A DNA stretch of 64,000 nucleotides from Gimesia fumaroli. Lineage in GTDB: Bacteria > Planctomycetota > Planctomycetia > Planctomycetales > Planctomycetaceae. Shown here in pieces: positions 1 to 64,000 of this stretch. The position numbers and the translations under genes were made by a program. Position 1 is the first letter of the stretch; each line of letters starts with the position of its first letter. The stretch spans positions 1,769,501 to 1,833,500 of the forward strand of contig NZ_CP037452.1 in the NCBI RefSeq assembly GCF_007754425.1, read 5' to 3'. Below the pieces are notes generated by a model, which did not search any database, had not been told where the DNA came from, and was given only the letters and a program-made list of their open reading frames with translations.

Positions 1-259
1 GCCTGTAATACTTGGCGCGCAGATCTAAGCTGAAGTACCTACTCAACTACTTGTATTGTTTGCCAGACAGGCGAAAGATGTGAGGTTGGGGAGACGCTTC
101 ACTTTCTAAAAACAAAACAAAGAACGCTCCCTCAATTCGTTGGCAATTATGGTAGTGCTCTGCCCACTCGTCAACTAGTATTTATCCAGTTTATCTAATT
201 ATTCAGAAAATAGCTTGTGGATCGTTTTCTTAAGTCTCTTTTAATATTGGAGTTATGTA

Positions 260-1030
260 GTGTCTGTATCTTCGTTCTGTGATCTTTCCGGCATGAAGGC
301 TTTAGTGACCGGTTCTTCTACCGGAATTGGCAAAGCGATTGCTTTGGAGCTGGCCGACGCGGGCGCTGATGTTTTGATTCATTATCGGAATTCCAAAGAC
401 GCAGCGCAGGAAGTGGTGGAACAAATTCAGCAGCGCGGCAGAAAGTCGGCCGCCCTTTCTGCAGATCTGGCGCATCGAGAAAACTATTCTGCGTTCATCG
501 ATCAGGCGTTTGGAGAATGGGGGGCATTGGATCTGTGGATTAACAATGCGGGCGTTGATTTATTAACAGGTGCCGAGTCGAAGCTGGACTACGATCATAA
601 GTTGGAAAAACTGTTCGAGGTTGATGTGCGGGGAACGGTGCTGTTGTCACGCGAAGTCGGTTTACGGATGCAGCAACAGGGGACTGGCTGCCTTTTGAAT
701 ATCGGTTGGGATCAATCGGATCGGGGGATGGAAGGGGATAGCGGCGAATTGTTTGCGGCGAGCAAGAATGCGATTATGGGCTTCAGCCGTTCGCTGGCGG
801 TTTCGCTGGCGCCGGACGTGCGCGTGAATTGCATTGCCCCCGGCTGGATTCAGACCGCCTGGGGGGAGACGGCCAGCGAGGTCTGGCAGGAACGGGTCAG
901 GCAGGAAACCCCCATGAAATGCTGGGGGAAACCCGAAGACATCGCCAAGATGGCGCGTTTTCTCTGCAGCCGTGAAGCCGCTTATATTACCGGGCAGGTG
1001 ATCAACGTGAATGGCGGCGCGGTGCGCTAA
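260..1030 (+). CDS. SDR-family protein with altered catalytic residues
   Basis: This is a 256-residue classical short-chain dehydrogenase/reductase fold. The nucleotide-binding motif VTGSSTGIG lies near residue 16 and NNAG near residue 95, and the C-terminus has the usual GQVINVNGG ending. The start is GTG at 260, preceded by TTGGAG at 247-252. Two catalytic positions differ from the family. The Tyr of YxxxK is Phe (FAASK, codon TTT at 752-754), and the segment aligning with the catalytic Ser reads NIGWDQ. The active-site Lys is kept. Family knowledge says Ser-Tyr-Lys is needed for hydride transfer, so the protein may bind a nucleotide without reducing a substrate, or use another chemistry. 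It is convergent with the next gene, two bases away. The fold is certain; the substrate is unknown. Confidence 0.9.
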   Translation: MSVSSFCDLSGMKALVTGSSTGIGKAIALELADAGADVLIHYRNSKDAAQEVVEQIQQRGRKSAALSADLAHRENYSAFIDQAFGEWGALDLWINNAGVDLLTGAESKLDYDHKLEKLFEVDVRGTVLLSREVGLRMQQQGTGCLLNIGWDQSDRGMEGDSGELFAASKNAIMGFSRSLAVSLAPDVRVNCIAPGWIQTAWGETASEVWQERVRQETPMKCWGKPEDIAKMARFLCSREAAYITGQVINVNGGAVR

Positions 1031-1032
1031 GC

Positions 1033-4020
1033 TTACCGGTTGGCATCAGTCGGACTCTTTTTTTGTTTGGGTTCGGGCAACAGGTAGGCGATCAGGTCAC
1101 GGAATTCCTGTAGCGTCATCCGATCAATCAGACCGTTGGGCATGATCGACGTTTTGGACGGAATCATTTCTTCAATGTCACTGATTTTAAATGAGATGAT
1201 TTTGCCGTTCGAGTCATAGATCGAACGTTCTTTGTTATTGTGTTTATGGTAAATGCCGGACGCGGTCTTGCCATCGATGGTCACGATTGTCAGCGGTAGA
1301 AAGCCGGGATCAATGTCCTTGCTGGGATTGATGATGGCTTCCACCAGTTGTTCGCGGTTGAGCGCGATCCGGCCGTTAGTGCGAAGTAAACCGGGGCCGA
1401 CCTGCTGGCCTCTGCCGTCAATCTGGTGGCAGCGAAAACAGCCGGGACCTTGCGGATGGAAGAAGAGCCGCTGGCCTGCCAGGGGATCGGCGGGGCCTGC
1501 TAACGCGTGCATCCACTCGGATAATTGATCCTTTGACGGCTTTTTCTGAGTGACCTGTTGCGTCAAAACTCTCTCAATGAGCGCCGCTTTCTCAACCTTT
1601 GCGGTCGCCATTTGTTTTAGTCTGCTCTGTTGCGATTCTTTCAGAGAAGCTCCGGTTAATGTGCGTAGCGCTTCTCTGTTGACGGTTGCGTTTTTGTCTT
1701 GTGCCAGTTGTATGAGAGGAGCGATATTTTCCAGCCGAGAAGAATCAAGGTTGATGACGGCTTCTGCGCGTAGATTGGGATCGGCGTTTGCATTCAAGGC
1801 CAGTTGCAGCAGTTTCTCGCGAACCGATTTGGTTTTGAGTTCACGTAAGGTACGAACGGCTTCCGTCTGGAGTCCGGGATCAGTTGACTTTAAAAGTTCG
1901 GTCAGTTTGTTTTCGTTCAAGGCTGGATGTTTCGCGGGGAGAAACAACAGAATCTGTCTCAGTACTTCCAGTGATGTCTCAGGCAGATCGAGTAAACGAG
2001 CGGCTTGCTGCTGGGCGTTGGATTTGGCGACCCACCAGTCACCCGTAGTACCTCGCGTCCAGTCTTTCATGACCCCATCTAATTGAGCGATGGATGCCAG
2101 ATAGGCTTTCAACAGTTCGGGCGTGGTGGCATTCCTGGCGAGATCCGAAATCAGTGTTTCGCGAAATGCTTTGAGTTGATCGCGGCCAATCCATTCGACG
2201 GCGACAAACCGCACCTGGGGATTTTCATCTTTTAAGGCCTGTTTTAATAGCGGTAGCGCCGGCGGTGATGTGCTTTCTTTTAACAGCAGAATTACGGCCA
2301 GTCGGACGGAGGGTTCACTGTTTGAAAAGGTCTGCTGCAATTCCGCGTCGGTGAATGTATTTCTGAGTCCCTGTCGTGCCGCCTGCTGCATGAACAGATC
2401 TGTGCTTTTCAGACGTTCGAATAAGAGTGGCAAGGCTGATTTGTCTGTGATGCGTCGTAGTGCGGCCGCCTGGACGGCAGGAGAATCATCGTGGGCGGCG
2501 ACTTCCTGGAAATCAACCAGTTTGGCGGGGAGACTGGTCACGGCCTGTTCGCGGAGTCCGGACTGTTTGTCTTTCAGAACTAAAGTAACCAGATCTGGCG
2601 TCATCTTTTTCGCACTGACCAAGGCATTCAAGGCGACGGCTCTGACCCGCGGGTCAGAATTCTTAAGGGCCGCTTTCAGTTTTGTAATTCCTGTATCTCC
2701 CTGTGCCAGTAACTTGCGAGCAGCCGCATCGCGTTTCTGCCAGTCTTTGGATGTGAGAGAAACGTTTGAAGAAGTTTGCCGCCGATTCACGGCGCGAATT
2801 TTCCAGACGCGGCCTTTTCCATGTAGTGGGTAGGAACGGTCCGCCCAGTCACCGACATACAGGCTGCCGTCCGGGCCAACGGCGATGCCTGCGGGGCGAA
2901 AATGTTCTTTACCGGCAATGACGGGCTGTGTGGTGGTTTTGAATGAGGCACAGTCGGGAGTCAGGTGGTAACGGTCGATGCGGTGCTCTCCCCAACTGGC
3001 AACCAGTAGATCACCACGATAGTCGGCGGGAAGCTGGTCTGATTCATAAATAATTAAACCGGTCGGCGATTCGCCTGTCGACGAGGTCATAGGGAGCGTG
3101 CCCGGTGTTTCTGCGTTGACGGCGATGAAGGGTTCGAGTGTGCGACGACGATATCCATAGTCGCCGCCTTCGACGATGGTGAGCAGGCGACAGGGAGGAC
3201 GGTTGCCGGGATCATTGTCGCCGACAAACATGCGGCCGTTGGTATCAAAGCAGAGGTGGAATGGATTCCAGAAACCGGTGGCGATGCGCTCAAGCTGGCT
3301 GCCATTCGTACGGCAGCAAAAGATGCCCCCTTCGCCGCGAAGTGCAGGGATGCGTACATTTCCTTTACCGATGAGAGTTGCATCGTCGCCGTAGTTTTGG
3401 CCGAGTGTGAAATAGATGTTTCCGAAATCGCCAACCAGCTCGGCATCGACGCCTTCATTTTCTCCCATACTGAAATAGATATTGTTGAAGAAATCAAAGG
3501 CGAAGCCGGAGAAGCCGTTATGGGGATAGGTGGCTGTGGTTTCCAGCTGAACCAGGTTTTGGCGGAGATCGGCTTTGCCATCGTTGTCTTTATCTCGTAG
3601 TCGAAAGATGGTGCTGCGGGTGGCGACATAAATCCAGCCATCGGGGTGAGCGGCGACATTCATGGTTTCGGTGGAACCTTCGTAGAAGGTCTGAATGCGG
3701 TCAGCACGACCGTCGCCGGTGGTGTCTTGCAGCAGACGAATCCGGTCTGTTTTCGGGCCTTTGTAATTTTCCGGGCGAAAGTGAGTGTGGCTTTCCACGA
3801 CATAAACCCGGTCTTGTTGATCGACGGTCAGGCCGGTGACGGTCACGATATCGGGCTCGGAAGCAAACAGTTCGATTGTCAGGCGGTCATCAAGCGAACG
3901 GGGAGTCTGAATCTCTGCCGCCTGGATTGCAGACGAAATAGAAACTGACAGACAGATCAGCAGTGCTGAGATTCTCAGGCAGGTACATGAGAGAATCTTC
4001 CGGGATGAGAGACCGGTCAT
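1033..4020 (-). CDS. PVC-type haem-binding dehydrogenase/HEAT protein
   Basis: This 995-residue exported protein has a signal peptide at about residues 1-34 and a beta-propeller region at about 36-405 resembling the membrane-bound dehydrogenase domain TIGR02604 (repeats such as DRVYVVESHTH and GPDGSLYVGDWADR). A run of HEAT-like helical repeats follows at about 410-810. The C-terminus is a cytochrome c module of the Pirellula/Verrucomicrobium type (TIGR02603) with CFRCH at residues 861-865 and a distal Met segment (SIMPNGL). Such proteins are abundant in Planctomycetes and are thought to be periplasmic redox enzymes acting on sugars, but no substrate has been established. It lies 61 bases downstream of the esterase-like gene on the same strand, so the two are probably co-transcribed. 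Confidence 0.92.
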   Translation of the reverse strand: MTGLSSRKILSCTCLRISALLICLSVSISSAIQAAEIQTPRSLDDRLTIELFASEPDIVTVTGLTVDQQDRVYVVESHTHFRPENYKGPKTDRIRLLQDTTGDGRADRIQTFYEGSTETMNVAAHPDGWIYVATRSTIFRLRDKDNDGKADLRQNLVQLETTATYPHNGFSGFAFDFFNNIYFSMGENEGVDAELVGDFGNIYFTLGQNYGDDATLIGKGNVRIPALRGEGGIFCCRTNGSQLERIATGFWNPFHLCFDTNGRMFVGDNDPGNRPPCRLLTIVEGGDYGYRRRTLEPFIAVNAETPGTLPMTSSTGESPTGLIIYESDQLPADYRGDLLVASWGEHRIDRYHLTPDCASFKTTTQPVIAGKEHFRPAGIAVGPDGSLYVGDWADRSYPLHGKGRVWKIRAVNRRQTSSNVSLTSKDWQKRDAAARKLLAQGDTGITKLKAALKNSDPRVRAVALNALVSAKKMTPDLVTLVLKDKQSGLREQAVTSLPAKLVDFQEVAAHDDSPAVQAAALRRITDKSALPLLFERLKSTDLFMQQAARQGLRNTFTDAELQQTFSNSEPSVRLAVILLLKESTSPPALPLLKQALKDENPQVRFVAVEWIGRDQLKAFRETLISDLARNATTPELLKAYLASIAQLDGVMKDWTRGTTGDWWVAKSNAQQQAARLLDLPETSLEVLRQILLFLPAKHPALNENKLTELLKSTDPGLQTEAVRTLRELKTKSVREKLLQLALNANADPNLRAEAVINLDSSRLENIAPLIQLAQDKNATVNREALRTLTGASLKESQQSRLKQMATAKVEKAALIERVLTQQVTQKKPSKDQLSEWMHALAGPADPLAGQRLFFHPQGPGCFRCHQIDGRGQQVGPGLLRTNGRIALNREQLVEAIINPSKDIDPGFLPLTIVTIDGKTASGIYHKHNNKERSIYDSNGKIISFKISDIEEMIPSKTSIMPNGLIDRMTLQEFRDLIAYLLPEPKQKKSPTDANR

Positions 4021-4081
4021 GGTTTCGATTCCTTTTGTCTGATTGCGGCGTGTGATTTGAGGTGGGGGCTTCAGTATGTTG

Positions 4082-4987
4082 CTATTTCTGATTCAGATAT
4101 CCCAGGGAAGTCAGGAACGCGTCCAGCTTTTCGATCGTGGAGTCGTAGTTCACTTTGTTTTTACTCAGATTGAAAAAGCCGTGTCCCTGATCTTTATACG
4201 CGAAGAGTTCACAGCGATTCCCGTTTTCTTTCATCTGCCTGGTAAACCGTTCCACATTTTCAAAGAGTACGGTGGTGTCAGCCGTGCCGTGAAAAATGAT
4301 GGTGGGAGGTAGGTCCTTGCGGATGAAATGGATGGGGGAAATCTCTTTACAACGTTCGCCGAGTTGTCTTGGTCCCCCTTTCCAGCCGGTTTCGGTGGTA
4401 TCGACGACCGGATTAAAGAGCGCCATTGCATTGGGGGCGGAGGAGATTTCTTTGTTTTCGTTTCGTTCTTCAAAGCCGACAACGGTACCAGTGCAGGCAG
4501 CAACGTGACCTCCCGCCGATCCGCCGCCTGCCACGATACGGTTGGGATCAATGCCCAGTTCGGCCGCGTGCTGGCGAATCCAGCGGACGGCTGATTTCCC
4601 GTCGGCGACACATTCGAACGGGGTGGTCTTGTGTTTGGATTTGATGCGATATTCGGCAGCGCAGGCGACCATGCCTTTGGATGCCAGATGTTTGCAGTGC
4701 GGTTCAAACTGGCTGGGGCTACCGCCGGTCCAGCCACCACCAAAGAAGAAAACGATGGCAGGGCGGGAATCTCCGGCTTTCCAGTCTTTGGGTTTAAAAA
4801 TGTTAAGATGCAGATCGCCTTGATCTGTCGTTTTATAAACTTCAAAGTCCGCGCCTTTGAGTCGTTTCCAGGCTTTGCCTTTGTTGGAACGTTTTTTATC
4901 AGCTGCCTCGACAGTTGTTCCAAATGACTGTCCTAGAAGACCAATTAAAGAGAAAAGTATAAGTGCTTGCCGGGAGATTGAATTCAT
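4082..4987 (-). CDS. alpha/beta hydrolase, esterase-like, secreted
   Basis: This is a 301-residue alpha/beta hydrolase of the BD-FAE/acetyl-esterase type. The chosen ATG at 4987 begins a clear signal peptide (LILFSLIGLLG core, ending about residue 29 at VEA-A) and has AGGA upstream. An upstream in-frame start at 5041 would bury that signal. The oxyanion-loop segment reads FFFGGGWTGG, a variant of HGGG. The nucleophile elbow is GGGSAGG, the acid lies in HGTADTT, and the catalytic His lies in DQGHGFF. Family members remove acetyl or feruloyl groups from polysaccharides, so a carbohydrate esterase role is reasonable but inferred. It is followed by the PVC dehydrogenase gene and is divergent from the SASA-type esterase gene at 5109. 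Confidence 0.9.
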   Translation of the reverse strand: MNSISRQALILFSLIGLLGQSFGTTVEAADKKRSNKGKAWKRLKGADFEVYKTTDQGDLHLNIFKPKDWKAGDSRPAIVFFFGGGWTGGSPSQFEPHCKHLASKGMVACAAEYRIKSKHKTTPFECVADGKSAVRWIRQHAAELGIDPNRIVAGGGSAGGHVAACTGTVVGFEERNENKEISSAPNAMALFNPVVDTTETGWKGGPRQLGERCKEISPIHFIRKDLPPTIIFHGTADTTVLFENVERFTRQMKENGNRCELFAYKDQGHGFFNLSKNKVNYDSTIEKLDAFLTSLGYLNQK

Positions 4988-5108
4988 GTTGTTGATATTC
5001 CTGCAAAAAATAATGAAACCGATTGTTTGATGTCGAATCATGTGATCCTCTATAGTAAATTAAAGTCTGATCAAAATGTCTCTTCATTTCCTGTTGGAAT
5101 ATTAAAAA

Positions 5109-5909
5109 ATGAAAATTAAATTGATTCTGAGTGTGGCCCTGTTCATGGGGTTGTTTGCTGTTTCGAGTTCTGCTCATGCGGACAAAAAAACAACGAAACT
5201 GCCGGAGAAAGAAAACTTTCATATCTATCTGCTTATCGGGCAGTCGAATATGGCAGGGCGCGGTGTTGTTGATCCCGCTGCGAATAAGCCGCATCCCCGA
5301 GTTTTGAAGCTGGATAAAAAAGGGAACTGGGTTCCCGCGACCGACCCGCTGCATTTTGACAAGCCAAAGATTGCCGGCGTGGGGCCAGGGTCGGGGTTTG
5401 GTCCTGCAATTGCGGACGTCTCCCCGGATGTCACGATTGGATTGATCCCGGCAGCAGTCGGGGGCACGCCACTCAGCCGCTGGGTTAAGGGAGGAGATTT
5501 GTATGAGCGTGCTGTGAAATGGGCGAAAAAGAACCAGAAGAAAGGCGTGATTAAAGGGGCGATCTGGCACCAGGGGGAAGGTGACTCTTCCAATCCGGAA
5601 TTGTATAACAGCTATCAGAAACGGTTGTCCGGCATGATTGTCGATTTGCGAACCGATTTGAACGAGCCCGATATGCCGTTTGTGATGGGCGAGCTGGGAG
5701 AATTTTTCACGCGTCCCGGAGCAAGTACAGTGAACGAGGCATTGCACGGGATTGCGAAGTCGGTACCTGGGACCGGGGTGGCGTCATCCAAAGGGCTGAA
5801 GGCAAAAAGTGATCAGGTTCACTTCAACGCGGCAGCGGAAAAAGAATTCGGCAAACGTTACGCAGAGCAGATGTTGAAACTGCAAAAGCAGACTGCCGGG
5901 AAAGAGTGA
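5109..5909 (+). CDS. sialate O-acetylesterase-like (SASA) protein
   Basis: The 266-residue product has a signal peptide (residues 1-24, ending AHA-D) and the SASA/DUF303 carbohydrate-esterase fold. GQSNMAG at about residue 45 holds the nucleophilic Ser. The block IWHQGEGDS near residue 153 is the family's WxQGE motif, and the C-terminal DQVHFN supplies the Asp-His pair. All members of the SGNH-type triad are visible. These enzymes remove acetyl esters from sialic acids or plant polysaccharides, acting outside the cytoplasm. The gene is divergent from the leftward esterase/PVC pair and convergent with the DUF1501 gene. A palindromic REP-like element lies just after its stop. Confidence 0.9.
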   Translation: MKIKLILSVALFMGLFAVSSSAHADKKTTKLPEKENFHIYLLIGQSNMAGRGVVDPAANKPHPRVLKLDKKGNWVPATDPLHFDKPKIAGVGPGSGFGPAIADVSPDVTIGLIPAAVGGTPLSRWVKGGDLYERAVKWAKKNQKKGVIKGAIWHQGEGDSSNPELYNSYQKRLSGMIVDLRTDLNEPDMPFVMGELGEFFTRPGASTVNEALHGIAKSVPGTGVASSKGLKAKSDQVHFNAAAEKEFGKRYAEQMLKLQKQTAGKE

Positions 5910-5931
5910 CGAGTTGAATGCTGATATTTTA

Positions 5932-6001
5932 GTGAGCGGGTCGGCGGTTTCTATGTCAAGATTGCTGTCACAAAACCGGTGGCTAGCGCCATTCCGCTCA
6001 C
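5932..6001. repeat. REP-like palindromic repeat, copy 1
   Basis: This 70-bp element begins GTGAGCGG and ends CCGCTCAC, which are perfect terminal inverted repeats. Inside are further complementary blocks, such as GGCGGTTT against AAAACCGG followed by GGCTAGCGCCATT. The reverse complement matches the start of a second copy at 12912 over GTGAGCGGAATGGCGCTAG. Both copies lie between convergently transcribed genes, so the element may act as a bidirectional transcription stop or be a non-autonomous palindromic repeat. Confidence 0.75.
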
Positions 6002-6025
6002 TTACGAGTAGCATTTTCTTTGCGT

Positions 6026-7501
6026 TTACGCGAGAATTTCCTCGACGGGGTGATGATCTTCGACGCCGGTCAGGCGTTGATCGAGTCCCTGGAATTTGTA
6101 GCTGAGTTTTTTGTGATCAATTCCCAGACACTTCAGGATGGTGGCGTTGAATTCGTGGATATGCACGGGTTTGTCAACAATGTTGTAACTGAAATCGTCG
6201 GTGGTGCCATGTACGAGTCCGGGTTTGATGCCGCCGCCTGACATCCAAATGCTGAAGCAGCGCGGGTGATGGTCGCGTCCGTAATTTTCACGCGTCAGTT
6301 TTCCCTGGCAGTAAACGGTGCGGCCGAACTCTCCGCCCCAGATGACCAGTGTGTCATCCAGCATGCCACGTTGCTTCAGGTCTTTGACCAAAGCGGCAGC
6401 GGGCTGGTCGATGTCTTTACATTGCTTGGGTAAATCGCCGGCGATGTTGGCGTGTTGATCCCAGCCGCGGTGGAAGATTTGCGAGAATCGCACTCCGCGT
6501 TCTGCCATGCGACGAGCCAGCAGACAGTGATACGCGAAGGTTCCCGGCTTATGCACATCGGGGCCATACATGTCGAGTGTGGCTTTGGTTTCTTTGGAGA
6601 TGTCGGTTAATTCGGGAACTGACGTCTGCATGCGGAATGCCATTTCATATTGCGAAATCCGTGTTTGAATTTCAGGATCGCCGATAGCGTTGAATTCGTT
6701 CTGGTTCATTTCTGCCAGCGTATCCAGCATGCGTCGTCGCAGTTTTGCAGAAACGCCGGGAGGGTTGGAGAGAAACAGAACCGGATCGCCTTTCGATCGG
6801 AGCGAGACGCCGGAATATTTACTGGCCAGGAATCCGCTGCCCCACAGGCGGTTATAAAGTGCCTGCGCCTGCTGCCGACCAGACCAGGTTGAAGTTAAAA
6901 CAACGAATGAAGGAAGATTTTCGTTCATGGAGCCCAGGCCATAACTCAGCCAGGAGCCCAGGCTGGGACGACCGGGGAGCTGGTTTCCGGTACAGATGTA
7001 GGTAATCGCGGGGTCATGATTGATGGCTTCAGTCCAGATTGAGCGGACAATCGAGATGTCTTTGACGATTCCGGCCGTGTGTGGCAGAAGCTCGCTGATC
7101 CAGGCCCCTTCGCCGCCGTTATCATGTTTAGTGAATTTGAATTTGGACGGTGCTAGAGGGAAGCGAGACTGACCGGACGTCATTGTGGTCAAACGCTGGC
7201 CTTTGCGAACTTCTTCCGGCAGATCTTTATCGAACAGTTTATCGAGAGACGGCTTATAGTCGAATGTATCCAGCTGGGAAGGAGAGCCTGCCATAAACAG
7301 ATAGATGGCGCGTTTTGCTTTGGGGGCAAAGTGCGGGACTCCCGGCAATCCGCCGGTCGCTTTCATTTCCGCGGGTGCAGCCTGAGCCTGATTGTATTGT
7401 GATTCCAGTGAGGCGAGTGCAGCGGTACCCAATCCTAATCCGCCGGTCTTGAAAAAGTGGCGTCGGGTGATTTGCGAGAGATGTTCCTGAATGGGATTCA
7501 T
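6026..7501 (-). CDS. DUF1501 protein with Tat signal
   Basis: This 491-residue protein has a twin-arginine signal ([21 protein letters not shown]) at its N-terminus, so it is exported folded. The body matches DUF1501, a branch of the alkaline-phosphatase/sulfatase-like superfamily. The motifs are [18 protein letters not shown] near residue 97, GWDQHANI near residue 344 and WGGEFGRT near residue 389. DUF1501 genes in Planctomycetes nearly always sit beside a DUF1549/DUF1553 cytochrome gene, and here that partner lies 80 bases upstream on the same strand. The biochemical activity has not been established. A metal-dependent esterase or a structural partner of the cytochrome protein are both possible. 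Confidence 0.93.
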
Positions 7502-7581
7502 ATCAGTACCTTACTTTTTATTTATGCTGTGTTGGACTTTTGCAGTCCTCGTTGATTTGTTGAAAACAGTTCTCTATGAGA

Positions 7582-10500
7582 TCAGTCTTTGGTGAGTACT
7601 TCGTCCAGGTTGAGGATGAGGTTACCAATCATCGTCCAGGCAGCCAGTTCCTGTGGATTCAAAGTGGCATCCGGTTTGGATTCACCAACGGCCAGCAATT
7701 CGGTCGCCGCTTTGGGATCAGACTGATAGTGCATCAGCATATCCTGGTATGTAGTTAAGGTGAGTTTCAGGTCTTCTGAGGAAATCGGTTTGGAGGTGGC
7801 CAGCTTGTAGGCGAAGCGAATTCGTTCTTCGGGAGTCTTGCCTCCTTCTTTCATCATTCGCTGGCCGAAGGCCCGGGCTGCTTCCAGATATTGAGGATCA
7901 TTTAACAATAACAATGCCTGAAGTGGCGTATTGGTCCGCTCTCGTCGCATGGTGCAGGCTTCCCGGCTGGGCGCATCAAATGTCGACATTTCTGGTGGCG
8001 GTGCGGTCCGTTTCCAGAAGGTATATAGCCCGCGACGGAAGACTTTGTCGGGCCCTTTGTCTTGTTTGAAGCGAACCGTATTCGAGCCGGAATACCCGAC
8101 AGCATGCCAGAGTCCATCCGGCTGCGGAGGTTTGACACTGGGGCCACCGACTTTGGGGACGAGCAAGCCACTGACAGCCAATGCCTGATCGCGGAGCATT
8201 TCTGCATCGAGCCGGAACCGGGGGCCTCGTGCCAGCAGTCGGTTCTTCGGATCTTTTTTATATAGTTCGGGAGTCACATTGGAGCTCTGTCGATAGGTGG
8301 CAGACATCAGCAGTTGTTTCATGAAGCGTTTGACATCCCAGTGGTGTTCCTGAAAATCGACGGCTAACCAGTCGAGCAATTCGGGATGACTGGGAGCCGC
8401 ACCCTGGTTGCCGAAGTCTTCGCTGGTTTCCACAATGCCGATGCCAAACAACTGCTGCCAGTAGCGGTTCACAGCAACACGTGAGGTCAGCGGATGATTG
8501 GGGGCCACCAGCCATTTGGCCAGACCCAGACGATTGACGGGCCACTCGGCTGCCATCTGGGGAAATTGCGACGGAGTCTTTCGGGTGACTTTCTCCCCTT
8601 TCTGATCGTATTGTCCTCGCTTCAAGTCAAAGGCATCCTTAATACCTTTTCGTTCACGGAAGACAAGTGTGGTGGGCAGAGACTGCGTCAATTTCTCTTC
8701 TTGGGCTTTGACCTGGACTTTTTGGGCGAGCACCTTTCGGTATTCCGAATCGAACTGATTCAAATAATATTGTCGTAATAAGTCGGTCTGTTGTGGCGTA
8801 CGTTTATCAGCCGCCAATTGCAGGACCGGAGTAATCTGTTTGTCAAAGAATACCTGATTGACTTCAGTCTCGGAGAGCTCATGATCGAAGATCCGGAATT
8901 CGTCGACGAATCCATTTTTCAAATGGGCTTTCGTACTGGAATGTCCCAGAAGCAGTGTGGCGGAATTCAGCGATGTTGTGTTCTTAAACGAGTCTGACGA
9001 GATCGTCAGCTCAGATGATTTTCCATCTATATAAACGGCGACGCCATGTGCTTTGGCGGAACCATCGTACGTCACACAGATGTGGTGCCACTGGTTGGGC
9101 GTGATTTCATTGTTTTTGGTCTGGACCTGAATCGCATATCCGGGCCAGCGATCGATGAGTCGTACGCTGAGGCTGCGGTTTGTAATTTGCAGATCGTAGC
9201 CGCGTTCCCGCGAATTGGGATTTAAGCTCGAAACAATCGGCCCCGAAGTTTTGCCGTTTGTTTTGACCCAGATCGCAAAGCTGAATGGAGTCGCTTTGGC
9301 GAATTGTCCGGTCTTTCCAAGATCCAGATGATTTCCAGCAGTGAACTGGAATCCGTTGCCGAATTTCCCTGCGGTCCAGGCTGGTTTGCCTTTGACGGTG
9401 GCTTTGTTTTTCGGATTGGTCTGATCTGCGCCCGTGGTACCTTCTTTTTCGTCCAGGTTGAATGCAGCGAGCACTCCGCCAGGCTGAGGGATCGAAAGGT
9501 TTGGATCGCTGCCGGTTTTCTGGATTTGCTGTTTCCACTGTAACCAGGATTGAAACGCCGGCTCGTTGGCTTTGATTCGCTTGTTTCCCTGTTGTTCCAA
9601 TGCGACTAGTTGCTCTTTGAATGCTTTGAGTTGTTTGGACTGTGCGGCGTTGGGGACTCTTAACGAAGGGGGCGAGTCTTTAATGTTGCCGTCCATCGCC
9701 GGGCCATCCAGATTATTGAAGAAGGCAAACAGCTGATAAAACTCGGTTTTTGTGAACGGATCGAACTTATGATCGTGGCAGACGGCACAGCCCAGGGTTA
9801 AACCCATGAAGGCCTGACCGGTGGTTTCGACGCGGTCGATGACATTGCGGACATAGACTTCTTCCGCGATGGAGCCTCCTTCGTTGGTGGTGACGTGACA
9901 ACGATTAAAGCCGGTGGCGATCTGTTGATCCATAGTGGCATCAGGCAGTAAATCACCGGCTAGTTGTTGGATGACGAATTGATCGTAAGGCAGGTTGGTA
10001 TTGAAGGCCTTGATGACCCAGTCCCGGTAAGGCCACATTTCACGAAAGTTGTCCAGGTGCAGACCGTGGGTGTCTCCATAGCGGGCGACGTCCAGCCAGT
10101 AGCGGGCCATATGCTCGCCGTACTGGGGAGATTCCAGCAGACGATCGATGACTTTTTCATAGGCGTTGGGAGCTTTGTCGTTCACGAATGCTTCGACGTG
10201 TGCGGGTTGGGGAGGCAAGCCGGTCAGGTCGAAAGTGACGCGGCGGATCAGAGTACGTCGATCTGCTTCGGGAGACGGCTTGAGTCCTTCTTTTTCCAGT
10301 CGCGACAGAATGAATTGATCAATGGGGCTTCGGACCCCGTTTTTTTGTTTGATGGCGGGCGCGGGGACTTTTTTCGGTGTCACAAAGGACCAGTGGTCCT
10401 GCCATTCCGCGCCTTCCTGAATCCAGCGTTTGAGCAGAGCTGTTTCTTCGGCGGTCAGTTTTTTGCCACTGTCTGCCGGCGGCATGATGAGGTCGGCATC

Positions 10501-10791
10501 GGCGGTGGTGATGCGGGTAATGAGTTCGCTTTGTTCGATGTTGCCGGGAACGATGGCTTTGTGCCCGTCCAGGTCGGCAAAGGCGCCTTCTCTGGTATCA
10601 AAGCGGAGGTCGGCGGCCCGTTTTTTGACATCCGGTCCGTGGCATTGAAAACAGTTTTCCGAAAGAATTGAACGGATTTTCGTAGGAGAGACTTTTTCGG
10701 AATTCTGTGCCTGCACCGAATTTAGTGAGCAGCAGAGCAACGTTAGCAGCAGAGCAGGGAAACAGCGTTTGCTCAAACACACAAGAAGCAT
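7582..10791 (-). CDS. PSCyt1/DUF1549-LamG-DUF1553 giant cytochrome protein
   Basis: The start is taken at ATG 10791, preceded by AAGGTGA, giving 1,069 residues with a signal peptide ending near VQA-Q at residue 28. An upstream in-frame start at 10908 would add 39 basic residues before the signal. The domain order is a PSCyt1 haem module (CFQCH at 47-51), DUF1549 (SPIDQFILSRLEKEG onward) containing a second haem motif CAVCH followed by DHKFDPF, an inserted laminin-G-like beta sandwich at about 450-640, then DUF1553 (LTSRVAVNRYWQQLFG; HPELLDWLA). LamG domains typically bind sugars or polysaccharides. The protein is periplasmic or surface-exposed and is the operon partner of the DUF1501 gene. 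Its sister at 33274 lacks the LamG insertion. Confidence 0.93.
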   Translation of the reverse strand: MLLVCLSKRCFPALLLTLLCCSLNSVQAQNSEKVSPTKIRSILSENCFQCHGPDVKKRAADLRFDTREGAFADLDGHKAIVPGNIEQSELITRITTADADLIMPPADSGKKLTAEETALLKRWIQEGAEWQDHWSFVTPKKVPAPAIKQKNGVRSPIDQFILSRLEKEGLKPSPEADRRTLIRRVTFDLTGLPPQPAHVEAFVNDKAPNAYEKVIDRLLESPQYGEHMARYWLDVARYGDTHGLHLDNFREMWPYRDWVIKAFNTNLPYDQFVIQQLAGDLLPDATMDQQIATGFNRCHVTTNEGGSIAEEVYVRNVIDRVETTGQAFMGLTLGCAVCHDHKFDPFTKTEFYQLFAFFNNLDGPAMDGNIKDSPPSLRVPNAAQSKQLKAFKEQLVALEQQGNKRIKANEPAFQSWLQWKQQIQKTGSDPNLSIPQPGGVLAAFNLDEKEGTTGADQTNPKNKATVKGKPAWTAGKFGNGFQFTAGNHLDLGKTGQFAKATPFSFAIWVKTNGKTSGPIVSSLNPNSRERGYDLQITNRSLSVRLIDRWPGYAIQVQTKNNEITPNQWHHICVTYDGSAKAHGVAVYIDGKSSELTISSDSFKNTTSLNSATLLLGHSSTKAHLKNGFVDEFRIFDHELSETEVNQVFFDKQITPVLQLAADKRTPQQTDLLRQYYLNQFDSEYRKVLAQKVQVKAQEEKLTQSLPTTLVFRERKGIKDAFDLKRGQYDQKGEKVTRKTPSQFPQMAAEWPVNRLGLAKWLVAPNHPLTSRVAVNRYWQQLFGIGIVETSEDFGNQGAAPSHPELLDWLAVDFQEHHWDVKRFMKQLLMSATYRQSSNVTPELYKKDPKNRLLARGPRFRLDAEMLRDQALAVSGLLVPKVGGPSVKPPQPDGLWHAVGYSGSNTVRFKQDKGPDKVFRRGLYTFWKRTAPPPEMSTFDAPSREACTMRRERTNTPLQALLLLNDPQYLEAARAFGQRMMKEGGKTPEERIRFAYKLATSKPISSEDLKLTLTTYQDMLMHYQSDPKAATELLAVGESKPDATLNPQELAAWTMIGNLILNLDEVLTKD

Positions 10792-11429
10792 GACATTCAC
10801 CTTCTGGGTAGTAATTTTCAAGTTGATGGCCTGTCGCCGGGAGTGGTGGCGTTGTTGGATCAACTTGTCAATGAATCTCTGGTGATACCTGTCCGACCGA
10901 CAAGCCAAATAGTTTGCAGCGGCGGTAGCTGAGCCACATGACTCAGCAGGCGGGATGGTAGTGTATTCAGGAATGGAGGAGCAAAGCTGAAATTCCTGAA
11001 TTCAGGTTCATTCTCTCATTCTAATCACAGCGAAAAGCCTTTGCAAGACGTCGATAATTAGAATTTGACGTATCTTGTTGTGAATCAAATGTTTCGGTCA
11101 GGTCTGGAGTTACGCTGATCTGATGCGTCATGCTCAATCTCAGGGCGGTTCTGGCATACCTCTGGTCTTTCTATGAGGGACGTTTTTTTGTCGACTGATG
11201 AGTAAGCACGTTTGTAAATTTTACGTTGGAGAGATGGTATTTGTTGGACGGAAATGAGTCGTCTCGGGAGAAGCGGGAGATGGAGTCATGACGATAGTGG
11301 GAATCATAAGACGAATTTGCTTTGGTTTTGTTTTGGATTAATATTCGAAAAGGGAACCTGCCGAGTTTGCCTGTGTCCACTGGGAACGAATCGTGATATG
11401 ATAAAAGTTGATTACTAAGGAGAAGAGAG
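10792..11429. other. divergent intergenic region, no gene seen
   Basis: About 640 bases separate the leftward cytochrome operon from rtcB. Both promoters must lie here. The only distinct structure I see is a perfect 12-bp palindrome, CCTGAATTCAGG, at 10995-11006, which could be an operator. No convincing coding sequence or RNA gene is visible. Confidence 0.5.
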
Positions 11430-12851
11430 ATGAACTCTCGACAGTTGCTGAAAATCGGTGTTCCAGAATACTGTTTGAAGACCGCGAAGACAGCGATTCA
11501 GAAAAAAGTTGCCGAAGAAAACGGAAACGGAAAAGGTTCCGGTGCAGGGAAGGTACGTGGTAAAGCGTTGAAGGAACTGGTTCAGGCTGTGGTCGCACAG
11601 CCGGAAGCGTTTCTGGAAGACCTGTCCTTTCGGCAGTTGGCTCTGGAGCTGATTGAAGATAATCGTGAAGAAGTGTTTGAGCCGATCGATTACCAGGTTT
11701 GGGGTAAAGAGGGGATCGATGAAGGTGCGTTCTCGCAGATGGATTTGGCGTGCCATGTTCCGTCAGCACGGGGTGCCGCATTGATGCCTGATGCGCATCT
11801 GGGTTATGGTCTACCGATCGGCGGAGTTCTGGCGTTGGAAGATGCAGTGATTCCGTATGCGGTTGGTGTGGACATTGCGTGCCGTATGAAGTTATCGGTG
11901 CTGGATATTTCCGTTGACGCACTAGATCAGAAACCACATCAGTTCGTGGATGCACTGAATCGGGGAACCGTATTTGGCGTGGGTGCTGCACATGAAAAGC
12001 GACAGTATCATGGTGTGATGGATCAGGACTGGACGGTTTCAAAAGTGACACGCGAAAAGAAAGACCGTGCCTGGAAGCAGCTGGGGTCTTCCGGTTCCGG
12101 TAACCACTTTGTCGAGTTCGGTGTATTGACTTTCACAGAAGCCGATGCCGAGTTGGGACTGGAAGCGGGCGAATACGTGGCGCTGCTGAGCCATAGTGGT
12201 AGCCGGGGCGCTGGTGCTGCGGTTTGCAGTACATACTCTTCAATTGCACAGGCGCGATTGCATAAACGCCATCATAAGCTGGGGCGACTGGCCTGGTTGG
12301 AAATGGATTCGGAAGCGGGCCAGGAATACTGGGCGGCGATGAATCTGATGGGTGAATATGCGGCTGCGAACCATGCAGTGATTCATCAGAATGTTTCAGA
12401 AATTCTGGGAAGCAAGGTGATTTCCGGTGTGGAAAATCATCATAACTTTGCCTGGAAAGAAGAGCATGATGGTAAGGAAGTTTTCGTACATCGCAAGGGG
12501 GCGACTCCTGCGGCGGCTGGCGAACTGGGTGTGATTCCCGGTTCAATGGCGGATCCGGCATTTGTGGTGCGTGGAAAAGGAAATCCAGCCAGCTTGAATT
12601 CGGCATCGCATGGTGCGGGGCGTTGTATGTCTCGTAACAAAGCGAAGGATAAATATCGCTGGAAAGCAGTTCGCAATGATCTGGCAAAACGCGGGATTAC
12701 CGTGATTTCCGCCGGCGCTGATGAAGTGCCGGGCGTGTATAAAAACATCATGGAAGTCATGGCAGAACAGCAGGATTTGGTGGATATTGTCGCTCGATTC
12801 AATCCGAAGGTGGTGAAAATGTGCGGTGACGGAAGCCGTGCAGAGGATTGA
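11430..12851 (+). CDS. rtcB: RtcB-family RNA ligase
   Basis: The 473-residue product has the RtcB motifs in order. GYGLPIGGV and VGVDIACRM (metal-binding Asp and Cys) come first, then SGSGNHFVEFG, SHSGSRGAG, the histidines in VENHHNFAW, and SHGAGRCMSR holding the His that receives GMP. The C-terminus reads VVKMCGDG. RtcB joins 2',3'-cyclic phosphate or 3'-phosphate RNA ends to 5'-OH ends using GTP and Mn2+, and works in RNA repair. The start at ATG 11430 has an excellent AAGGAGA Shine-Dalgarno sequence. No RtcA or archease gene is adjacent, so it is a stand-alone gene. An intrinsic terminator follows at 12875. Confidence 0.93.
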   Translation: MNSRQLLKIGVPEYCLKTAKTAIQKKVAEENGNGKGSGAGKVRGKALKELVQAVVAQPEAFLEDLSFRQLALELIEDNREEVFEPIDYQVWGKEGIDEGAFSQMDLACHVPSARGAALMPDAHLGYGLPIGGVLALEDAVIPYAVGVDIACRMKLSVLDISVDALDQKPHQFVDALNRGTVFGVGAAHEKRQYHGVMDQDWTVSKVTREKKDRAWKQLGSSGSGNHFVEFGVLTFTEADAELGLEAGEYVALLSHSGSRGAGAAVCSTYSSIAQARLHKRHHKLGRLAWLEMDSEAGQEYWAAMNLMGEYAAANHAVIHQNVSEILGSKVISGVENHHNFAWKEEHDGKEVFVHRKGATPAAAGELGVIPGSMADPAFVVRGKGNPASLNSASHGAGRCMSRNKAKDKYRWKAVRNDLAKRGITVISAGADEVPGVYKNIMEVMAEQQDLVDIVARFNPKVVKMCGDGSRAED

Positions 12852-12874
12852 ATGGGAGTACAAAGATGAACGCA

Positions 12875-12911
12875 GGCAGATCGGAAGTGATTTTCCGGTC
12901 TGCCTTTTTTT
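12875..12911 (+). terminator. intrinsic terminator of rtcB
   Basis: GGCAGATCGGAA pairs with TTCCGGTCTGCC (one T-G wobble) around a six-base loop, followed directly by seven Ts. It begins 23 bases after the rtcB stop. Confidence 0.85.
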
Positions 12912-12991
12912 GTGAGCGGAATGGCGCTAGTAACCGGTATCTGTTGCAGGACGGAACACACAAAACCGGCGGCTGGCGCCGATCCACTGAC
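12912..12991. repeat. REP-like palindromic repeat, copy 2
   Basis: The element begins GTGAGCGGAATGGCGCTAG, identical to the inverted first copy at 5932-6001, and ends with the complementary arm AAAACCGGCGGCTGGCGCC and CCACTGAC. It directly follows the rtcB terminator and again lies between convergent genes. The arms are less perfect than in copy 1, suggesting decay. Confidence 0.7.
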
Positions 12992-13001
12992 AAGGTTGAA
13001 C

Positions 13002-15437
13002 TTATTTTCTTTGTCGATGCGTAGGAACGGCTTTGACTTTGCCGGCGCTGCGTTTGAAATCAGGGACGATGCTGGATAGGGTTTGCGGGTTGAGGCTGAA
13101 GATTGTGAAACCTCCTGTGTTGAGTTTGCGGGTGACGTCAATCTGTCCCAGAACGCGGTCACTGCTTAAAGACGCTTCTGTAGAGAGTGCGCCGATACCG
13201 GGATAGATGGGAATGCGACCGGCGAGATGCTTCTGCTGGTCTTCGATCCAGATGCGAAACTGAGTGTCGTTGTCGGTGTAATCCATGGGGCAGATGAAAT
13301 CGAGGTAACCGCGCTGCGCCCAGAGCGGCCAATCCTGTGCGACCCACTCTCGACAGTCGGGATATTCGCGGAAGACAGCTGCCGAAATTTTAATACCCGG
13401 ACGGATCTTACGGGCTTCGCGCTGTACCGTTTCGACGAGTCGAGTAATCTGGGCAGCGCGCCAGTCACGGTATTGGCTTTTCAGTTTGCTGTCGTAGCAA
13501 TCGTCTGGCCAGTTCTGAACTTTGATGCCGGTATCGGCTTCGAATTTTGTACGACTATAATCGCTATAGCAGTGCCGATCATTGGGGTAGCGGATGTAGT
13601 CAAAGTGAATACCATCGACGGGATATTTCCTGACGACTTCCAGCATACTGTCGACTTCGAGTTGAAAGTTTTCTGGATGGGCCGGATTGAGCCAGTCGGA
13701 CGGTTCTCCTTTGACGCTGACCTGGGTGCGGCCAGCCTTGCGCATTTTTCTGACGAATGAGATGGGGGCCGTCGACAGATTGTGATTGACTTTCCAGACA
13801 TGGACTTCCAGTCCATGTTGATGGGCGGCTTTGAGACATTGTTCGATTTGATCGCCATATTTTTCATACGTCTGACTGCGCGGCAGTACATCGCTGGGAT
13901 AGTGTGCAAGACCTCCCCAGAGCATGTTAGGGATAATCATGTTAAAGCCGGCCTCAGACAGTTCTTTGCAGGTTCGATTCCAGTCGCCGGGGTAGGGGCC
14001 TGTGGGAGAATGATCCCAGACCGCGCGGGCTTCGCGGGGAGGGCTGGCGCGTGTGAGCAGATAGATTTTAACCCGCTTCTCGCGGCATTTGCGGGCGAAG
14101 GGAATCGACTGAAAGGCCTGATTCTGCTCAAGCAGGCGTTTGGCATGCTCCAGAGATGCCGTCGTTTTGTCGAGATCGCGGGCTGCTAAATCGCGGCTGG
14201 ATTGCGGCGTGACCGTTGTGATGATGTGACGCCTTAAATCGGCAAAAGTCTGGAACGGGCCGACCTGATCGGCCTGTTTAATTGTGGCGGCAGCGATGGA
14301 ATCCCAGAGTTTCGGCTGGAAGTGGCCCATGATAGCGGTGAGTAGTGCCTGCTTGTTGGCGGGATCATCCCCCAGAATCAGATGGCTGAAGTATGCACCG
14401 CGGTTGCTGACGATGAGCGCAGGTTTTCGGGCTGGTTTCCCTGTTTCGTCAACCCAGACGCCGACGACACGGGCGCCGTGACCTGCAGGAATCCCAGTAA
14501 CCAGATTCCAGGATGCCTGTTTGACTTCAGCGGGGAGTCCCTGGATTTTTGTGTCTTTGAGTCGAATGGCCGAGAGGGCTCCGGATGCGTCTGGCTTGAA
14601 ATAGTTCCCTTTTTTGATACCCAGGTTTTTCTCAAGCGCGGATGGAATATTGAAATTGAGAAAGACCTTGCCTCCCCGCTCCATGAATTGATTGAGAGTG
14701 CCGCACGCTTTGCTTGAGATGTTGGGATTGAACGGAAGAATGGCGACAGATCGCTTGCCGAGAGACTGGGTTGTCAGTTCCGGCTCACTGATACGGTCGC
14801 AGGGGATGCCTGCGGTTTGTAGAAAGTTTTCGATGCGATCGGCGGCTGAGAACGTGGTGGCCTCTTTTTTTTGTAATTCGAGATCAGGTACTACAATCAC
14901 AATTTCATTTGTCGCCGCTTTCAGGTCGCGCACCTGGAAGCGGGCATCGGGTTCCGAATCGGATTCGCGCCAGACCACGAGTCGAATGGTTTCGATTTTG
15001 TCCCAGCCAGCCGGTTTGTCTTCTGCACGGAAATCACTTTTAGGGAAACGGAGTGTGTGCCAATCGTGGCCTTTGACGCGGGCGGATGTGGAATACCAGC
15101 CGGGACCACTTTTAAAATACAGGCTGACCTGATGATTACTGTTGGGGGAATCCGGTTTGACATCGAGTGTGAAGGTGCCCGGAGTGGTGAGGTCGAGGTG
15201 CGTCTGCTTATCGAGGCCGGCACGGATGATCTCGGGATTGGATGAAAACGGAGCCGAGAGTAGTAACACGTTTTTTCCGTCCGACCGCTGCATGGCGAGT
15301 GGGAGTGTGCCCTTAAGTTCGGTCCACGACTTTCTGAGTTCCGAGGATGTCGCGTAATGAAAATCATCGAGAACGGTTTCTGGTCCCGTTGAGAAGACGA
15401 CGCTGAGAAGAATGAGATACGGGATTTGAGCAAACAT
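13002..15437 (-). CDS. GHL10-type glycosidase-like secreted protein
   Basis: This 811-residue protein has a short signal peptide (ILLSVVFSTG). An N-terminal beta-rich region at about 20-170 resembles a carbohydrate-binding or jelly-roll module (VSLYFKSGPGWYSTSA). A glutamine-amidotransferase-like segment follows at about 180-380 (VAILPFNPN). From about residue 460 the sequence matches the GHL10/PF02638 TIM-barrel family: AGFNMIIPNMLWGG, the block HGLEVHVWKVN, YPVDGIHFDYIRYPN and DFICPMDYTD. The acidic residues in the last two segments are candidates for catalysis. Members act on bacterial or algal glycans, but the exact linkage cannot be told from sequence. The gene stands alone, convergent with rtcB and bounded by the REP-like repeat. 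Confidence 0.85.
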   Translation of the reverse strand: MFAQIPYLILLSVVFSTGPETVLDDFHYATSSELRKSWTELKGTLPLAMQRSDGKNVLLLSAPFSSNPEIIRAGLDKQTHLDLTTPGTFTLDVKPDSPNSNHQVSLYFKSGPGWYSTSARVKGHDWHTLRFPKSDFRAEDKPAGWDKIETIRLVVWRESDSEPDARFQVRDLKAATNEIVIVVPDLELQKKEATTFSAADRIENFLQTAGIPCDRISEPELTTQSLGKRSVAILPFNPNISSKACGTLNQFMERGGKVFLNFNIPSALEKNLGIKKGNYFKPDASGALSAIRLKDTKIQGLPAEVKQASWNLVTGIPAGHGARVVGVWVDETGKPARKPALIVSNRGAYFSHLILGDDPANKQALLTAIMGHFQPKLWDSIAAATIKQADQVGPFQTFADLRRHIITTVTPQSSRDLAARDLDKTTASLEHAKRLLEQNQAFQSIPFARKCREKRVKIYLLTRASPPREARAVWDHSPTGPYPGDWNRTCKELSEAGFNMIIPNMLWGGLAHYPSDVLPRSQTYEKYGDQIEQCLKAAHQHGLEVHVWKVNHNLSTAPISFVRKMRKAGRTQVSVKGEPSDWLNPAHPENFQLEVDSMLEVVRKYPVDGIHFDYIRYPNDRHCYSDYSRTKFEADTGIKVQNWPDDCYDSKLKSQYRDWRAAQITRLVETVQREARKIRPGIKISAAVFREYPDCREWVAQDWPLWAQRGYLDFICPMDYTDNDTQFRIWIEDQQKHLAGRIPIYPGIGALSTEASLSSDRVLGQIDVTRKLNTGGFTIFSLNPQTLSSIVPDFKRSAGKVKAVPTHRQRK

Positions 15438-15561
15438 TTTAGACCTGACTCTGGAACAGTAAACGAGCGTGTTATGTATCGCTAGTTTTATCTGTTCGGA
15501 GAGTCAGAGGCAAGTTGAGTTTGCGTTCGATTCAAGATCCCAGTGTAATGGGATGTCGATT

Positions 15562-16044
15562 TTATTCTTTCTTTTGACATGTTTCCGATTCGACTAAAAC
15601 TGACTCGCGTGTCTTGAAGCTCTGATGGGCGACAACCGCTCGTTCCTGTTCCAATAGCTGCTGGAACAGTTCCTGGACACGGGGTGCTGCGGAAGCAGTC
15701 GCCAGTGTCTGATACAAGTCAATTAACGCGTTTCGAAAACGCATGTTGATTTCGGCAAGTTCTTCCAGTGTCATATCTGAGTTAACCGTAATCGAATTAA
15801 TTTCTTTTCGAATGGTCTCGTCCGGGACAAACTGCAACCATGTACCAAGCACATCTTGTGCACCATACTTTTCGTAGTCAGCCAGGGCTGCTTGCCAATG
15901 CTGTTCGTAACGCCGGATTTGATCCGACAACCACTCCACAACGATTGAGTGTGAGTCCTGTTGAATCTGCTCAAGTGCTTCTTGCATGTTGTGATGAAAC
16001 GACTGCACCAACTCTAAAATGTCGTGTACTTTATTATATGACAT
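15562..16044 (-). CDS. small helical protein of unknown function
   Basis: I do not recognise a family. The 160-residue product is predicted to be almost entirely alpha-helical and acidic, with His- and Glu-rich helices (SFHHNMQEALEQIQQ near the N-terminus, QELFQQLLEQERAV near the C-terminus). This is reminiscent of four-helix-bundle proteins such as ferritin-like or hemerythrin-like folds, although no complete metal-ligand pattern is visible. ATG at 16044 is preferred because GGAG lies upstream; a TTG codon immediately before it is an unlikely start. There is no signal peptide, so it is cytoplasmic. It is divergent from the transporter gene at 16319 and may share its control region, which holds a tandem heptamer TTCAACG at 16168-16181. 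Confidence 0.75.
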   Translation of the reverse strand: MSYNKVHDILELVQSFHHNMQEALEQIQQDSHSIVVEWLSDQIRRYEQHWQAALADYEKYGAQDVLGTWLQFVPDETIRKEINSITVNSDMTLEELAEINMRFRNALIDLYQTLATASAAPRVQELFQQLLEQERAVVAHQSFKTRESVLVESETCQKKE

Positions 16045-16318
16045 CAATTCTTCTCCTTTCGATCTGAGACCAGTATTTTAAGAGCAAGTTGTATGCCATT
16101 GCTTGATGCGATTAGAAATCTTCCTGTAAGTCTTTGACGAGCGATGTAATTATTTCGATATTGGTTGTTCAACGTTCAACGTGTTCGCTGTCAGATCATG
16201 CAGTTCTTTGCAGATAGAGTGCATTACTTAGTTTAGATTCTTGAAAATATCATGCTAAGTTCATCAACTTGCCTGTAGCACTCAAGCGGCTCGTTGATTA
16301 TCTTACGGTGGTTCCGAA

Positions 16319-17923
16319 GTGCGTTCTGGAGTTAAGATAAGGTGTAGATCGATCGAAGATATTGTCGCGTTGTTTGCCATGATTGGTTTCGGACTGATTT
16401 TGGGCAAATTTTCGATTCGGGGCGTTTCTCTTGGATCCTCGGGTGTGGTGTTTGTCGCGTTGTTGGCCGGTCACTGGGGCTACCAGGTGGCGCCCGAAGT
16501 AGGGCTGGCAGGTGTCGTACTCTTCATTTATTGCCTGGGAGTGGGCGCGGGCCCCAGCTTTCTGAGAATGTTTGTCAGCCGCGGAAAATCTCTGGCGATG
16601 CTGGCGGGCGCGATGATGGTCTCGGCCGGTCTGGCAACCTGGATTCTGGCACGACTATTTCAGATCAGTCCCGATCTGGCTAGCGGCTTACTGGCAGGCT
16701 CGCTGACGAGCACTCCCGCTCTGGCGGCTGCGACGGAGAAACTGCCTGCGGGCTCGGATGTCGCCGTCGGTTTCGGGATTGCCTATCCGTTTGGTGTAGT
16801 CGGGGTGATCCTGTTTATCCAGTTGCTGCCGCGCTTGTTTTCTGGTGCGAGTGCTGAATCTGAAACCACATCAGCGGACGGTCTGGGCAAGATTGTGCGT
16901 GAACTGGTTGAAGTGAAAAATGAAAGGATCGTCGGGAAGCGCTTACGGGACTTGTCTGTTCTGGCGCGATCGAATTGTCAGGTATCCCGGATTGTTATTG
17001 ATGGTCAACCGCGGCCGATTCCCGCTGCCTTTCAACTGGCATTGGGACAGCAACTCTTAATTGTCGGACGCGTTGGTCAAATTGAAACCGTGATCGAAGC
17101 GATTGGCGAACGTTGCCCGGAAATGCAATTTGTGCTGGACGTGGAACGACAGCGCAGGCAGATTGTTGTGACTTCAAAAGAACTGGTGGGACACACACTG
17201 AAAGAATTGCACCTGCTTTCTCGGTTTGGCGTCACGATTTCACGGATTACGCGACAGGATATCGAATTTGTTCCCGGGCCGGACGAGACGATTCATTTCG
17301 GGGATTTGCTCCGGGCGGTGGGGGAACCGGAAAATCTCGAAAAATTTGCCGCGTTGGCAGGACATCGGGCACGCACAGCTGACGAAACCGATTTCATTAC
17401 CCTGGCGGCGGGTTTGATTCTGGGAATGATTCTGGGACGCATCCAGTTTTCTCTCGGTGGCGAATCGCTGTCACTGGGAATGGCCGGCGGTCCGCTCATC
17501 GTGGGACTGATTCTCGGGCACTTTGGACAGTTCGGTTCGATCACCGTCAGAATGCCCCGAGCTGGGCGGCTGATGTTGGCAGAACTGGGGCTGACCGTCT
17601 TTCTGGCACAGGCAGGCTGTCAGGCGGGAGGTCAATTTGTCTCTGTGGTGCAACAGAACGGCTGGACGTTGTGTCTGGTAGCGGCGATTGTGGTGCTCGT
17701 ACCTTTATTGACGGGATTTCTCGTGGCTCGATTTTTCTTAAAGCTGGATCTGCTGGAAACCGCCGGGGGAATCTGCGGGGCGATGACCTCGACGCCGGGA
17801 CTGGGCGCGGTCACGTCTGCCATTGATTCGAGTGTGCCCGCAACCAGCTACGCGACTGTTTATCCGGTAGCGCTGGTTCTGATTACGCTGTTGGCGCCGC
17901 TTGTCATCATGGCGGTTTCATGA
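16319..17923 (+). CDS. AspT/YbjL-family transporter with two TrkA-C domains
   Basis: The 534-residue protein has the AspT:YidE/YbjL duplication layout. A first block of about five hydrophobic helices spans residues 15-180, with GSLTSTPALAAATEKL as a re-entrant loop. Two TrkA-C (RCK-C) cytoplasmic domains lie at about 195-270 and 280-350. A second helix block follows at about 360-534, with the matching loop GAMTSTPGLGAVTSAI. Family members include the aspartate-alanine antiporter; the substrate here is unknown. The start shown is GTG at 16319, and the true start could lie slightly downstream because the signal upstream is weak. A strong hairpin follows the gene. Confidence 0.88.
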   Translation: MRSGVKIRCRSIEDIVALFAMIGFGLILGKFSIRGVSLGSSGVVFVALLAGHWGYQVAPEVGLAGVVLFIYCLGVGAGPSFLRMFVSRGKSLAMLAGAMMVSAGLATWILARLFQISPDLASGLLAGSLTSTPALAAATEKLPAGSDVAVGFGIAYPFGVVGVILFIQLLPRLFSGASAESETTSADGLGKIVRELVEVKNERIVGKRLRDLSVLARSNCQVSRIVIDGQPRPIPAAFQLALGQQLLIVGRVGQIETVIEAIGERCPEMQFVLDVERQRRQIVVTSKELVGHTLKELHLLSRFGVTISRITRQDIEFVPGPDETIHFGDLLRAVGEPENLEKFAALAGHRARTADETDFITLAAGLILGMILGRIQFSLGGESLSLGMAGGPLIVGLILGHFGQFGSITVRMPRAGRLMLAELGLTVFLAQAGCQAGGQFVSVVQQNGWTLCLVAAIVVLVPLLTGFLVARFFLKLDLLETAGGICGAMTSTPGLGAVTSAIDSSVPATSYATVYPVALVLITLLAPLVIMAVS

Positions 17924-17942
17924 AACCTGCAGGATGACAAGA

Positions 17943-17982
17943 AAACAGGGGCCTGTGAACTTGAATTCACAGGCCCCTGTTT
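17943..17982. terminator. bidirectional terminator hairpin
   Basis: A perfect 17-bp inverted repeat (AAACAGGGGCCTGTGAA and its complement) around a six-base loop sits between the convergent transporter and BNR-protein genes. The A- and T-ends of the stem would serve as short uridine tracts in both directions. Confidence 0.8.
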
Positions 17983-18012
17983 CTGATGTGGGCCTCTGGC
18001 ACAATATCAGCA

Positions 18013-19011
18013 TTATTTATAGCTGACTTTCGCAAAGTAGATGGATGTTTTTCCCTCGTGGCTGGAATAGTAGCTGACGTTCAACAGGCCATCGTGCAAG
18101 ACCATGTTGGCATAGCTGGTATCGCCGCCACTGGGGAGTTTCAGGAGTTCGGTGAGCGTGCCTTTCTCGACATCAATCTGGCAGATTGAGGTATGAGCTT
18201 TAGGGGAATACAGACGGACGGTTGCCAGAAAACGGCCATCGGGGAGCTGAAAGAGTTCAGGGCCCCCAATTTTCACGCCGAGATCTTTCCACTGCCAGTC
18301 TGTGTAAGGCGGTTTGGAAATGCCCAGCAGACCAGTGGCGCCTTTGCCATCGCGTCTGAGCAGGCAGTAACAGGTTTTGTCTTTGGTGAAGACGAGCGAA
18401 CTTTCGTTCGTGTAACCTTTGTCGTGGAGTTTGTCGACGACGGTTTCATATTGTTTGCCGTCTTTGCTTTTATAGAGTCGAGTGAATCGGGGGCCTTCTT
18501 TGCCGGTGTGGTAACCGATGCTATACACGTTTCCGTCGTTCCATCTCATGCCCCAGAGCCACATGTTGGGATCGCCGATTTTATTTCCTTTGGACCAGTG
18601 TGTCCCATCATCTGAGAACCAGGTCATGGACTGGTGGCGCATCTCGGCAGGCTGATGCAGGGCGGCGGCACCACTCAGCATGAGCTGTCCCTGCGGAGTG
18701 ACGGCGATTTTGGCATCACGCAGATCTGCAGTCTCCGAGGTGATGCGGGCAACCGGTTTCCATGTTTTCCCATCTTTGGATGAAAGGACCTGCAAGGCGC
18801 CATCGGCAGAGACGTGTTTTTTGCCGGTTCGGAAAACACAGAACCATTGATCTTTGAAACGCGTGAGTCCGGTAAAAGCGTTGTGTGGATCTTTGTCCCA
18901 GATCTTTTGAACGCTTTCCAGTTTTAGTTCAACCGGTTTCTCTGCTTTCAAGAGCGCAGATGAATTAAGAATCAGTAAGAGTGCTGCCATCAGCGGCGCG
19001 GCTTTTTTCAT
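18013..19011 (-). CDS. BNR/sialidase-like secreted beta-propeller protein
   Basis: The 332-residue product has a signal peptide (ending about residue 23, LLKA-E). Its repeated Asp-box-like segments (SKDGKTWKPVA, FSDDGTHWSKG, YKSKDGKQYETV) are typical of six-bladed sialidase/BNR propellers. I do not see the complete arginine triad needed to call it a true sialidase, so another glycan-binding or glycan-cleaving role is equally possible. It is the last gene of a leftward operon with the M14 peptidase gene (34-base gap) and the GntR-type regulator gene. This suggests it is induced by the effector that regulator senses, perhaps a sugar. Confidence 0.85.
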   Translation of the reverse strand: MKKAAPLMAALLLILNSSALLKAEKPVELKLESVQKIWDKDPHNAFTGLTRFKDQWFCVFRTGKKHVSADGALQVLSSKDGKTWKPVARITSETADLRDAKIAVTPQGQLMLSGAAALHQPAEMRHQSMTWFSDDGTHWSKGNKIGDPNMWLWGMRWNDGNVYSIGYHTGKEGPRFTRLYKSKDGKQYETVVDKLHDKGYTNESSLVFTKDKTCYCLLRRDGKGATGLLGISKPPYTDWQWKDLGVKIGGPELFQLPDGRFLATVRLYSPKAHTSICQIDVEKGTLTELLKLPSGGDTSYANMVLHDGLLNVSYYSSHEGKTSIYFAKVSYK

Positions 19012-19045
19012 GGTCAGTTCCTTTATGTTGTGAAAAGAGTTTGTA

Positions 19046-20734
19046 TTAGTCCGTATTCTGTTTGATTCGTTCCCTGACTACCTGCGGCGGCTTCCAGCCG
19101 TACGATCTTTGTTCTTGGGGGTTATAAAGGCAGGTGATGATGTAGAGGTCGTTGACTTTCGATATTTCGGGAGGAATATTGACTTGCACGTGAGTGAAGC
19201 CGTCTCCATACCAGGCGAGAAAACCATCGGTCGCACTTTTTTCCAACAGGTGGCCATTCAGACGAATGTCGACCAGATCAGGGTTGCGATACGGGATCCG
19301 CAGTTGAAACGAGATGCCGTTTTCAAGGGGCGTTTCTTCTTTCGTAGAAGACGAACCTTTACTGAGGGCGATTTTCATTTCCGGTCCGGCTTCAAAAATG
19401 GCTTTGAGCGCACTCTGATCGACTGAGGGAATTGGCTGGATGTTTTCGAGAAATTCCGAAGTGTCTGCTGATAACAGTGCGGCGCTTTTCGCGGAGGTTG
19501 CGATGAAGTAAGTCTCCCTGCCGGCGGTTTGCGGGTAGAGGAGTGCTTGCGAAAAATAAGGTTGTTTCTGCCAGAGTTCGACGCGGCTTTGTCGACGGGC
19601 TTTGGCTGTGGTTCCCCAGGCACTGACGAAATGGCCAATGTAACCCTGGAGCCGATTGACGGGGTAACCGGGAAAGTATTCCCCCTTCCATTTCTTGTTT
19701 CCGATATTCATGAGTGCTTTGAGCCGCGCGACGCCACTTTGTTCCCAGCCGACTTCCAACGCCATAACCATTGTGTGGTAGCGGGCGTATCCATAATGGG
19801 CGGTGTAAAAATTGGGGCGTCCCAGCCAGAGTTTTTTGGAGAGCGCCGTCAGTGCCTGTCCCCAGTAGAGTCGTTGGGCGTCTGCTTCAAAGCGATCGTA
19901 GCCGTAGCCGGCGTCGGTGCCTGCCTCGTTGATGGCTTCAGTGATCCGCCAGTCCCAGGGACGCAGCGAGACGTTTGAGTAAGCCGAGCCTGTCACTTCA
20001 AACATGGTCTGGCCGCGATAGCGTTCGCGGGAGCCGAGTTGATCGGGCGCATATTCCTGGAGCCCGGTACCATGTACGTCCACGTGCACGTCTGGCTGGA
20101 ATTGATCCATCACGGAGAGGACCGCCATCACTTCGGGAGATTTTTCGGGGTGTTTGAACTGCAGTGTTTTCAGATCCCAGTTATTGGTGCCTCCGCCGGT
20201 ATAGGGGTCGATCTTTTGTGAGTTGCCGAAACGATCGGTTTCAAAATAGGCATAGGGGTTGATGATGGGAATGATCAACAGCAATTGGTTTTCTCTTGTT
20301 TCCTTTGCTGCCGGATCATTGCTCGTGAGCCATTCGATAAAGTGCAGGACCGCGGTTGTGCCGCTGCGTTCGGGGCCGCCATGCAGGGCCGTCATCAGGC
20401 AGATCTGTTTCTGCTGGTCGTCGACTTTTTGATCAGTGATTTTCAGCATCGGAATGGGGATGCCTTCGAGGGTCACGCCGATGCGGTCGACCTGGACCCA
20501 GTCGGGATACGTTTCTTCCCAGTATTTCAAAGTTTCCGTGTACTCTTTGAGAGTCAGCCGATGCAATTTATTCTGCCAGGGTTGAGGCAGGGCGGCCAGT
20601 TTTTGTTGGAGCGTTTTCTGTTCTTCTGCGTGTAAAGCGGGGGGAGACACTGCGCAAACGGAGAGAATCAACAGCAAGAGGATTCTATGATATTTACTTT
20701 GCGTTGCATTTTCCTGCGTGAGTGTGGGCATCAT
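19046..20734 (-). CDS. M14-family zinc carboxypeptidase-like protein
   Basis: The protein has 562 residues with a signal peptide ending near LHA-E (residue 36). The peptidase body spans about residues 50-400. Zinc-ligand candidates are His118 and Glu122 in ALHGGPERSG, and His221 in HVDVHGTG. The catalytic Glu is likely in ALEVGWEQSG (about 327-331). The first motif is HxxxE rather than the usual HxxE of M14, an unusual one-residue insertion. A C-terminal beta domain of about 150 residues follows (FQLRIPYRNPDLVDIRLNG). It probably acts in the periplasm on peptides or peptidoglycan-type amide bonds. It lies in an operon with the upstream regulator (38-base gap) and the downstream BNR protein. 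Confidence 0.85.
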   Translation of the reverse strand: MMPTLTQENATQSKYHRILLLLILSVCAVSPPALHAEEQKTLQQKLAALPQPWQNKLHRLTLKEYTETLKYWEETYPDWVQVDRIGVTLEGIPIPMLKITDQKVDDQQKQICLMTALHGGPERSGTTAVLHFIEWLTSNDPAAKETRENQLLLIIPIINPYAYFETDRFGNSQKIDPYTGGGTNNWDLKTLQFKHPEKSPEVMAVLSVMDQFQPDVHVDVHGTGLQEYAPDQLGSRERYRGQTMFEVTGSAYSNVSLRPWDWRITEAINEAGTDAGYGYDRFEADAQRLYWGQALTALSKKLWLGRPNFYTAHYGYARYHTMVMALEVGWEQSGVARLKALMNIGNKKWKGEYFPGYPVNRLQGYIGHFVSAWGTTAKARRQSRVELWQKQPYFSQALLYPQTAGRETYFIATSAKSAALLSADTSEFLENIQPIPSVDQSALKAIFEAGPEMKIALSKGSSSTKEETPLENGISFQLRIPYRNPDLVDIRLNGHLLEKSATDGFLAWYGDGFTHVQVNIPPEISKVNDLYIITCLYNPQEQRSYGWKPPQVVRERIKQNTD

Positions 20735-20772
20735 GTTGTCGGTCCTGCATTGTTGTTAAATTCAGGCGGTGA

Positions 20773-21909
20773 TTACTTGCGCTGTTGTTGCGGGGGAGAC
20801 GCCAGTGTTTCTCCTATGCTGACATTAATGGGCATCGGAAAGACTTCTGCGGTGTCGATGGGAAGTGTTCCCTGTTTCATCAACGTCAGCAGTTCGGCTG
20901 CTTTCTGTCCGATGGCGATTTCGTCGACGGTAATCGAGGAGAGCCGGCTTTGAATCGCACCGTGGCGGACGGTGCCGCCGAATCCGAGCAGGGAGACATC
21001 TTCGGGAACGCGCTTGCCCAGCTTTCCCAAGAGGAGATAAATCAGCTCGGCCAGAGAATCAAAGGTGGCAAAGATCGCGGTCGGCGGTTCAGGTCGCTGG
21101 AACATCGCTTCTAGCGTCGCCAGCAGTTCCTGTTCGTAATCAATGGGATGCAGTTGCGCGCTGGGGCCATGAAAAATAAACGGTTCCGGGCAGAGCGAAT
21201 CATGAGATTCCAGAGCCTCGCGCAAGCCAGCCTCGTACTCGATCGATGCGGTCGCCCGATGGGGAGAGAACATTGCGACCGAACGATGCCCCTGTTTGAG
21301 CAGCGTCTGACCGGCCAGCAGGCCGACATCGCGAAAAGGAATCGAGAGCAGTGGTGCCTGAACACCTTCGACCTGTCGGTGACAGAAGACAACAGGGATG
21401 CCGTGCTGCTGCAGTTGACGAACTTGATAAGCGGGCGTTGCGGGAACGGTAGCCGGGACGAGGGCCACGCCGGACACGTGTTTGTCAATTAGTTGCAGGA
21501 TGGTATTGCCCTGCATGTCGACTTTGTTTTCCGTGCAGCAGACAAGAACCTGATTTTGTGTGAGCGCGGCCGCCTGTTCGAAACTTCGTTGCAAAGAGGG
21601 GTAATATCCCGTGCGTGTTTCGGGAAGGACGAAGGCAAATATGTCGAGTGGTTTGGAGACTGGTAGCGGAGGATTAGTGCTGACAAACGAGCCTTTGCCG
21701 TGAATGCGCGTGATCCAACCCTGTTCTTCCAGGAGCTGCATCGCGTTACGGACTGTGGTTCTCGCTAGTTGATAAGTATCGCAGAGTTGATGTTCCGAAG
21801 GGAGTGCTTCTCCCGGGCGGATTTCTCCCGCCGTCACTTTCTGAATCAATTGATCGACGAGCAGCATGTATTTAGGACGCTGTTTGCCGGATTGTGCGAG
21901 TAATGACAT
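20773..21909 (-). CDS. GntR-type regulator with LacI-like effector domain
   Basis: This 378-residue transcription factor has an N-terminal GntR winged helix at residues 8-75 (AGEIRPGEALPSEHQL; LARTTVRNAMQLLEEQGWI). A LacI/periplasmic-binding-protein-like effector domain follows at about 90-370 (GIPVVFCHRQVEG; VSLLGFGG). The architecture is that of AraR and its relatives, which bind a sugar and leave an operator. Because effector domains of this type bind mono- or oligosaccharides, it is likely to sense a breakdown product made by the neighbouring secreted enzymes. The 25-bp palindrome at 21996-22020 and half-sites of the same motif nearer the divergent gene are good candidates for its binding sites. 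Confidence 0.92.
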   Translation of the reverse strand: MSLLAQSGKQRPKYMLLVDQLIQKVTAGEIRPGEALPSEHQLCDTYQLARTTVRNAMQLLEEQGWITRIHGKGSFVSTNPPLPVSKPLDIFAFVLPETRTGYYPSLQRSFEQAAALTQNQVLVCCTENKVDMQGNTILQLIDKHVSGVALVPATVPATPAYQVRQLQQHGIPVVFCHRQVEGVQAPLLSIPFRDVGLLAGQTLLKQGHRSVAMFSPHRATASIEYEAGLREALESHDSLCPEPFIFHGPSAQLHPIDYEQELLATLEAMFQRPEPPTAIFATFDSLAELIYLLLGKLGKRVPEDVSLLGFGGTVRHGAIQSRLSSITVDEIAIGQKAAELLTLMKQGTLPIDTAEVFPMPINVSIGETLASPPQQQRK

Positions 21910-21958
21910 TAAGTTCCCCTGTGGAATGGCAGGAGTGTGTGGATTCAGATCGAAAAGA

Positions 21959-21984
21959 AATCAGATTTCGCTTGAAATCTGATT
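21959..21984 (-). promoter_or_regulatory. inverted repeat upstream of the GntR-type gene
   Basis: AATCAGATTTC and GAAATCTGATT form perfect 11-bp arms around a GCTT tetraloop, about 50 bases upstream of the regulator's start codon. It could be a leader hairpin or a second protein-binding site. Confidence 0.5.
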
Positions 21985-21995
21985 CAAAGTGCGTT

Positions 21996-22020
21996 ACTTG
22001 TATTTAATTATGATACAAGT
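21996..22020. promoter_or_regulatory. likely operator of the GntR/LacI-type regulator
   Basis: ACTTGTAT and ATACAAGT are perfect 8-bp inverted arms separated by nine bases. They lie in the gap between the regulator gene and the divergent gene at 22139. Single half-sites (TTTGTATC near 22043, ATACAAG near 22100) recur closer to the rightward gene. The motif resembles the ACTTGTAC-type sites bound by AraR-like regulators. Confidence 0.65.
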
Positions 22021-22138
22021 TGTTTGTGTGTTGTCAATCAATTTGTATCGCTGATTCACGCGTTAAAGTCTGATTTGGTGCTGTCGTATCTAAATAATGA
22101 ATACAAGATGTCTTTCGTCACACTCAGAGGGGATTCAA

Positions 22139-23611
22139 ATGAAACAACTGATGCTGGTCCTACTTGCGTTACTGGGAATTCTCGAAGCGCCCGTGCTGCA
22201 GGCGGGGGAAACGAAGCCACTTGAGATTGGCGATCAGCGGGAATTATTCGTCGACAATTATCTGATTGATCGTATGAAGGGAACCAGGCTACGATTGCAT
22301 CATCCCGTCGATGAAGGCATCGTTTTGAAATTCGACAAACCCTGGGAAGGGTTGTTCTGCGGCTATTGTACGGTCATCAAAGACGGTGATCTGTACCGAG
22401 CCTATTATCGCGGCCGACCAAGTGCCGGTAAGGATGGCGATGTCGGCGAAGTCTACTGTTACGCGGAATCGAAAGACGGCGTGAACTGGACCAAGCCCGA
22501 ATTTTCGATGTTTGAAAAGGCGGGGTTCAAGAAGAATAATATTATCCTGGCTGATGCAGCGCCGATGACGCATAACTTTTCGCCGTTTCTGGATACGCGG
22601 CCCGGTGTTCCCCAGGCAGAACGCTATAAGGCATTGGGTGGCACGATGGGAAGTGGCCTGGTTGCGTTTACGTCACCCGATGGGATTCACTGGAAACAGC
22701 ATCCCGCCGGCGCGGTCATCCCCAAGAAGATGGTGCCGTTTCCATACATGTTCGATTCGCAGAATGTGGCGTTCTGGTCTCCGGTCGAGAAAAAGTACAT
22801 CAGCTATTTTCGAGTCTTTAAAGATAAGATCCGGCGTATTGCACGGACGGAGAGTGATGATTTCATTCACTGGTCTCCCCCTGTGTTGATGGAATACACA
22901 TCACGAGGAGAGAAAGCACCGATCGAGCATCTATATACCAATCAGACGCACCCTTATTTTCGCGCTCCTCACATCTATCTGGCAGTCGCAGCGCGGTTCA
23001 TGCCGAGGCGTCAGGTGTTGACGGATGCACAAGCGAAAGAAATCGGCGTGCATCCGCGGTATTTTAAAGATACCTCCGATGCAATTCTGATGACGACGCG
23101 TGGCGATAATACATACCAGCGAACCTTTTTGAGCGGATTTATCACAGGGGGCATTGGCGCACAAAACTGGGTTTCCCGGACCAATTATCCTGCTTTGAAT
23201 GTGGTGCAGACCGGTCCGGCGGAAATGTCGGTGTATGTGAATCAGGATTATGCTCAGCCAACGGCCCATTTACGCCGCTACTCGATGCGTCTGGATGGTT
23301 TTGCATCGGTGCGAGCCGATTATGCCGGCGGTGAACTGATTACCAAGCCACTCGTTTTTGACGGTTCTGAATTGTCGATTAACTTTTCTACTTCGGCGGC
23401 GGGCGGCATCAAAGTAGAAATTCAGGATGAAAATGGTAAGCCGATTCCCGGATTTACCCTCGCTGATTCCCGCGAACAAATTGGCAACGAAGTGGATCGG
23501 ATTGTGACGTGGAAGGGGGGCAAAGATTTGAAGTCTCTGAGCGGCAAACCGGTTCGTCTCCAATTTGTCATGAAAGACGCCGACCTGTATTCGTTGCAGT
23601 TCACGAAATAA
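22139..23611 (+). CDS. GH32/GH43-like secreted propeller protein
   Basis: ATG at 22139 is chosen because GAGGGGAT precedes it and it gives a proper signal peptide (LMLVLLALLGIL, cleaved near LQA-G). The TTG-type codons upstream do not. The mature 490-residue protein begins with the block DQRELFVDNYLID, characteristic of a planctomycete family related to five-bladed GH32/GH43/GH130 enzymes. Blades carry repeated acidic turns (FCGYCTVIKDGDLYRAYYRG; ESKDGVNWTKPEF; FTSPDGIHWKQHP). The C-terminal 110 residues look like a beta-sandwich module. It probably acts on or binds a glycan, with substrate unknown. It is divergent from, and probably controlled by, the GntR-type regulator, and is followed by its own terminator. 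Confidence 0.85.
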   Translation: MKQLMLVLLALLGILEAPVLQAGETKPLEIGDQRELFVDNYLIDRMKGTRLRLHHPVDEGIVLKFDKPWEGLFCGYCTVIKDGDLYRAYYRGRPSAGKDGDVGEVYCYAESKDGVNWTKPEFSMFEKAGFKKNNIILADAAPMTHNFSPFLDTRPGVPQAERYKALGGTMGSGLVAFTSPDGIHWKQHPAGAVIPKKMVPFPYMFDSQNVAFWSPVEKKYISYFRVFKDKIRRIARTESDDFIHWSPPVLMEYTSRGEKAPIEHLYTNQTHPYFRAPHIYLAVAARFMPRRQVLTDAQAKEIGVHPRYFKDTSDAILMTTRGDNTYQRTFLSGFITGGIGAQNWVSRTNYPALNVVQTGPAEMSVYVNQDYAQPTAHLRRYSMRLDGFASVRADYAGGELITKPLVFDGSELSINFSTSAAGGIKVEIQDENGKPIPGFTLADSREQIGNEVDRIVTWKGGKDLKSLSGKPVRLQFVMKDADLYSLQFTK

Positions 23612-23638
23612 GCGATTAAAGCGGTTTTAAAAAAGATT

Positions 23639-23687
23639 CTCCGGAAAGGGACGCTACAGCATAGACGGTTCTTTCCGGAGTTTTTTT
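23639..23687 (+). terminator. intrinsic terminator
   Basis: CTCCGGAAAG at 23639-23648 pairs perfectly with CTTTCCGGAG at 23671-23680, followed by seven Ts. It lies 27 bases after the GH32/43-like gene. Confidence 0.85.
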
Positions 23688-23737
23688 AATAGGGACAGCG
23701 GCTCATTGATTCCTCATTTCCAGAAGAATAGCGAAGT

Positions 23738-24751
23738 ATGACGGACCAAAGGCGATTACTGGTAGTGGGCGTGGGTTCCATTGGGGAGCGGCATTTGCGT
23801 TGTTTTCAGGCGACGGATCGCGTGGATGTTTCGATCTGCGAATTGAATGATGATTTACGCGAAAAGATTGCCGCTCAATATGGAGTGGAACGACAGTACG
23901 CCGATCTCGATGTGGCTTTGGCTGATTCGCATGATTGTGCCGTAATCGCGACGCCCGCGCATTTGCATATTGATGTTTCTACACGTGCGGTGGAAGCAGG
24001 GCTGGATCTATTGATTGAAAAACCGTTGAGCACGAATTTCAAAGGCATCAGCGAACTACAGATTTTGCTTCAGGAAAAGCAGAAGAAGGCGGCGATCGCT
24101 TATGTGTATCGAGCGCATCCGGCACTGGCTGCGATGAAGGCCGCACTGGAGTCGGGTAAGTATGGTAAGCCGGTTCAGCTGGTGGTTGTTTCGGGACAGA
24201 ATTTTCCCACGTACCGACCCGCTTATCGCGACATTTATTACAAATCGCGCGCGACCGGAGGGGGCGCCGTTCAAGATGCGCTCACCCATTCGATGAATGC
24301 GGGCGAGTATCTGGTCGGTCCCGTCAATGCGCTGGTGGCTGATTGTTCGCATCAGGTGCTGGAAGGTGTGGATGTGGAAGATACCGTGCACGTTATTACC
24401 AGGCAGGGGGGCGTGTTGGGGAGTTTCAGTTTGAATCAGCATCAGCCGGCGAATGAGTCGAGTATGACAGTCATTTGTGAGCGGGGAATGTTGCGGTTTG
24501 AATACCAGAAAAGCTGGTATCGCTGGATCACCGAACCCGATTCCGAATGGCAAGTGGGCTATCAGGAAACGCTTGAGCGGGACACGCTTTTTCAAAGGCA
24601 AGCGAGTGCGTTTCTGGATTATCTGGACGGCTTCTGTCCGCCACTCTGCACGCTGGAAGAGGGAGCACAGACGCTGGCAGTAAATCTGTCGATTCTGGAT
24701 TCCGTGGAAAAGCGAGCCTGGATCGAGCCGGCACATTATATTTCTAACTGA
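23738..24751 (+). CDS. Gfo/Idh/MocA-family oxidoreductase
   Basis: This is a 337-residue cytoplasmic NAD(P)-dependent dehydrogenase. The N-terminal Rossmann motif is VVGVGSIGERH at about residues 8-18. The family's EKPL segment (LIEKPLSTNF) lies near residue 96, and the C-terminal substrate domain contains GGGAVQDALTHSMNAGEYL with the conserved Asp and His. Members oxidise sugars, inositols or amino-sugar derivatives. The start is ATG 23738. It is followed after only 19 bases by an SDR gene on the same strand, and the two probably catalyse successive steps in breakdown or interconversion of a sugar released by the neighbouring secreted enzymes. Confidence 0.92.
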   Translation: MTDQRRLLVVGVGSIGERHLRCFQATDRVDVSICELNDDLREKIAAQYGVERQYADLDVALADSHDCAVIATPAHLHIDVSTRAVEAGLDLLIEKPLSTNFKGISELQILLQEKQKKAAIAYVYRAHPALAAMKAALESGKYGKPVQLVVVSGQNFPTYRPAYRDIYYKSRATGGGAVQDALTHSMNAGEYLVGPVNALVADCSHQVLEGVDVEDTVHVITRQGGVLGSFSLNQHQPANESSMTVICERGMLRFEYQKSWYRWITEPDSEWQVGYQETLERDTLFQRQASAFLDYLDGFCPPLCTLEEGAQTLAVNLSILDSVEKRAWIEPAHYISN

Positions 24752-24770
24752 AAAAGTGATAAACGTATCT

Positions 24771-25574
24771 ATGAAACCGACAGACGAACCAACGATCCAG
24801 CAGCTATTTGATCTTACCGGAAAAACTGTGCTCATTTCCGGGGCCAGTGGTTATCTGGGGGGCGCGATGGCGCGCGGATTGGCGGAAGCGGGAGCACGGC
24901 TGGTGGTTAGCAGTCGCGATCAAAGTCGTGCAGAACAAACGGCCAGCGAAATGCCTGACCCGCATCAGGTAAATCATCTTGGAGTCGCACTGGATCATAT
25001 GCAGGAGGCATCCATTGACGAAGGATTTGAAACAGCAGTCAAAGCGGCGGGACAGATTGATGTGCTGATCAACAACGGAAATGATCCGGTGGGCGAGGAC
25101 TGGCGGAGTGTGACAGCAGACGCGTTTTCCCGTCATCTGCAGAATGCTACTGGATACTTTCTGCTGGCGCGGAAACTGCGGGATCATGTGGTCGAACGTG
25201 AGGCCGCCGGTTGTGTGATTATGATCGGTTCGATGTATGGGGTGGTGGGCTCTTATCCCGATGCTTATGAAGGGATCTGCAATGCGAGCCCGGTGGCTTA
25301 TCACACGATGAAGGGGGGGCTGATTCATCAGACGCGGCATCTGGCCGTCTATTGGGCGAAAGATAATGTGCGTGTGAACTGTCTGAGTCCCGGGCCGTTT
25401 CCTTCCGAGGCGGCTCCTGAGGGATTAGCCGCGCGATTGAGCGAACATAGCCCGATGGGTCGGATGGGGAAGCCGACCGAATTGAAAGGGGCCGCGGTAT
25501 TTCTGGCCAGCGATGCCAGCAGTTATATCACCGGTCAGAATCTTCTGGTGGATGGTGGCTGGACTGCCTGGTAG
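24771..25574 (+). CDS. SDR-family oxidoreductase
   Basis: This is a 267-residue classical SDR. The cofactor motif is LISGASGYLGGAMA near residue 25. The catalytic Ser lies in IMIGSMYG and the Tyr-Lys pair in AYHTMK, all intact, unlike in the SDR at 260. The C-terminus GQNLLVDGGW is typical. ATG at 24771 is preferred over a GTG at 24756 on start-codon strength, though the ribosome site is poor and translation may be coupled to the dehydrogenase gene 19 bases upstream. The NNGNDP segment replaces the usual NNAG. The substrate is unknown; the context suggests a sugar or sugar acid. Confidence 0.9.
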   Translation: MKPTDEPTIQQLFDLTGKTVLISGASGYLGGAMARGLAEAGARLVVSSRDQSRAEQTASEMPDPHQVNHLGVALDHMQEASIDEGFETAVKAAGQIDVLINNGNDPVGEDWRSVTADAFSRHLQNATGYFLLARKLRDHVVEREAAGCVIMIGSMYGVVGSYPDAYEGICNASPVAYHTMKGGLIHQTRHLAVYWAKDNVRVNCLSPGPFPSEAAPEGLAARLSEHSPMGRMGKPTELKGAAVFLASDASSYITGQNLLVDGGWTAW

Positions 25575-25692
25575 GTCAAAGTCTCAGGGAAACAGTGTCA
25601 ATCATTTGACTTTGTGTTAGAATGAAAGCTGTTTGCTGTCAGATGGTTACGCGTCTGATTCACTGTTGAGATAGTGCACCTGCGGAAGTTTT

Positions 25693-27342
25693 ATGGATTC
25701 TGGGATACTCAATTCGATTGGCGGTCTGGGCCTGTTCCTGCTGGGCATGGTCATATTGACGACGGGCCTGAAGGAACTGGCCGGCGATACCATTCGACGC
25801 ATGATCGCGCGATTTACGACGAGCCTGCCTTCGGGAATTGCAACCGGTGCAGTGGTCACGGCGATTCTGCAGTCATCGAGTGCAACGACAGTGACTGCCG
25901 TCGGATTTGCCGGCGCGGGTTTGTTGACGCTATCTCAATCACTGGGAATTGTTTTCGGCGCGAATCTGGGAACGACGATCACCGGTTGGATCGTCGTACT
26001 CTTCGGCTTTGAATTCAAACTGGGGTTACTTGCGTATCCCCTGGTTCTGCTTGGGGTCATGTTGAATTTATTCGCCCGCAAGCGAATCGCAGCCGCTGGT
26101 TTGGCGGTGGCAGGTTTCGGTCTGATTTTTATCGGCATCGATAGCTTGCAGGGGGGAATGTCAGGGCTTGCCAATGGTGTGACTCCCGAATCCTTTCCGC
26201 AGGATAGCTGGACGGGGCGCCTGCTGCTGATTTTTATAGGTATTGGGATTACGCTGGTGACACAGTCTTCCAGTGCTGGGATGGCCATGGCACTGACCGC
26301 CGTGCATACGGGGACGATTTCACTTGCGCAGGGGGCGGCGATGGTGATTGGCTTTGACGTGGGAACGACCTTTACCGCATTGATGGCATCTCTCGGAGGG
26401 TCTGTAGCAGCACGGCGAACCGGGTTGGCGCATGTGTTTTATAATCTGGTGGCCGCAGTCGCTGCTTACTTCCTGTTTCCTGTTTATATCTGGGTCTGGA
26501 ATCACTATCTGAATCAGGGGGACGTTTTGTCCCAGGAAATCGGATTGGTTGCCTTTCATACTTTGTTTAACTGTGTGGGGTTGCTGCTGATTGTTCCATT
26601 TATCGGCCCGTTTTCCCGGATGATCACTCGCGTTGTTCCGGAAGCCGTTAATGATCAGACGGAGCGACTGGAAGAGTCATTGATCCAAAATCCCAACGTA
26701 GCCATCGAAGCATCTCGCTCGACGCTGATTGACGTGTTTCAGCGGGTTTTGGCAGTATTTCATCGTTTGTTTACGTCCGAGTATGATCCCGTTAAGATTC
26801 AGGTCGAACTGAAACAATATCATGCAACGTTGGAGACCACGTCTGATTATTTGAGACGGATTAATATCTCGGAATCTGATGCGGAGACATTGCGCTGTTA
26901 TCAGGAAGTGGTGTTGGCGCTCGATCATATTCAGCGTTTGATGAGACGCTATAATGATCTGGAGCGTCTGGAAGTGACCCGTAAAGTAGAGCAGCTCAGT
27001 CAGATTGCCGATAAACTGGCAACTTTAATTACTCAGACAGATGCTGCTTTGCAGGATTATTCTGTGGTAGTGGATGAACAGCCTTTGGAGCACTTCTGGC
27101 TGGAGCTGGATCAGAATCAGAAATCAAGCCGGAGGCAGTTTACCGAAGTCGCGACCAAAACCGGTGCCGATTTTGATATGCTGTTGGGGCAGTTGGACGC
27201 GTATCGCTGGCTGAGTCGCATCAGCTTTCATCTTTGGCGCGGCGTGCATCATTTACAGAAGGCGCGAATCGTTACGAGCGTTATCAATCCAGAACAGGCT
27301 AAAGAACTTCAGCCGGATGATTCTATCGAGCCATCTATGTGA
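25693..27342 (+). CDS. Na+/phosphate cotransporter, NptA-like with PhoU domain
   Basis: The 549-residue protein carries two Na/Pi-cotransporter repeats, each with the diagnostic QSSSA segment (ILQSSSATTVTAVGFAG near residue 58, LVTQSSSAGMAMALTAV near residue 193), within about eight membrane helices up to residue 310. The C-terminal 230 residues are a cytoplasmic PhoU-like helical bundle (LRRINISESDAETLRCYQEVV). The family imports or extrudes phosphate coupled to sodium. No PhoBR or Pst genes are adjacent, so it is a stand-alone transport gene. A hairpin lies between it and the convergent lipoprotein gene. Confidence 0.92.
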   Translation: MDSGILNSIGGLGLFLLGMVILTTGLKELAGDTIRRMIARFTTSLPSGIATGAVVTAILQSSSATTVTAVGFAGAGLLTLSQSLGIVFGANLGTTITGWIVVLFGFEFKLGLLAYPLVLLGVMLNLFARKRIAAAGLAVAGFGLIFIGIDSLQGGMSGLANGVTPESFPQDSWTGRLLLIFIGIGITLVTQSSSAGMAMALTAVHTGTISLAQGAAMVIGFDVGTTFTALMASLGGSVAARRTGLAHVFYNLVAAVAAYFLFPVYIWVWNHYLNQGDVLSQEIGLVAFHTLFNCVGLLLIVPFIGPFSRMITRVVPEAVNDQTERLEESLIQNPNVAIEASRSTLIDVFQRVLAVFHRLFTSEYDPVKIQVELKQYHATLETTSDYLRRINISESDAETLRCYQEVVLALDHIQRLMRRYNDLERLEVTRKVEQLSQIADKLATLITQTDAALQDYSVVVDEQPLEHFWLELDQNQKSSRRQFTEVATKTGADFDMLLGQLDAYRWLSRISFHLWRGVHHLQKARIVTSVINPEQAKELQPDDSIEPSM

Positions 27343-27362
27343 CGACTTGAACATAAAAACTC

Positions 27363-27390
27363 GGCTTCTAACTACGTTGAGTTAGAGGCC
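27363..27390. terminator. shared hairpin terminator
   Basis: GGCTTCTAACT pairs with AGTTAGAGGCC (one T-G wobble) around ACGTTG. On the minus strand the stem is followed by GAGTTTTTATG, so it best terminates the leftward sigma/FecR/DUF1559/lipoprotein operon. It may also stop the rightward transporter transcript. Confidence 0.7.
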
Positions 27391-27416
27391 AAGATGTTTT
27401 CGTGTTTGAGATGGTC

Positions 27417-27875
27417 TTACTTTTTCTCTTTCAGCTCAAAAGTGAATTGATTCTCCTGATCGGGGACCACCGTGGCAGTCAGTCCGGATTTTTTCGGATC
27501 ACCGTACTGTTGGGGAATCAGAGACGTCTCTTTAATGACCACATTCGCTTCATCGAGGTTGGCACCTTCCGGTGGTCCTTCTGTTTTGACGCAGGTAATG
27601 GCAACGCTATGTTCGCCGGCAATCGCACCATCGCCGTCTTCAAACGTGCGGAGCTGGAATTTTCCTTCCTGATCCGTTCGTCCGACAGCAGCTTGAGGTT
27701 CGCCGCTGTTCGAGCGAAAGATGACGGTGGCTCCTTCCAGCGGTGCTCCCTTAAAAGTCACCGTGCCACTGGCGGGAAATGTTTGTGGCCGTTGTTTCGT
27801 CCATTTGTCCTCGGAAGGACCGGAGCAGGCCGTACTTGTAATGGTCATCAAAAAAAGAATTAATAAATAGCGCAT
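27417..27875 (-). CDS. lipoprotein with carboxypeptidase-regulatory-like beta domain
   Basis: The 152-residue product has a lipoprotein signal (TITSTAC, Cys at residue 17). Its body matches the small transthyretin/carboxypeptidase-regulatory-like domain found in many planctomycete lipoproteins (GTVTFKGAPLEGATVIFRSN; GKFQLRTFEDGDGAIAGEHSV). These are usually encoded just after a DUF1559 gene, as here, where the gap is 64 bases. It is likely anchored in a membrane with the beta domain outside the cytoplasm. Its molecular function is unknown. It is the last gene of the four-gene operon that begins with the ECF sigma factor. Confidence 0.88.
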   Translation of the reverse strand: MRYLLILFLMTITSTACSGPSEDKWTKQRPQTFPASGTVTFKGAPLEGATVIFRSNSGEPQAAVGRTDQEGKFQLRTFEDGDGAIAGEHSVAITCVKTEGPPEGANLDEANVVIKETSLIPQQYGDPKKSGLTATVVPDQENQFTFELKEKK

Positions 27876-27939
27876 CTATGTTTGTTCTTTCAGTTTTAAA
27901 ATCGGGAATGAGAATTCAAGGATCGTGGTGGCAACTTGC

Positions 27940-28965
27940 TTAGAATTCGCTTACCGGCTCTCCTCCGTTTTTGGAACCCAGTGCACCCCAGACGCCATAG
28001 GGGCTGTTGCCCGCAGAGACTTGAGAGGCACTGATGTCGCCTGCGTCAATATTTTCGCTGATAAAACGGACCGCGCCATCGCCCATTAAGAGATGCACAC
28101 CGCCGACATGGCGGCTGGATGGCGGGAGAATCCCGGATGTGGTTTGTCCGTTACAGACAGGCGAATTCGGTGGGAGAATCGTATTGAAGTTGATATACCC
28201 GGCCCGGCCATCGGTCCACCGTGTTCCTTGAGAGCGGTTTCTGTCCAGGAGCCCTGTTGTGTAGGCACCATTGACAAAGCTGGCGCGACAGGCCGAGGGA
28301 TTTGTTGAGTTGCTGGTCGAGTTGGCACCAAAGAGGTTTGCGGGAGCACCCCCTCCTGATCCGGGGGGACGAACGCATTCTGAAACCATCGCGGTGTTAC
28401 TGGTACCATCGATAATATCTCGCATTCGGACGTTAGTACGGAAACCGAATACGCCGCGCAGGCTTCCGGATGAATTGGTTTCGAGATTGCTATATTGATC
28501 TCCAACCGAGAACAGATAGTTGTGCTGTCCGAGTGCGGTGATATCATCGGTGCTGACATCAGAGGGACAATTGATAATAGGGAGTTTCGTTTTATAGGCG
28601 GTGAATCCGGTATTCCAGACATAAGACGTCGATCCCAGATTGCCGGTAATCTGTTGGTAAAGCGGTGCCTGATCGATGTAGGGCAGCAGGGGAATGTAGG
28701 TGCTGAATCGCGAATCAAGTCCGCAGGTCGTGCAGGTACTTTCGTAAGGTCCGATGCGACTGGCGGGGAATGTTCCGAAGGTTGAATGGTAATTATGGAG
28801 TGCCAGTCCCATTTGTTTCAGGTTGTTTTTACAGGTGCTGCGTCGGGCTGCCTCGCGTGCCTGTTGTACGGCGGGAAGCAAGAGCGCGATTAGAATAGCG
28901 ATGATGGCGATTACGACGAGTAATTCGATGAGCGTAAAGCCCCGTTTGATTGCTTGTTGTTTCAT
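27940..28965 (-). CDS. DUF1559 pseudopilin-like protein
   Basis: This 341-residue protein starts with a type IV prepilin leader ([19 protein letters not shown], cleavage between Gly and Phe) and continues with the helix [20 protein letters not shown]. The DUF1559 body follows. Near the C-terminus is the H-X9-DG signature ([18 protein letters not shown]). Planctomycetes carry dozens of such proteins, which are thought to be processed by a prepilin peptidase and displayed on the cell surface. It sits 57 bases downstream of the FecR/LamG gene and 64 bases upstream of the lipoprotein gene, so its expression is probably tied to the sigma factor heading the operon. Confidence 0.93.
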
Positions 28966-29022
28966 TAGATCTCAACTTTGTATAAAAAGAAATGAAAGCA
29001 TCTTGAGAACCGTTCTCAAGGA

Positions 29023-30651
29023 TCAGTTATGTTTTTCCTGATGGGATTTCAAATGAATATTGGCATGCCTGTCGGGAATGCCATTGATGAAGCGGACATC
29101 AGAGAGATCGCCTCCCCAATGTCGGGAAATATCATTGAGTGTGGAGCCACCGATTGCCAGAATGCCGCCCGGGACCAAGGGGGTAATGTCTTCGATATTG
29201 GTGAATGATTGCTGTAGATCAGGCTCTGAGGCATACTCGGGTGTGCGGGTAAATGTGACGATACTATCGTTGGGAGCTGATGAATTTGCGTCATAGGTAA
29301 AGACAATGTGATACCAGCAGTCCTTCTGCCAGCGGGAGGTTTTGTCCACGCGGTACGAGCGATATTTTTTGTCTGTCGCTAAAAATCCGAAGCCGAGCTG
29401 ACCTGTCTGATCGTCCGAGAAGAGGTTGAATTGGGATGTCGAATGCTGTTCGACATTTCGATAATGGAATAAGGTATCGGAATCTCCCTGGCGATCTTTG
29501 TTGGGATTCCGCGCCCAGAGTTCGATTGTGAAGCGGTCCATGTGAAATAATTTTGCTTCTGCTTCGGACAGCCGACGATACAGTTTGTGGAATTGCGAAT
29601 CGAAGGGACCGGCGGCAGTGGTTGCGTTTCGTGGCGCCTGATGTCCTCTGAAAGGAGATTTTCCTGTCGAGTCTATGATGTGCAGATTCAAATGGTGGTC
29701 CCTCGAATCACGGGCGATTCGTGATGACTCCTGTTCGGATAATTTCCAGTGTGCCACAAGTTCTGGTTCTCTGGTATGCAAACTTTGCACAAAAATTTCG
29801 GGTGTTGATTCGATGGTTGCAATGTTGCGTGAATGCGGTTGGACGCGAATCGCGGTGTTCTCTGTCAGGTTTCGTGTGATTGAAATTTCCCGGTCTGAAT
29901 TTAAGAGATTGAATTCGACCAGTCCTTTGATGACATGGACTTCGGTTTCCTGGCGCGGATCCACAATCAGTCCGAAGCGGGTTCCTAAATCGACGATTCG
30001 TGAGGTGGGGGTTTCCACCGTCAGTCCCTGGGATTGCGGGGGGACGTGTGCAAACAGGTTTCCGAGGTTGAGCTTGAACTGATCCGGTTCGATTAAAATC
30101 AGCCGCGAGGTTCCTTTAAGAATGACCTGTGCGCCTGAAATGGTTTCCAGCTCAACCACTCCACTGGTAAGATGCATTTGATCTCCCGTATGCAGGAGGT
30201 CTTCGGGTGACCAGTTCCGTTTTCCTTCACCCCAGATCGCATTTTGCGTATCGATCACCCGTACCAGAAAGCGGGGTGGACGTTCTAACCAGAACTGAAA
30301 ATACAGCAGACAGACAGAGCTGATAATCAACAGCGAAAATGCAAGGATAGCTGAAAGAACTTTCCATCGCGCAGGGGCAGTTCTTCTCACCAGCAGGTAA
30401 TCGGGGATTGTGCGGAGTTCGGTTGAGGATAAAGGGTCGTAATCCGTGGAGCGTCCCAGTGGGCCGGGATCGACAATTCCCTCCCATTCCAGATTGGCGC
30501 ACATGCCGGAATACTGAATGAACAGATCTCTGGCTTCAGCATGGTTCAGCACCAGCTTTTCCAGGCGTGCGGCTTCCTTGGGCGAGAGTGAACCGTATTG
30601 GTACTCCCAGCAGAGGTGGATTAACTCTTCCTGTAATTCAGCCGAGAACAT
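29023..30651 (-). CDS. FecR/LamG membrane protein, probable anti-sigma partner
   Basis: The start at ATG 30651 overlaps the sigma-factor stop by one base (TGATG), with an AGGAG-type site upstream, so translation is coupled; this gives 542 residues. Residues 1-60 are a cytoplasmic helical segment (LSPKEAARLEKLVLNHAEA) like those of planctomycete FecR proteins. One membrane helix lies at about 95-120. A FecR domain follows at about 150-260 (GNLFAHVPPQSQGLTVETP; SRIVDLGTRFG), and a C-terminal LamG/concanavalin-like sandwich at about 310-530. FecR proteins transmit a signal across the membrane to an ECF sigma factor, and the LamG domain suggests a polysaccharide or surface ligand. The sensing role is inferred from order and domains. 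Confidence 0.9.
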   Translation of the reverse strand: MFSAELQEELIHLCWEYQYGSLSPKEAARLEKLVLNHAEARDLFIQYSGMCANLEWEGIVDPGPLGRSTDYDPLSSTELRTIPDYLLVRRTAPARWKVLSAILAFSLLIISSVCLLYFQFWLERPPRFLVRVIDTQNAIWGEGKRNWSPEDLLHTGDQMHLTSGVVELETISGAQVILKGTSRLILIEPDQFKLNLGNLFAHVPPQSQGLTVETPTSRIVDLGTRFGLIVDPRQETEVHVIKGLVEFNLLNSDREISITRNLTENTAIRVQPHSRNIATIESTPEIFVQSLHTREPELVAHWKLSEQESSRIARDSRDHHLNLHIIDSTGKSPFRGHQAPRNATTAAGPFDSQFHKLYRRLSEAEAKLFHMDRFTIELWARNPNKDRQGDSDTLFHYRNVEQHSTSQFNLFSDDQTGQLGFGFLATDKKYRSYRVDKTSRWQKDCWYHIVFTYDANSSAPNDSIVTFTRTPEYASEPDLQQSFTNIEDITPLVPGGILAIGGSTLNDISRHWGGDLSDVRFINGIPDRHANIHLKSHQEKHN

Positions 30652-31181
30652 CAGAAAAGATCTCCTGCATTCAGGCGACGCTGGATGCAACTGAAAAGCA
30701 GTTCATGCGCGCGTCGCAGAGTTTTGTAGATGGCATTCGGAGATCGTTTTAGAGACTGAGCCACCGATTTCGTGCTGGCGTCTGGTTCATAAATTTTTTC
30801 AAGAACTTCTTTTTGTCGTTCTGATAAGAGTTCGTAGCAGACCGAAAGAGCGGCCTGCTGTTGATCCAGTTCGTCAACCGTAACCATGGCACGCTCGGCC
30901 ACGCGGTTATAGAATTCATTGCTGAAAATATTTCTTTCAAGGTTTTGACGGCGACGGTAATTCAGGACTTCATAGCGCACAATCTGGCAACTCCAGGCCC
31001 AGAAGTTGGACCCGGTCTCAAAGGTATCAAATTTGGACCAGAGAACGGTACATGTGTTCTGGTAGATCTCTTCAGCATCAGTCCTGTTATCTACCAATGA
31101 TCTGATAAAACGGTAGATTCTCTGGCTATGCTTGGAGAACAGAACAATGAATTCTGTTGTTCGGTCGGTTGCCACCGCCAT
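30651..31181 (-). CDS. ECF sigma-70 factor, Rhodopirellula/Verrucomicrobium type
   Basis: This 176-residue ECF sigma factor has region 2 at about residues 10-80 (YRFIRSLVDNRTDAEEIYQ; FWAWSCQIVRYEVLNYRR) and region 4 at about 110-165 (LSERQKEVLEKIY; SVAQSLKRSPNAIYKTLRRA). It resembles the lineage-specific TIGR02989 family. It directs RNA polymerase to a small regulon and is translationally coupled to the FecR/LamG gene. The operon order sigma, FecR/LamG, DUF1559, lipoprotein suggests that it controls surface-protein genes, probably including its own operon. The promoter should lie in the 220-base gap before the acetyltransferase gene. Confidence 0.93.
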   Translation of the reverse strand: MAVATDRTTEFIVLFSKHSQRIYRFIRSLVDNRTDAEEIYQNTCTVLWSKFDTFETGSNFWAWSCQIVRYEVLNYRRRQNLERNIFSNEFYNRVAERAMVTVDELDQQQAALSVCYELLSERQKEVLEKIYEPDASTKSVAQSLKRSPNAIYKTLRRAHELLFSCIQRRLNAGDLF

Positions 31182-31401
31182 TTGTGGTATCCTCTACTGA
31201 GACGCGATGAGAGAAGCCCTGATTAATCTCAAACCTTTAATGAATACCGCTTGAGCTTGCAGGTATTAGCCTCGGAAAATTGGCAATGTTCTGAATTTTT
31301 GTCAATTTGCATGTGGTCTTATGAACACATTTTGGGTTTGGTATCGCGCTCTGATGGCCGACTGAGCCGATTTTGGGAATGGAAGATGAAACGAGGGACG
31401 C

Positions 31402-31839
31402 ATGAAATTTGAACCGATTCCTTTTCGATCTGAATGGTACGATCAGGCGTGTGAACTGCGTAACGAACTGCTTCGCAGGCCTCTGGGGTTAGATTTGTTT
31501 ACCGAGGATCTGGCGGCGGAATCGGCATATCGACATTATGGCATACTCGAAGAAGATCGTGTTGTGGCCTGTGTACTGGCGGTAACTGTGACTCCGCAGA
31601 AAGCAAAGCTCCGTCAAATGGCGGTTTCTGTCGAGTATCAAAATCAAGGGGTCGGCAGGCAGCTTTTGCAGAATGTGGAACTGGATCTCAAGCGGCAGGG
31701 AGTCGAAGCGCTCGAACTGGAAGCCCGAACGACGGCCGTCGGTTTTTATGAAAAGCTGGGTTATGTAAAAGGAGGGGACGAGTTCCTTGCTGTCTCTATT
31801 CCTCATGTGCGGATGGTGAAGTCACTGGTTCAAGAGTGA
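31402..31839 (+). CDS. GNAT-family N-acetyltransferase
   Basis: This is a 145-residue single-domain GNAT protein. Motif A reads AVSVEYQNQGVGRQLLQNVE (acetyl-CoA pyrophosphate loop QNQGVG) and motif B reads ALELEARTTAVGFYEKLGY. It is similar in size and style to the ElaA/YjcF-like group. It would transfer an acetyl group from acetyl-CoA to an unidentified amine. It is convergent with the DUF1501 gene only five bases away. Confidence 0.9.
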   Translation: MKFEPIPFRSEWYDQACELRNELLRRPLGLDLFTEDLAAESAYRHYGILEEDRVVACVLAVTVTPQKAKLRQMAVSVEYQNQGVGRQLLQNVELDLKRQGVEALELEARTTAVGFYEKLGYVKGGDEFLAVSIPHVRMVKSLVQE

Positions 31840-31844
31840 TCGAG

Positions 31845-33266
31845 CTAACCCAGTAGTTCCTTGATCACAGCACCACCGGTTTGACTGAGGACTTTGAAGC
31901 GGCCTTCATGAAAATAGGTGAGCTGGTTGTCATCCAGGCCCATGATGTGTTCCAGGGTGACGTGCAGATTTCTAATCGGGTTGACGACTTCGACCGCGTG
32001 ATCACCGATTTCATCTGTGGCGCCGATGCGATGTCCGGCTTTGACGCCGCCTCCCGCCATCCAGAGTGCCATGCCTTTCGCATTATGATCGCGGCCGGCG
32101 GCCTGTCTGCCGCTACGGATGCCGTTATCGGGGGAACGACCAAATTCCCCCGTCCAGACAACCAGCGTTTCATCGAGCAGGCCTCTCTCTTTCAAATCTT
32201 TCAGAAGGGCGGCGATTGGTTGATCAACGGCCTTCATGCGGGCTTTATGAGAGCGATCCAGAAAGTCGTGTGAATCCCAGCCGGCGGCATAGATCTGCAC
32301 GAAGCGAACGCCTTCCTCGACCAGTTTTCTTGCTAATAGACAACGTCTGCCGAAACTGTCGGTCTCAGATTGTCCGAGGCCGTACATCTCCTGAGTCTGC
32401 TGCGTCTCTTTGTCCAGGTTGATGATATCGGGGACCTGTGCCTGCATGCGAAAGGCCAGTTCGTACGATTCCATACGAGCAGCAAGCACATCTTCATGCG
32501 GATGACGATGCATGTCGGCCTGATTCAGTTTGGCTAACAGATCCAGGTTTTTGCGTTGCGTCTCACGGGTGACGTGTGCGGGGGGATTCAGATCGAGAAT
32601 TGGTGATCCCTTGGAACGCAGTGCGGTTCCCTGAAAGTATGCGGGCAGGAAGCCGTTCGACCAATTGGCAGAACCTCCCTGAGGGTAAGCGACTTCGGGC
32701 AGCACGATGAACGCGGGCAGATTCTGATTTTCGGTGCCTAGGCCGTAGGTCATCCAGGAGCCGATTGCCGGATCGCCGCCAAAGCGATTGCCGGTATTCA
32801 TGTGGTAGCAGGCGGTGGGGTGGTTGATCGATTCCGCCTGCAGGCCGTGATACACGCAGAGATCATCGGCGACTTCCGAGAGGTGCGAAAAGTGTTCGCA
32901 GAGTGAAATTCCCGATTCGCCCGCTTGTCGATGTTTGAACGGGCTTTTGATGTAATACCGTTTGCCGCTGGCCATCGCGGAGACCTGTTTGTCTTCGCGG
33001 ACGAACTCTTTGAGGTGCAGTTTTTCCAGAGCCGGCTTGGGGTCGAACGTATCGATATGGCTCGGTCCCCCTTCCATGAACAGAAAGATGCAGGCTTTAG
33101 CGCGGGGCTTGAAATGCGGATCGCGCGACGCCAGTGGTTTTTCGAAAACCGGGTTCGGTGATTTCGGTGCCGTTTTTTCTTCCGCCTGGAGCAGGGCGTT
33201 CAGCGCTACGGTGCCGAGGCTGGCACTCATGCCGTACAGAAAATCGCGTCGTTGTAATCGGTGCAT
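31845..33266 (-). CDS. DUF1501 protein of the second cytochrome operon
   Basis: The 473-residue product begins with an RRDFLYGMSASLG segment, a twin-arginine-like export signal. DUF1501 motifs follow: IFLFMEGGPSHIDTFDPKP near residue 62, YAAGWDSHDF near residue 325 and VWTGEFGRSPDNG near residue 371. The start lies 7 bases after the stop of the DUF1549/DUF1553 gene, so the two are co-translated. Compared with the DUF1501 protein at 6026, the GGPSHIDTFDPKP motif is closer to the family consensus. The enzymatic role has not been shown for the family. Confidence 0.93.
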   Translation of the reverse strand: MHRLQRRDFLYGMSASLGTVALNALLQAEEKTAPKSPNPVFEKPLASRDPHFKPRAKACIFLFMEGGPSHIDTFDPKPALEKLHLKEFVREDKQVSAMASGKRYYIKSPFKHRQAGESGISLCEHFSHLSEVADDLCVYHGLQAESINHPTACYHMNTGNRFGGDPAIGSWMTYGLGTENQNLPAFIVLPEVAYPQGGSANWSNGFLPAYFQGTALRSKGSPILDLNPPAHVTRETQRKNLDLLAKLNQADMHRHPHEDVLAARMESYELAFRMQAQVPDIINLDKETQQTQEMYGLGQSETDSFGRRCLLARKLVEEGVRFVQIYAAGWDSHDFLDRSHKARMKAVDQPIAALLKDLKERGLLDETLVVWTGEFGRSPDNGIRSGRQAAGRDHNAKGMALWMAGGGVKAGHRIGATDEIGDHAVEVVNPIRNLHVTLEHIMGLDDNQLTYFHEGRFKVLSQTGGAVIKELLG

Positions 33267-33273
33267 AGGATTC

Positions 33274-36087
33274 TTATCGCAAATAAATAAATTCGTTGGA
33301 ATTCATCAGAACAAGACAGAGTTCCGCGAGGGCGCGGGTTTCGGCATCGACGTCCCAGGGCTTTAAATCCTGAACGTAGTTGTCTGTCAGATCCAGTTTT
33401 TCGGTCCAGGCAAATGATTCGCCCGTTAATTCTTCGATCATTTCCCGTTTCACTTCACGGGGAAGTGGGACTTTTTGTGGCGGATGCGCCTGGTGATATT
33501 TTTGCATGTCAGTGACGTGTTTGAGTGTGACGGTTAACTCAGCTGGTTCCGGGGCACGAAGGACCACCGACTGGAAAATTTGCTGGATGGCTTCCGGCGT
33601 AGATTTTGTATCCTGTTTGATTTTGTGTGCCAGAGCAATCGCGCGGTCGTGCGTGAATTGTCCGTTGAACAGAGCAAACGCTTGTGGAGTGACCGTGGTT
33701 TCATCGCGGCGTTCGCAGGATGACTCGCTTCCCGGTCGATTGAATACTTCGAGCATCGGGTCGGAGAGCGTGCGGTAACGGAATGCGTACAGAGTTCGCC
33801 GATTGCGTTGTTCGGGACGCGGCATGGGTTGATAAGCGGGGGCGACCGATCCCATGATATGCCGGGGTTGCAAAGCGACTTCCCAGTTGATTTCAGGAAA
33901 GACGCCGGGGCCTCCCATTTCCGGATTGAGTTCGTTTGTGATAAACAACAATGAATCGCGAAGTTGCTCGGCGGTCATGCGGCGGGTCGGGAAGTGCGAC
34001 AGACATTGATTGCCGGGATCTTTTGCCTGAACTAGTTCCGGGTCGACGGGATGACTGCTTTGCTGATAGGTATTGGACGTCATGATCAGATGGTGCAGCT
34101 TTTTGATTGACCAGCCATGATCCATAAACCAGGTCGCCAGCCAGTCCAAGAGTTCAGGGTGCGATGGCTGAGCCCCTTTTTGACCGAAGTTATTCGGCGT
34201 GGCGACCAGCCCGGTGCCGAAATGCATCTGCCAGATGCGATTCACGATCACGCGTGCGGTCAGCGTGTTATTCGAACTGGCGATCCAGCGGGCCAGGGCC
34301 AGACGGCGGCCTTCCTGGGAGTTGGGAATTGTATTCCAGGCATTAGGTTCTTTGACGTTATTTGAACCGGCGACGGCACTCAGCACGCCCGGCGTGACCT
34401 TTTCTGTGGGCGCGGTAATCGCACCGCCGGCCAGGATGAAGGTTTGCTGGAGTTCGCCTTGCTGCTTCTTTGGGCCGGGCATGAGATTAACGGCTTTTGT
34501 CGAGCGATAATTATTAGGCGGGCCGTTGTACACACTGAAGGCGTAGGGCTCGTAGCGTTTGAGTTCCCGCTCGAAATAGTCGATGCGTTTGTTATTGATT
34601 TTGAGTTTGCTTTTTTCCAGTTCGGTTAAGCCAAACCAGCGGAGTGGCGGCCGTTTGTCGGCAGCCACCTGTTTCAGGTTTTTATACCCTTCTTTTTTCA
34701 GCCAGGCGGCGATGGCGGCGTTGGTTTTCTGTTTGAATTTCTCTTGCTCGGCCCGGGTTTCCGCGATTAATTTTTCGGTACGGATCTTCATTTCCGCGAA
34801 GCCGGAAATATTTTCATACGACTGATAAGGGACTTTGCGGTCGGCGAATTGCACCGGAGCGAAGACGGCTTGAATGCGGTAGTAATCGCGGGTGGGGACG
34901 GGATCGAATTTGTGATCGTGGCATTTCGCACAACGGAAACTGTGTGCCAGGAAGCTGACGCCGACACTCTGGGTGATGTCATCCAGAAAGAGTTGACGGG
35001 TAACAGCGGCGACGCTCATTCCCGTATGTTCCCAGGGGCCGCTACGCAGAAAACCGGTCGCGAAAAGCATCTCCGGATCTTCCGGGGCGAGTTCATCGCC
35101 CGCCAGTTGTTCGATGATGAAGCGGTCGTACGGCTTGTCGGCGTTGAAACTGCGGACAAGGTAATCGCGGTAACGCCAGGCATTGGGGCGTTCGTAATCG
35201 TTCGCGAAACCGCTGGTGTCAGCGTAGCGTACGACGTCGATCCACATTTGCGCCATCTGCTCACCGTATTGCGGCGTTTGCAGCAGGCGTTTGATGAATG
35301 ACGACCAGGCCGTATTCTCGTCCGAGGATGTAAATTCTTTGACCTGCTTAGCCGTTGGCGGAAGTCCGGTTAGATCGTAGGTCGCACGACGCAGCAGTGT
35401 CTTCCGGTCAGTGGGTTGGGACGAGACGAGTTGTTTCTGCTGGAGCTTCTGTTGAATGAAGGCATCGATCGGGTGCCGCTTGTCGGGTTGTCTGACCGCG
35501 AGGGCGTTCCAGGGAACCGCCGGGCGCTGGATGGGTTGATAGGCCCAGATGTCTTCGGGCTGATAGGTGCGACCCGTCCAAGTCGGGCTCTGGCCGCCTG
35601 AAGTGGACATCACGATTTCGGTGTTAGAAGCGGCTGGGGAATCTTGAGGAATCTGTTTCCGATCCGACCAGACGGCACCGTCGGCAATCCACTGTTTCAG
35701 GTTGGCGATCTCGGCGTCGTTCAGCCGGTTGCGTTCCTGGGGTGGCATCTGAATGTTTTCGTCTTTCCAGGTGACGGCATTCCAGAACGGGCTCTGTTCT
35801 GGTTTCCCCACGATGATAGCAGCTTCTCCCGATTCGCCCCCTTTGATCAGGGCTTCACGGTTCAGCATGATGTATTCGCCTTTGATGTCGTCTGGTGTTT
35901 TACCGTGACAGCCGAGACATTTTTGTTCGAGCAGCGGTCGAATCTTCTGGAGGAAGAATTGTTCCTGCGGTGTGATTTTGGTTTCTTCTGAAAACAGAAT
36001 TCCGGACGTGGATTGAATCGCAATGATCAAGCCGCAGCAGATCAGGAGAGAGAGTTTTCGAACCGGCTGGGAAGAAAGAGCGCGCAT
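33274..36087 (-). CDS. PSCyt1/DUF1549/DUF1553 cytochrome protein
   Basis: The protein has 937 residues with an N-terminal signal (LLICCGLIIAIQ) and a PSCyt1 haem site CLGCH at residues 57-61. DUF1549 spans about residues 205-415 and ends with the second haem motif CAKCHDHKFDPVPT. DUF1553 follows at about 600-870 (LTARVIVNRIWQMHFGTG; SHPELLDWLATWFM). A helical stretch at about 430-520 connects the two but, unlike the protein at 7582, there is no LamG insertion. The two CxxCH sites imply a dihaem periplasmic electron carrier or enzyme. It is the first gene of a tight operon with DUF1501. Confidence 0.93.
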   Translation of the reverse strand: MRALSSQPVRKLSLLICCGLIIAIQSTSGILFSEETKITPQEQFFLQKIRPLLEQKCLGCHGKTPDDIKGEYIMLNREALIKGGESGEAAIIVGKPEQSPFWNAVTWKDENIQMPPQERNRLNDAEIANLKQWIADGAVWSDRKQIPQDSPAASNTEIVMSTSGGQSPTWTGRTYQPEDIWAYQPIQRPAVPWNALAVRQPDKRHPIDAFIQQKLQQKQLVSSQPTDRKTLLRRATYDLTGLPPTAKQVKEFTSSDENTAWSSFIKRLLQTPQYGEQMAQMWIDVVRYADTSGFANDYERPNAWRYRDYLVRSFNADKPYDRFIIEQLAGDELAPEDPEMLFATGFLRSGPWEHTGMSVAAVTRQLFLDDITQSVGVSFLAHSFRCAKCHDHKFDPVPTRDYYRIQAVFAPVQFADRKVPYQSYENISGFAEMKIRTEKLIAETRAEQEKFKQKTNAAIAAWLKKEGYKNLKQVAADKRPPLRWFGLTELEKSKLKINNKRIDYFERELKRYEPYAFSVYNGPPNNYRSTKAVNLMPGPKKQQGELQQTFILAGGAITAPTEKVTPGVLSAVAGSNNVKEPNAWNTIPNSQEGRRLALARWIASSNNTLTARVIVNRIWQMHFGTGLVATPNNFGQKGAQPSHPELLDWLATWFMDHGWSIKKLHHLIMTSNTYQQSSHPVDPELVQAKDPGNQCLSHFPTRRMTAEQLRDSLLFITNELNPEMGGPGVFPEINWEVALQPRHIMGSVAPAYQPMPRPEQRNRRTLYAFRYRTLSDPMLEVFNRPGSESSCERRDETTVTPQAFALFNGQFTHDRAIALAHKIKQDTKSTPEAIQQIFQSVVLRAPEPAELTVTLKHVTDMQKYHQAHPPQKVPLPREVKREMIEELTGESFAWTEKLDLTDNYVQDLKPWDVDAETRALAELCLVLMNSNEFIYLR

Positions 36088-36353
36088 GAATGAAATCTTT
36101 CGAAGTCAAGTGAGACGAGTGGAATGAATGGATTCCCGGTCATCCTCTTAAGTTAATCGGCGAGGGGGTGGAAATCAATTTCATTCGTCACTAATTCGTT
36201 TGATGCTACAAAGATACACTGAATTCTATAAACAAAGTTGCGTATCTGGGTGGGAAGGCGATTCCTGATGCGGTAGGATAAAATGCAATGAAATTCACAG
36301 TCTGCACCGTGTGCATGCTGATTTAAGAAACAGTTTTTGAGAAAAGGGTAGCC

Positions 36354-37181
36354 ATGAAAATGGGGGCTAAGAAATTATTATTGAGTTTGTGCGTACTCGC
36401 TGTATTACCGGTATGGAATCAGGCCGATGTCTTTGGACAAAAGAAACAATTGAAGCGCGCTGGTGCGATTACTGATGGGGCGATTGTCAAAAAATCACCA
36501 GAGGACATTCTGCATCCAGGTTATACATCCCTGTTTAACGGTAAAGATTTTACCGGCTGGGTTGTTCCCGAAGGAGACAACGGGCACTGGAAAGTCGTCG
36601 ATGGAGTCATCGACTACGACGCACAGAGCGAAGCCAAGGGGGATAAAAACCTCTGGACTGCAAAAGAGTACGGCGATTTCATCTTAAGCATGGAGTGGCG
36701 AATCAAAGAGACCACCGGTTTGTACAAAGTACCGATCGTACTGGCCGATGGTTCAGAGCTCAAAGATGCGAAGGGCAATGTGATTACGGTTGAACTACCG
36801 AACGCCGATTCCGGAATTTATCTGAGAGGTACCCCCAAAGCACAGGTCAATATCTGGTGCTGGCCCCTTGGTTCCGGCGAAGTTTACTCGTACCGTCGCA
36901 ATCAAAGTGTCTCGCCTGAAGTCCGTGCCGGTGTGACGCCGAAAGTGAATGCCGACAAACCGGTGGGTGAGTGGAACAAGTTTATCATCATCATGGTGAA
37001 AGATCGTTTGACGGTCATTCTGAACAACAAGATGGTACTTGAAAACGCACAACTGCCTGACGTGCCTGAGAAGGGACCGATCGCGTTTCAGCATCATGGC
37101 GGTAAAATGAAGGACGGAACGTTCAGCCCGGCCAGCAGTTTGATGCAGTTCCGAAATATTTATATCAAAGAACTTGAATAG
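36354..37181 (+). CDS. DUF1080 (3-keto-disaccharide hydrolase-like) protein
   Basis: The 275-residue product has a signal peptide (LLLSLCVLAVLPVW, about residues 1-29). The DUF1080 concanavalin-like domain spans about residues 55-273, starting with SLFNGKDFTGWV and containing the block DSGIYLRG and a final FRNIYIKEL strand. Some members of this family hydrolyse 3-keto-glycosides made by dehydrogenases. That fits the neighbouring PVC-type dehydrogenase at 37296, which might make a keto-sugar. This coupling is inferred, and the activity here is untested. The gene is followed by an intrinsic terminator that may only partly stop transcription into the next gene. Confidence 0.9.
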   Translation: MKMGAKKLLLSLCVLAVLPVWNQADVFGQKKQLKRAGAITDGAIVKKSPEDILHPGYTSLFNGKDFTGWVVPEGDNGHWKVVDGVIDYDAQSEAKGDKNLWTAKEYGDFILSMEWRIKETTGLYKVPIVLADGSELKDAKGNVITVELPNADSGIYLRGTPKAQVNIWCWPLGSGEVYSYRRNQSVSPEVRAGVTPKVNADKPVGEWNKFIIIMVKDRLTVILNNKMVLENAQLPDVPEKGPIAFQHHGGKMKDGTFSPASSLMQFRNIYIKELE

Positions 37182-37219
37182 GTTCTGATTGATTCCTCCC
37201 GGTTGATCCTTTACGATTG

Positions 37220-37267
37220 AACCCGTCTGCAGATTCATGAAAAATGAATACAGCAGGCGGGTTTTTT
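37220..37267 (+). terminator. intrinsic terminator after the DUF1080 gene
   Basis: AACCCG at 37220-37225 pairs with CGGGTT, and an inner stem pairs ATTCAT with ATGAAT. Six Ts follow the outer stem. It lies about 40 bases beyond the DUF1080 stop and upstream of the large cytochrome gene. Confidence 0.7.
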
Positions 37268-37295
37268 CCATTTCTTATCCTTAGGTGATACAACC

Positions 37296-40200
37296 ATGAA
37301 ACCAACATCCGGTGCGCTCTACCTGTTGTTCCTGGCGATGGGCTGTTGTCTGTTTACAAATGGCTCGCTTTATGCTCAAAAAAAAGATCCATTTCGGGAA
37401 TTCATTCGTCCCACCGAACCACTTTCACCAGCGGATGCTTTAAAAGCATTCACATTGCCTGCCGGGTTTGAGATTCAACTGGTGGCAGCTGAGCCTGAGA
37501 TTCAAAAACCGTTGAACATGGCCTTTGACATCAAAGGTCGCCTCTGGATTACCGATTCCAGCGAATACCCTTATCCCGTCAAGCCGGGGACAAAGGGGAA
37601 GGATACGATCAAGATTCTCGAAGATACCAATGGCGATGGACGGGCCGATAAAATCACCACGTTTGCGGAAGGCCTGAATATTCCCATCGGCCTCTATCCC
37701 TATAAAAACGGCGTAATTGTTTTCAGTATTCCTGATATCTCGTATTACGAAGATACCGACGGCGACGACAAAGCAGATAAGGTCACCAAATTGTTTGGCC
37801 CGATGGGCTTCGAGCGTGATACGCACGGCATGAACAATTCGTTTCGTCGCGGTTTCGACGGCTGGCTGTATGGGAATCATGGATTTAATAATCAGACCAG
37901 TGTGAGTGGCAGCGATGGTCACAAAATCGAAATGCATTCGGGAAACACCTATCGGATGCGCCTCGATGGCTCGCGGATTGAACATTTCACACACGGTCAG
38001 GTCAACCCCTTCGGATCGACCTTCGATGAAAAAGGGAATTTATTCACCGCGGACTGTCACTCGAAACCCATTTATCAGATCTTGCGCGGCGGTTACTATC
38101 CGAGTTTCGGCAAGCCTGATGATGGGCTGGGCTTTGTCAAACCGATGATGGATCATCTGCATGGTTCAACGGCGATTGCCGGCGTCGAAATTGTATCCGG
38201 CGATCAGTTTCCTGAGGAATATCAAGGCAATTTTTTCAGTGGCAACGTGATGACCTGTCGCATCAATCGAAATTCGCCCGTGTATCATGGCTCGACGATT
38301 GTTGCCAAAGAAGAACCCGATTTTCTTTTAACCACCGATCCCTGGTTTCGGCCCGTCGATGTGCGGCTAGGGCCGGACGGCGCGCTGTATGTCGCCGACT
38401 TCTACAACAAAATTATCGGCCACTATGAAGTTCCTCTGGATCATCCAGGGCGTGACCGTCATAGCGGCCGCATCTGGCGGATTGTGCGGAAAGACCAATC
38501 GCATGCCCCCGTCGATTATTCGAAACTGAAGATACCTCAATTAATTGAGTTACTGGGGTCTCCGAATTTGACGACGCGGATGCTGGTGACCGATTATCTC
38601 TCGGATCAAAAGGGTGAATCAGCGATTGCTCTGCTGCAGCACGCGGTGGTCGAATCAAAACAGCCCACGGTTGTCGTGCATGCGTTGTGGGTCTTGTTCC
38701 GGTTGGGCGCATTGACGGATGATTTGATTTTGCAAGCTGTTTCAAGTCCCTCCGAACTGGTGCGGATTCATGCGGCAAAAATTCTGGCCGAACAGGCTTC
38801 TTGGAACAAGCAGAAACGTTTGCAGATGGTACGCGCATTGGAAGATGAAAATGCCTTCGTACAACGGGCGGCCGCCGAAGCGCTGGGCCTGCATCCACAG
38901 CTGGAAAATATTCAGCCTCTGTTTGCATTACGAGAGAGTGTGCCTGCGAAAGATCATCATCTGGTGTATGTTGTGCGGCGGGCCTTGATGCTGCAGATTC
39001 GTGATTCGCAGGTATTTAAACAGTTGGTCTGGGACAGTTTAAATTCACCACAACGACGCGAACTGGCGCAGCTTTCTCTGGCAGTCCCGACAGAACAGGC
39101 AGCCTTATATTTGATTCGCTATCTGAAAAATGAGCAGATCGATCAGGGGCAATTGCCCGGTTACTTCCGGCACATCGTACGATACTTACCGGCGGAAAAG
39201 CTGCCTGAGTTAATTCAACTGGCGCGGACCAAGTTGGCGAACAACATCGATCTGCAGGTCGAAATCATGAAAGCTGTTCTGCAGGGTTATCGACAGAAGG
39301 GACTTTCCATCGATAATTCTCTGTCTGACTGGGCGGTCGTATTGACGGGAGAATTATTCAAAGCGATTGAGAAACAGCCTCTGCAGTGGATGAACTTTTC
39401 ATTGAATGAGGATGCCAAAATCAATCCTTGGGTAGTGCAGCAGCGCGCGTCAGCGGATGGGAACAAGGCGTCTCCTTTTTTCTGTAGTCTACCCGCGGGA
39501 GAACGGTCGACCGGGCGTCTGGTGTCGCAGACGTTTACGATTCCGGCCCAACTGGAATTTTTTATCGCAGGACATGTCGGTTTTCCCAAGCAGCCAAACA
39601 ATCGTCGGAATTATGTGCAGTTGAAGCGATCGAAGGATCAGAGTGTCATCAAACAGGTCACCGCGCCACGCAACGACCTGGCCCAGAAAATCAGCTGGGA
39701 CCTAAAGAATGTTGTTGGAGAGCAAGGTTATCTGGAGATTGTCGACAGTGATACCGGCAGAGCATATGCCTGGATGGCTGTTGGACGTTTTCAACCGGCT
39801 GTCGTGGAAGTGCCCCGCATCGGTTTGCAGCAGCAGGCCCAACGCATTTCAGCTGCTGCTGAGTTGGCACGCGATTTTCGCATTGGTGCAGCCCGGGAGC
39901 CACTGGCGGTGTTATTGTCTGCGGAACGACTTGATCCGAGGGCCCGCAATCATCTGGCACTGGCTTTGATGATGCTGGATGGGACGGATGCATTTCTGCC
40001 GCTGTTTCCATTGCCAACCAGCCAGGATGCTGCCAGCGGGCAGTTTCAGGCGGCAGTGATTGATGCGGTGATCAAGCAGAACACCGATCAGGTTGAAGCA
40101 CTATTGAAACAGGCCTTTAAAACCTATCCATCTCGCCTGCAGACTCAACTGGCGGAGACGCTCACCAGGCAACCGCAGGGAGCCGCACAACTGGTGGCGT

Positions 40201-40811
40201 ATGCAGAGCAGGGTATAGTCTCTCCTCAACTGCTGACTGAGCCGGCGATTCAGAATCAGCTACAGCAGGCGACCGATCCGAATTTGAAAAAACGTTTGCA
40301 GAAATTAATCAGCGCGTTGCCGCCCCGTGAGAAAAAGACACAGGAGAATATTGCCACGCATTTGAAATCACATAAGTCTTTTAAGATCTCGCTCGAAAAT
40401 GGAAAGACGGTATTTGAAAAAAATTGTGCCGTCTGTCATCAACTGGCGGGCAAGGGGGCTTTGGTCGGTCCGCAGTTAGACGGGATAGGCAATCGGGGTC
40501 TGGAACGATTGCTGGAAGATGTACTCGATCCGAACCGGTCGGTGGATATCAATTTCCGCACGACGACGATTTTGACAGATGAAGGGCGTCTCTTTTCAGG
40601 CCTGAAACGCCGTGAAGAGGGGGCCGTGCTGGTGTTCGTCGACAATAAAGGGAAAGAGTTTACAATTTCCAAAGAGGAGATCGATGAACAAAAACAGTCG
40701 CCGCTTTCATTAATGCCGGCCAATCTGCTGGAAATTCTCTCGCCGCAGCAATTGCATGATCTGCTGGCGTATCTGCTGCAGAGTACCCAGAAAACAACTG
40801 CAGCTCATTAG
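37296..40811 (+). CDS. PVC-type haem-binding dehydrogenase/HEAT protein, large
   Basis: The 1,171-residue exported protein has a signal peptide (about residues 1-27) and a membrane-bound-dehydrogenase beta-propeller at about 45-400 (GRLWITDSSEYPYP; ILEDTNGDGRADKITTF; GPDGALYVADFYNK). HEAT-like repeats run at about 410-680, a beta-rich insertion follows at about 690-850, and a helical stretch continues to about 1020. The C-terminal cytochrome module has CAVCH at residues 1044-1048 and a LMPANL Met segment. It shares its architecture with the protein at 1033 but is longer. A sugar-oxidising role delivering electrons to the haem is the usual assumption for the family and remains unproved. Confidence 0.92.
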   Translation: MKPTSGALYLLFLAMGCCLFTNGSLYAQKKDPFREFIRPTEPLSPADALKAFTLPAGFEIQLVAAEPEIQKPLNMAFDIKGRLWITDSSEYPYPVKPGTKGKDTIKILEDTNGDGRADKITTFAEGLNIPIGLYPYKNGVIVFSIPDISYYEDTDGDDKADKVTKLFGPMGFERDTHGMNNSFRRGFDGWLYGNHGFNNQTSVSGSDGHKIEMHSGNTYRMRLDGSRIEHFTHGQVNPFGSTFDEKGNLFTADCHSKPIYQILRGGYYPSFGKPDDGLGFVKPMMDHLHGSTAIAGVEIVSGDQFPEEYQGNFFSGNVMTCRINRNSPVYHGSTIVAKEEPDFLLTTDPWFRPVDVRLGPDGALYVADFYNKIIGHYEVPLDHPGRDRHSGRIWRIVRKDQSHAPVDYSKLKIPQLIELLGSPNLTTRMLVTDYLSDQKGESAIALLQHAVVESKQPTVVVHALWVLFRLGALTDDLILQAVSSPSELVRIHAAKILAEQASWNKQKRLQMVRALEDENAFVQRAAAEALGLHPQLENIQPLFALRESVPAKDHHLVYVVRRALMLQIRDSQVFKQLVWDSLNSPQRRELAQLSLAVPTEQAALYLIRYLKNEQIDQGQLPGYFRHIVRYLPAEKLPELIQLARTKLANNIDLQVEIMKAVLQGYRQKGLSIDNSLSDWAVVLTGELFKAIEKQPLQWMNFSLNEDAKINPWVVQQRASADGNKASPFFCSLPAGERSTGRLVSQTFTIPAQLEFFIAGHVGFPKQPNNRRNYVQLKRSKDQSVIKQVTAPRNDLAQKISWDLKNVVGEQGYLEIVDSDTGRAYAWMAVGRFQPAVVEVPRIGLQQQAQRISAAAELARDFRIGAAREPLAVLLSAERLDPRARNHLALALMMLDGTDAFLPLFPLPTSQDAASGQFQAAVIDAVIKQNTDQVEALLKQAFKTYPSRLQTQLAETLTRQPQGAAQLVAYAEQGIVSPQLLTEPAIQNQLQQATDPNLKKRLQKLISALPPREKKTQENIATHLKSHKSFKISLENGKTVFEKNCAVCHQLAGKGALVGPQLDGIGNRGLERLLEDVLDPNRSVDINFRTTTILTDEGRLFSGLKRREEGAVLVFVDNKGKEFTISKEEIDEQKQSPLSLMPANLLEILSPQQLHDLLAYLLQSTQKTTAAH

Positions 40812-40867
40812 TGGTTGGGGGTTCTGTAATTGCATTCAAACCGATTTTTTGAAAGTCGCTCTGTACT

Positions 40868-42940
40868 ATGAAGCTTAGATTATTTCTTTCGGCGTTGATG
40901 TCTTTGGCAATAGCCGGAGCTGTGATTGCAGAAGAGTCTGTGATTGTCACTTCAAAATTGACTCACCTGCGCAATTCGGGCGATCGTGAGTGGGCTACGT
41001 TTCCGGAAACGGGCCAGAAGAAAGAGTTGTCAATTCCGTTTGAGGCGAAAGTGAACCAAAGGGAAGGCACGCTATTATTACGACAGCAGGATGTAAAACA
41101 GACCTGGAATGTCGAACTGAACGGCACCGTGCTCGGGAAACTGGTTCCGGATGCCAACGATCAGCAACTGCTGCTGAAGGTTCCTCCCAAAACAGTGAAA
41201 GCAGGGAAAAATCAATTACGCATCTATCAGGCGGGGAAGCAGATTGCCGATGATATTCGTGTCGGAGAAATCGTCTACTTTGATGAACCCAAGAGGGACG
41301 TTTTATCGGAGGCGCAACTATCGATTGAAGTCGTGGACGGGAAATCCGACAAGCCGCTTCCCTGTCGCGTTACCATTGTGAATACTGACAAGACTCTAGT
41401 GGCAACGACGGCTGAGTCAAACGAACGGCAGGCAGTTCGGACCGGCGTGATCTATCTCAGTGAAGGAAAAACGCAATTCCATATGCCGGCGGTGCACTAT
41501 ACCATCGTGGCCGGGCGGGGTTTTGAATACGGTATTGATTTTCGACCGATTCAGTTAGCTGCCGGGGAAAAGAAAAAGGTTCAGCTTAAGATCAACCGTG
41601 AAGTGGACACCATGGGGTATGTCAGCAGTGATACGCACATTCACACGCTGACGCACTCGGGGCACGGCGACTGTTCGATGGCCGAGCGAATGATTACGCT
41701 GGCAGGCGAGCAGATTGAGTTTCCCATCGCCACCGATCACAACAAGCAGATCGATTACGAACCGTTATCTCGAAAATTAAAGGTGCGACGTTACTTTACA
41801 CCCGTCATTGGAAACGAAGTCACCACAAAGTGGGGCCACTTTAATGTGTTTCCCGTTCAGGCGGAGGGGCCGATTCCCGATTATAAACTCTCCGCCTGGA
41901 ATGAAATCTTCGACAGTATCTACGAGACACCGAACGTCAAAGTGGCGATTTTGAATCATGCGCGTGACATTCACTCTAAGTATCGCCCCTTTGACCGCAA
42001 GAATCATCTGAGTCAAACCGGCGAAAATCTGGATGGTTGGCGCTTGCGGGCAAACGCGATGGAAATCATCAATTCGGGCGCGACCCAAACCGATTTCATG
42101 CAGCTGTATCACGACTGGTTTGGCGCGCTGAACCGGGGAACGTTCTTAACGCCGGTGGGCTGCAGCGATTCGCATGATGTGAGCCGCTATATCGTGGGGC
42201 AGGCGCGGACATATATTCAAACAGAAGACAAAGATCCGTCGAAGATTAATGTAGGTCAGACCATTCAAAACTTTGTGGACGGCAAGGTGCTACTTTCTTA
42301 CGGCCTGTTCACGCAGATCAAGGTCAATGGCAAATATGGGCCGGGGGAACTGGTGCCTGCCTCTGACGATCTCAAAGTCAGTCTCACCGTTTCGGGACCG
42401 TCGTGGGTGACGGCGGATCAGATCAGCCTGTATGCGAACGGGGAATTGATTCGTAGAGAAGATATTCAATCGAAAGATCAGGGAGGTGTGAAATGGCAGG
42501 GGACGTGGAAGCTCAAGCAGTTTCCTCACGATTGTCATCTGGTGGCGATTGCGACAGGACCCGGCGTATCAGACGCTTATTGGCCGCTTGCAAAACCGTA
42601 TCAGCCGGATTCTCCCGAATTTCAATCTCATGTGGTTGGATCGACGGGCGCGGTCTGGATTGATACGGACGGCGATGGTAAAAAAACACCCGCGTATGCC
42701 TATGCAGAACGACTGGTGAAAGAGCACAAAGGGAATCTCAATGCACTGCTGAAAAGTCTGGCGAACTATGATCTGGCGGTATCGCAGCAGGTGGCCAGTC
42801 TGCTCAGGGCTGACGGGAAATCTCCCTTCGATCCTGAACTGACAAAATTACTGCAAGACGCCGCCAAGCAGGTTCAGATCGGATTTGCACTCTATGGGGA
42901 AGCATGGCGTGCCAGTCAAATCGCCCGTAGTACCAATTAG
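40868..42940 (+). CDS. CehA/McbA-family PHP metallohydrolase
   Basis: The 690-residue protein has a signal peptide (LFLSALMSLAIAGAVIA) and a beta-rich N-terminus of about 240 residues. A PHP-type metal-hydrolase domain follows at about 250-480, with DTHIHTLTHSGHGD giving the first metal-ligand cluster, the block FPIATDHNKQ, and later GCSDSHDVSR. The C-terminal 200 residues hold an immunoglobulin-like part and the NALLKSLANYDLAVS helical tail. CehA and McbA hydrolyse carbaryl-type esters, but environmental homologues have unknown substrates. It begins 56 bases after the PVC dehydrogenase gene, so the two are probably co-transcribed. It is convergent with the sialidase-like gene, five bases away. 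Confidence 0.88.
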   Translation: MKLRLFLSALMSLAIAGAVIAEESVIVTSKLTHLRNSGDREWATFPETGQKKELSIPFEAKVNQREGTLLLRQQDVKQTWNVELNGTVLGKLVPDANDQQLLLKVPPKTVKAGKNQLRIYQAGKQIADDIRVGEIVYFDEPKRDVLSEAQLSIEVVDGKSDKPLPCRVTIVNTDKTLVATTAESNERQAVRTGVIYLSEGKTQFHMPAVHYTIVAGRGFEYGIDFRPIQLAAGEKKKVQLKINREVDTMGYVSSDTHIHTLTHSGHGDCSMAERMITLAGEQIEFPIATDHNKQIDYEPLSRKLKVRRYFTPVIGNEVTTKWGHFNVFPVQAEGPIPDYKLSAWNEIFDSIYETPNVKVAILNHARDIHSKYRPFDRKNHLSQTGENLDGWRLRANAMEIINSGATQTDFMQLYHDWFGALNRGTFLTPVGCSDSHDVSRYIVGQARTYIQTEDKDPSKINVGQTIQNFVDGKVLLSYGLFTQIKVNGKYGPGELVPASDDLKVSLTVSGPSWVTADQISLYANGELIRREDIQSKDQGGVKWQGTWKLKQFPHDCHLVAIATGPGVSDAYWPLAKPYQPDSPEFQSHVVGSTGAVWIDTDGDGKKTPAYAYAERLVKEHKGNLNALLKSLANYDLAVSQQVASLLRADGKSPFDPELTKLLQDAAKQVQIGFALYGEAWRASQIARSTN

Positions 42941-42945
42941 TTTTT

Positions 42946-44022
42946 CTACTTCTGAAACGCGGCAAGAGGCGTGCGTACAAAAAAGACGCCGGGACCACCA
43001 TCCTGTTTGGGATCGAGATCAAAGAACAGCGTACCCAGTGTGTGCTCGTCAATTTGAATCGTGCGTGGCCAGCCACGACCTTTGATCGGACGCCCCGGGT
43101 TATAGATGATCACGGGATTCGTTTTGTCCCAGGTCTTGCCAGCATCATGCGAGAGTGTCAGTTCGAACGCCCATTCATCATCGCGTCCCACGCCATACAG
43201 AATGGAGGTCAGCACCAGGGTTCCGTTTTTCAGCACCGTCAAATCATAACCGGCGACGCCGAAGTAGGGGAGATTATTCAGCGCCTGCCAGCTTTGTCCC
43301 TGATCGCTGGAACGCAGGCCGTATACCATCTGTTCCGGCTTACCAACGGGGACAGGAGAACTGGCTTGCGGTGCGCCGCTGATGAACGTTCCGTTGGCCG
43401 TCTGCACGAGCGGCACCATGCCATGATTTCGGCCGTCACCAAACGGGAAGACGGAATTGGTTTTGCGATGATAAATCACCGTGCGGTCATAAAAGGGGCA
43501 GACCCAGCGGTCGGCATCGAGTTCGAGAATGGGATGCCGCAGACAGGTATAGTTGGTTAAGTGTGCCAGGGGGATTTCAGTAACGGGAGACCAGGTGATG
43601 CCATGATCTTTGGAAGTGCAAAACTGCGGCACGCGCCAACGGAGATCACCTTCTACACGGTAACAGGACCAGTGCAAAACAATTTCGCCGTTCTTGAGAG
43701 TGGTGAGTGAGCCGGGATAAATCGAGCAGTCTTTAATCGTCGGAATGGGTTTGCTCGTCGACCAGTGCAAGCCGCCATCGGTGGAACGAGAAAGTAGTAG
43801 TTCTTCGCCGCCGCCCCCGTTTTCGTTATAAACCGCCAGCAGATCGCCGTTGGCGGCGCGGCAGAGGGCCGGGTGAATGTGTCCGCTGATCACAGTACAC
43901 ACACGAATGGGAGCGGAAGGTGATTTTTCTGCAGAATGTGATTCTGCAAGTACAGGGGAGAGGCATACGGGCAGGATGCCGAGAAATAACAGGAGCAGGT
44001 GAATAAGAGAGCGGCGATGCAT
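42946..44022 (-). CDS. sialidase-like exported protein with four Asp boxes
   Basis: The 358-residue protein has a signal peptide (IHLLLLFLGILPVC) and a six-bladed propeller with four clear Asp-box motifs: SRSTDGGLHWST, TSKDHGITWSPV, RSSDQGQSWQAL and LSHDAGKTWDKT. Arginines that could bind a carboxylate are present near the blade starts, so a true exo-sialidase is possible, but many planctomycete members of this family probably act on other acidic sugars. It stands alone on the minus strand between the PHP-hydrolase gene and the tRNA-Met element. Confidence 0.88.
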   Translation of the reverse strand: MHRRSLIHLLLLFLGILPVCLSPVLAESHSAEKSPSAPIRVCTVISGHIHPALCRAANGDLLAVYNENGGGGEELLLSRSTDGGLHWSTSKPIPTIKDCSIYPGSLTTLKNGEIVLHWSCYRVEGDLRWRVPQFCTSKDHGITWSPVTEIPLAHLTNYTCLRHPILELDADRWVCPFYDRTVIYHRKTNSVFPFGDGRNHGMVPLVQTANGTFISGAPQASSPVPVGKPEQMVYGLRSSDQGQSWQALNNLPYFGVAGYDLTVLKNGTLVLTSILYGVGRDDEWAFELTLSHDAGKTWDKTNPVIIYNPGRPIKGRGWPRTIQIDEHTLGTLFFDLDPKQDGGPGVFFVRTPLAAFQK

Positions 44023-44297
44023 GAGAGAAGCAGGCCTCCGTTAACAGAGGAACATTTTTCGGAAGAAAACAGGTGTGCCCTACGATCCTGTTTACCCTGT
44101 CGCGTGTCAGACTTCAACAGAGACGTGAAATTGACGGAAAGTTAAGCAGGTTTTTGGCTTTCAAGTCTCAATGCTTTGACAGCCTTACAGGTCTCCAGTA
44201 AGCTATCAGCCATTCACCTCACGAACATTTCAAGGCGGGAAATCAGTTCAATCCGCATTGGGACGATGTGTGATAAATATCAACCAGAAAACAACTT

Positions 44298-44371
44298 GGG
44301 GCCGTAGCTCAATCGGTTAGAGCAGCAAACTCATAATTTGTTGGTTACAGGTTCGAGTCCTGTCGGCCCTA
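44298..44371 (+). tRNA. tRNA-Met (CAU), elongator type
   Basis: The 74-nt cloverleaf folds with acceptor arms GGGGCCG/CGGCCCT (terminal G-U), D stem GCTC/GAGC, anticodon loop CTCATAA (anticodon CAT) and T arm ACAGG-TTCGAGT-CCTGT. The discriminator is A and CCA is not encoded. The CUCAUAA loop and lack of initiator features fit elongator Met. A tRNA-Ile2 with modified C34 shares this anticodon and cannot be fully excluded. It is the integration site of the element described below. Confidence 0.93.
44355..44370 (+). repeat. left attachment-site core
   Basis: GAGTCCTGTCGGCCCT, the last part of the T arm and 3' acceptor strand of tRNA-Met. Identical to 47476-47491. Confidence 0.85.
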
Positions 44372-44484
44372 TTTACGCAATTCGCACTCTCTCGCATCTC
44401 CTCGCAAGCCTCTGATTCACAATGACTTACATCATTCTCTGCTTTTTCGGTTTGCGAGCCTAATCTAGTGTAAACAGCACTGTA

Positions 44485-44505
44485 CTGCACCGGATTCTGC
44501 ACCGC
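44485..44505 (+). repeat. 21-bp subterminal repeat, left copy
   Basis: It contains two TGCACCG heptamers, each 12 bp apart start to start. It matches 47398-47418 with one mismatch. It overlaps the integrase codons for VQNPVQ. It may be an integrase arm-type site. Confidence 0.6.
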
Positions 44506-44887
44506 TTTTTCGAAGTCCGATTCCCTTACCTGCAAATAACTTTGCAACGCTACATTGGGGGAATTTCCCAGCCAGGCGACCACTGTTTGGATCGGGAGGC
44601 TTTCCGTCAATTCGGTCTCTCTACTTGAGCGTAGGTTCTGAAATGGCTTAGGCCATGGAACGAGACCAGCCCGCTTAATGATCTTGTGAAACGTCGTTCT
44701 CAGGTTCTCGCTTCTGATCCGGTGCTTTGCAATCACATATTCTGAGGGAGTCTCATCTAAAGAGAAGAAGCATTGATCAAGGTACGGTCTGAGTTCAGGG
44801 AAGCTGGCTTTCGGGGATCAGCCTAGCCGCGTGTTATTTGTCTTACAAAACCTGTTTAAGCTGTGTTGTCATCTGAAAGGTGATTCA

Positions 44888-45739
44888 TCAATGATTTGGA
44901 TTCTGCATATCTGAAAGCAGTTTTTCTGTAATCTCTTCTTGCTTCCAATCTTCTTTGGCTGGCCTAAAAAAGATGCTTTTGAACTCCCCTCCTCTGAAAT
45001 TCATATAAAATATTAGATTCCAGCATTGATCATCCATCGACTTAAAATTCAGTGTGCACTGATATTCGCCGTTCAATTCTCCCTTAGTCCAAAAACTCAA
45101 GATACCTTGATTACCCTCTCCTGTCATTTTGTGAAACCGAGGGGTTTCGAAAAATATCTCCTCGCCATAACGCATGAAGATAGCGTCTTTTATGTCCCTC
45201 CCTGCATTCTCATATTTCCAATACCACAGCACCGTGTCTCCAGCTCGCTTTTGTTCTGTGATCTCTTTCTGAATAAAATGAGGTAGCATTGATTTGCGGT
45301 ATTCCGCCTGCTCTATTCTTGAGTTGACTTTCAGTATTTGTAACTGCTCATCCATAATACCGCAGTTCTTCTGGTGTGCTTCACGCGTGAGCTTTAGTTC
45401 CTCCCTGGTATCCTGCAGCTCTTTCCGCTGCAGTGACAATTCATGTCTCTATAGCAAGATCGTGTAAATGATCCCAGCGAAAGCCAGCCCTGAGAACAGG
45501 GTGTTAACCGCACCGAACATATCACCGAATCTGGCCCGCTCTTCTGTGCTGTCGATATACGATATTCCCTGCCACATTACCAAGAATATGAACAACACGA
45601 AGTTAAGTAGTAAAAAAAAGATTCCCCAGCTTAGGCGTTTGTCTTCAAACAGGAACTCATGCCAAGGCTTGACCTCTTTTTTAACTCGACGCTCTCTGGC
45701 GTCTGGATCATCCTGATCTATTTCTACCGGCTCATTCAC
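44888..45739 (-). pseudogene. two-TM coiled-coil protein broken by one TAG
   Basis: The reading frame starts at GTG 45739 (overlapping the LexA-like stop, GTGA) and would encode 283 residues, but codon 97 is TAG at 45449-45451. The same frame continues to 44888 without another stop. Two membrane helices lie at about residues 35-58 and 72-97. A coiled coil (LQRKELQDTREELKLTRE) follows right after the stop, then about 120 residues with a beta-rich pattern. In related membrane proteins the helix runs into LLQRxELxLQREEL, so the stop most simply replaces a Gln codon (CAG to TAG). No frameshift is present, so the loss is recent or the codon is read through. Function unknown; cargo gene of the element. 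Confidence 0.8.
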
Positions 45740-45981
45740 GATACATCCCCGCAGAGCTGAATTCGCAGATTTTCGATTACCTCAATACCTCTTGGCATCG
45801 TCTCCAGTCGCTTCAGATGCCCTTTCTGCTCCAGTGCTTTCAGATGGTCGGCAACGCCGTTGGTGGAACGGATACCGAAAGCAGAGGCGATTTCTCGGAC
45901 TGTGGGTGAGAATCCCGTTTTGGCGCGATAGACACGAATAAAACTCAATATGGTTTGTTGTTTTGCCGTTAATCGTTTCAT
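45736..45981 (-). CDS. LexA-like DNA-binding protein without protease domain
   Basis: From ATG 45981 the product has 81 residues. Residues 1-65 match the LexA N-terminal winged helix (PF01726): LTAKQQTILSFIRVYRA, FSPTVREIASAFGI and NGVADHLKALEQKGHLKR. Full LexA has about 200 residues with a Ser-Lys autoprotease, and nothing of that is present, so it cannot self-cleave in response to RecA. An alternative in-frame ATG at 46086 has a better ribosome site (AAGGAAAT) and would add 35 residues without known similarity. It probably represses element genes. The downstream gene overlaps its stop by four bases. Confidence 0.85.
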   Translation of the reverse strand: MKRLTAKQQTILSFIRVYRAKTGFSPTVREIASAFGIRSTNGVADHLKALEQKGHLKRLETMPRGIEVIENLRIQLCGDVS

Positions 45982-46139
45982 TGGATTGTCTCTTCTGAAA
46001 GGAAAAGATCTGGAGCTGCGAAACTGCAGACCGAGTTCAAATTCTGCCAGACTCCCTGCAGCAGTGCCAGCTTTAAAAGTCGTCATAAGTGCGATTTCCT
46101 TAAGGGGGACAGGCAGGGGGAGTCCCCTGACATATTGCA

Positions 46140-46157
46140 CAACTACTTATATAGTTG
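46140..46157. promoter_or_regulatory. palindrome upstream of the LexA-like gene
   Basis: CAACTA and TAGTTG are perfect 6-bp arms around CTTATA. It lies upstream of both possible starts and between the regulator and the divergent SHD1 gene, a natural place for an autoregulatory operator. Confidence 0.45.
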
Positions 46158-46354
46158 CAGTGATACTCGTAATTTATTGGACATAGCATCTTATATTCGG
46201 GAAGATGGCAACTGCAAACTTGGTGCAAAAAACGTGATACTGAAGAAGTTCAAAATACAAGTTTTTTTTCAGCAACTGCTAAAAAACTACAGATTATCGT
46301 GAGGCATAACCAACTAAGTAAACAGGAATATTCACAAGCCTGAAAGGGAATAGG

Positions 46355-47353
46355 ATGAAAAAGTTTTTGTTGGCAGCAGTTTTGGTGGTATTAGCCTCTG
46401 GGACAAGTTATGGACAGATTCGGGGTGTTCAGGCGGGTAGTGCTGATGCTTTGCAGAGATTGGCTGAACATAGGGCATTGATGAATGCTCAAAGACAAGT
46501 ATCTGGTCAATTATCTGTTTCTGGTTTGAAAGTAGGTGCGAAGGGAGTGCCAACTTTTATAGATGCTAAAGTGATGCAAGTCATTGATGAAAAAAATATG
46601 TTAGTTGGTATCGAAGATTCACGAGTGGGCAAGGGACGGTATTCGACATGGGTTATGTTAAAATGTCCAACCCAAGGAATTACAGATGGTCAGTTTTGGA
46701 GAGGCGGCGGCTGGAAAGATGTAGCAGGTTCAAGTGCCCTTAGTGTTACCGGTACGACTACATACGTGACAGCTATTGGTGCCACAAAAACAGTGCTTGT
46801 TCTCGAACCAATGAGCAAAGAAGAAGCAGATAAACTTGCTGCAGAGGAAGCATTGTATCGAAATTGGAGAATTGGAAAAAATGTACTATCAGGTAAGTTT
46901 ATTGAGCACAAAGGTGGGGATGTTTATATTCAAGAACGGGGAAAAGATAAACCACAAAAAGTCCGATTCAGTGAGCTTAGCATACCTGATCGAAAATGGG
47001 TTCGATCTGAATCGAAACGTCGTAGGATAATTTCACTCAAGAAAAACACCGATAAGAAGTCAGAAAGTGGCCAGAGTAATTCAGAGACACCTGATACCGT
47101 CTTATTAAATTGGCATAATGACACTTACAAGGTTACTGTTCGACAAACTGGTAAAGATTCCTGGGAAGAGGTTCAGGACGCTACAGGTAAGGTTGTATGG
47201 AAATACTCAGAAAAATCCAGAAATAAAGAATTTGTCGAATTGTATTGCCCCAAACGCAAATATGAGGTTCGCCTGCTCAACAAACGCATGGAGTTAAAAA
47301 AAGATGGCAAATGGATATGGGTTGCTGACGGGCATTGGGAATCCAAAGAATAA
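46355..47353 (+). CDS. exported SHD1-like domain protein, element cargo
   Basis: The 332-residue product has a signal peptide (FLLAAVLVVLASGTSYG). A central region at about 175-225 (VLSGKFIEHKGGDVYIQER; VRFSELSIPDRKWVRSE) resembles the SHD1 (Sla1 homology 1) domain that recurs in planctomycete secreted proteins. The C-terminal part (TVLLNWHNDTYKVTVRQTG) is a beta-rich module about 90 residues long, ending in KWIWVADGHW. The ORF uses more A/T-ending codons than its neighbours, supporting acquisition with the element. Function unknown; SHD1 modules are thought to mediate protein contacts. Its ATG at 46355 is preceded by AAGGGAATA. Confidence 0.85.
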   Translation: MKKFLLAAVLVVLASGTSYGQIRGVQAGSADALQRLAEHRALMNAQRQVSGQLSVSGLKVGAKGVPTFIDAKVMQVIDEKNMLVGIEDSRVGKGRYSTWVMLKCPTQGITDGQFWRGGGWKDVAGSSALSVTGTTTYVTAIGATKTVLVLEPMSKEEADKLAAEEALYRNWRIGKNVLSGKFIEHKGGDVYIQERGKDKPQKVRFSELSIPDRKWVRSESKRRRIISLKKNTDKKSESGQSNSETPDTVLLNWHNDTYKVTVRQTGKDSWEEVQDATGKVVWKYSEKSRNKEFVELYCPKRKYEVRLLNKRMELKKDGKWIWVADGHWESKE

Positions 47354-47397
47354 AAGCTGATTTGAAATGCAAGCTAAAAGGACGCCATTGGAATAAA

Positions 47398-47418
47398 CTG
47401 CACCGGATTATGCACCGC
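47398..47418 (+). repeat. 21-bp subterminal repeat, right copy
   Basis: Same heptamer pair as at 44485-44505, with one difference (A for C in the spacer). It lies in non-coding sequence 57 bp inside the right att core, in the same orientation as the left copy. Confidence 0.6.
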
Positions 47419-47475
47419 ATTGATTTTAAGAATCTTGTAAATTACTATCTCTGCTGTGGTTGGGCGAAACACACT

Positions 47476-47491
47476 GAGTCCTGTCGGCCCT
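47476..47491 (+). repeat. right attachment-site core
   Basis: Identical 16-bp copy of the tRNA-Met 3' end, marking the far boundary of the element. Confidence 0.85.
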
Positions 47492-47774
47492 GTTTTTATT
47501 GCTCTGTTTCAGTAGGTCACTTTTATGCCCTTTGTGGGGAGCTGAGATTCGATGCTTCAGTGCATTTGTGGTTGTCAGGTCTCTGGTAATCCGAGATAAT
47601 TGGCTTGCATGAAAAAGACTACAGGCGGGGACTGATGGAAACGGAAGCCGACATCGCGTGAAGGTTGTGTCAATCTGGGTTGTGATTCAAGTCTGGAATG
47701 ATTTCTGGCTGAATCCAACTGAGAACTGCCGGCTGGGGGGGTAAACGCCAGTTTCCTTCACGAGGATGATTGAA

Positions 47775-48041
47775 ATGGGTAAACAAGGGATTGTTGTTCT
47801 AGGAGCTGGACTTCAGGGGACTTGTGTGGCCTTGTCGCTTGCACATCGGGGGTATGCGGTCACGCTGATTGAGTCTCATCCAGCACCATTGCGTGCAGCC
47901 AGTTTACGCAACGAAGGCAAGATTCATTTGGGGTTTGTGTACGCACTTGACCACAGTGGTGCGACGCAACGCAAGATGCTGGAAGCAGCCCTCTGCTTTT
48001 CACCCCTGCTCGATCGATGGTGCGGCGCGCTGCCATGCTGA
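47775..48041 (+). pseudogene. truncated FAD-dependent oxidoreductase
   Basis: Only 88 residues of an FAD-dependent oxidoreductase (DAO-type) N-terminus remain. The Rossmann motif VVLGAGLQGTCVALSLAHRG and the acidic strand end VTLIESH are present, followed by NEGKIHLGFVY. The usual length is about 350-400 residues, and a stop at 48039 ends the frame. The sequence after it shows no continuation in the other forward frames. It lies 280 bases beyond the right att core, so it may have been broken by events linked to the element. Start chosen at ATG 47775; an ATG at 47766 is also in frame. Confidence 0.75.
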
Positions 48042-48113
48042 AAGCGGAGCACAAAACTCAACGTGCTGTAGCACAGTGTATTCGGCGGTCTCGCTGGGGG
48101 CCACGCAGCTTTT

Positions 48114-49358
48114 CTAAGTTGCAGTTTCTGGTGAGCATGTTACCAGTAACGGTTCCATGACTCGCATACCACTATTCCCATAATTCTCCAGGCGTTGTCT
48201 GATGTGCCTGTTTACGATGTGGTGAGAGGAAACAAGAATCGCACCATCGGATGCGACGACATGTTCTTTGAATATCATGCCGTCAACCAGCTCTTTAATC
48301 GTGACTTGCTGGGTTGTTTCACCGTTCGATGCGATGATGACTCGCTCCAGTTCATCGACAATAAAAGGAGCAAAGACTTCCTCTTGCCTGCGCAAGTGCT
48401 CGAAGGGTAAATGGTTTGATGAATGGGCGTGTTCGAGTTTTTTGTATTCCTGCACTGTTCTGATCAGGTTTGCGGCAAGGGAAAGCGGCTCGTTTTGAAT
48501 ACTGTCTATCTGGAGCGACAGCAGGTCACTCTCGTTATCGAATCGCTCGATAATTGTGGAAACGGTCTCTAATTCGGGGATCTGATTTATGATTGCTGCG
48601 ATGGCTTCGTGTTCCCGATCATCATTTGCGGAAATAAAATCACGGGTTTCTATCAGTGTTGCCGCAGATTCATAGTGTGTGATGTGCTGGGGACTCAGCC
48701 CTGGCGCTAACTGACTTACTAACTGAATGACATGTGCTGAGCGGGGACTGGCAGAGCTGACCAGTTTATTTAGCAGAACGATGTATTCGCGATCTGATGT
48801 GGTGGTTTGTTTCCGCTGTGATGCAATCAGAATGACCAGCGACAGCAAACCTGCGATTTCTTTGAACAATGCCAGGTGCGTTTTAGAATAGGCATTCGTT
48901 TCGGTGCTCGAAAAGAACAGGAACCCAATCCCGTGCCCTTCGACCGTCAGTGGAAATGTGAAAGAAGACCGAATTCCTTCATTCACAATCAAACGCGTTG
49001 AGACGGAGTGGGGGTGTTTTTGCAGATACTCTTCAAGGTCATTCAGAATTCTGGGGCGTCTTTGTTCCAACACAAATTGAAGTGAAGACCCTTTGAGTGG
49101 GGCACTAAAATTTTTGCCGAGGATGACTTTCGTCTCGGAACGGCACCAGCGTGCGACGACTCGTTCTCCTGATTCATCGATCAAAGCGCATCCGATGCGA
49201 TTAAATGGCAAAATCGAGTTGAAATTCTCGTAAACCGAATTCAATACGCTATCCAGCGTTGCCCCTTGTGTGACTTGCTGCATCAAACCGGAAAATAAGT
49301 TGGCGTGCATATCGTTCGCAGGTTCAGCGGTATTACTTTTTTGTTCGAGTTCTGTCAT
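48114..49358 (-). CDS. GAF protein with degenerate HD-GYP-like half
   Basis: The protein has 414 residues. An N-terminal GAF domain at about 20-185 (LDSVLNSVYENFNSILPFNRIGCALIDE; SSFTFPLTVEGHGIGFLFFSS) probably binds a small ligand. The region at about 205-345 aligns, by its helical pattern (AAIINQIPELETVSTIIERFDN and PLSLAANLIRTVQEYKKLE segments), with the HD domain of planctomycete RpfG-like response regulators, but the HD and GYP metal ligands are absent. The C-terminal 60 residues match the beta module that follows those HD domains (IKELVDGMIFKEHVVASDG). It is thus likely a non-catalytic signalling protein. No receiver domain is present. Three palindromes lie upstream of its start. Confidence 0.8.
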   Translation of the reverse strand: MTELEQKSNTAEPANDMHANLFSGLMQQVTQGATLDSVLNSVYENFNSILPFNRIGCALIDESGERVVARWCRSETKVILGKNFSAPLKGSSLQFVLEQRRPRILNDLEEYLQKHPHSVSTRLIVNEGIRSSFTFPLTVEGHGIGFLFFSSTETNAYSKTHLALFKEIAGLLSLVILIASQRKQTTTSDREYIVLLNKLVSSASPRSAHVIQLVSQLAPGLSPQHITHYESAATLIETRDFISANDDREHEAIAAIINQIPELETVSTIIERFDNESDLLSLQIDSIQNEPLSLAANLIRTVQEYKKLEHAHSSNHLPFEHLRRQEEVFAPFIVDELERVIIASNGETTQQVTIKELVDGMIFKEHVVASDGAILVSSHHIVNRHIRQRLENYGNSGMRVMEPLLVTCSPETAT

Positions 49359-49746
49359 GATTACGTTTATCTACTTCCAACCTCGAATCAGGAAAAATAG
49401 TTTCCCACTTCGGAATGCGTTTGTATCGCTCGTCTGGCATCTGCTTGTTCTCAGGAATATTGAGAACGTTCTTTGTACGGAATAACAAAGTATAGGTTGC
49501 GTACTTGCAACATGGGTGAGGTAAATTACTGAAAACGTAGGGGGTTTCACTGCTATTGCAGGGTGAGTAAAGGTGAGAATCTCTATAACAGGGACAATCG
49601 ATTTCATTGTTATGTCATACGCATTGATGGGTCTTTCAGGGCAGGTCTCTTTGCTATAGCAACCCCGTTTCGGATTCGTGATTCCTTTTTGAATTCAACG
49701 GATTAAACTATATTGAGTAGGTTTCTATCGTTCCGGGGTTGATCAA
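49359..49746. promoter_or_regulatory. palindrome-rich control region
   Basis: This 388-base gap between divergent genes contains two adjacent inverted repeats. GTTCTCA/TGAGAAC lies at 49447-49467 with a seven-base spacer, and CTTTGT/ACAAAG at 49471-49490 with an eight-base spacer. A third (GTTGC/GCAAC) begins about 49496. They lie 90-150 bases upstream of the GAF gene, as expected of multiple regulator sites. No gene is seen in the gap. Confidence 0.5.
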
Positions 49747-50010
49747 ATGTCAGATGAAAAACGCTTCAAATTGAGTCGGTTACTTGGCTATATAATACTG
49801 TTTTTTCTGGTTGCTTATGTGTTGAGCATTGGTCCGGTTGTCGGCTCCCTCCAGACGCCGCAAGGCACACCTCTCCAGTATGTGCCTCTGCTTACTGCCG
49901 TTTACGGCCCGCTGGTCTGGGTCATCGATCGGGTTCCGTTCCTTGAAAAAGTGGTCCAGCGCTACATTGAATTTTGCAGCCCTGATTTTGAACATGCTCC
50001 GGCTCCATAA
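49747..50010 (+). CDS. small membrane protein of unknown function
   Basis: The 87-residue product has one clear membrane helix at about residues 13-34 (LLGYIILFFLVAYVLSIGPVVG) and a second weaker hydrophobic stretch at about 43-62 (PLLTAVYGPLVWVIDRVPF). ATG 49747 is preceded by GGGGTTGA. I do not recognise a family. It is divergent from the GAF regulator gene and is the only gene in a region without other coding potential, which supports it being real. Confidence 0.7.
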   Translation: MSDEKRFKLSRLLGYIILFFLVAYVLSIGPVVGSLQTPQGTPLQYVPLLTAVYGPLVWVIDRVPFLEKVVQRYIEFCSPDFEHAPAP

Positions 50011-50148
50011 ACTTGCTCGTTAGGATGTTCGACTGAGGTGTTATAGACCAGTGCTCCTTTTACAGATGCCGTTGGTACTTTTTCTGTCTTCTACATTCTG
50101 GTACAGTTTGAAGATCTTCATTCACGGCGTTACTAAAGGAGTTCGTTC

Positions 50149-50961
50149 ATGCATACCGTTGGATTCTATCTACGAGTGATTCCGATCGCATTGGTGTTGT
50201 GCGCTTCAGTGCTCGCAGCAGAATCGACCGTTGTCAAACAGGAAGCAAAGTTACTTGAACAACGGCCTATCGAGCAAGGAGCCGTCTCGCAGGGAATGGC
50301 GCTGACCGATCAACATTACTTCTCCTCGAACAGCCACTCTATTTGTCGTTATGACAAGAACTGGAAGCTGCTGGAAGAAAAGCAAATTCAGATTGAGGGT
50401 GTCAATCATGTGGGAGCGATCGATTATCACGACGGCCACCTTTGGGCCGGGTTATTGCACGGACCGTCGAAAGGGAAGTACGACAAGAAACTCGATCGCG
50501 GCGTGATCGCTAAGATTCGTACCAGTGATTTGTCGATCGTGAAAACATGGGACATCTCTGACGAATTAACCTGGATCGATCCGGTCTGTTTTGACGGCAA
50601 ATTTCTCTGGGTTGGCGATCTGCGGGACCTGGGCATTCACCGTTACAAAATATCCGGAGACAAGCTGGTTCGCGTGGGCACGTTCCGCTACCCTAAAGAG
50701 ATGCATTTTTCACAAGGTGTGCGGGTCGTCGGCAACAAGCTCTATACGATTCACACATTCGGAAGTATGGACGGTTTGTTTGAATTTGACATTCCTGACG
50801 AACTGACAGACGCTGTGAACCATCCAACCCGCGTTTGGCCGATCCAGGAAACGAAAATGCATCTGGAAGGGTTTGATTTTCTGCCGAGCGTGCCTAACCA
50901 GATCTGGCACGCTCAAGGCAAACAAGTGGATCGATATGAGCTAAAGGGACTTCTCCCATGA
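50149..50961 (+). CDS. exported propeller-like protein of unknown function
   Basis: The 270-residue protein has a signal peptide (VIPIALVLCASVLAA, cleaved near ALA-A or LAA-E). Its body has repeated beta-hairpin blocks (SQGMALTDQHYFSSNSHS; AIDYHDGHLWAGLLHGP; DPVCFDGKFLWVGDLRD; VVGNKLYTIHTFGS), consistent with a five- or six-bladed beta-propeller of the NHL or glutamine-cyclotransferase type. No catalytic motif is clear. AAGGAG lies just upstream of the ATG at 50149, a strong ribosome site. Confidence 0.82.
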   Translation: MHTVGFYLRVIPIALVLCASVLAAESTVVKQEAKLLEQRPIEQGAVSQGMALTDQHYFSSNSHSICRYDKNWKLLEEKQIQIEGVNHVGAIDYHDGHLWAGLLHGPSKGKYDKKLDRGVIAKIRTSDLSIVKTWDISDELTWIDPVCFDGKFLWVGDLRDLGIHRYKISGDKLVRVGTFRYPKEMHFSQGVRVVGNKLYTIHTFGSMDGLFEFDIPDELTDAVNHPTRVWPIQETKMHLEGFDFLPSVPNQIWHAQGKQVDRYELKGLLP

Positions 50962-51184
50962 CAGTTACTTCGAGTTCATTTTCAGTTTAACTGGTAAACG
51001 ATTGTTAAAACTGGCCTGCGAAACTCGTCAAACGCAGGACAGGCACCGAAATCAAAGCTTCCCGGAATCCTTGATCGATCAATCGCTGGTTAAGACGGGC
51101 TCAAGAAGATTTGAAATCGAAATAAAATTCTCACGGCAGTGCACTATGCGGCGAGCTCCATGCAGCTTATCTTCAATTCCAGCC

Positions 51185-51550
51185 TTACTCTTTCTCCACC
51201 GGCTTCGATTCCAGTACTTCGTTTTTTTCGGGGTCGTAGGTGACGATGTATTTGATTTCGTCACAGTCGACATTGTAGCGGATGGTTTTTGCGTCTGCGG
51301 GGCTTTCCATTCGTTCGAGGCCACACTTTTCGCATTCCAGCTTAGCTTTGATTGTTTCCAGCGCTGCAGAGTTGACTTTCATGTTTTCCGGGACGGGGAG
51401 ATCTGTTGTGCTCAGGTCGACGGCGGAGGCTTCGCCGAGTTCAACGGCGGAATCGGCTTCGGCCTGCTTGACTTCTTTTTCCGCAGCTTTTTCAGCCGCT
51501 TTATCGGCGCAACCGGCGATCAGGATAGTGAAGAGTAATACGTATCTCAT
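51185..51550 (-). CDS. small lipoprotein with a CxxC pair
   Basis: The 121-residue product has a short signal with a lipobox (ILIAGC, Cys at residue 14). An Ala/Glu-rich linker follows, then a compact C-terminal part with CEKC at about residues 73-76 and a later single Cys (NVDCDE). The CxxC suggests zinc binding or redox activity but the rest is unrecognised. It probably faces the periplasm or cell surface. It stands alone between rightward genes. Confidence 0.75.
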   Translation of the reverse strand: MRYVLLFTILIAGCADKAAEKAAEKEVKQAEADSAVELGEASAVDLSTTDLPVPENMKVNSAALETIKAKLECEKCGLERMESPADAKTIRYNVDCDEIKYIVTYDPEKNEVLESKPVEKE

Positions 51551-51879
51551 GTTGGTCAGTCTCCTTACTGTCTGGATTGGTATCGGGAATACGAGAGTCG
51601 CAGAACTTCATAGATGCAGGTTATACAAAACTGGTGTGTCCTGCGAGACTGATCTTACGATTTTGGCGTGCATCTCGTGATATGTATAAACGTCAAAACC
51701 CAAAAAATCAGACTGAGTTTTTAGTTGGTAGCCCTCTCTCCGGTTTTAATAGCGGTTCATTCGGATGCTTAAACTAAGATTCACTAACAGGTTTATAGCG
51801 GTTTTCGGGATGATTTCAGGATTTTTCGGACGTCAATTGGTCCTGATTTCTACGAGAAAAATAGAAGAACGAGAAGCGA

Positions 51880-53052
51880 ATGTCGAACGTAATCGAATTG
51901 AATAATATTGATGAGCTGAAAGACTATCGAGCTGACTGGAATCGGTTATTAGCGGTCAGTCCCGGAGGAAGTTTTTTTCAGTCTCCGGACTGGTTAGAAG
52001 TTTACTGGCGCCATTTTTCTGAGAAACAATACCTGCGTGTCTTTGTGGTTCGCAATGCGGATGAAATCACAGGTGTGGTGCCGTTGTGCGTGAGACGGAT
52101 TACTACGAAATTTGGTCCGTGTTCCATTCTGACTTTTCCGTTTGATGACTGGGGGAGCGTCTATGGTCCGATTTCAGCCGATCCCGAAGCCACTCTGACC
52201 ACGGTCCTGGATGACGTATTACAGTCCCGGCGTGACTGGGATCTGATTGATCTGCGGTGTGTGGACCGCGACCATTTTGACGGCGGTGCTACGGAGCGGG
52301 CTTTCCAGTCGTTGCAGATGCCGTTTGAAATTTTCCCTTGGAATGAGACGATGTACATCAATCTGGATCAGACGTGGGAGAATTATCTCGCGACGCGACC
52401 GCGCAAGGCCCGTCAGACCTACCTGCGAGCCGAGCGAAAAGTGGCGGAAGATGGCGAAATCGAGTTTTTACGTTATCGGCCAAAAGGTGAGGCATATGGT
52501 GATGCAGATCCCCGCTGGGATTTATATGAGCAGTGTCTCCAGGTCGCGGGCAACAGCTGGCAGGCTGCTTCCACAGACGGTACGACGCTGACACATGAAA
52601 AAGTGGCCGGGTTCTTTCGAGATTCCTATGAGAGCGCAGTCCGTGCGGGCGCGATGGACCTCAATCTGATCTCTCTTTCGGGAAGACCGGCTGCCTTCAG
52701 TTTCAATTATTATCACAACGGTCGATTGGACGGTCTGAAGATGGGCTTTGACGCACAAGTGTCGCGAAATGGATTAGGACGTTTGTTGCTGGGCCGCATG
52801 ATCCATGACAGCATGGATCGGGGCGATCTACTGTTAGACATGGGCTGCGGCGCGCAGGATGCCAAGAAGTACTGGTACACCTCCGTTGAGAAGGGCTACC
52901 GCTATGTGAATTATGCTACAACCTCGCCGGTAGGGCAGGTCCTGAAGTTGAGTCATCAGGTAGCAGGCTGGTTTCGAAATCGGTTTTCCTCAAGCGAGGA
53001 GAGTGAAACGAGTGATGTGCCGCAACGCGCGTTACAAGAAACACGTCATTGA
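51880..53052 (+). CDS. FemAB-like (GNAT acetyltransf_6) protein, copy A
   Basis: The 390-residue product is a two-GNAT-fold protein of the FemAB/CelD-like type (PF13480). The first half is marked by PGGSFFQSPDWLEVYWRHF. The acyl-acceptor motif region contains RKARQTYLRAERKVAEDG at about 170. The second GNAT fold (PAAFSFNYYHNGRLDGLKMG) includes NGLGRLLLGRMI near residue 300. The family transfers amino acids or acyl groups onto cell-envelope or exopolysaccharide precursors. No signal peptide is present, so it is cytoplasmic. It is followed after 217 bases by a paralogue with the same layout, evidence of tandem duplication. Confidence 0.88.
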   Translation: MSNVIELNNIDELKDYRADWNRLLAVSPGGSFFQSPDWLEVYWRHFSEKQYLRVFVVRNADEITGVVPLCVRRITTKFGPCSILTFPFDDWGSVYGPISADPEATLTTVLDDVLQSRRDWDLIDLRCVDRDHFDGGATERAFQSLQMPFEIFPWNETMYINLDQTWENYLATRPRKARQTYLRAERKVAEDGEIEFLRYRPKGEAYGDADPRWDLYEQCLQVAGNSWQAASTDGTTLTHEKVAGFFRDSYESAVRAGAMDLNLISLSGRPAAFSFNYYHNGRLDGLKMGFDAQVSRNGLGRLLLGRMIHDSMDRGDLLLDMGCGAQDAKKYWYTSVEKGYRYVNYATTSPVGQVLKLSHQVAGWFRNRFSSSEESETSDVPQRALQETRH

Positions 53053-53269
53053 TGCACCTGAGCAGACAGTGGACTGAATAAGTGGCATAACCCGATTGAT
53101 CGGGACAATGTGCTGTGACACCGCTGCTTTTTCGCGCTTTTCTGATGGCATGCCGTTCAGGAAATCTATGCTACTAATAATGCGTAATGAAATCGTACGA
53201 TCACACTGGCAGTTTGAATTCTGAGAGCCGATTTACGAATCAATTTAAGAAAAGACGACGAGGCCCAAA

Positions 53270-54439
53270 GTGGACATCATCGAAGTAAATGAAATCAAAG
53301 ATCTGGAGTCATATCGCAATGACTGGAATCGGTTATTGTCAGTGACTCCCGGAGGAAGTTTTTTTCAGTCTCTGGATTGGTTAGCGATTTACTGGCAACA
53401 TTTTCATGAGAAACAGTACCTGCGTGTCTTTGTGGTTCGCGATGCGAATGAAGTCACAGGAATTGTGCCTTTATGCGTGAGACGGATCAAGACGAAGTTA
53501 GGATCGTGTAGCATTCTGACTTACCCGTTTGATGATTGGGGGAGTTACTATGGGCCGGTTTCTGCTGATCCCGAGACGACTCTGAAAGTGGCACTGGATT
53601 TGATTCAGGCGTCTCAGCAAGACTGGGATCTGATCGATTTGCGGTGTGTGGACACAGATGGATTTGATGCGGGTGCAACAGAGCGCGCGATGGATGCGTC
53701 AAACCTTTCCTGCAAAAAATTTGAGTGGGATCAAACCGCCTATGTTGATCTTAATCAAGACTGGGACACTTATCTCGCTGGTCGATCGGGGAAAGCGCGT
53801 CAGACGTATTTACGTGCGGAAAAGCGGGTTGCGAAAGAAGGCGAGATTGAATTCATGCGGTATCGTCCTCGGGGCGAAGAATACGGAGACGGCGATCCAC
53901 GTAGGGATCTATATGAGATTTGCGAAGCGATTGCGCGCCAAAGCTGGCAAGGAAATTCGACAACCGGTACTACTTTGACGCATGAGAAGGTGGCTCAATT
54001 TTTTCGTGATACACATGAAAGCGCGGCACGGTTTGGAGCCGTCGATTTAAATTTACTCTATCTGTCTGGCAAGCCGGCTGCCTTCAATTATAACTATATC
54101 TATCAGGGCCGCGTTTACTCGCTGCGGATGGGATTTGATCCTGCTGTTTCCAATAAGGGGCTGGGGCGATTACTCATGGGGCGAATGATTCGCAACAGCA
54201 TGGAGATTGGGGATCAACTGTTAGACATTGGCCCCGGGTCTCTCGATGCGAAGAAATACTGGTATACCTCAGTGGAGTCCAGTTATCGTTACGTGCATTA
54301 TTCACAGGTTTCGAAAATGGCAAAGGTATTGCAGACGAGCAGTCGTATCGCAGACTGGTGTCGTGATCGATTTATGCACGATCTTGAAAATGAGAAACAG
54401 GATTCCGGGCACTCCTCATTTTCTGCTTCGCGACATTAA
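53270..54439 (+). CDS. FemAB-like (GNAT acetyltransf_6) protein, copy B
   Basis: The 389-residue product is very similar along its whole length to the protein at 51880: WNRLLSVTPGGSFFQSLDWL, PFDDWGSYYGPVSADPE, GKARQTYLRAEKRVAKEG and NKGLGRLLMGRMIRNS all recur. The start is GTG at 53270 with GAGG upstream. The most divergent stretches are the start, the region around residues 115-150 and the last 40 residues. Each copy has its own upstream region rather than forming an operon, so they may be regulated separately. Confidence 0.88.
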   Translation: MDIIEVNEIKDLESYRNDWNRLLSVTPGGSFFQSLDWLAIYWQHFHEKQYLRVFVVRDANEVTGIVPLCVRRIKTKLGSCSILTYPFDDWGSYYGPVSADPETTLKVALDLIQASQQDWDLIDLRCVDTDGFDAGATERAMDASNLSCKKFEWDQTAYVDLNQDWDTYLAGRSGKARQTYLRAEKRVAKEGEIEFMRYRPRGEEYGDGDPRRDLYEICEAIARQSWQGNSTTGTTLTHEKVAQFFRDTHESAARFGAVDLNLLYLSGKPAAFNYNYIYQGRVYSLRMGFDPAVSNKGLGRLLMGRMIRNSMEIGDQLLDIGPGSLDAKKYWYTSVESSYRYVHYSQVSKMAKVLQTSSRIADWCRDRFMHDLENEKQDSGHSSFSASRH

Positions 54440-54463
54440 GTTCGCTGCAGAAAATCTGATCGA

Positions 54464-55216
54464 CTATTTCTCTGTGCTTTCCTCTTTTTTCAACTTGTCG
54501 GCGAATTTACTGCGGAACTTTTCCAGTTTGGGGCGGATGACGTACTGGCAGTACTGATTGCCGGGATTGAGCTTGAAATAGTCCTGGTGATAATTTTCGG
54601 CGGGATAAAATTTCTCGAAAGCCGTGATCTCGGTGACGATCGGGTTTTTGAACTGGCCTGAGGCATCGAGCTGTTTTTTGTAGGCGGTCGCTTCTGCTTT
54701 CTGTTTTTCATTATGATAGAAGATGGCGGAGCGGTACTGTGTGCCGACGTCGGCTCCCTGGCGATTTAACGTAGTCGGGTCGTGTGTTTCCCAGAAGGCT
54801 TTGAGGATATCGGTGAAGGGAATTACTTTGGGATCGAAGGTGACCTGAATCACTTCGGCGTGGCCTGTGGTGCCGTTGCAGACCGCTTTGTAGGTCGGAT
54901 TGGGAACCTGGCCCCCAGAATAACCGGAGACGGCCGACTTGACGCCTTTCAGTTCGCGGAAGACCGCTTCGGTGCACCAGAAGCAGCCAGAGCCGAGAGT
55001 GACGACTTCGAGGCCCATCTCTTCCTGGGCCGCGGGGGAGGACTTTGAGTCAGTCTGTTCCAGGAGTGCCGTTTGCTCTTGCTGGGGCTGTTCGTCGGCG
55101 ACAGCCACGGGGCGGTCTTCCGGTGAGAGCGATTTCTCACAGCCGCTCATCAGGGTCAGCAGAGTGGTGAGTGAAAAGCCAATGAGAACCAGCAGCGGTA
55201 AATGAGAGAACGTCAT
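54464..55216 (-). CDS. msrA: peptide-methionine (S)-S-oxide reductase, lipoprotein
   Basis: The 250-residue product carries the MsrA motif GSGCFWCTEAVFRELKGV with catalytic Cys78 and Cys81, the conserved SGYSGG turn, and DPTTLNRQGADVGTQYRS. The fold spans about residues 70-235. Unlike typical cytoplasmic MsrA, it has a lipoprotein signal (LMSGC, Cys26) and a Gln/Glu-rich linker of about 40 residues, so it repairs oxidised methionines on the outer side of a membrane. MsrA reduces the S form of methionine sulfoxide using a thiol donor. No msrB is adjacent. Confidence 0.93.
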   Translation of the reverse strand: MTFSHLPLLVLIGFSLTTLLTLMSGCEKSLSPEDRPVAVADEQPQQEQTALLEQTDSKSSPAAQEEMGLEVVTLGSGCFWCTEAVFRELKGVKSAVSGYSGGQVPNPTYKAVCNGTTGHAEVIQVTFDPKVIPFTDILKAFWETHDPTTLNRQGADVGTQYRSAIFYHNEKQKAEATAYKKQLDASGQFKNPIVTEITAFEKFYPAENYHQDYFKLNPGNQYCQYVIRPKLEKFRSKFADKLKKEESTEK

Positions 55217-55344
55217 GACACCCTTTTCCCAAATCAGATCTGTCAGAAAATTAGAATCCAGTCAGAATTAATAGCAACTGGTTTTATTTTAGACAATCGG
55301 AGTGAGGAGGGACAGGGGGAATCTGTAATGAGAGCGACCAGACT

Positions 55345-56535
55345 TTATTTTCCGTTAAACAGGAAACGCAACGGTCTGAAGCGGAGGATCAGGAAATGGT
55401 GGATGGCCAGTGTCAGGGAGATTGTGGCAATTTCGACGGCGAGAAACTTGTAGCCGATGGCGATACTGACATTCAGCAGGAGATAGCCGAACACAATCAC
55501 ACAGAGATGGTGAAATAGGTAGATCGAATACGAGGCGTCGGAAAGATAGCGGAAGAACTGAGAATTCCGGTTCATGAACTTATAAAACAGGACATAACAG
55601 ATGTGACTGGAGAGAGTGCAGATCAGGCTGGCTGAATAAATGCGTAATACACTTTCCGGGTTCAAGCCGTGAGCATTTGACTCGACATATTGAACCACAA
55701 GTGAGAGTGCCAGGGCGTACCATTCCCAGCGGGCGATCGAGTGAAACTGTTGCTGGAGTACCTTGTCACGATAGAGCCAGAGGCCGACAAGAAAGTAGGG
55801 GAGGAAGAGGATAAAATCCTCAACGTTAAACAGTCCGGAAAAATGTGATCCATGAGAGAGCGAGGGATCCAGTTTGTCGATGATGCTCCAGGCGAGATCA
55901 GAGAACGGAAGTAACAGCAGGAAGTAGCAGTTTTTTCGAAACGGAGCGAGAACGCGGTTGAGTCTGCCGGTTTCCGTAACTTTACTGCTGATGGCAAAGA
56001 GTGCGATGCCGACAGCGAAGAACTGGAGCAGTGTCAGCAGGAACCAGAGATGTGAGACCCAGGCGCCGGAGATCCATTTTTGCGGGAGTTCATAGACTAC
56101 AAAGTGCATAAAGGACATCGGCTGTTGTTGAATGACGGTGGTTCTGAAATAGAGCTCAATCGTGTTAATGGTCAGTGCCGTCGCACACAAGGGGACCAGG
56201 ATGCGCGTCAGGCGGATCTTTGCAAATGTGCCGACACCGTATTTTTTGAGACTCATCATCGAGAAGAAGCCGGCAATGATAAAGAAGGTGGGCATACGAA
56301 AGGCATGGATGACGGAGCCGAGAATGTTAAAAAATTCGGACTTGTGCGAGTCGGACACAATCCAGTGGTCACCAGCGGAATAGATGAGTGCGCCGTGCAA
56401 GACGACTCCCAGCATCATCAGAATAGAACGCAGGGAGTCCATATAGTAAAAGCGGGTAGTACCTGTGCCCGCTGGCACAGTCTCCAGGGGTAAAACGGGT
56501 GCTTCCGGAGTTACTAAAGCACTGGGGGGATTCAT
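55345..56535 (-). CDS. acyltransferase-3 family membrane protein
   Basis: This 396-residue polytopic protein has about ten hydrophobic helices and the Acyltransferase_3 (PF01757) pattern. The N-terminal YYMDSLRSILMMLGVVLHGAL includes the conserved His, a later SVIHAFRMPTFFIIAGFFS holds the family's Arg, and HLWFLLTLLQFF follows. It resembles MdoC/OpgC-like proteins that put acyl groups on envelope glucans or lipid-linked sugars. It stands alone in a leftward orientation and is not adjacent to a recognisable glycan operon. Confidence 0.88.
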   Translation of the reverse strand: MNPPSALVTPEAPVLPLETVPAGTGTTRFYYMDSLRSILMMLGVVLHGALIYSAGDHWIVSDSHKSEFFNILGSVIHAFRMPTFFIIAGFFSMMSLKKYGVGTFAKIRLTRILVPLCATALTINTIELYFRTTVIQQQPMSFMHFVVYELPQKWISGAWVSHLWFLLTLLQFFAVGIALFAISSKVTETGRLNRVLAPFRKNCYFLLLLPFSDLAWSIIDKLDPSLSHGSHFSGLFNVEDFILFLPYFLVGLWLYRDKVLQQQFHSIARWEWYALALSLVVQYVESNAHGLNPESVLRIYSASLICTLSSHICYVLFYKFMNRNSQFFRYLSDASYSIYLFHHLCVIVFGYLLLNVSIAIGYKFLAVEIATISLTLAIHHFLILRFRPLRFLFNGK

Positions 56536-57019
56536 CGTGGGTATGCCTGAAATTAGGATGGAGCCGCTATCTTAAATTAGTCCAGTGTCGCGCTGAACTC
56601 ACCGCGTGACGAGTATATATATCTATTAGCGTTGATTTGGATCGGTAAAATCTGTTGAGAATTCTGGTTCGAGCGAAGTCGTATCGTTTCATTAATCTAT
56701 AATCATTAAAACCGGACGAATATGAATTCTGCTCTTGTGATTTATGCGGCGATGTTTCGAAAAAGCAACATGGGAAGTCCAATTTCAAAGCCGGGGAAAT
56801 TTCTGTTTTCATTGAACATTCACATAGTCTATGAGCGTGTTAAATACTTAGCTGATCAGGTATTTTGATTATTTTGGAGTTTGGAGTGGCAATTTGTGAT
56901 CTGCTGACTACAAATTAACATGTTGAAACCAATCAACGGCTTTTCGACTGTCCCAGTCGTTATCAGGATTGAACAGAGAACCCCAGCCAGATGAATGTCG
57001 CCAGGAAAGAAAATCTTTG
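56536..57019. other. intergenic gap, no gene seen
   Basis: This gap of about 480 bases is AT-rich (runs such as TATATATATC at about 56613) and holds the divergent promoters of the acyltransferase and ferrochelatase genes. No coding sequence or RNA gene could be supported. Confidence 0.4.
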
Positions 57020-58042
57020 ATGAACGATGCTTATGATGCGATTTTAGTTGTCTCCTTTGGTGGGCCAGAAGGCCCCGATGACGTGATCCCGTTTCTGGAA
57101 AATGTACTGCGTGGGAAAAATGTGCCGCGCGAACGGATGCTGGAAGTCTCCGAACATTATCAGCAATTTGGGGGCGTGAGTCCGATCAATTCGCAGAACC
57201 GGGCGTTGATTGCCGCACTGGAACAGGAACTGGCTGCACATGGTCCACATCTCCCCATTTATTGGGGCAACCGAAACTGGGCGCCCCTCCTTGCGGATAC
57301 ACTGGATGAAATGAAACAGGCGGGAGTGAAACGGGCATTGGCTTTTTTTACATCTGCCTTCAGTTCGTATTCGGGCTGTCGCCAGTATCGGGAAGATATT
57401 CAACGGGCGCAGGAGCAGGTTGGGGAAGGGGCGCCTGAAGTTGAGAAATTGCGAATGTTTTTCAACCATCCCGGGTTTATCGAAGCGACGGTCGAGCGGA
57501 CGGAAGAAGTGCTGCAGCAGATTCCAGAGGACCGGCGCGACAAGGCAACAATCTTGTATTCCGCGCATAGTATTCCGCTGGCGATGGCTGCGGGGTGTAA
57601 GTATGAAGTGCAGTTGAAAGAAGCAGCGAGGCTCGTTAGTGAGCGATTGGGGGAGCATCCCTCGCATCTGGTGTATCAGAGCCGAAGTGGTCCGCCACAC
57701 CAGCCCTGGTTAGAGCCTGATATCTGTGACTTCATCAAAGAACTGGGAGCGCAGGGAGATATTGATGACATCGTGATCGTTCCCATCGGTTTTGTATCGG
57801 ACCACATGGAAGTCCTGTTTGATCTGGATACCGAAGCGAAGGATGTCGGGAAGGAATTGGGGATCAACGTGCTGCGCGCGAAAACCGTGGGTGTGCATCC
57901 CCGGTTTATCACGATGATCCGTGAACTGATCGAAGAGCGCATCAGTGGAACCGACGAGCAGCCTGCGCTGGGAGAGATGGGGGCCAGCCACGATGTCTGT
58001 CCGGTTGACTGCTGTCTGCGTGTCACTGAACTCAAACGCTAA
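57020..58042 (+). CDS. hemH: ferrochelatase
   Basis: ATG at 57020 gives the usual ferrochelatase N-terminus (DAILVVSFGGPEGPDDVIPF) and has AGGAAAG upstream, whereas the TTG at 56969 adds a hydrophilic tail with no family support. The 340-residue product contains the catalytic His in SAHSIPLAM and the acidic metal-path segment GFVSDHMEVLFDLD. Ferrochelatase inserts ferrous iron into protoporphyrin IX (or coproporphyrin III in some phyla) at the end of haem synthesis, which supplies the many cytochrome proteins in this window. It is not in an operon with other hem genes here. Confidence 0.94.
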   Translation: MNDAYDAILVVSFGGPEGPDDVIPFLENVLRGKNVPRERMLEVSEHYQQFGGVSPINSQNRALIAALEQELAAHGPHLPIYWGNRNWAPLLADTLDEMKQAGVKRALAFFTSAFSSYSGCRQYREDIQRAQEQVGEGAPEVEKLRMFFNHPGFIEATVERTEEVLQQIPEDRRDKATILYSAHSIPLAMAAGCKYEVQLKEAARLVSERLGEHPSHLVYQSRSGPPHQPWLEPDICDFIKELGAQGDIDDIVIVPIGFVSDHMEVLFDLDTEAKDVGKELGINVLRAKTVGVHPRFITMIRELIEERISGTDEQPALGEMGASHDVCPVDCCLRVTELKR

Positions 58043-58306
58043 GAACTGGTTAAAAACCGATGTGTTTTGTTTGGCGTTACGGTTCTTGTTAAAACGGCAT
58101 GTGTACAAAATATTCAATAAAGATTTTCATGAAGCGTTCGTTCCCTGTTGTCATCGCCCCACTGGATCAGAAATACTAAGCACCAGTAAGTAATTGATTG
58201 AAGCGCCCACCCTGCCTTTGTTTTTCCCAAAACATCCTGCCAGGCAGATTTGCTTGCTCCCAATTTTTCCTTCCCGAGTTGAAAACAAAAAGTGACAGGA
58301 GTCGGT

Positions 58307-59236
58307 ATGTCTACGTCTCGTAAGCGAGGTTTTACCCTGATTGAGTTATTGGTCGTGATTGCCATTATCACGATTTTGATTGCACTGTTGTTGCCCGCCG
58401 TCCAGCAGGCACGAGAAGCGGCCCGGCGGTCCACGTGTAAAAACAATTTGAAACAGATTGGAGTGGCGTTACATAATTATCTCGACACACACCGCACGCT
58501 GCCTTACGGGCATATGGAAGTCCAGCCGGGAAATTATAGTTCGTCAGCACCTTATTTAACGTATCACTGGCGCGACACCTGGGCACATCAAATCTTGCCA
58601 TTCGTCGATCAGGCACCCCTGTATCAGAAATATACCGAGGATCCGGCGACGCACGTGCATATTGTCTCAAACCCGGAAGTTTATAAAGCCGTTGTTCCGG
58701 TTTATCTGTGTCCGTCAGATCCTTCAACCCCGGGTAATGCCGATGCAGCCGGACGATCTCAAGGGAGCTATATTGGCTGTGCCGGGAATGAAGCAACGAC
58801 GAACGGTAAAAACTTAAATGGTGTTTTTTCGGAGAATTCGAAAGCCCTGATGCGTGATATGCGAGACGGTTCTTCGAATACGATTATGGTCTCCGAGATT
58901 GTGATTCGCGGAAATGCGGCAACAACAACGTATTGGGGTTGTCCCGGCTGCTATGGGATTGGCGGGGCGCATGGGGAGATGACGTTCACGACACGGGAGG
59001 TGCCAAATACGCCTGTGCCCGATCAGAACTACTCGTGTAAATCGACGACCTGGCCGAATGCGCCTTGCGTTGTGAACACGGGCGTCAAATATAATTTTGC
59101 CCGCAGTTATCATATCGGGGGCGTGCATGCACTGCTCGGCGATGGCGCGGTTCGCTTTATCTCATCTAATATTGACCGTCCGACATTCCAGCATCTGGGA
59201 GATAAAAACGACGGCGAAGTTCTGGGCGAATTCTAA
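58307..59236 (+). CDS. DUF1559 pseudopilin-like protein
   Basis: ATG 58307 is chosen because ACAGGAGT sits at the right distance upstream; a GTG at 58292 is less likely. The 309-residue protein has a prepilin leader [19 protein letters not shown] (cleavage after Gly) and the [15 protein letters not shown] helix. The DUF1559 domain follows, with the C-terminal H-X9-DG signature ([18 protein letters not shown]). A Cys pair in GCPGCYG is also present. It resembles the protein at 27940 but lacks a sigma-factor context. It is single, with its own terminator. Confidence 0.92.
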
Positions 59237-59262
59237 GCGGTAAACACAAAGAGAGTACGTAA

Positions 59263-59298
59263 AAAAGCACCGAAGGTCGAATGGCTTTCGGTGCTTTT
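59263..59298. terminator. bidirectional hairpin terminator
   Basis: AAAAGCACCGAA pairs with TTCGGTGCTTTT around a short loop, between the convergent DUF1559 gene and the helicase/small-protein operon. Both flanks provide T/A tracts. Confidence 0.85.
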
Positions 59299-59321
59299 GA
59301 TTTATGATGCGACATTCACAA

Positions 59322-59498
59322 TCAGATCGAATCATCCGACTGCTGAGTCGGCTCCGAATCGTTCTCATGTGCAATGTGGGGGTTAATCACGATCTCACCT
59401 GACTTCAGCTTTTGGCGACGAACTCGCTTGGCTTCCGCTTTTGCCTTTTTGTCTGCTTCTCGTTGACGTTTGGCAAAGGTGTTTTGATTTTTTGCGAT
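59322..59498 (-). CDS. small basic protein with apparent ATC start
   Basis: A 58-codon frame begins at ATC 59498 with an ideal AAGGAG site seven bases upstream and ends at TGA 59322-59324. Its residues 2-30 (AKNQNTFAKRQREADKK then AKAEAKRVRRQKLKSG) match a widespread small, highly basic protein family often found near DEAD-box helicase genes, whose members I recall beginning Met-Ala/Ser-Lys. No ATG, GTG or TTG exists in this frame between the upstream stop and ATC, so ATC seems to be the initiation codon or a mutated ATG. It follows the helicase gene after 48 bases, so it is probably co-transcribed. The role is unknown; RNA or ribosome binding is plausible from the charge. Confidence 0.7.
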   Translation of the reverse strand: MAKNQNTFAKRQREADKKAKAEAKRVRRQKLKSGEIVINPHIAHENDSEPTQQSDDSI

Positions 59499-59546
59499 AG
59501 TCTCTCTCCTTGAGTAGAGTTTGGTTTGATTGATTCAGAATCAGCT

Positions 59547-60875
59547 TTAGCTGGTCTGTTTTGCATTTGGCTTGAGGTGCCGCCACTTGGTTTGTTTCTG
59601 TCCCTGCTTTGGTTTAGCAGTGGCTGAGGATGCGGAACGGCGTCGTGTACGTCGCTCTGGGCGAGCGCCTTTGGCACCGACTCTTTGTCTCGGAGCACCT
59701 TTGCGGGTGCGGGGTTCCAAATCGGCTTTAACGGGCCGCACGTCGGATTGTCGATGTTCGGCTGAGACCGGAATTTTATGGCCAATCAATTTTTCAATGG
59801 ATCGCAGCTCATTCCGTTCGTTGCCGCTGCAGAACGAAATGGCAATGCCCTCTGCACCGGCGCGTCCGGTTCGGCCAATGCGATGCACATAGGATTCGGC
59901 TTCCACGGGAAGGTCGAAGTTGATCACATGCGTGATGCCTTCAATGTCAATTCCCCGGGCGGCGACGTCGGTCGCGACAAGCACCTGCACCTTTTTACTG
60001 CGGAATGCTTCTAACGCCTGCTGCCGGGCATTTTGAGATTTATTACCATGGATGGCGGTGGCTTTGAAGCCGGCGCGCATCAGCCGCTGGGCCAGCATGT
60101 TGGCCGTCCGTTTGGTTCGGATAAACACCAGCGCCCGCTCGACACCGTCGCTCTCCAGAATTTTCTGCAGTAGCGGCTGTTTTTTGTTGTATTCCACATG
60201 CATCAACTGCTGCTTGATCTTTTTGACGCTGGTGGTCTTAGGCGTTACGTTAACACTGACCGGATTCTTCAGCAGGCTTTGCGCCAGTTCGGTGATCTTA
60301 GGTGCCAGTGTTGCTGAAAAGAATAGAGACTGTCGTTTCGCCGGCAGTTGGCTGATGATCCGTTTGAGGTCGGGAAGGAAGCCCATGTCGAGCATGCGGT
60401 CGGCTTCGTCCAGCACGAACGTTTCCAGGTGTTCGAGATTGATGTGCCCCTGGTTCATGAGATCGAGCAAACGTCCCGGAGTCGCGATCAGTACATGGGC
60501 GCCTCGATTCAATGCTCGTACCTGATTCCCCTGGCTGACGCCTCCATAAACGAGAACATGACGCAAACGGAGATGCCGGCCGTATGTCTCGAAGCTTTCG
60601 CCAATCTGAATTGCCAGTTCTCGCGTGGGAGCCAATACGAGAGCAAACGGTCGATTCGGGGGCGCTTTGCGGCTGTTTTTCCCCAGGCGATTTAGAATCG
60701 GCAGTGCCAGTGCAGCTGTTTTTCCGGTTCCGGTTTGCGCACAGCCGAGAATGTCGTTTCCCTGGAGTGCAGCGGGAATGGTCTTTGCCTGAATGGGGGT
60801 TGGTGTTTTGTAGTTTTCTTCGGCCAGTGCACGTTGGACTGGCGCAATTAATTCGAGTTCTTGAAAAGTATTCAA
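59547..60875 (-). CDS. rhlE: DEAD-box RNA helicase, RhlE type
   Basis: The 442-residue helicase has all core motifs: the Q motif (PTPIQAKTIP), Walker A AQTGTGKT at residues 46-53, PTRELA, TPGRLLD, DEAD, SAT, and the C-terminal ARGIDIEG and HRIGRTGRAG. The last 80 residues are a basic tail (rich in Arg, Ser, Lys) like other RhlE proteins. It unwinds or remodels RNA with ATP, usually in ribosome assembly, cold adaptation or mRNA decay. The gene is followed by the ATC-initiated small protein. Symbol assigned from overall resemblance; other DEAD-box subgroups are possible. Confidence 0.9.
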   Translation of the reverse strand: MNTFQELELIAPVQRALAEENYKTPTPIQAKTIPAALQGNDILGCAQTGTGKTAALALPILNRLGKNSRKAPPNRPFALVLAPTRELAIQIGESFETYGRHLRLRHVLVYGGVSQGNQVRALNRGAHVLIATPGRLLDLMNQGHINLEHLETFVLDEADRMLDMGFLPDLKRIISQLPAKRQSLFFSATLAPKITELAQSLLKNPVSVNVTPKTTSVKKIKQQLMHVEYNKKQPLLQKILESDGVERALVFIRTKRTANMLAQRLMRAGFKATAIHGNKSQNARQQALEAFRSKKVQVLVATDVAARGIDIEGITHVINFDLPVEAESYVHRIGRTGRAGAEGIAISFCSGNERNELRSIEKLIGHKIPVSAEHRQSDVRPVKADLEPRTRKGAPRQRVGAKGARPERRTRRRSASSATAKPKQGQKQTKWRHLKPNAKQTS

Positions 60876-61799
60876 TGGATTTCCTTGTCGGAGTGTTTCA
60901 AAGGTTGGGCTGTCAGTATGTTGATTTCACTGAATCAATGGAGAAGGAGTGCCTTCTTTGAGCCTGTCAGCCGCGGGTTGGTTTGTTTTTATTTCGTGTG
61001 CGGGAGATCCACCACGGTGTGGTATTGGATTCCGCCTGTTAGCAACAGCGCAGTAGTTCAAGTATTGCGCAAGCAGGCAAAGTTTTGCCGACTCTTCAGG
61101 GATTCACTCAGGCGTAGCAGGTTGGACCGGCATGGCCAAAAGCAAACGTCGCTTCTGTGGGAACTCTGGATAAACAAGAAAATCACAGAATTCAGTGCGT
61201 CCACAACGACGCGGTGCTTTCGACAGCGGTTCACACAACCGATGACTGGCAGCATAAGTGTGCAGCAAACACGCCGCACAAGTAGAAAGGGTTACAAGAG
61301 AATCCAACTCTGCAAAAAGACCCTTTCTGGTCAGAAAACGGATCCTACTCTGAGATCGCGCTACTCGCTTGGTTCCGACCATTTTGACGAGGCTTCTAAA
61401 AAAATTGCCCAACGTCTGGAGAAAAGTATACCCTTGCGAAGTACCTTTGCCAAGCCTGATTTCCTGGAAAGTCTTTGTATGGCCTGTTTTCAGGGGATTT
61501 CCCCCTAAAAATATACTCCCGCTTTTTTGAACGTGAGCTGGTGGCGATGTTCCGGGTTTCTGGAACATGCTGTTTTCTACTACGAAAGACAAGAAAAGCA
61601 CGAAAATTTAAACTGTCTCACGTACATTGCACATCGCATCGAAACAAAGAATAGATCAGGGGATTCAGTGCTTTCCAGAATTCCTGTATCTACCTGTTCA
61701 ATTGCATTTGCTTTCAAAATCAATCTCCGGTATCATATCAACGCGTGTTTATGTTGATTGAAAGGTGCTCGGATTCATGGTGCCGAAGGAATAGATACT
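60876..61799. other. long intergenic region without a clear gene
   Basis: About 920 bases separate the helicase from the solitary DUF1501 gene. The open frames on both strands have no recognisable domain, no good ribosome site and atypical Arg/Cys-rich composition, so I leave them out. Inverted repeats such as AAAGGGT/ACCCTTT (about 61285-61327) and GGGGATTTCCCC at about 61494 suggest RNA secondary structure. Remnant or non-coding DNA is likely. Confidence 0.4.
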
Positions 61800-63173
61800 A
61801 TGCTGACGATTCTTGGAAAACCGACTGCGAAGCGCGGTCAATTTTGTGATGGCGTTTCCCGCCGCAGCTTCCTGAAAATCGGGGGCATGGCTCTGGGGGG
61901 AATTTCATTACCAGGCACATTACGAGCTGAAAAAGAAAGCCAGACCGGCAGCAATCACAAAGCGATCATCAATATCTACATGCCCGGCGGGCCGTCACAC
62001 ATTGATCTGTGGGATCCCAAGCCGGAAGCGCCGACGGAAATTCGCGGCGAGTTCAACGCCATTCAAACCAACGTGCCCGGGATTCAGATCTGTGAACTGT
62101 TCCCGCGGATGGCGGCAATGATGGACAAGTTCGTTCCGGTGCGTTCGCTCTCCGACGCCGACGGCAGGCATGATGCCTATCAGTGTATGACCGGGCGCAA
62201 ATTCGGCAGTCGTCAACCCCCCGGAGGCTGGCCGGCAGCAGGAGCCTTTGTTTCGAATCTGCAGGGCCCCGTCAACGCGGCGGTCCCCTCGAATGTGGCG
62301 CTGATGTATAAAACAGGGAACGGCACCTGGGGCCAACCCGGCACAGGTGGCTTTCTGGGCGTGCAGCATGCGCCATTTAATCTGGTGGGACGCAAAGCCC
62401 GCAGTTCACCGGAAAACATGGTTTTGCAGGGGATCACCCTCGAACGGTTGCGCGATCGGGTGAAGCTGCAGAAGGCCTTCGATACATTCCGTCGCGAAGC
62501 TGACACGTCGGGCTTAATGGAAAGTATGGACGTGTATTCGCAGCAGGCGATGAATATTCTGACCACGCCGCAACTGGCGGATGCATTGGATCTATCGAAA
62601 GAAGATCCAGAGATTCTCGCTCGCTACGGCAAGAGCGACGAAACCTTCCAGCGCGACGGTGCGCCGCGGATGATTGAGAACTTCTGTCTGGCGCGACGTC
62701 TGGTCGAAGCGGGGGCACGGTTTGTATCACTCAACTATAGTCGCTGGGACTGGCATGGCCCGGACGGCATGAATTTTCCCAAGTCGCGTGAAGAGTTTCC
62801 ACTTCTCGATCAGGGCTTGTCGGCACTGGTGACCGACCTGCACGAACGGGGCCTCGATAAAGATGTTTCCGTTGTGGTCTGGGGCGAATTCGGACGGACG
62901 CCGAAGATCAATCAGAATAACAGCCGTGACCACTGGCCGAAGGTTTCGTGTGCGATGCTTGCAGGCGGCGGAATGAACACGGGCCAGGTGATCGGCAAGA
63001 CGAACCGCAAAGGAGAGTATGCGATCGACAGGCCAGTCAAGTTCCAGGAAGTCTTTGCGACGCTGTACCATCAGATCGGTCTGGACCTGAACGGCACCCG
63101 CATCTTCGATACCAGCGGCACGCCGCAGTATCTGGTGGATCAGGGAATTGAACCGCTGCGCGAGTTGATTTAA
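61800..63173 (+). CDS. solitary DUF1501 protein with Tat signal
   Basis: The start at ATG 61800 has AAGGAA upstream. A TTG at 61758 is in frame but would add 14 residues before the signal. The 457-residue protein has a twin-arginine signal (SRRSFLKIGGMALGGISLPG) and DUF1501 motifs: IYMPGGPSHIDLWDPKPEAP near residue 61, SRWDWHGPDG near residue 322 and VWGEFGRTPKINQNNSRDHW near residue 361. Unlike the other two DUF1501 genes here it has no DUF1549/DUF1553 partner beside it. Fragments of more DUF1501 sequence lie just downstream. Confidence 0.92.
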   Translation: MLTILGKPTAKRGQFCDGVSRRSFLKIGGMALGGISLPGTLRAEKESQTGSNHKAIINIYMPGGPSHIDLWDPKPEAPTEIRGEFNAIQTNVPGIQICELFPRMAAMMDKFVPVRSLSDADGRHDAYQCMTGRKFGSRQPPGGWPAAGAFVSNLQGPVNAAVPSNVALMYKTGNGTWGQPGTGGFLGVQHAPFNLVGRKARSSPENMVLQGITLERLRDRVKLQKAFDTFRREADTSGLMESMDVYSQQAMNILTTPQLADALDLSKEDPEILARYGKSDETFQRDGAPRMIENFCLARRLVEAGARFVSLNYSRWDWHGPDGMNFPKSREEFPLLDQGLSALVTDLHERGLDKDVSVVVWGEFGRTPKINQNNSRDHWPKVSCAMLAGGGMNTGQVIGKTNRKGEYAIDRPVKFQEVFATLYHQIGLDLNGTRIFDTSGTPQYLVDQGIEPLRELI

Positions 63174-63406
63174 GTTCATTGTATTAAACGTGTTATGGTA
63201 TAGCTGAGCGTTCGCAACTGGGTAGTGTTGCTGAACCAGATTCATTTTTGCTCTTGGGATCTGTCTCAAACCATCGTTTCTCTAATGAGTGCCTGGTATT
63301 AGAGAGAATGTGCTTTCGTTAGAAAGCGACCCCATATCATCTACGATCAAGATATTCTGCTGAGTTTTTCGATCAAAAGAGTGGATTGAGTTTCATGCCT
63401 GTCTGG

Positions 63407-63462
63407 ATCTATGGGGGACCATGACATCAGGACATCTTTGACCCCAATCCAATTGCTTGGTT
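63407..63462 (+). pseudogene. DUF1501 fragment 1
   Basis: The forward translation reads IYGGP, then a TGA, then HQDIFDPNPIAW, matching the IYMPGGPSHIDLWDPKPEA motif of DUF1501 proteins. The TGA replaces the Ser/Thr codon. The rest of the gene is missing. Confidence 0.6.
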
Positions 63463-63480
63463 ATTCTCATCTGATTCACT

Positions 63481-63680
63481 AGCGGCCCGACCCATCAGGA
63501 CACATTCGATCCCAAACCAGAAGCGACCTTGGAATTTCGTGGTTCCTTTGAGTCGATCCAAACGAGGATTCCCGGTCTCAATTTCATAAAAAGTATTCTG
63601 GCGGGTGTTTCTCGATTTCTTTGGGGCAATTCCCACTTTCATAGAACTGGAATGAAGTTTAGAAATGTCTTGAAATACTA
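63481..63680 (+). pseudogene. DUF1501 fragment 2
   Basis: A second fragment in another frame reads SGPTHQDTFDPKPEATLEFRG and then SFESIQTRIPGLNF, which matches DUF1501 residues just after the Tat signal (the GGPSHIDLWDPKPEAPTEIRG region and EFNAIQTNVPGI). Similarity stops after about 120 bases, although the frame stays open to a TAG at 63678-63680. It has no start codon or signal peptide. Confidence 0.7.
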
Positions 63681-63825
63681 GCGTGGATGCCAAAGTAATC
63701 ACAGTTTTTTAGAAAAAAACAGGGTTGAAGCTGATGAAGCGACAACATTTCAACTGTTGAAAACAACACGATCCTATTGAATGAATGGAATTTTTATGCG
63801 ATAATGCTTTTCATTCGAGAGCAAT

Positions 63826-63862
63826 AAAAAAACCCCCGGATGGGCAAACATCCGAGGGGGGA
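63826..63862 (-). terminator. leftward intrinsic terminator
   Basis: On the minus strand CCCCCCTCGGATG pairs with CATCCGGGGG (one bulged T opposite nothing) around a short loop and is followed by seven Ts. No leftward gene ends near it within the window, which is why a short RNA is suspected. Confidence 0.75.
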
Positions 63863-63932
63863 GGTGTCTCTCGCTTAACTAATGTTTTTCATCCCACATC
63901 AGCTATTTCAATGAATGCGAGGAACACCCTAT
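63826..63932 (-). ncRNA. candidate short RNA with terminator
   Basis: On the minus strand a plausible promoter (TTCACT, 16-base gap, TAGAAT at 63966-63961 and 63944-63939) would start transcription near 63932, and a strong terminator ends it about 105 bases later at 63826. Several short open frames are possible but none is convincing. Alternatively, this is the leader or tail of a gene lying beyond the right edge. Confidence 0.4.
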
Positions 63933-64000
63933 GCGCATATTCTATCACAAGAAAAATGATAGTGAAAGAGAAAATCCCCCTCAGCCCGGCTCATTATGGC

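Follow-up and report, generated by a model that had tools for sequence, protein, structure and literature searches.

Why an integrase gene should end within the tRNA gene that is its target is the question raised by a tRNA-Met locus of Gimesia fumaroli, where an antisense integrase frame enters the 3' part of the tRNA and a second copy of this tRNA end lies 3.1 kb away (Table 1). In the window, by which we mean the whole analyzed stretch of 64,000 nucleotides, the 16-bp core (GAGTCCTGTCGGCCCT) is part of an extended match of 20 nt at 95% identity in the repeat search. A chance repeat was rejected as an explanation because the core has just two sites in the 7,704,373-bp genome at one mismatch or less, with none for the reversed-pattern control. 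The duplication of the tRNA 3' end described in an initial annotation of this DNA therefore holds, with no further copy in the genome at that threshold. The same applies to its statements that about 18 final integrase codons overlap the tRNA and that coding sequence and attachment site coincide there, and this double use extends beyond what the annotation saw. The duplicated core, the antisense end of the reading frame and empty sites in relatives all support integration into tRNA-Met by an integrase ending in the tRNA. In addition, a direct repeat of 25 nt (92% identity), absent from the initial annotation, lies immediately inward of both cores, and the 18-bp centre of this repeat has just two sites in the genome at up to two mismatches, where the reversed-pattern control gave one.

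Table 1. Features of the integrative element at the tRNA-Met gene (positions in the window)
Feature	Position	Strand	Evidence
tRNA-Met(CAT), target of integration, the 3' part forming the attL core region	44297..44372	+	ARAGORN; Rfam RF00005, 73.1 bits
attL core, 16 bp	44355..44370	+	direct repeat; one of 2 genome copies
attR core, 16 bp	47476..47491	+	direct repeat; attR junction common to window and G001, 94% identity
Inner repeat, left copy, putative arm-type integrase site, within integrase coding sequence (encodes KAVQNPVQ)	44484..44508	-	repeat; positions same in G005, G006, G008 and G010
Inner repeat, right copy, putative arm-type site, noncoding in window	47397..47421	-	repeat
Integrase remnant, C-terminal ~162 of 427 residues, antisense end inside tRNA	44317..44736 (homology to 44805)	-	ORF; 77% to residues 266-427 of intact integrase
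Membrane-protein gene broken by in-frame stop (ORFs 45449-45739 and 44888-45439)	44888..45739	-	ORFs share frame; no Pfam match at 0.001
Regulator with LexA-type DNA-binding domain, no peptidase domain seen	45736..46140	-	PF01726, E 2e-22
332-aa cargo protein, family unknown	46355..47353	+	ORF; no Pfam match above cut-off, no PADLOC match

The integrase gene of the window is a remnant without about the first 265 of 427 residues, and the element has no functional integrase of its own. The remnant gave no Pfam match, its identity resting on relatives, and a search of the genome for the family integrase returned this remnant as its one match. The membrane-protein gene had been correctly described as broken, a single in-frame stop being located at 45449-45451, and the DNA-binding domain of the LexA-like regulator was recovered as well. 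The assignment of the cargo gene to SHD1, on the other hand, could not be confirmed, as Pfam gave no SHD1 match even at E 10 and any resemblance is by eye. The cargo ORFs of the window gave no Pfam or PADLOC match to genes for hijacking, or depending on, helper-phage packaging.

The same tRNA-Met site was compared within a set of 17 genomes of the genus, with G003, G004, G011, G013 and G016 standing outside this comparison. The site is occupied and the core repeated in G000, G005, G006, G008 and G010, and occupied in tandem in G001, where the outermost core is degraded. Element sizes are 14.0 kb in G008, 14.4 kb in G010, 8.6 kb in G005 and 2.9 kb in G006, the latter element carrying an integrase remnant. 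Intact integrases of 427 amino acids that end in the tRNA are present in G005, G008 and G010. Relatives with an empty, single-core site, which the initial annotation had proposed to look for, do exist. In G009, the 6 kb fetched contain a single core, and the tRNA is followed immediately by the right-hand gene of the window. A single core is likewise present in the 10 kb fetched for each of G007 and G014, whose right flank is the one that follows attR in G005 and G006. Three further genomes (G002, G012 and G015) have one core in the stretch fetched and were counted neither as empty nor as occupied. In G005 the inner repeat differs in sequence (GCGCTGCGAAATGCGCTGCAGT), yet its copies at the two ends of the element are again identical, and their spacing to the cores is unchanged. 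Among ten proteins chosen from elements in this position were a type ISP restriction-modification protein in G005 and TIR-pentapeptide and AbiTii proteins in G008, while a single ParB_N match was obtained for the two proteins of G010. It may be that the tRNA-Met site serves as a slot for cargo with defence functions.

These comparisons bear on the suggestion, also made initially, that the locus may be a compact planctomycete satellite. A satellite or other non-autonomous element would be mobilised by a related integrase acting in trans. The two cores and the two inner repeats are preserved in the window, and the 2.9-kb element of G006 offers a second case of an integrase remnant at this site, as such a reading would have it. 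It is nevertheless not supported, because the integrase is truncated, one of the cargo genes is broken and elements of 8.6-14.4 kb occupy the same site in congeners. Moreover, the genome encodes the family integrase nowhere else, and the interior of the window's element has no match in ten other stretches of the genus that were compared, though its attR junction is common to G001. We regard a satellite as quite improbable. Judged by its sequence, the window's element is a decayed, stranded tRNA-Met integrative element that lacks most of its integrase as well as the additional C-terminal domain (CTD) that is found elsewhere in the family.

For this family, 178 non-redundant integrases were collected, 175 of them with the stop in view. 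Among these 175, 124 extend into an antisense tRNA, 12 end before reaching one and 39 have no tRNA within 400 nt. Followed from the end of the catalytic part, the integrase frame stays open as far as the tRNA in 124 of the 136 integrases with a tRNA, versus 41 and 23 for the other forward frames, and therefore something keeps this frame open. Two intact relatives matched PF00589 (Phage_integrase) above the cut-off, and Pfam also returned PF13102, whereas two intact integrases did not match PF16795 (Phage_integr_3) at E 0.1. Foldseek matches of the family integrase include Tn1549 Int, XerA and lambda Int. The N-terminal domain of one member (L236) is predicted by AlphaFold2 to consist of three strands and a helix, which we take to resemble an AP2-like domain. 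When one family integrase was searched against plasmid and phage collections, no match was obtained at E 1e-15 and 1e-10.

An attR core of at least 13 bases was found for 31 of the 136 integrases having an antisense tRNA within 400 nt; in the remaining cases attR may fall beyond the end of the contig or of the stretch fetched, or the core may be shorter. In 12 of these 31 elements the best pair of repeats is identical over at least 18 nt, the sequences varying between elements. In a swap control of 30 elements (L049 was left out as a near-duplicate of L048), the observed sum of 519 compares with a mean of 318 (sd 17) and a maximum of 413 in 100,000 random re-pairings, the own attR being the strict best match in just 11 of the 30. 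In the 25 elements with a score of at least 13, the distance between the core and the start of the right repeat is 39-63 nt. At the level of sequence, both the pairs and the swap control indicate repeated sites on both sides of the core, as is expected for a two-site tyrosine integrase. We read the paired inner repeats as putative arm-type integrase sites, and the predicted fold of the N-terminal domain fits this reading, as do the Foldseek matches to Tn1549 and lambda Int. A possible helical phasing of the arm distances was dropped, since one distance cluster dominates that test.

To model the circular form, the end of the integrase gene was joined through the core to the sequence that follows the attR core. 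In 28 of the 31 elements with an attR core the integrase ORF reaches the core, and in 23 of these 28 its frame stays open for at least 50 codons beyond it, the other frames doing so in 4 and 5. The part that is added in this way is conserved: it begins with the right repeat, which mostly encodes GAESGA in a frame that differs from that of the left copy, and continues with the pattern D..L..LI..WP.LS...R..I. When leave-one-out profiles of this part were run against all six frames, the integrase frame was matched in 26 of the 28 elements and no other frame was, the two elements missed being L048 and L050. These 26 comprise 24 real CTDs, plus the window and L049, which were matched only through the repeat-coded stretch and were left out of the CTD count. 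In the three integrases that stop before the core, the match is in frame in L109, out of frame in L110, whose integrase is broken, and out of frame in L056, where it rests on the repeat-coded stretch. The tRNA 3' end occupies all three codon phases (13, 9 and 4).

As a second set, 23 pairs of integrase and CTD on the same contig and strand were chosen by eye among the matches listed. The core repeat was found in 21 of the 23 pairs (G151 and G082b gave none), and in 20 of these 21 the frame is maintained and stop-free up to the CTD, that of G105b being out of frame. Both sets together, with the pair G065 counted once as it is the same locus as L160, contain 44 distinct elements with a CTD and an ORF reaching the core, of which 43 stay in frame across the core; these 44 are distinct places and not independent events, close relatives such as G150/G152 and G109/G113 being among them. 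Integrase and CTD can be about 71 kb apart (G019, with cores of 13-14 nt).

Undivided genes were also found. In four viral contigs (L236, L239, L240 and L251) integrase and CTD form one ORF, and no tRNA was found in the stretch. These contigs probably represent three viruses, as L239 and L240 share their match and may come from a single virus. A strong CTD match was obtained in L236 (E 2e-11) and L239 (9e-11) and a weak one in L251 (E 3.7e-3), the last of which also encodes a large terminase subunit. In a tandem array (L194), the outer integrase reads across the core into the CTD of its neighbour. The L236 protein is predicted by AlphaFold2 (mean pLDDT 77, pTM 0.49 for the whole model) as a folded integrase whose att-coded linker appears unfolded, residues 373-461 being under pLDDT 50, and whose CTD forms two predicted helices (457-472 and 477-492). 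The CTD alone is likewise predicted as two helices.

The in-frame continuation into the CTD and the unsplit viral genes indicate, therefore, that integration severs the integrase's own CTD. Very probably, the anatomy is that of a split gene: as the sequences show, integration removes the CTD codons from the integrase gene and adds a short, tRNA-coded end. In the family as a whole attP thus lies inside the integrase gene, which is split on integration, and the N-terminal and catalytic parts remain together in the integrated forms; in the group to which the window belongs, the change is limited to a short tail. Past the core, the frame ends after 16 residues in the window, after 11 in G005 and after one in G008 and G010, and in the window the repeat-coded stretch beyond that end is a remnant in the CTD frame. 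Because the window's tRNA-Met group is without it, the CTD is not essential to every element. Its pN/pS values are modest, 0.33-0.73 in four close pairs, and in two of these pairs a shifted frame gives values that are equally low or nearly the same. Selection on the CTD is visible in motif and frame, and only modestly so in pN/pS.

One could argue instead that the CTD is a separate small gene, for example a directionality factor, that abuts attR, and that the integrase enters the tRNA for the chance want of a stop. The CTD ORF can indeed run into the host flank in integrated elements. An independent gene is disfavoured, however, because of the agreement in frame, which holds in 43 of 44 cases despite the use of all three codon phases. 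As far as the tRNA, the integrase frame is also much more frequently open than the other frames, and unsplit ORFs exist in viral contigs, so that we hold a separate gene to be highly improbable. A more serious objection accepts the split as real and concerns its effect: the CTD might restrain or destabilise Int in the manner of a tag, or affect expression of the integrase gene in the circle, so that after integration an Int of higher activity or stability would be available for later excision. Restraint or tagging of this kind is the strongest competitor of a role in directionality. It would fit with the catalytic domain being whole in the integrated form and has a parallel in a mycobacteriophage repressor that, as reported in PMC9635641, loses a C-terminal ssrA-like tag on integration. 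The CTD is, however, predicted as two folded helices and not as a short tag, and we consider this role unlikely, though worth keeping in mind. The directionality role itself is tentative, its chances being in our view a little short of even.

As a whole, the best explanation, and one that we find probable, is that the family integrase gene contains its own attP, that the CTD is lost on integration and that the window's element has decayed. In the circle, the gene would encode, in this order, the N-terminal domain, the catalytic domain, an attP-coded linker made up of left arm, core and right arm, and the small helical CTD. Int would bind the arm sites and recombine the core with the tRNA 3' end, whereby the CTD codons would be moved to the far end of the element and the catalytic part would read into the antisense tRNA and stop there. 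The free element would accordingly make Int-CTD and the integrated one an Int with a tRNA-coded tail; we infer that the repeats are bound by Int and that both protein forms are made. The CTD would favour integration and its loss would stabilise the inserted state, with excision occurring later via a related integrase or another factor. The tRNA-coded tail would then be a by-product of holding the frame open across the core. In its widest form, our proposal is that a large bacterial family splits its own integrase gene at each integration, that the conserved CTD is present in the circle only, that its loss acts as a switch for commitment or directionality, in place of an excisionase or in support of one, and that integrase coding sequence, core and both arm sites constitute one movable cassette that is re-aimed at many tRNA genes. 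On this wider proposal we hold the balance to be even.

Several known systems share parts of this arrangement. In lambda attP, the core has arm sites on both sides. The lambda attP layout is also mentioned in PMC8371274. The planctomycete family resembles lambda Int and Tn1549 Int in its PF00589 catalytic family, its Foldseek matches and a core placed between paired repeats, but it differs from the lambda type in having both arm sites and the core inside one integrase reading frame, followed by an extra domain. According to a review (PMC8371274), the 'suicidal' archaeal integrases of the SSV type likewise carry attP inside the integrase gene, which is split on integration, the complete gene then being in effect the directionality factor. 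There, the N-terminal and catalytic parts are separated and both inactive, whereas in the planctomycete family, which belongs to PF00589 and PF13102 and not to PF16795 and whose hosts are bacteria, the catalytic protein stays whole and loses the CTD. The same review terms self-disrupting recombinases exclusively archaeal. In the integration-dependent immunity of mycobacteriophages, as described in PMC9635641, attP is also located in a coding gene, the tRNA 3' end is attB and integration alters the protein made. In that case it is the repressor gene that is cut and arm-type sites are reported absent, whereas here the gene that contains attP is that of the integrase and there are paired repeats. 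Our literature search, which had most subscription papers outside its reach, returned no bacterial self-splitting integrase.

If true, the family would represent a bacterial case of a self-disrupting recombinase of a different design, in which the enzyme is edited and not destroyed, and it would provide a testable proposal for how elements escape immediate re-excision. The split may also explain integrase gene models with tRNA-coded ends and small orphan 'WPxL' ORFs. In a survey with up to 37 candidates per genome, the CTD profile was matched at E 0.001 in at least 112 of 170 family genomes and at least 51 of 58 genera, the window's genome not being among them, and in these genomes an orphan CTD could be used to locate the far end of islands and of prophages.

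An outer integrase open reading frame in a tandem array (L194:236-1150) runs across the core, the tRNA 3' end repeated at both ends of an element, into the small helical C-terminal domain (CTD) encoded by the adjacent element, and is a natural chimeric gene. The window's tRNA-Met site is likewise occupied by a tandem array in G001 (L051 and L052), a genome of the window's genus set, with two exact cores spaced 14.4 kb apart and, beyond these, a degraded core adjoining a right repeat (a putative arm-type site) and a right flank as in the window. Right of attR, an oxidoreductase-like gene (window 47766-48041) appears truncated, and comparison with G001 revealed about 1.8 kb extra in that genome between gene parts which adjoin each other in the window.

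Given the cargo of the elements of G005 and G008, a defence slot at this tRNA-Met site is possible. The gene that looks similar in three of the elements is possibly a backbone gene; a Pfam search of its G008 copy gave no match.

Genes of elements at the window's tRNA-Met site
Gene	Position	Element
Mutually similar gene (by-eye comparison)	L048:3209-4360, L049:3508-4608, L056:13710-14171	Three elements
Type ISP restriction-modification protein	L050:9724-14562	G005
TIR-pentapeptide and AbiTii proteins	L048:5555-6661 and L048:13563-14462	G008

A CTD profile search gave at least 17 matches in G105 and at least 14 in G109, and therefore many island or prophage ends lie within one genome.

In L102/L081 (G044:C568) a CTD-like stretch follows shortly after the integrase in a different frame and no tRNA was seen; this possibly represents a frameshifted unsplit gene, i.e. 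integrase and CTD in one reading frame. Weak CTD matches also lie a short distance downstream of an integrase on the same strand at L213:1569 (E 1.9e-3) and L246:1009 (E 3.2e-2).
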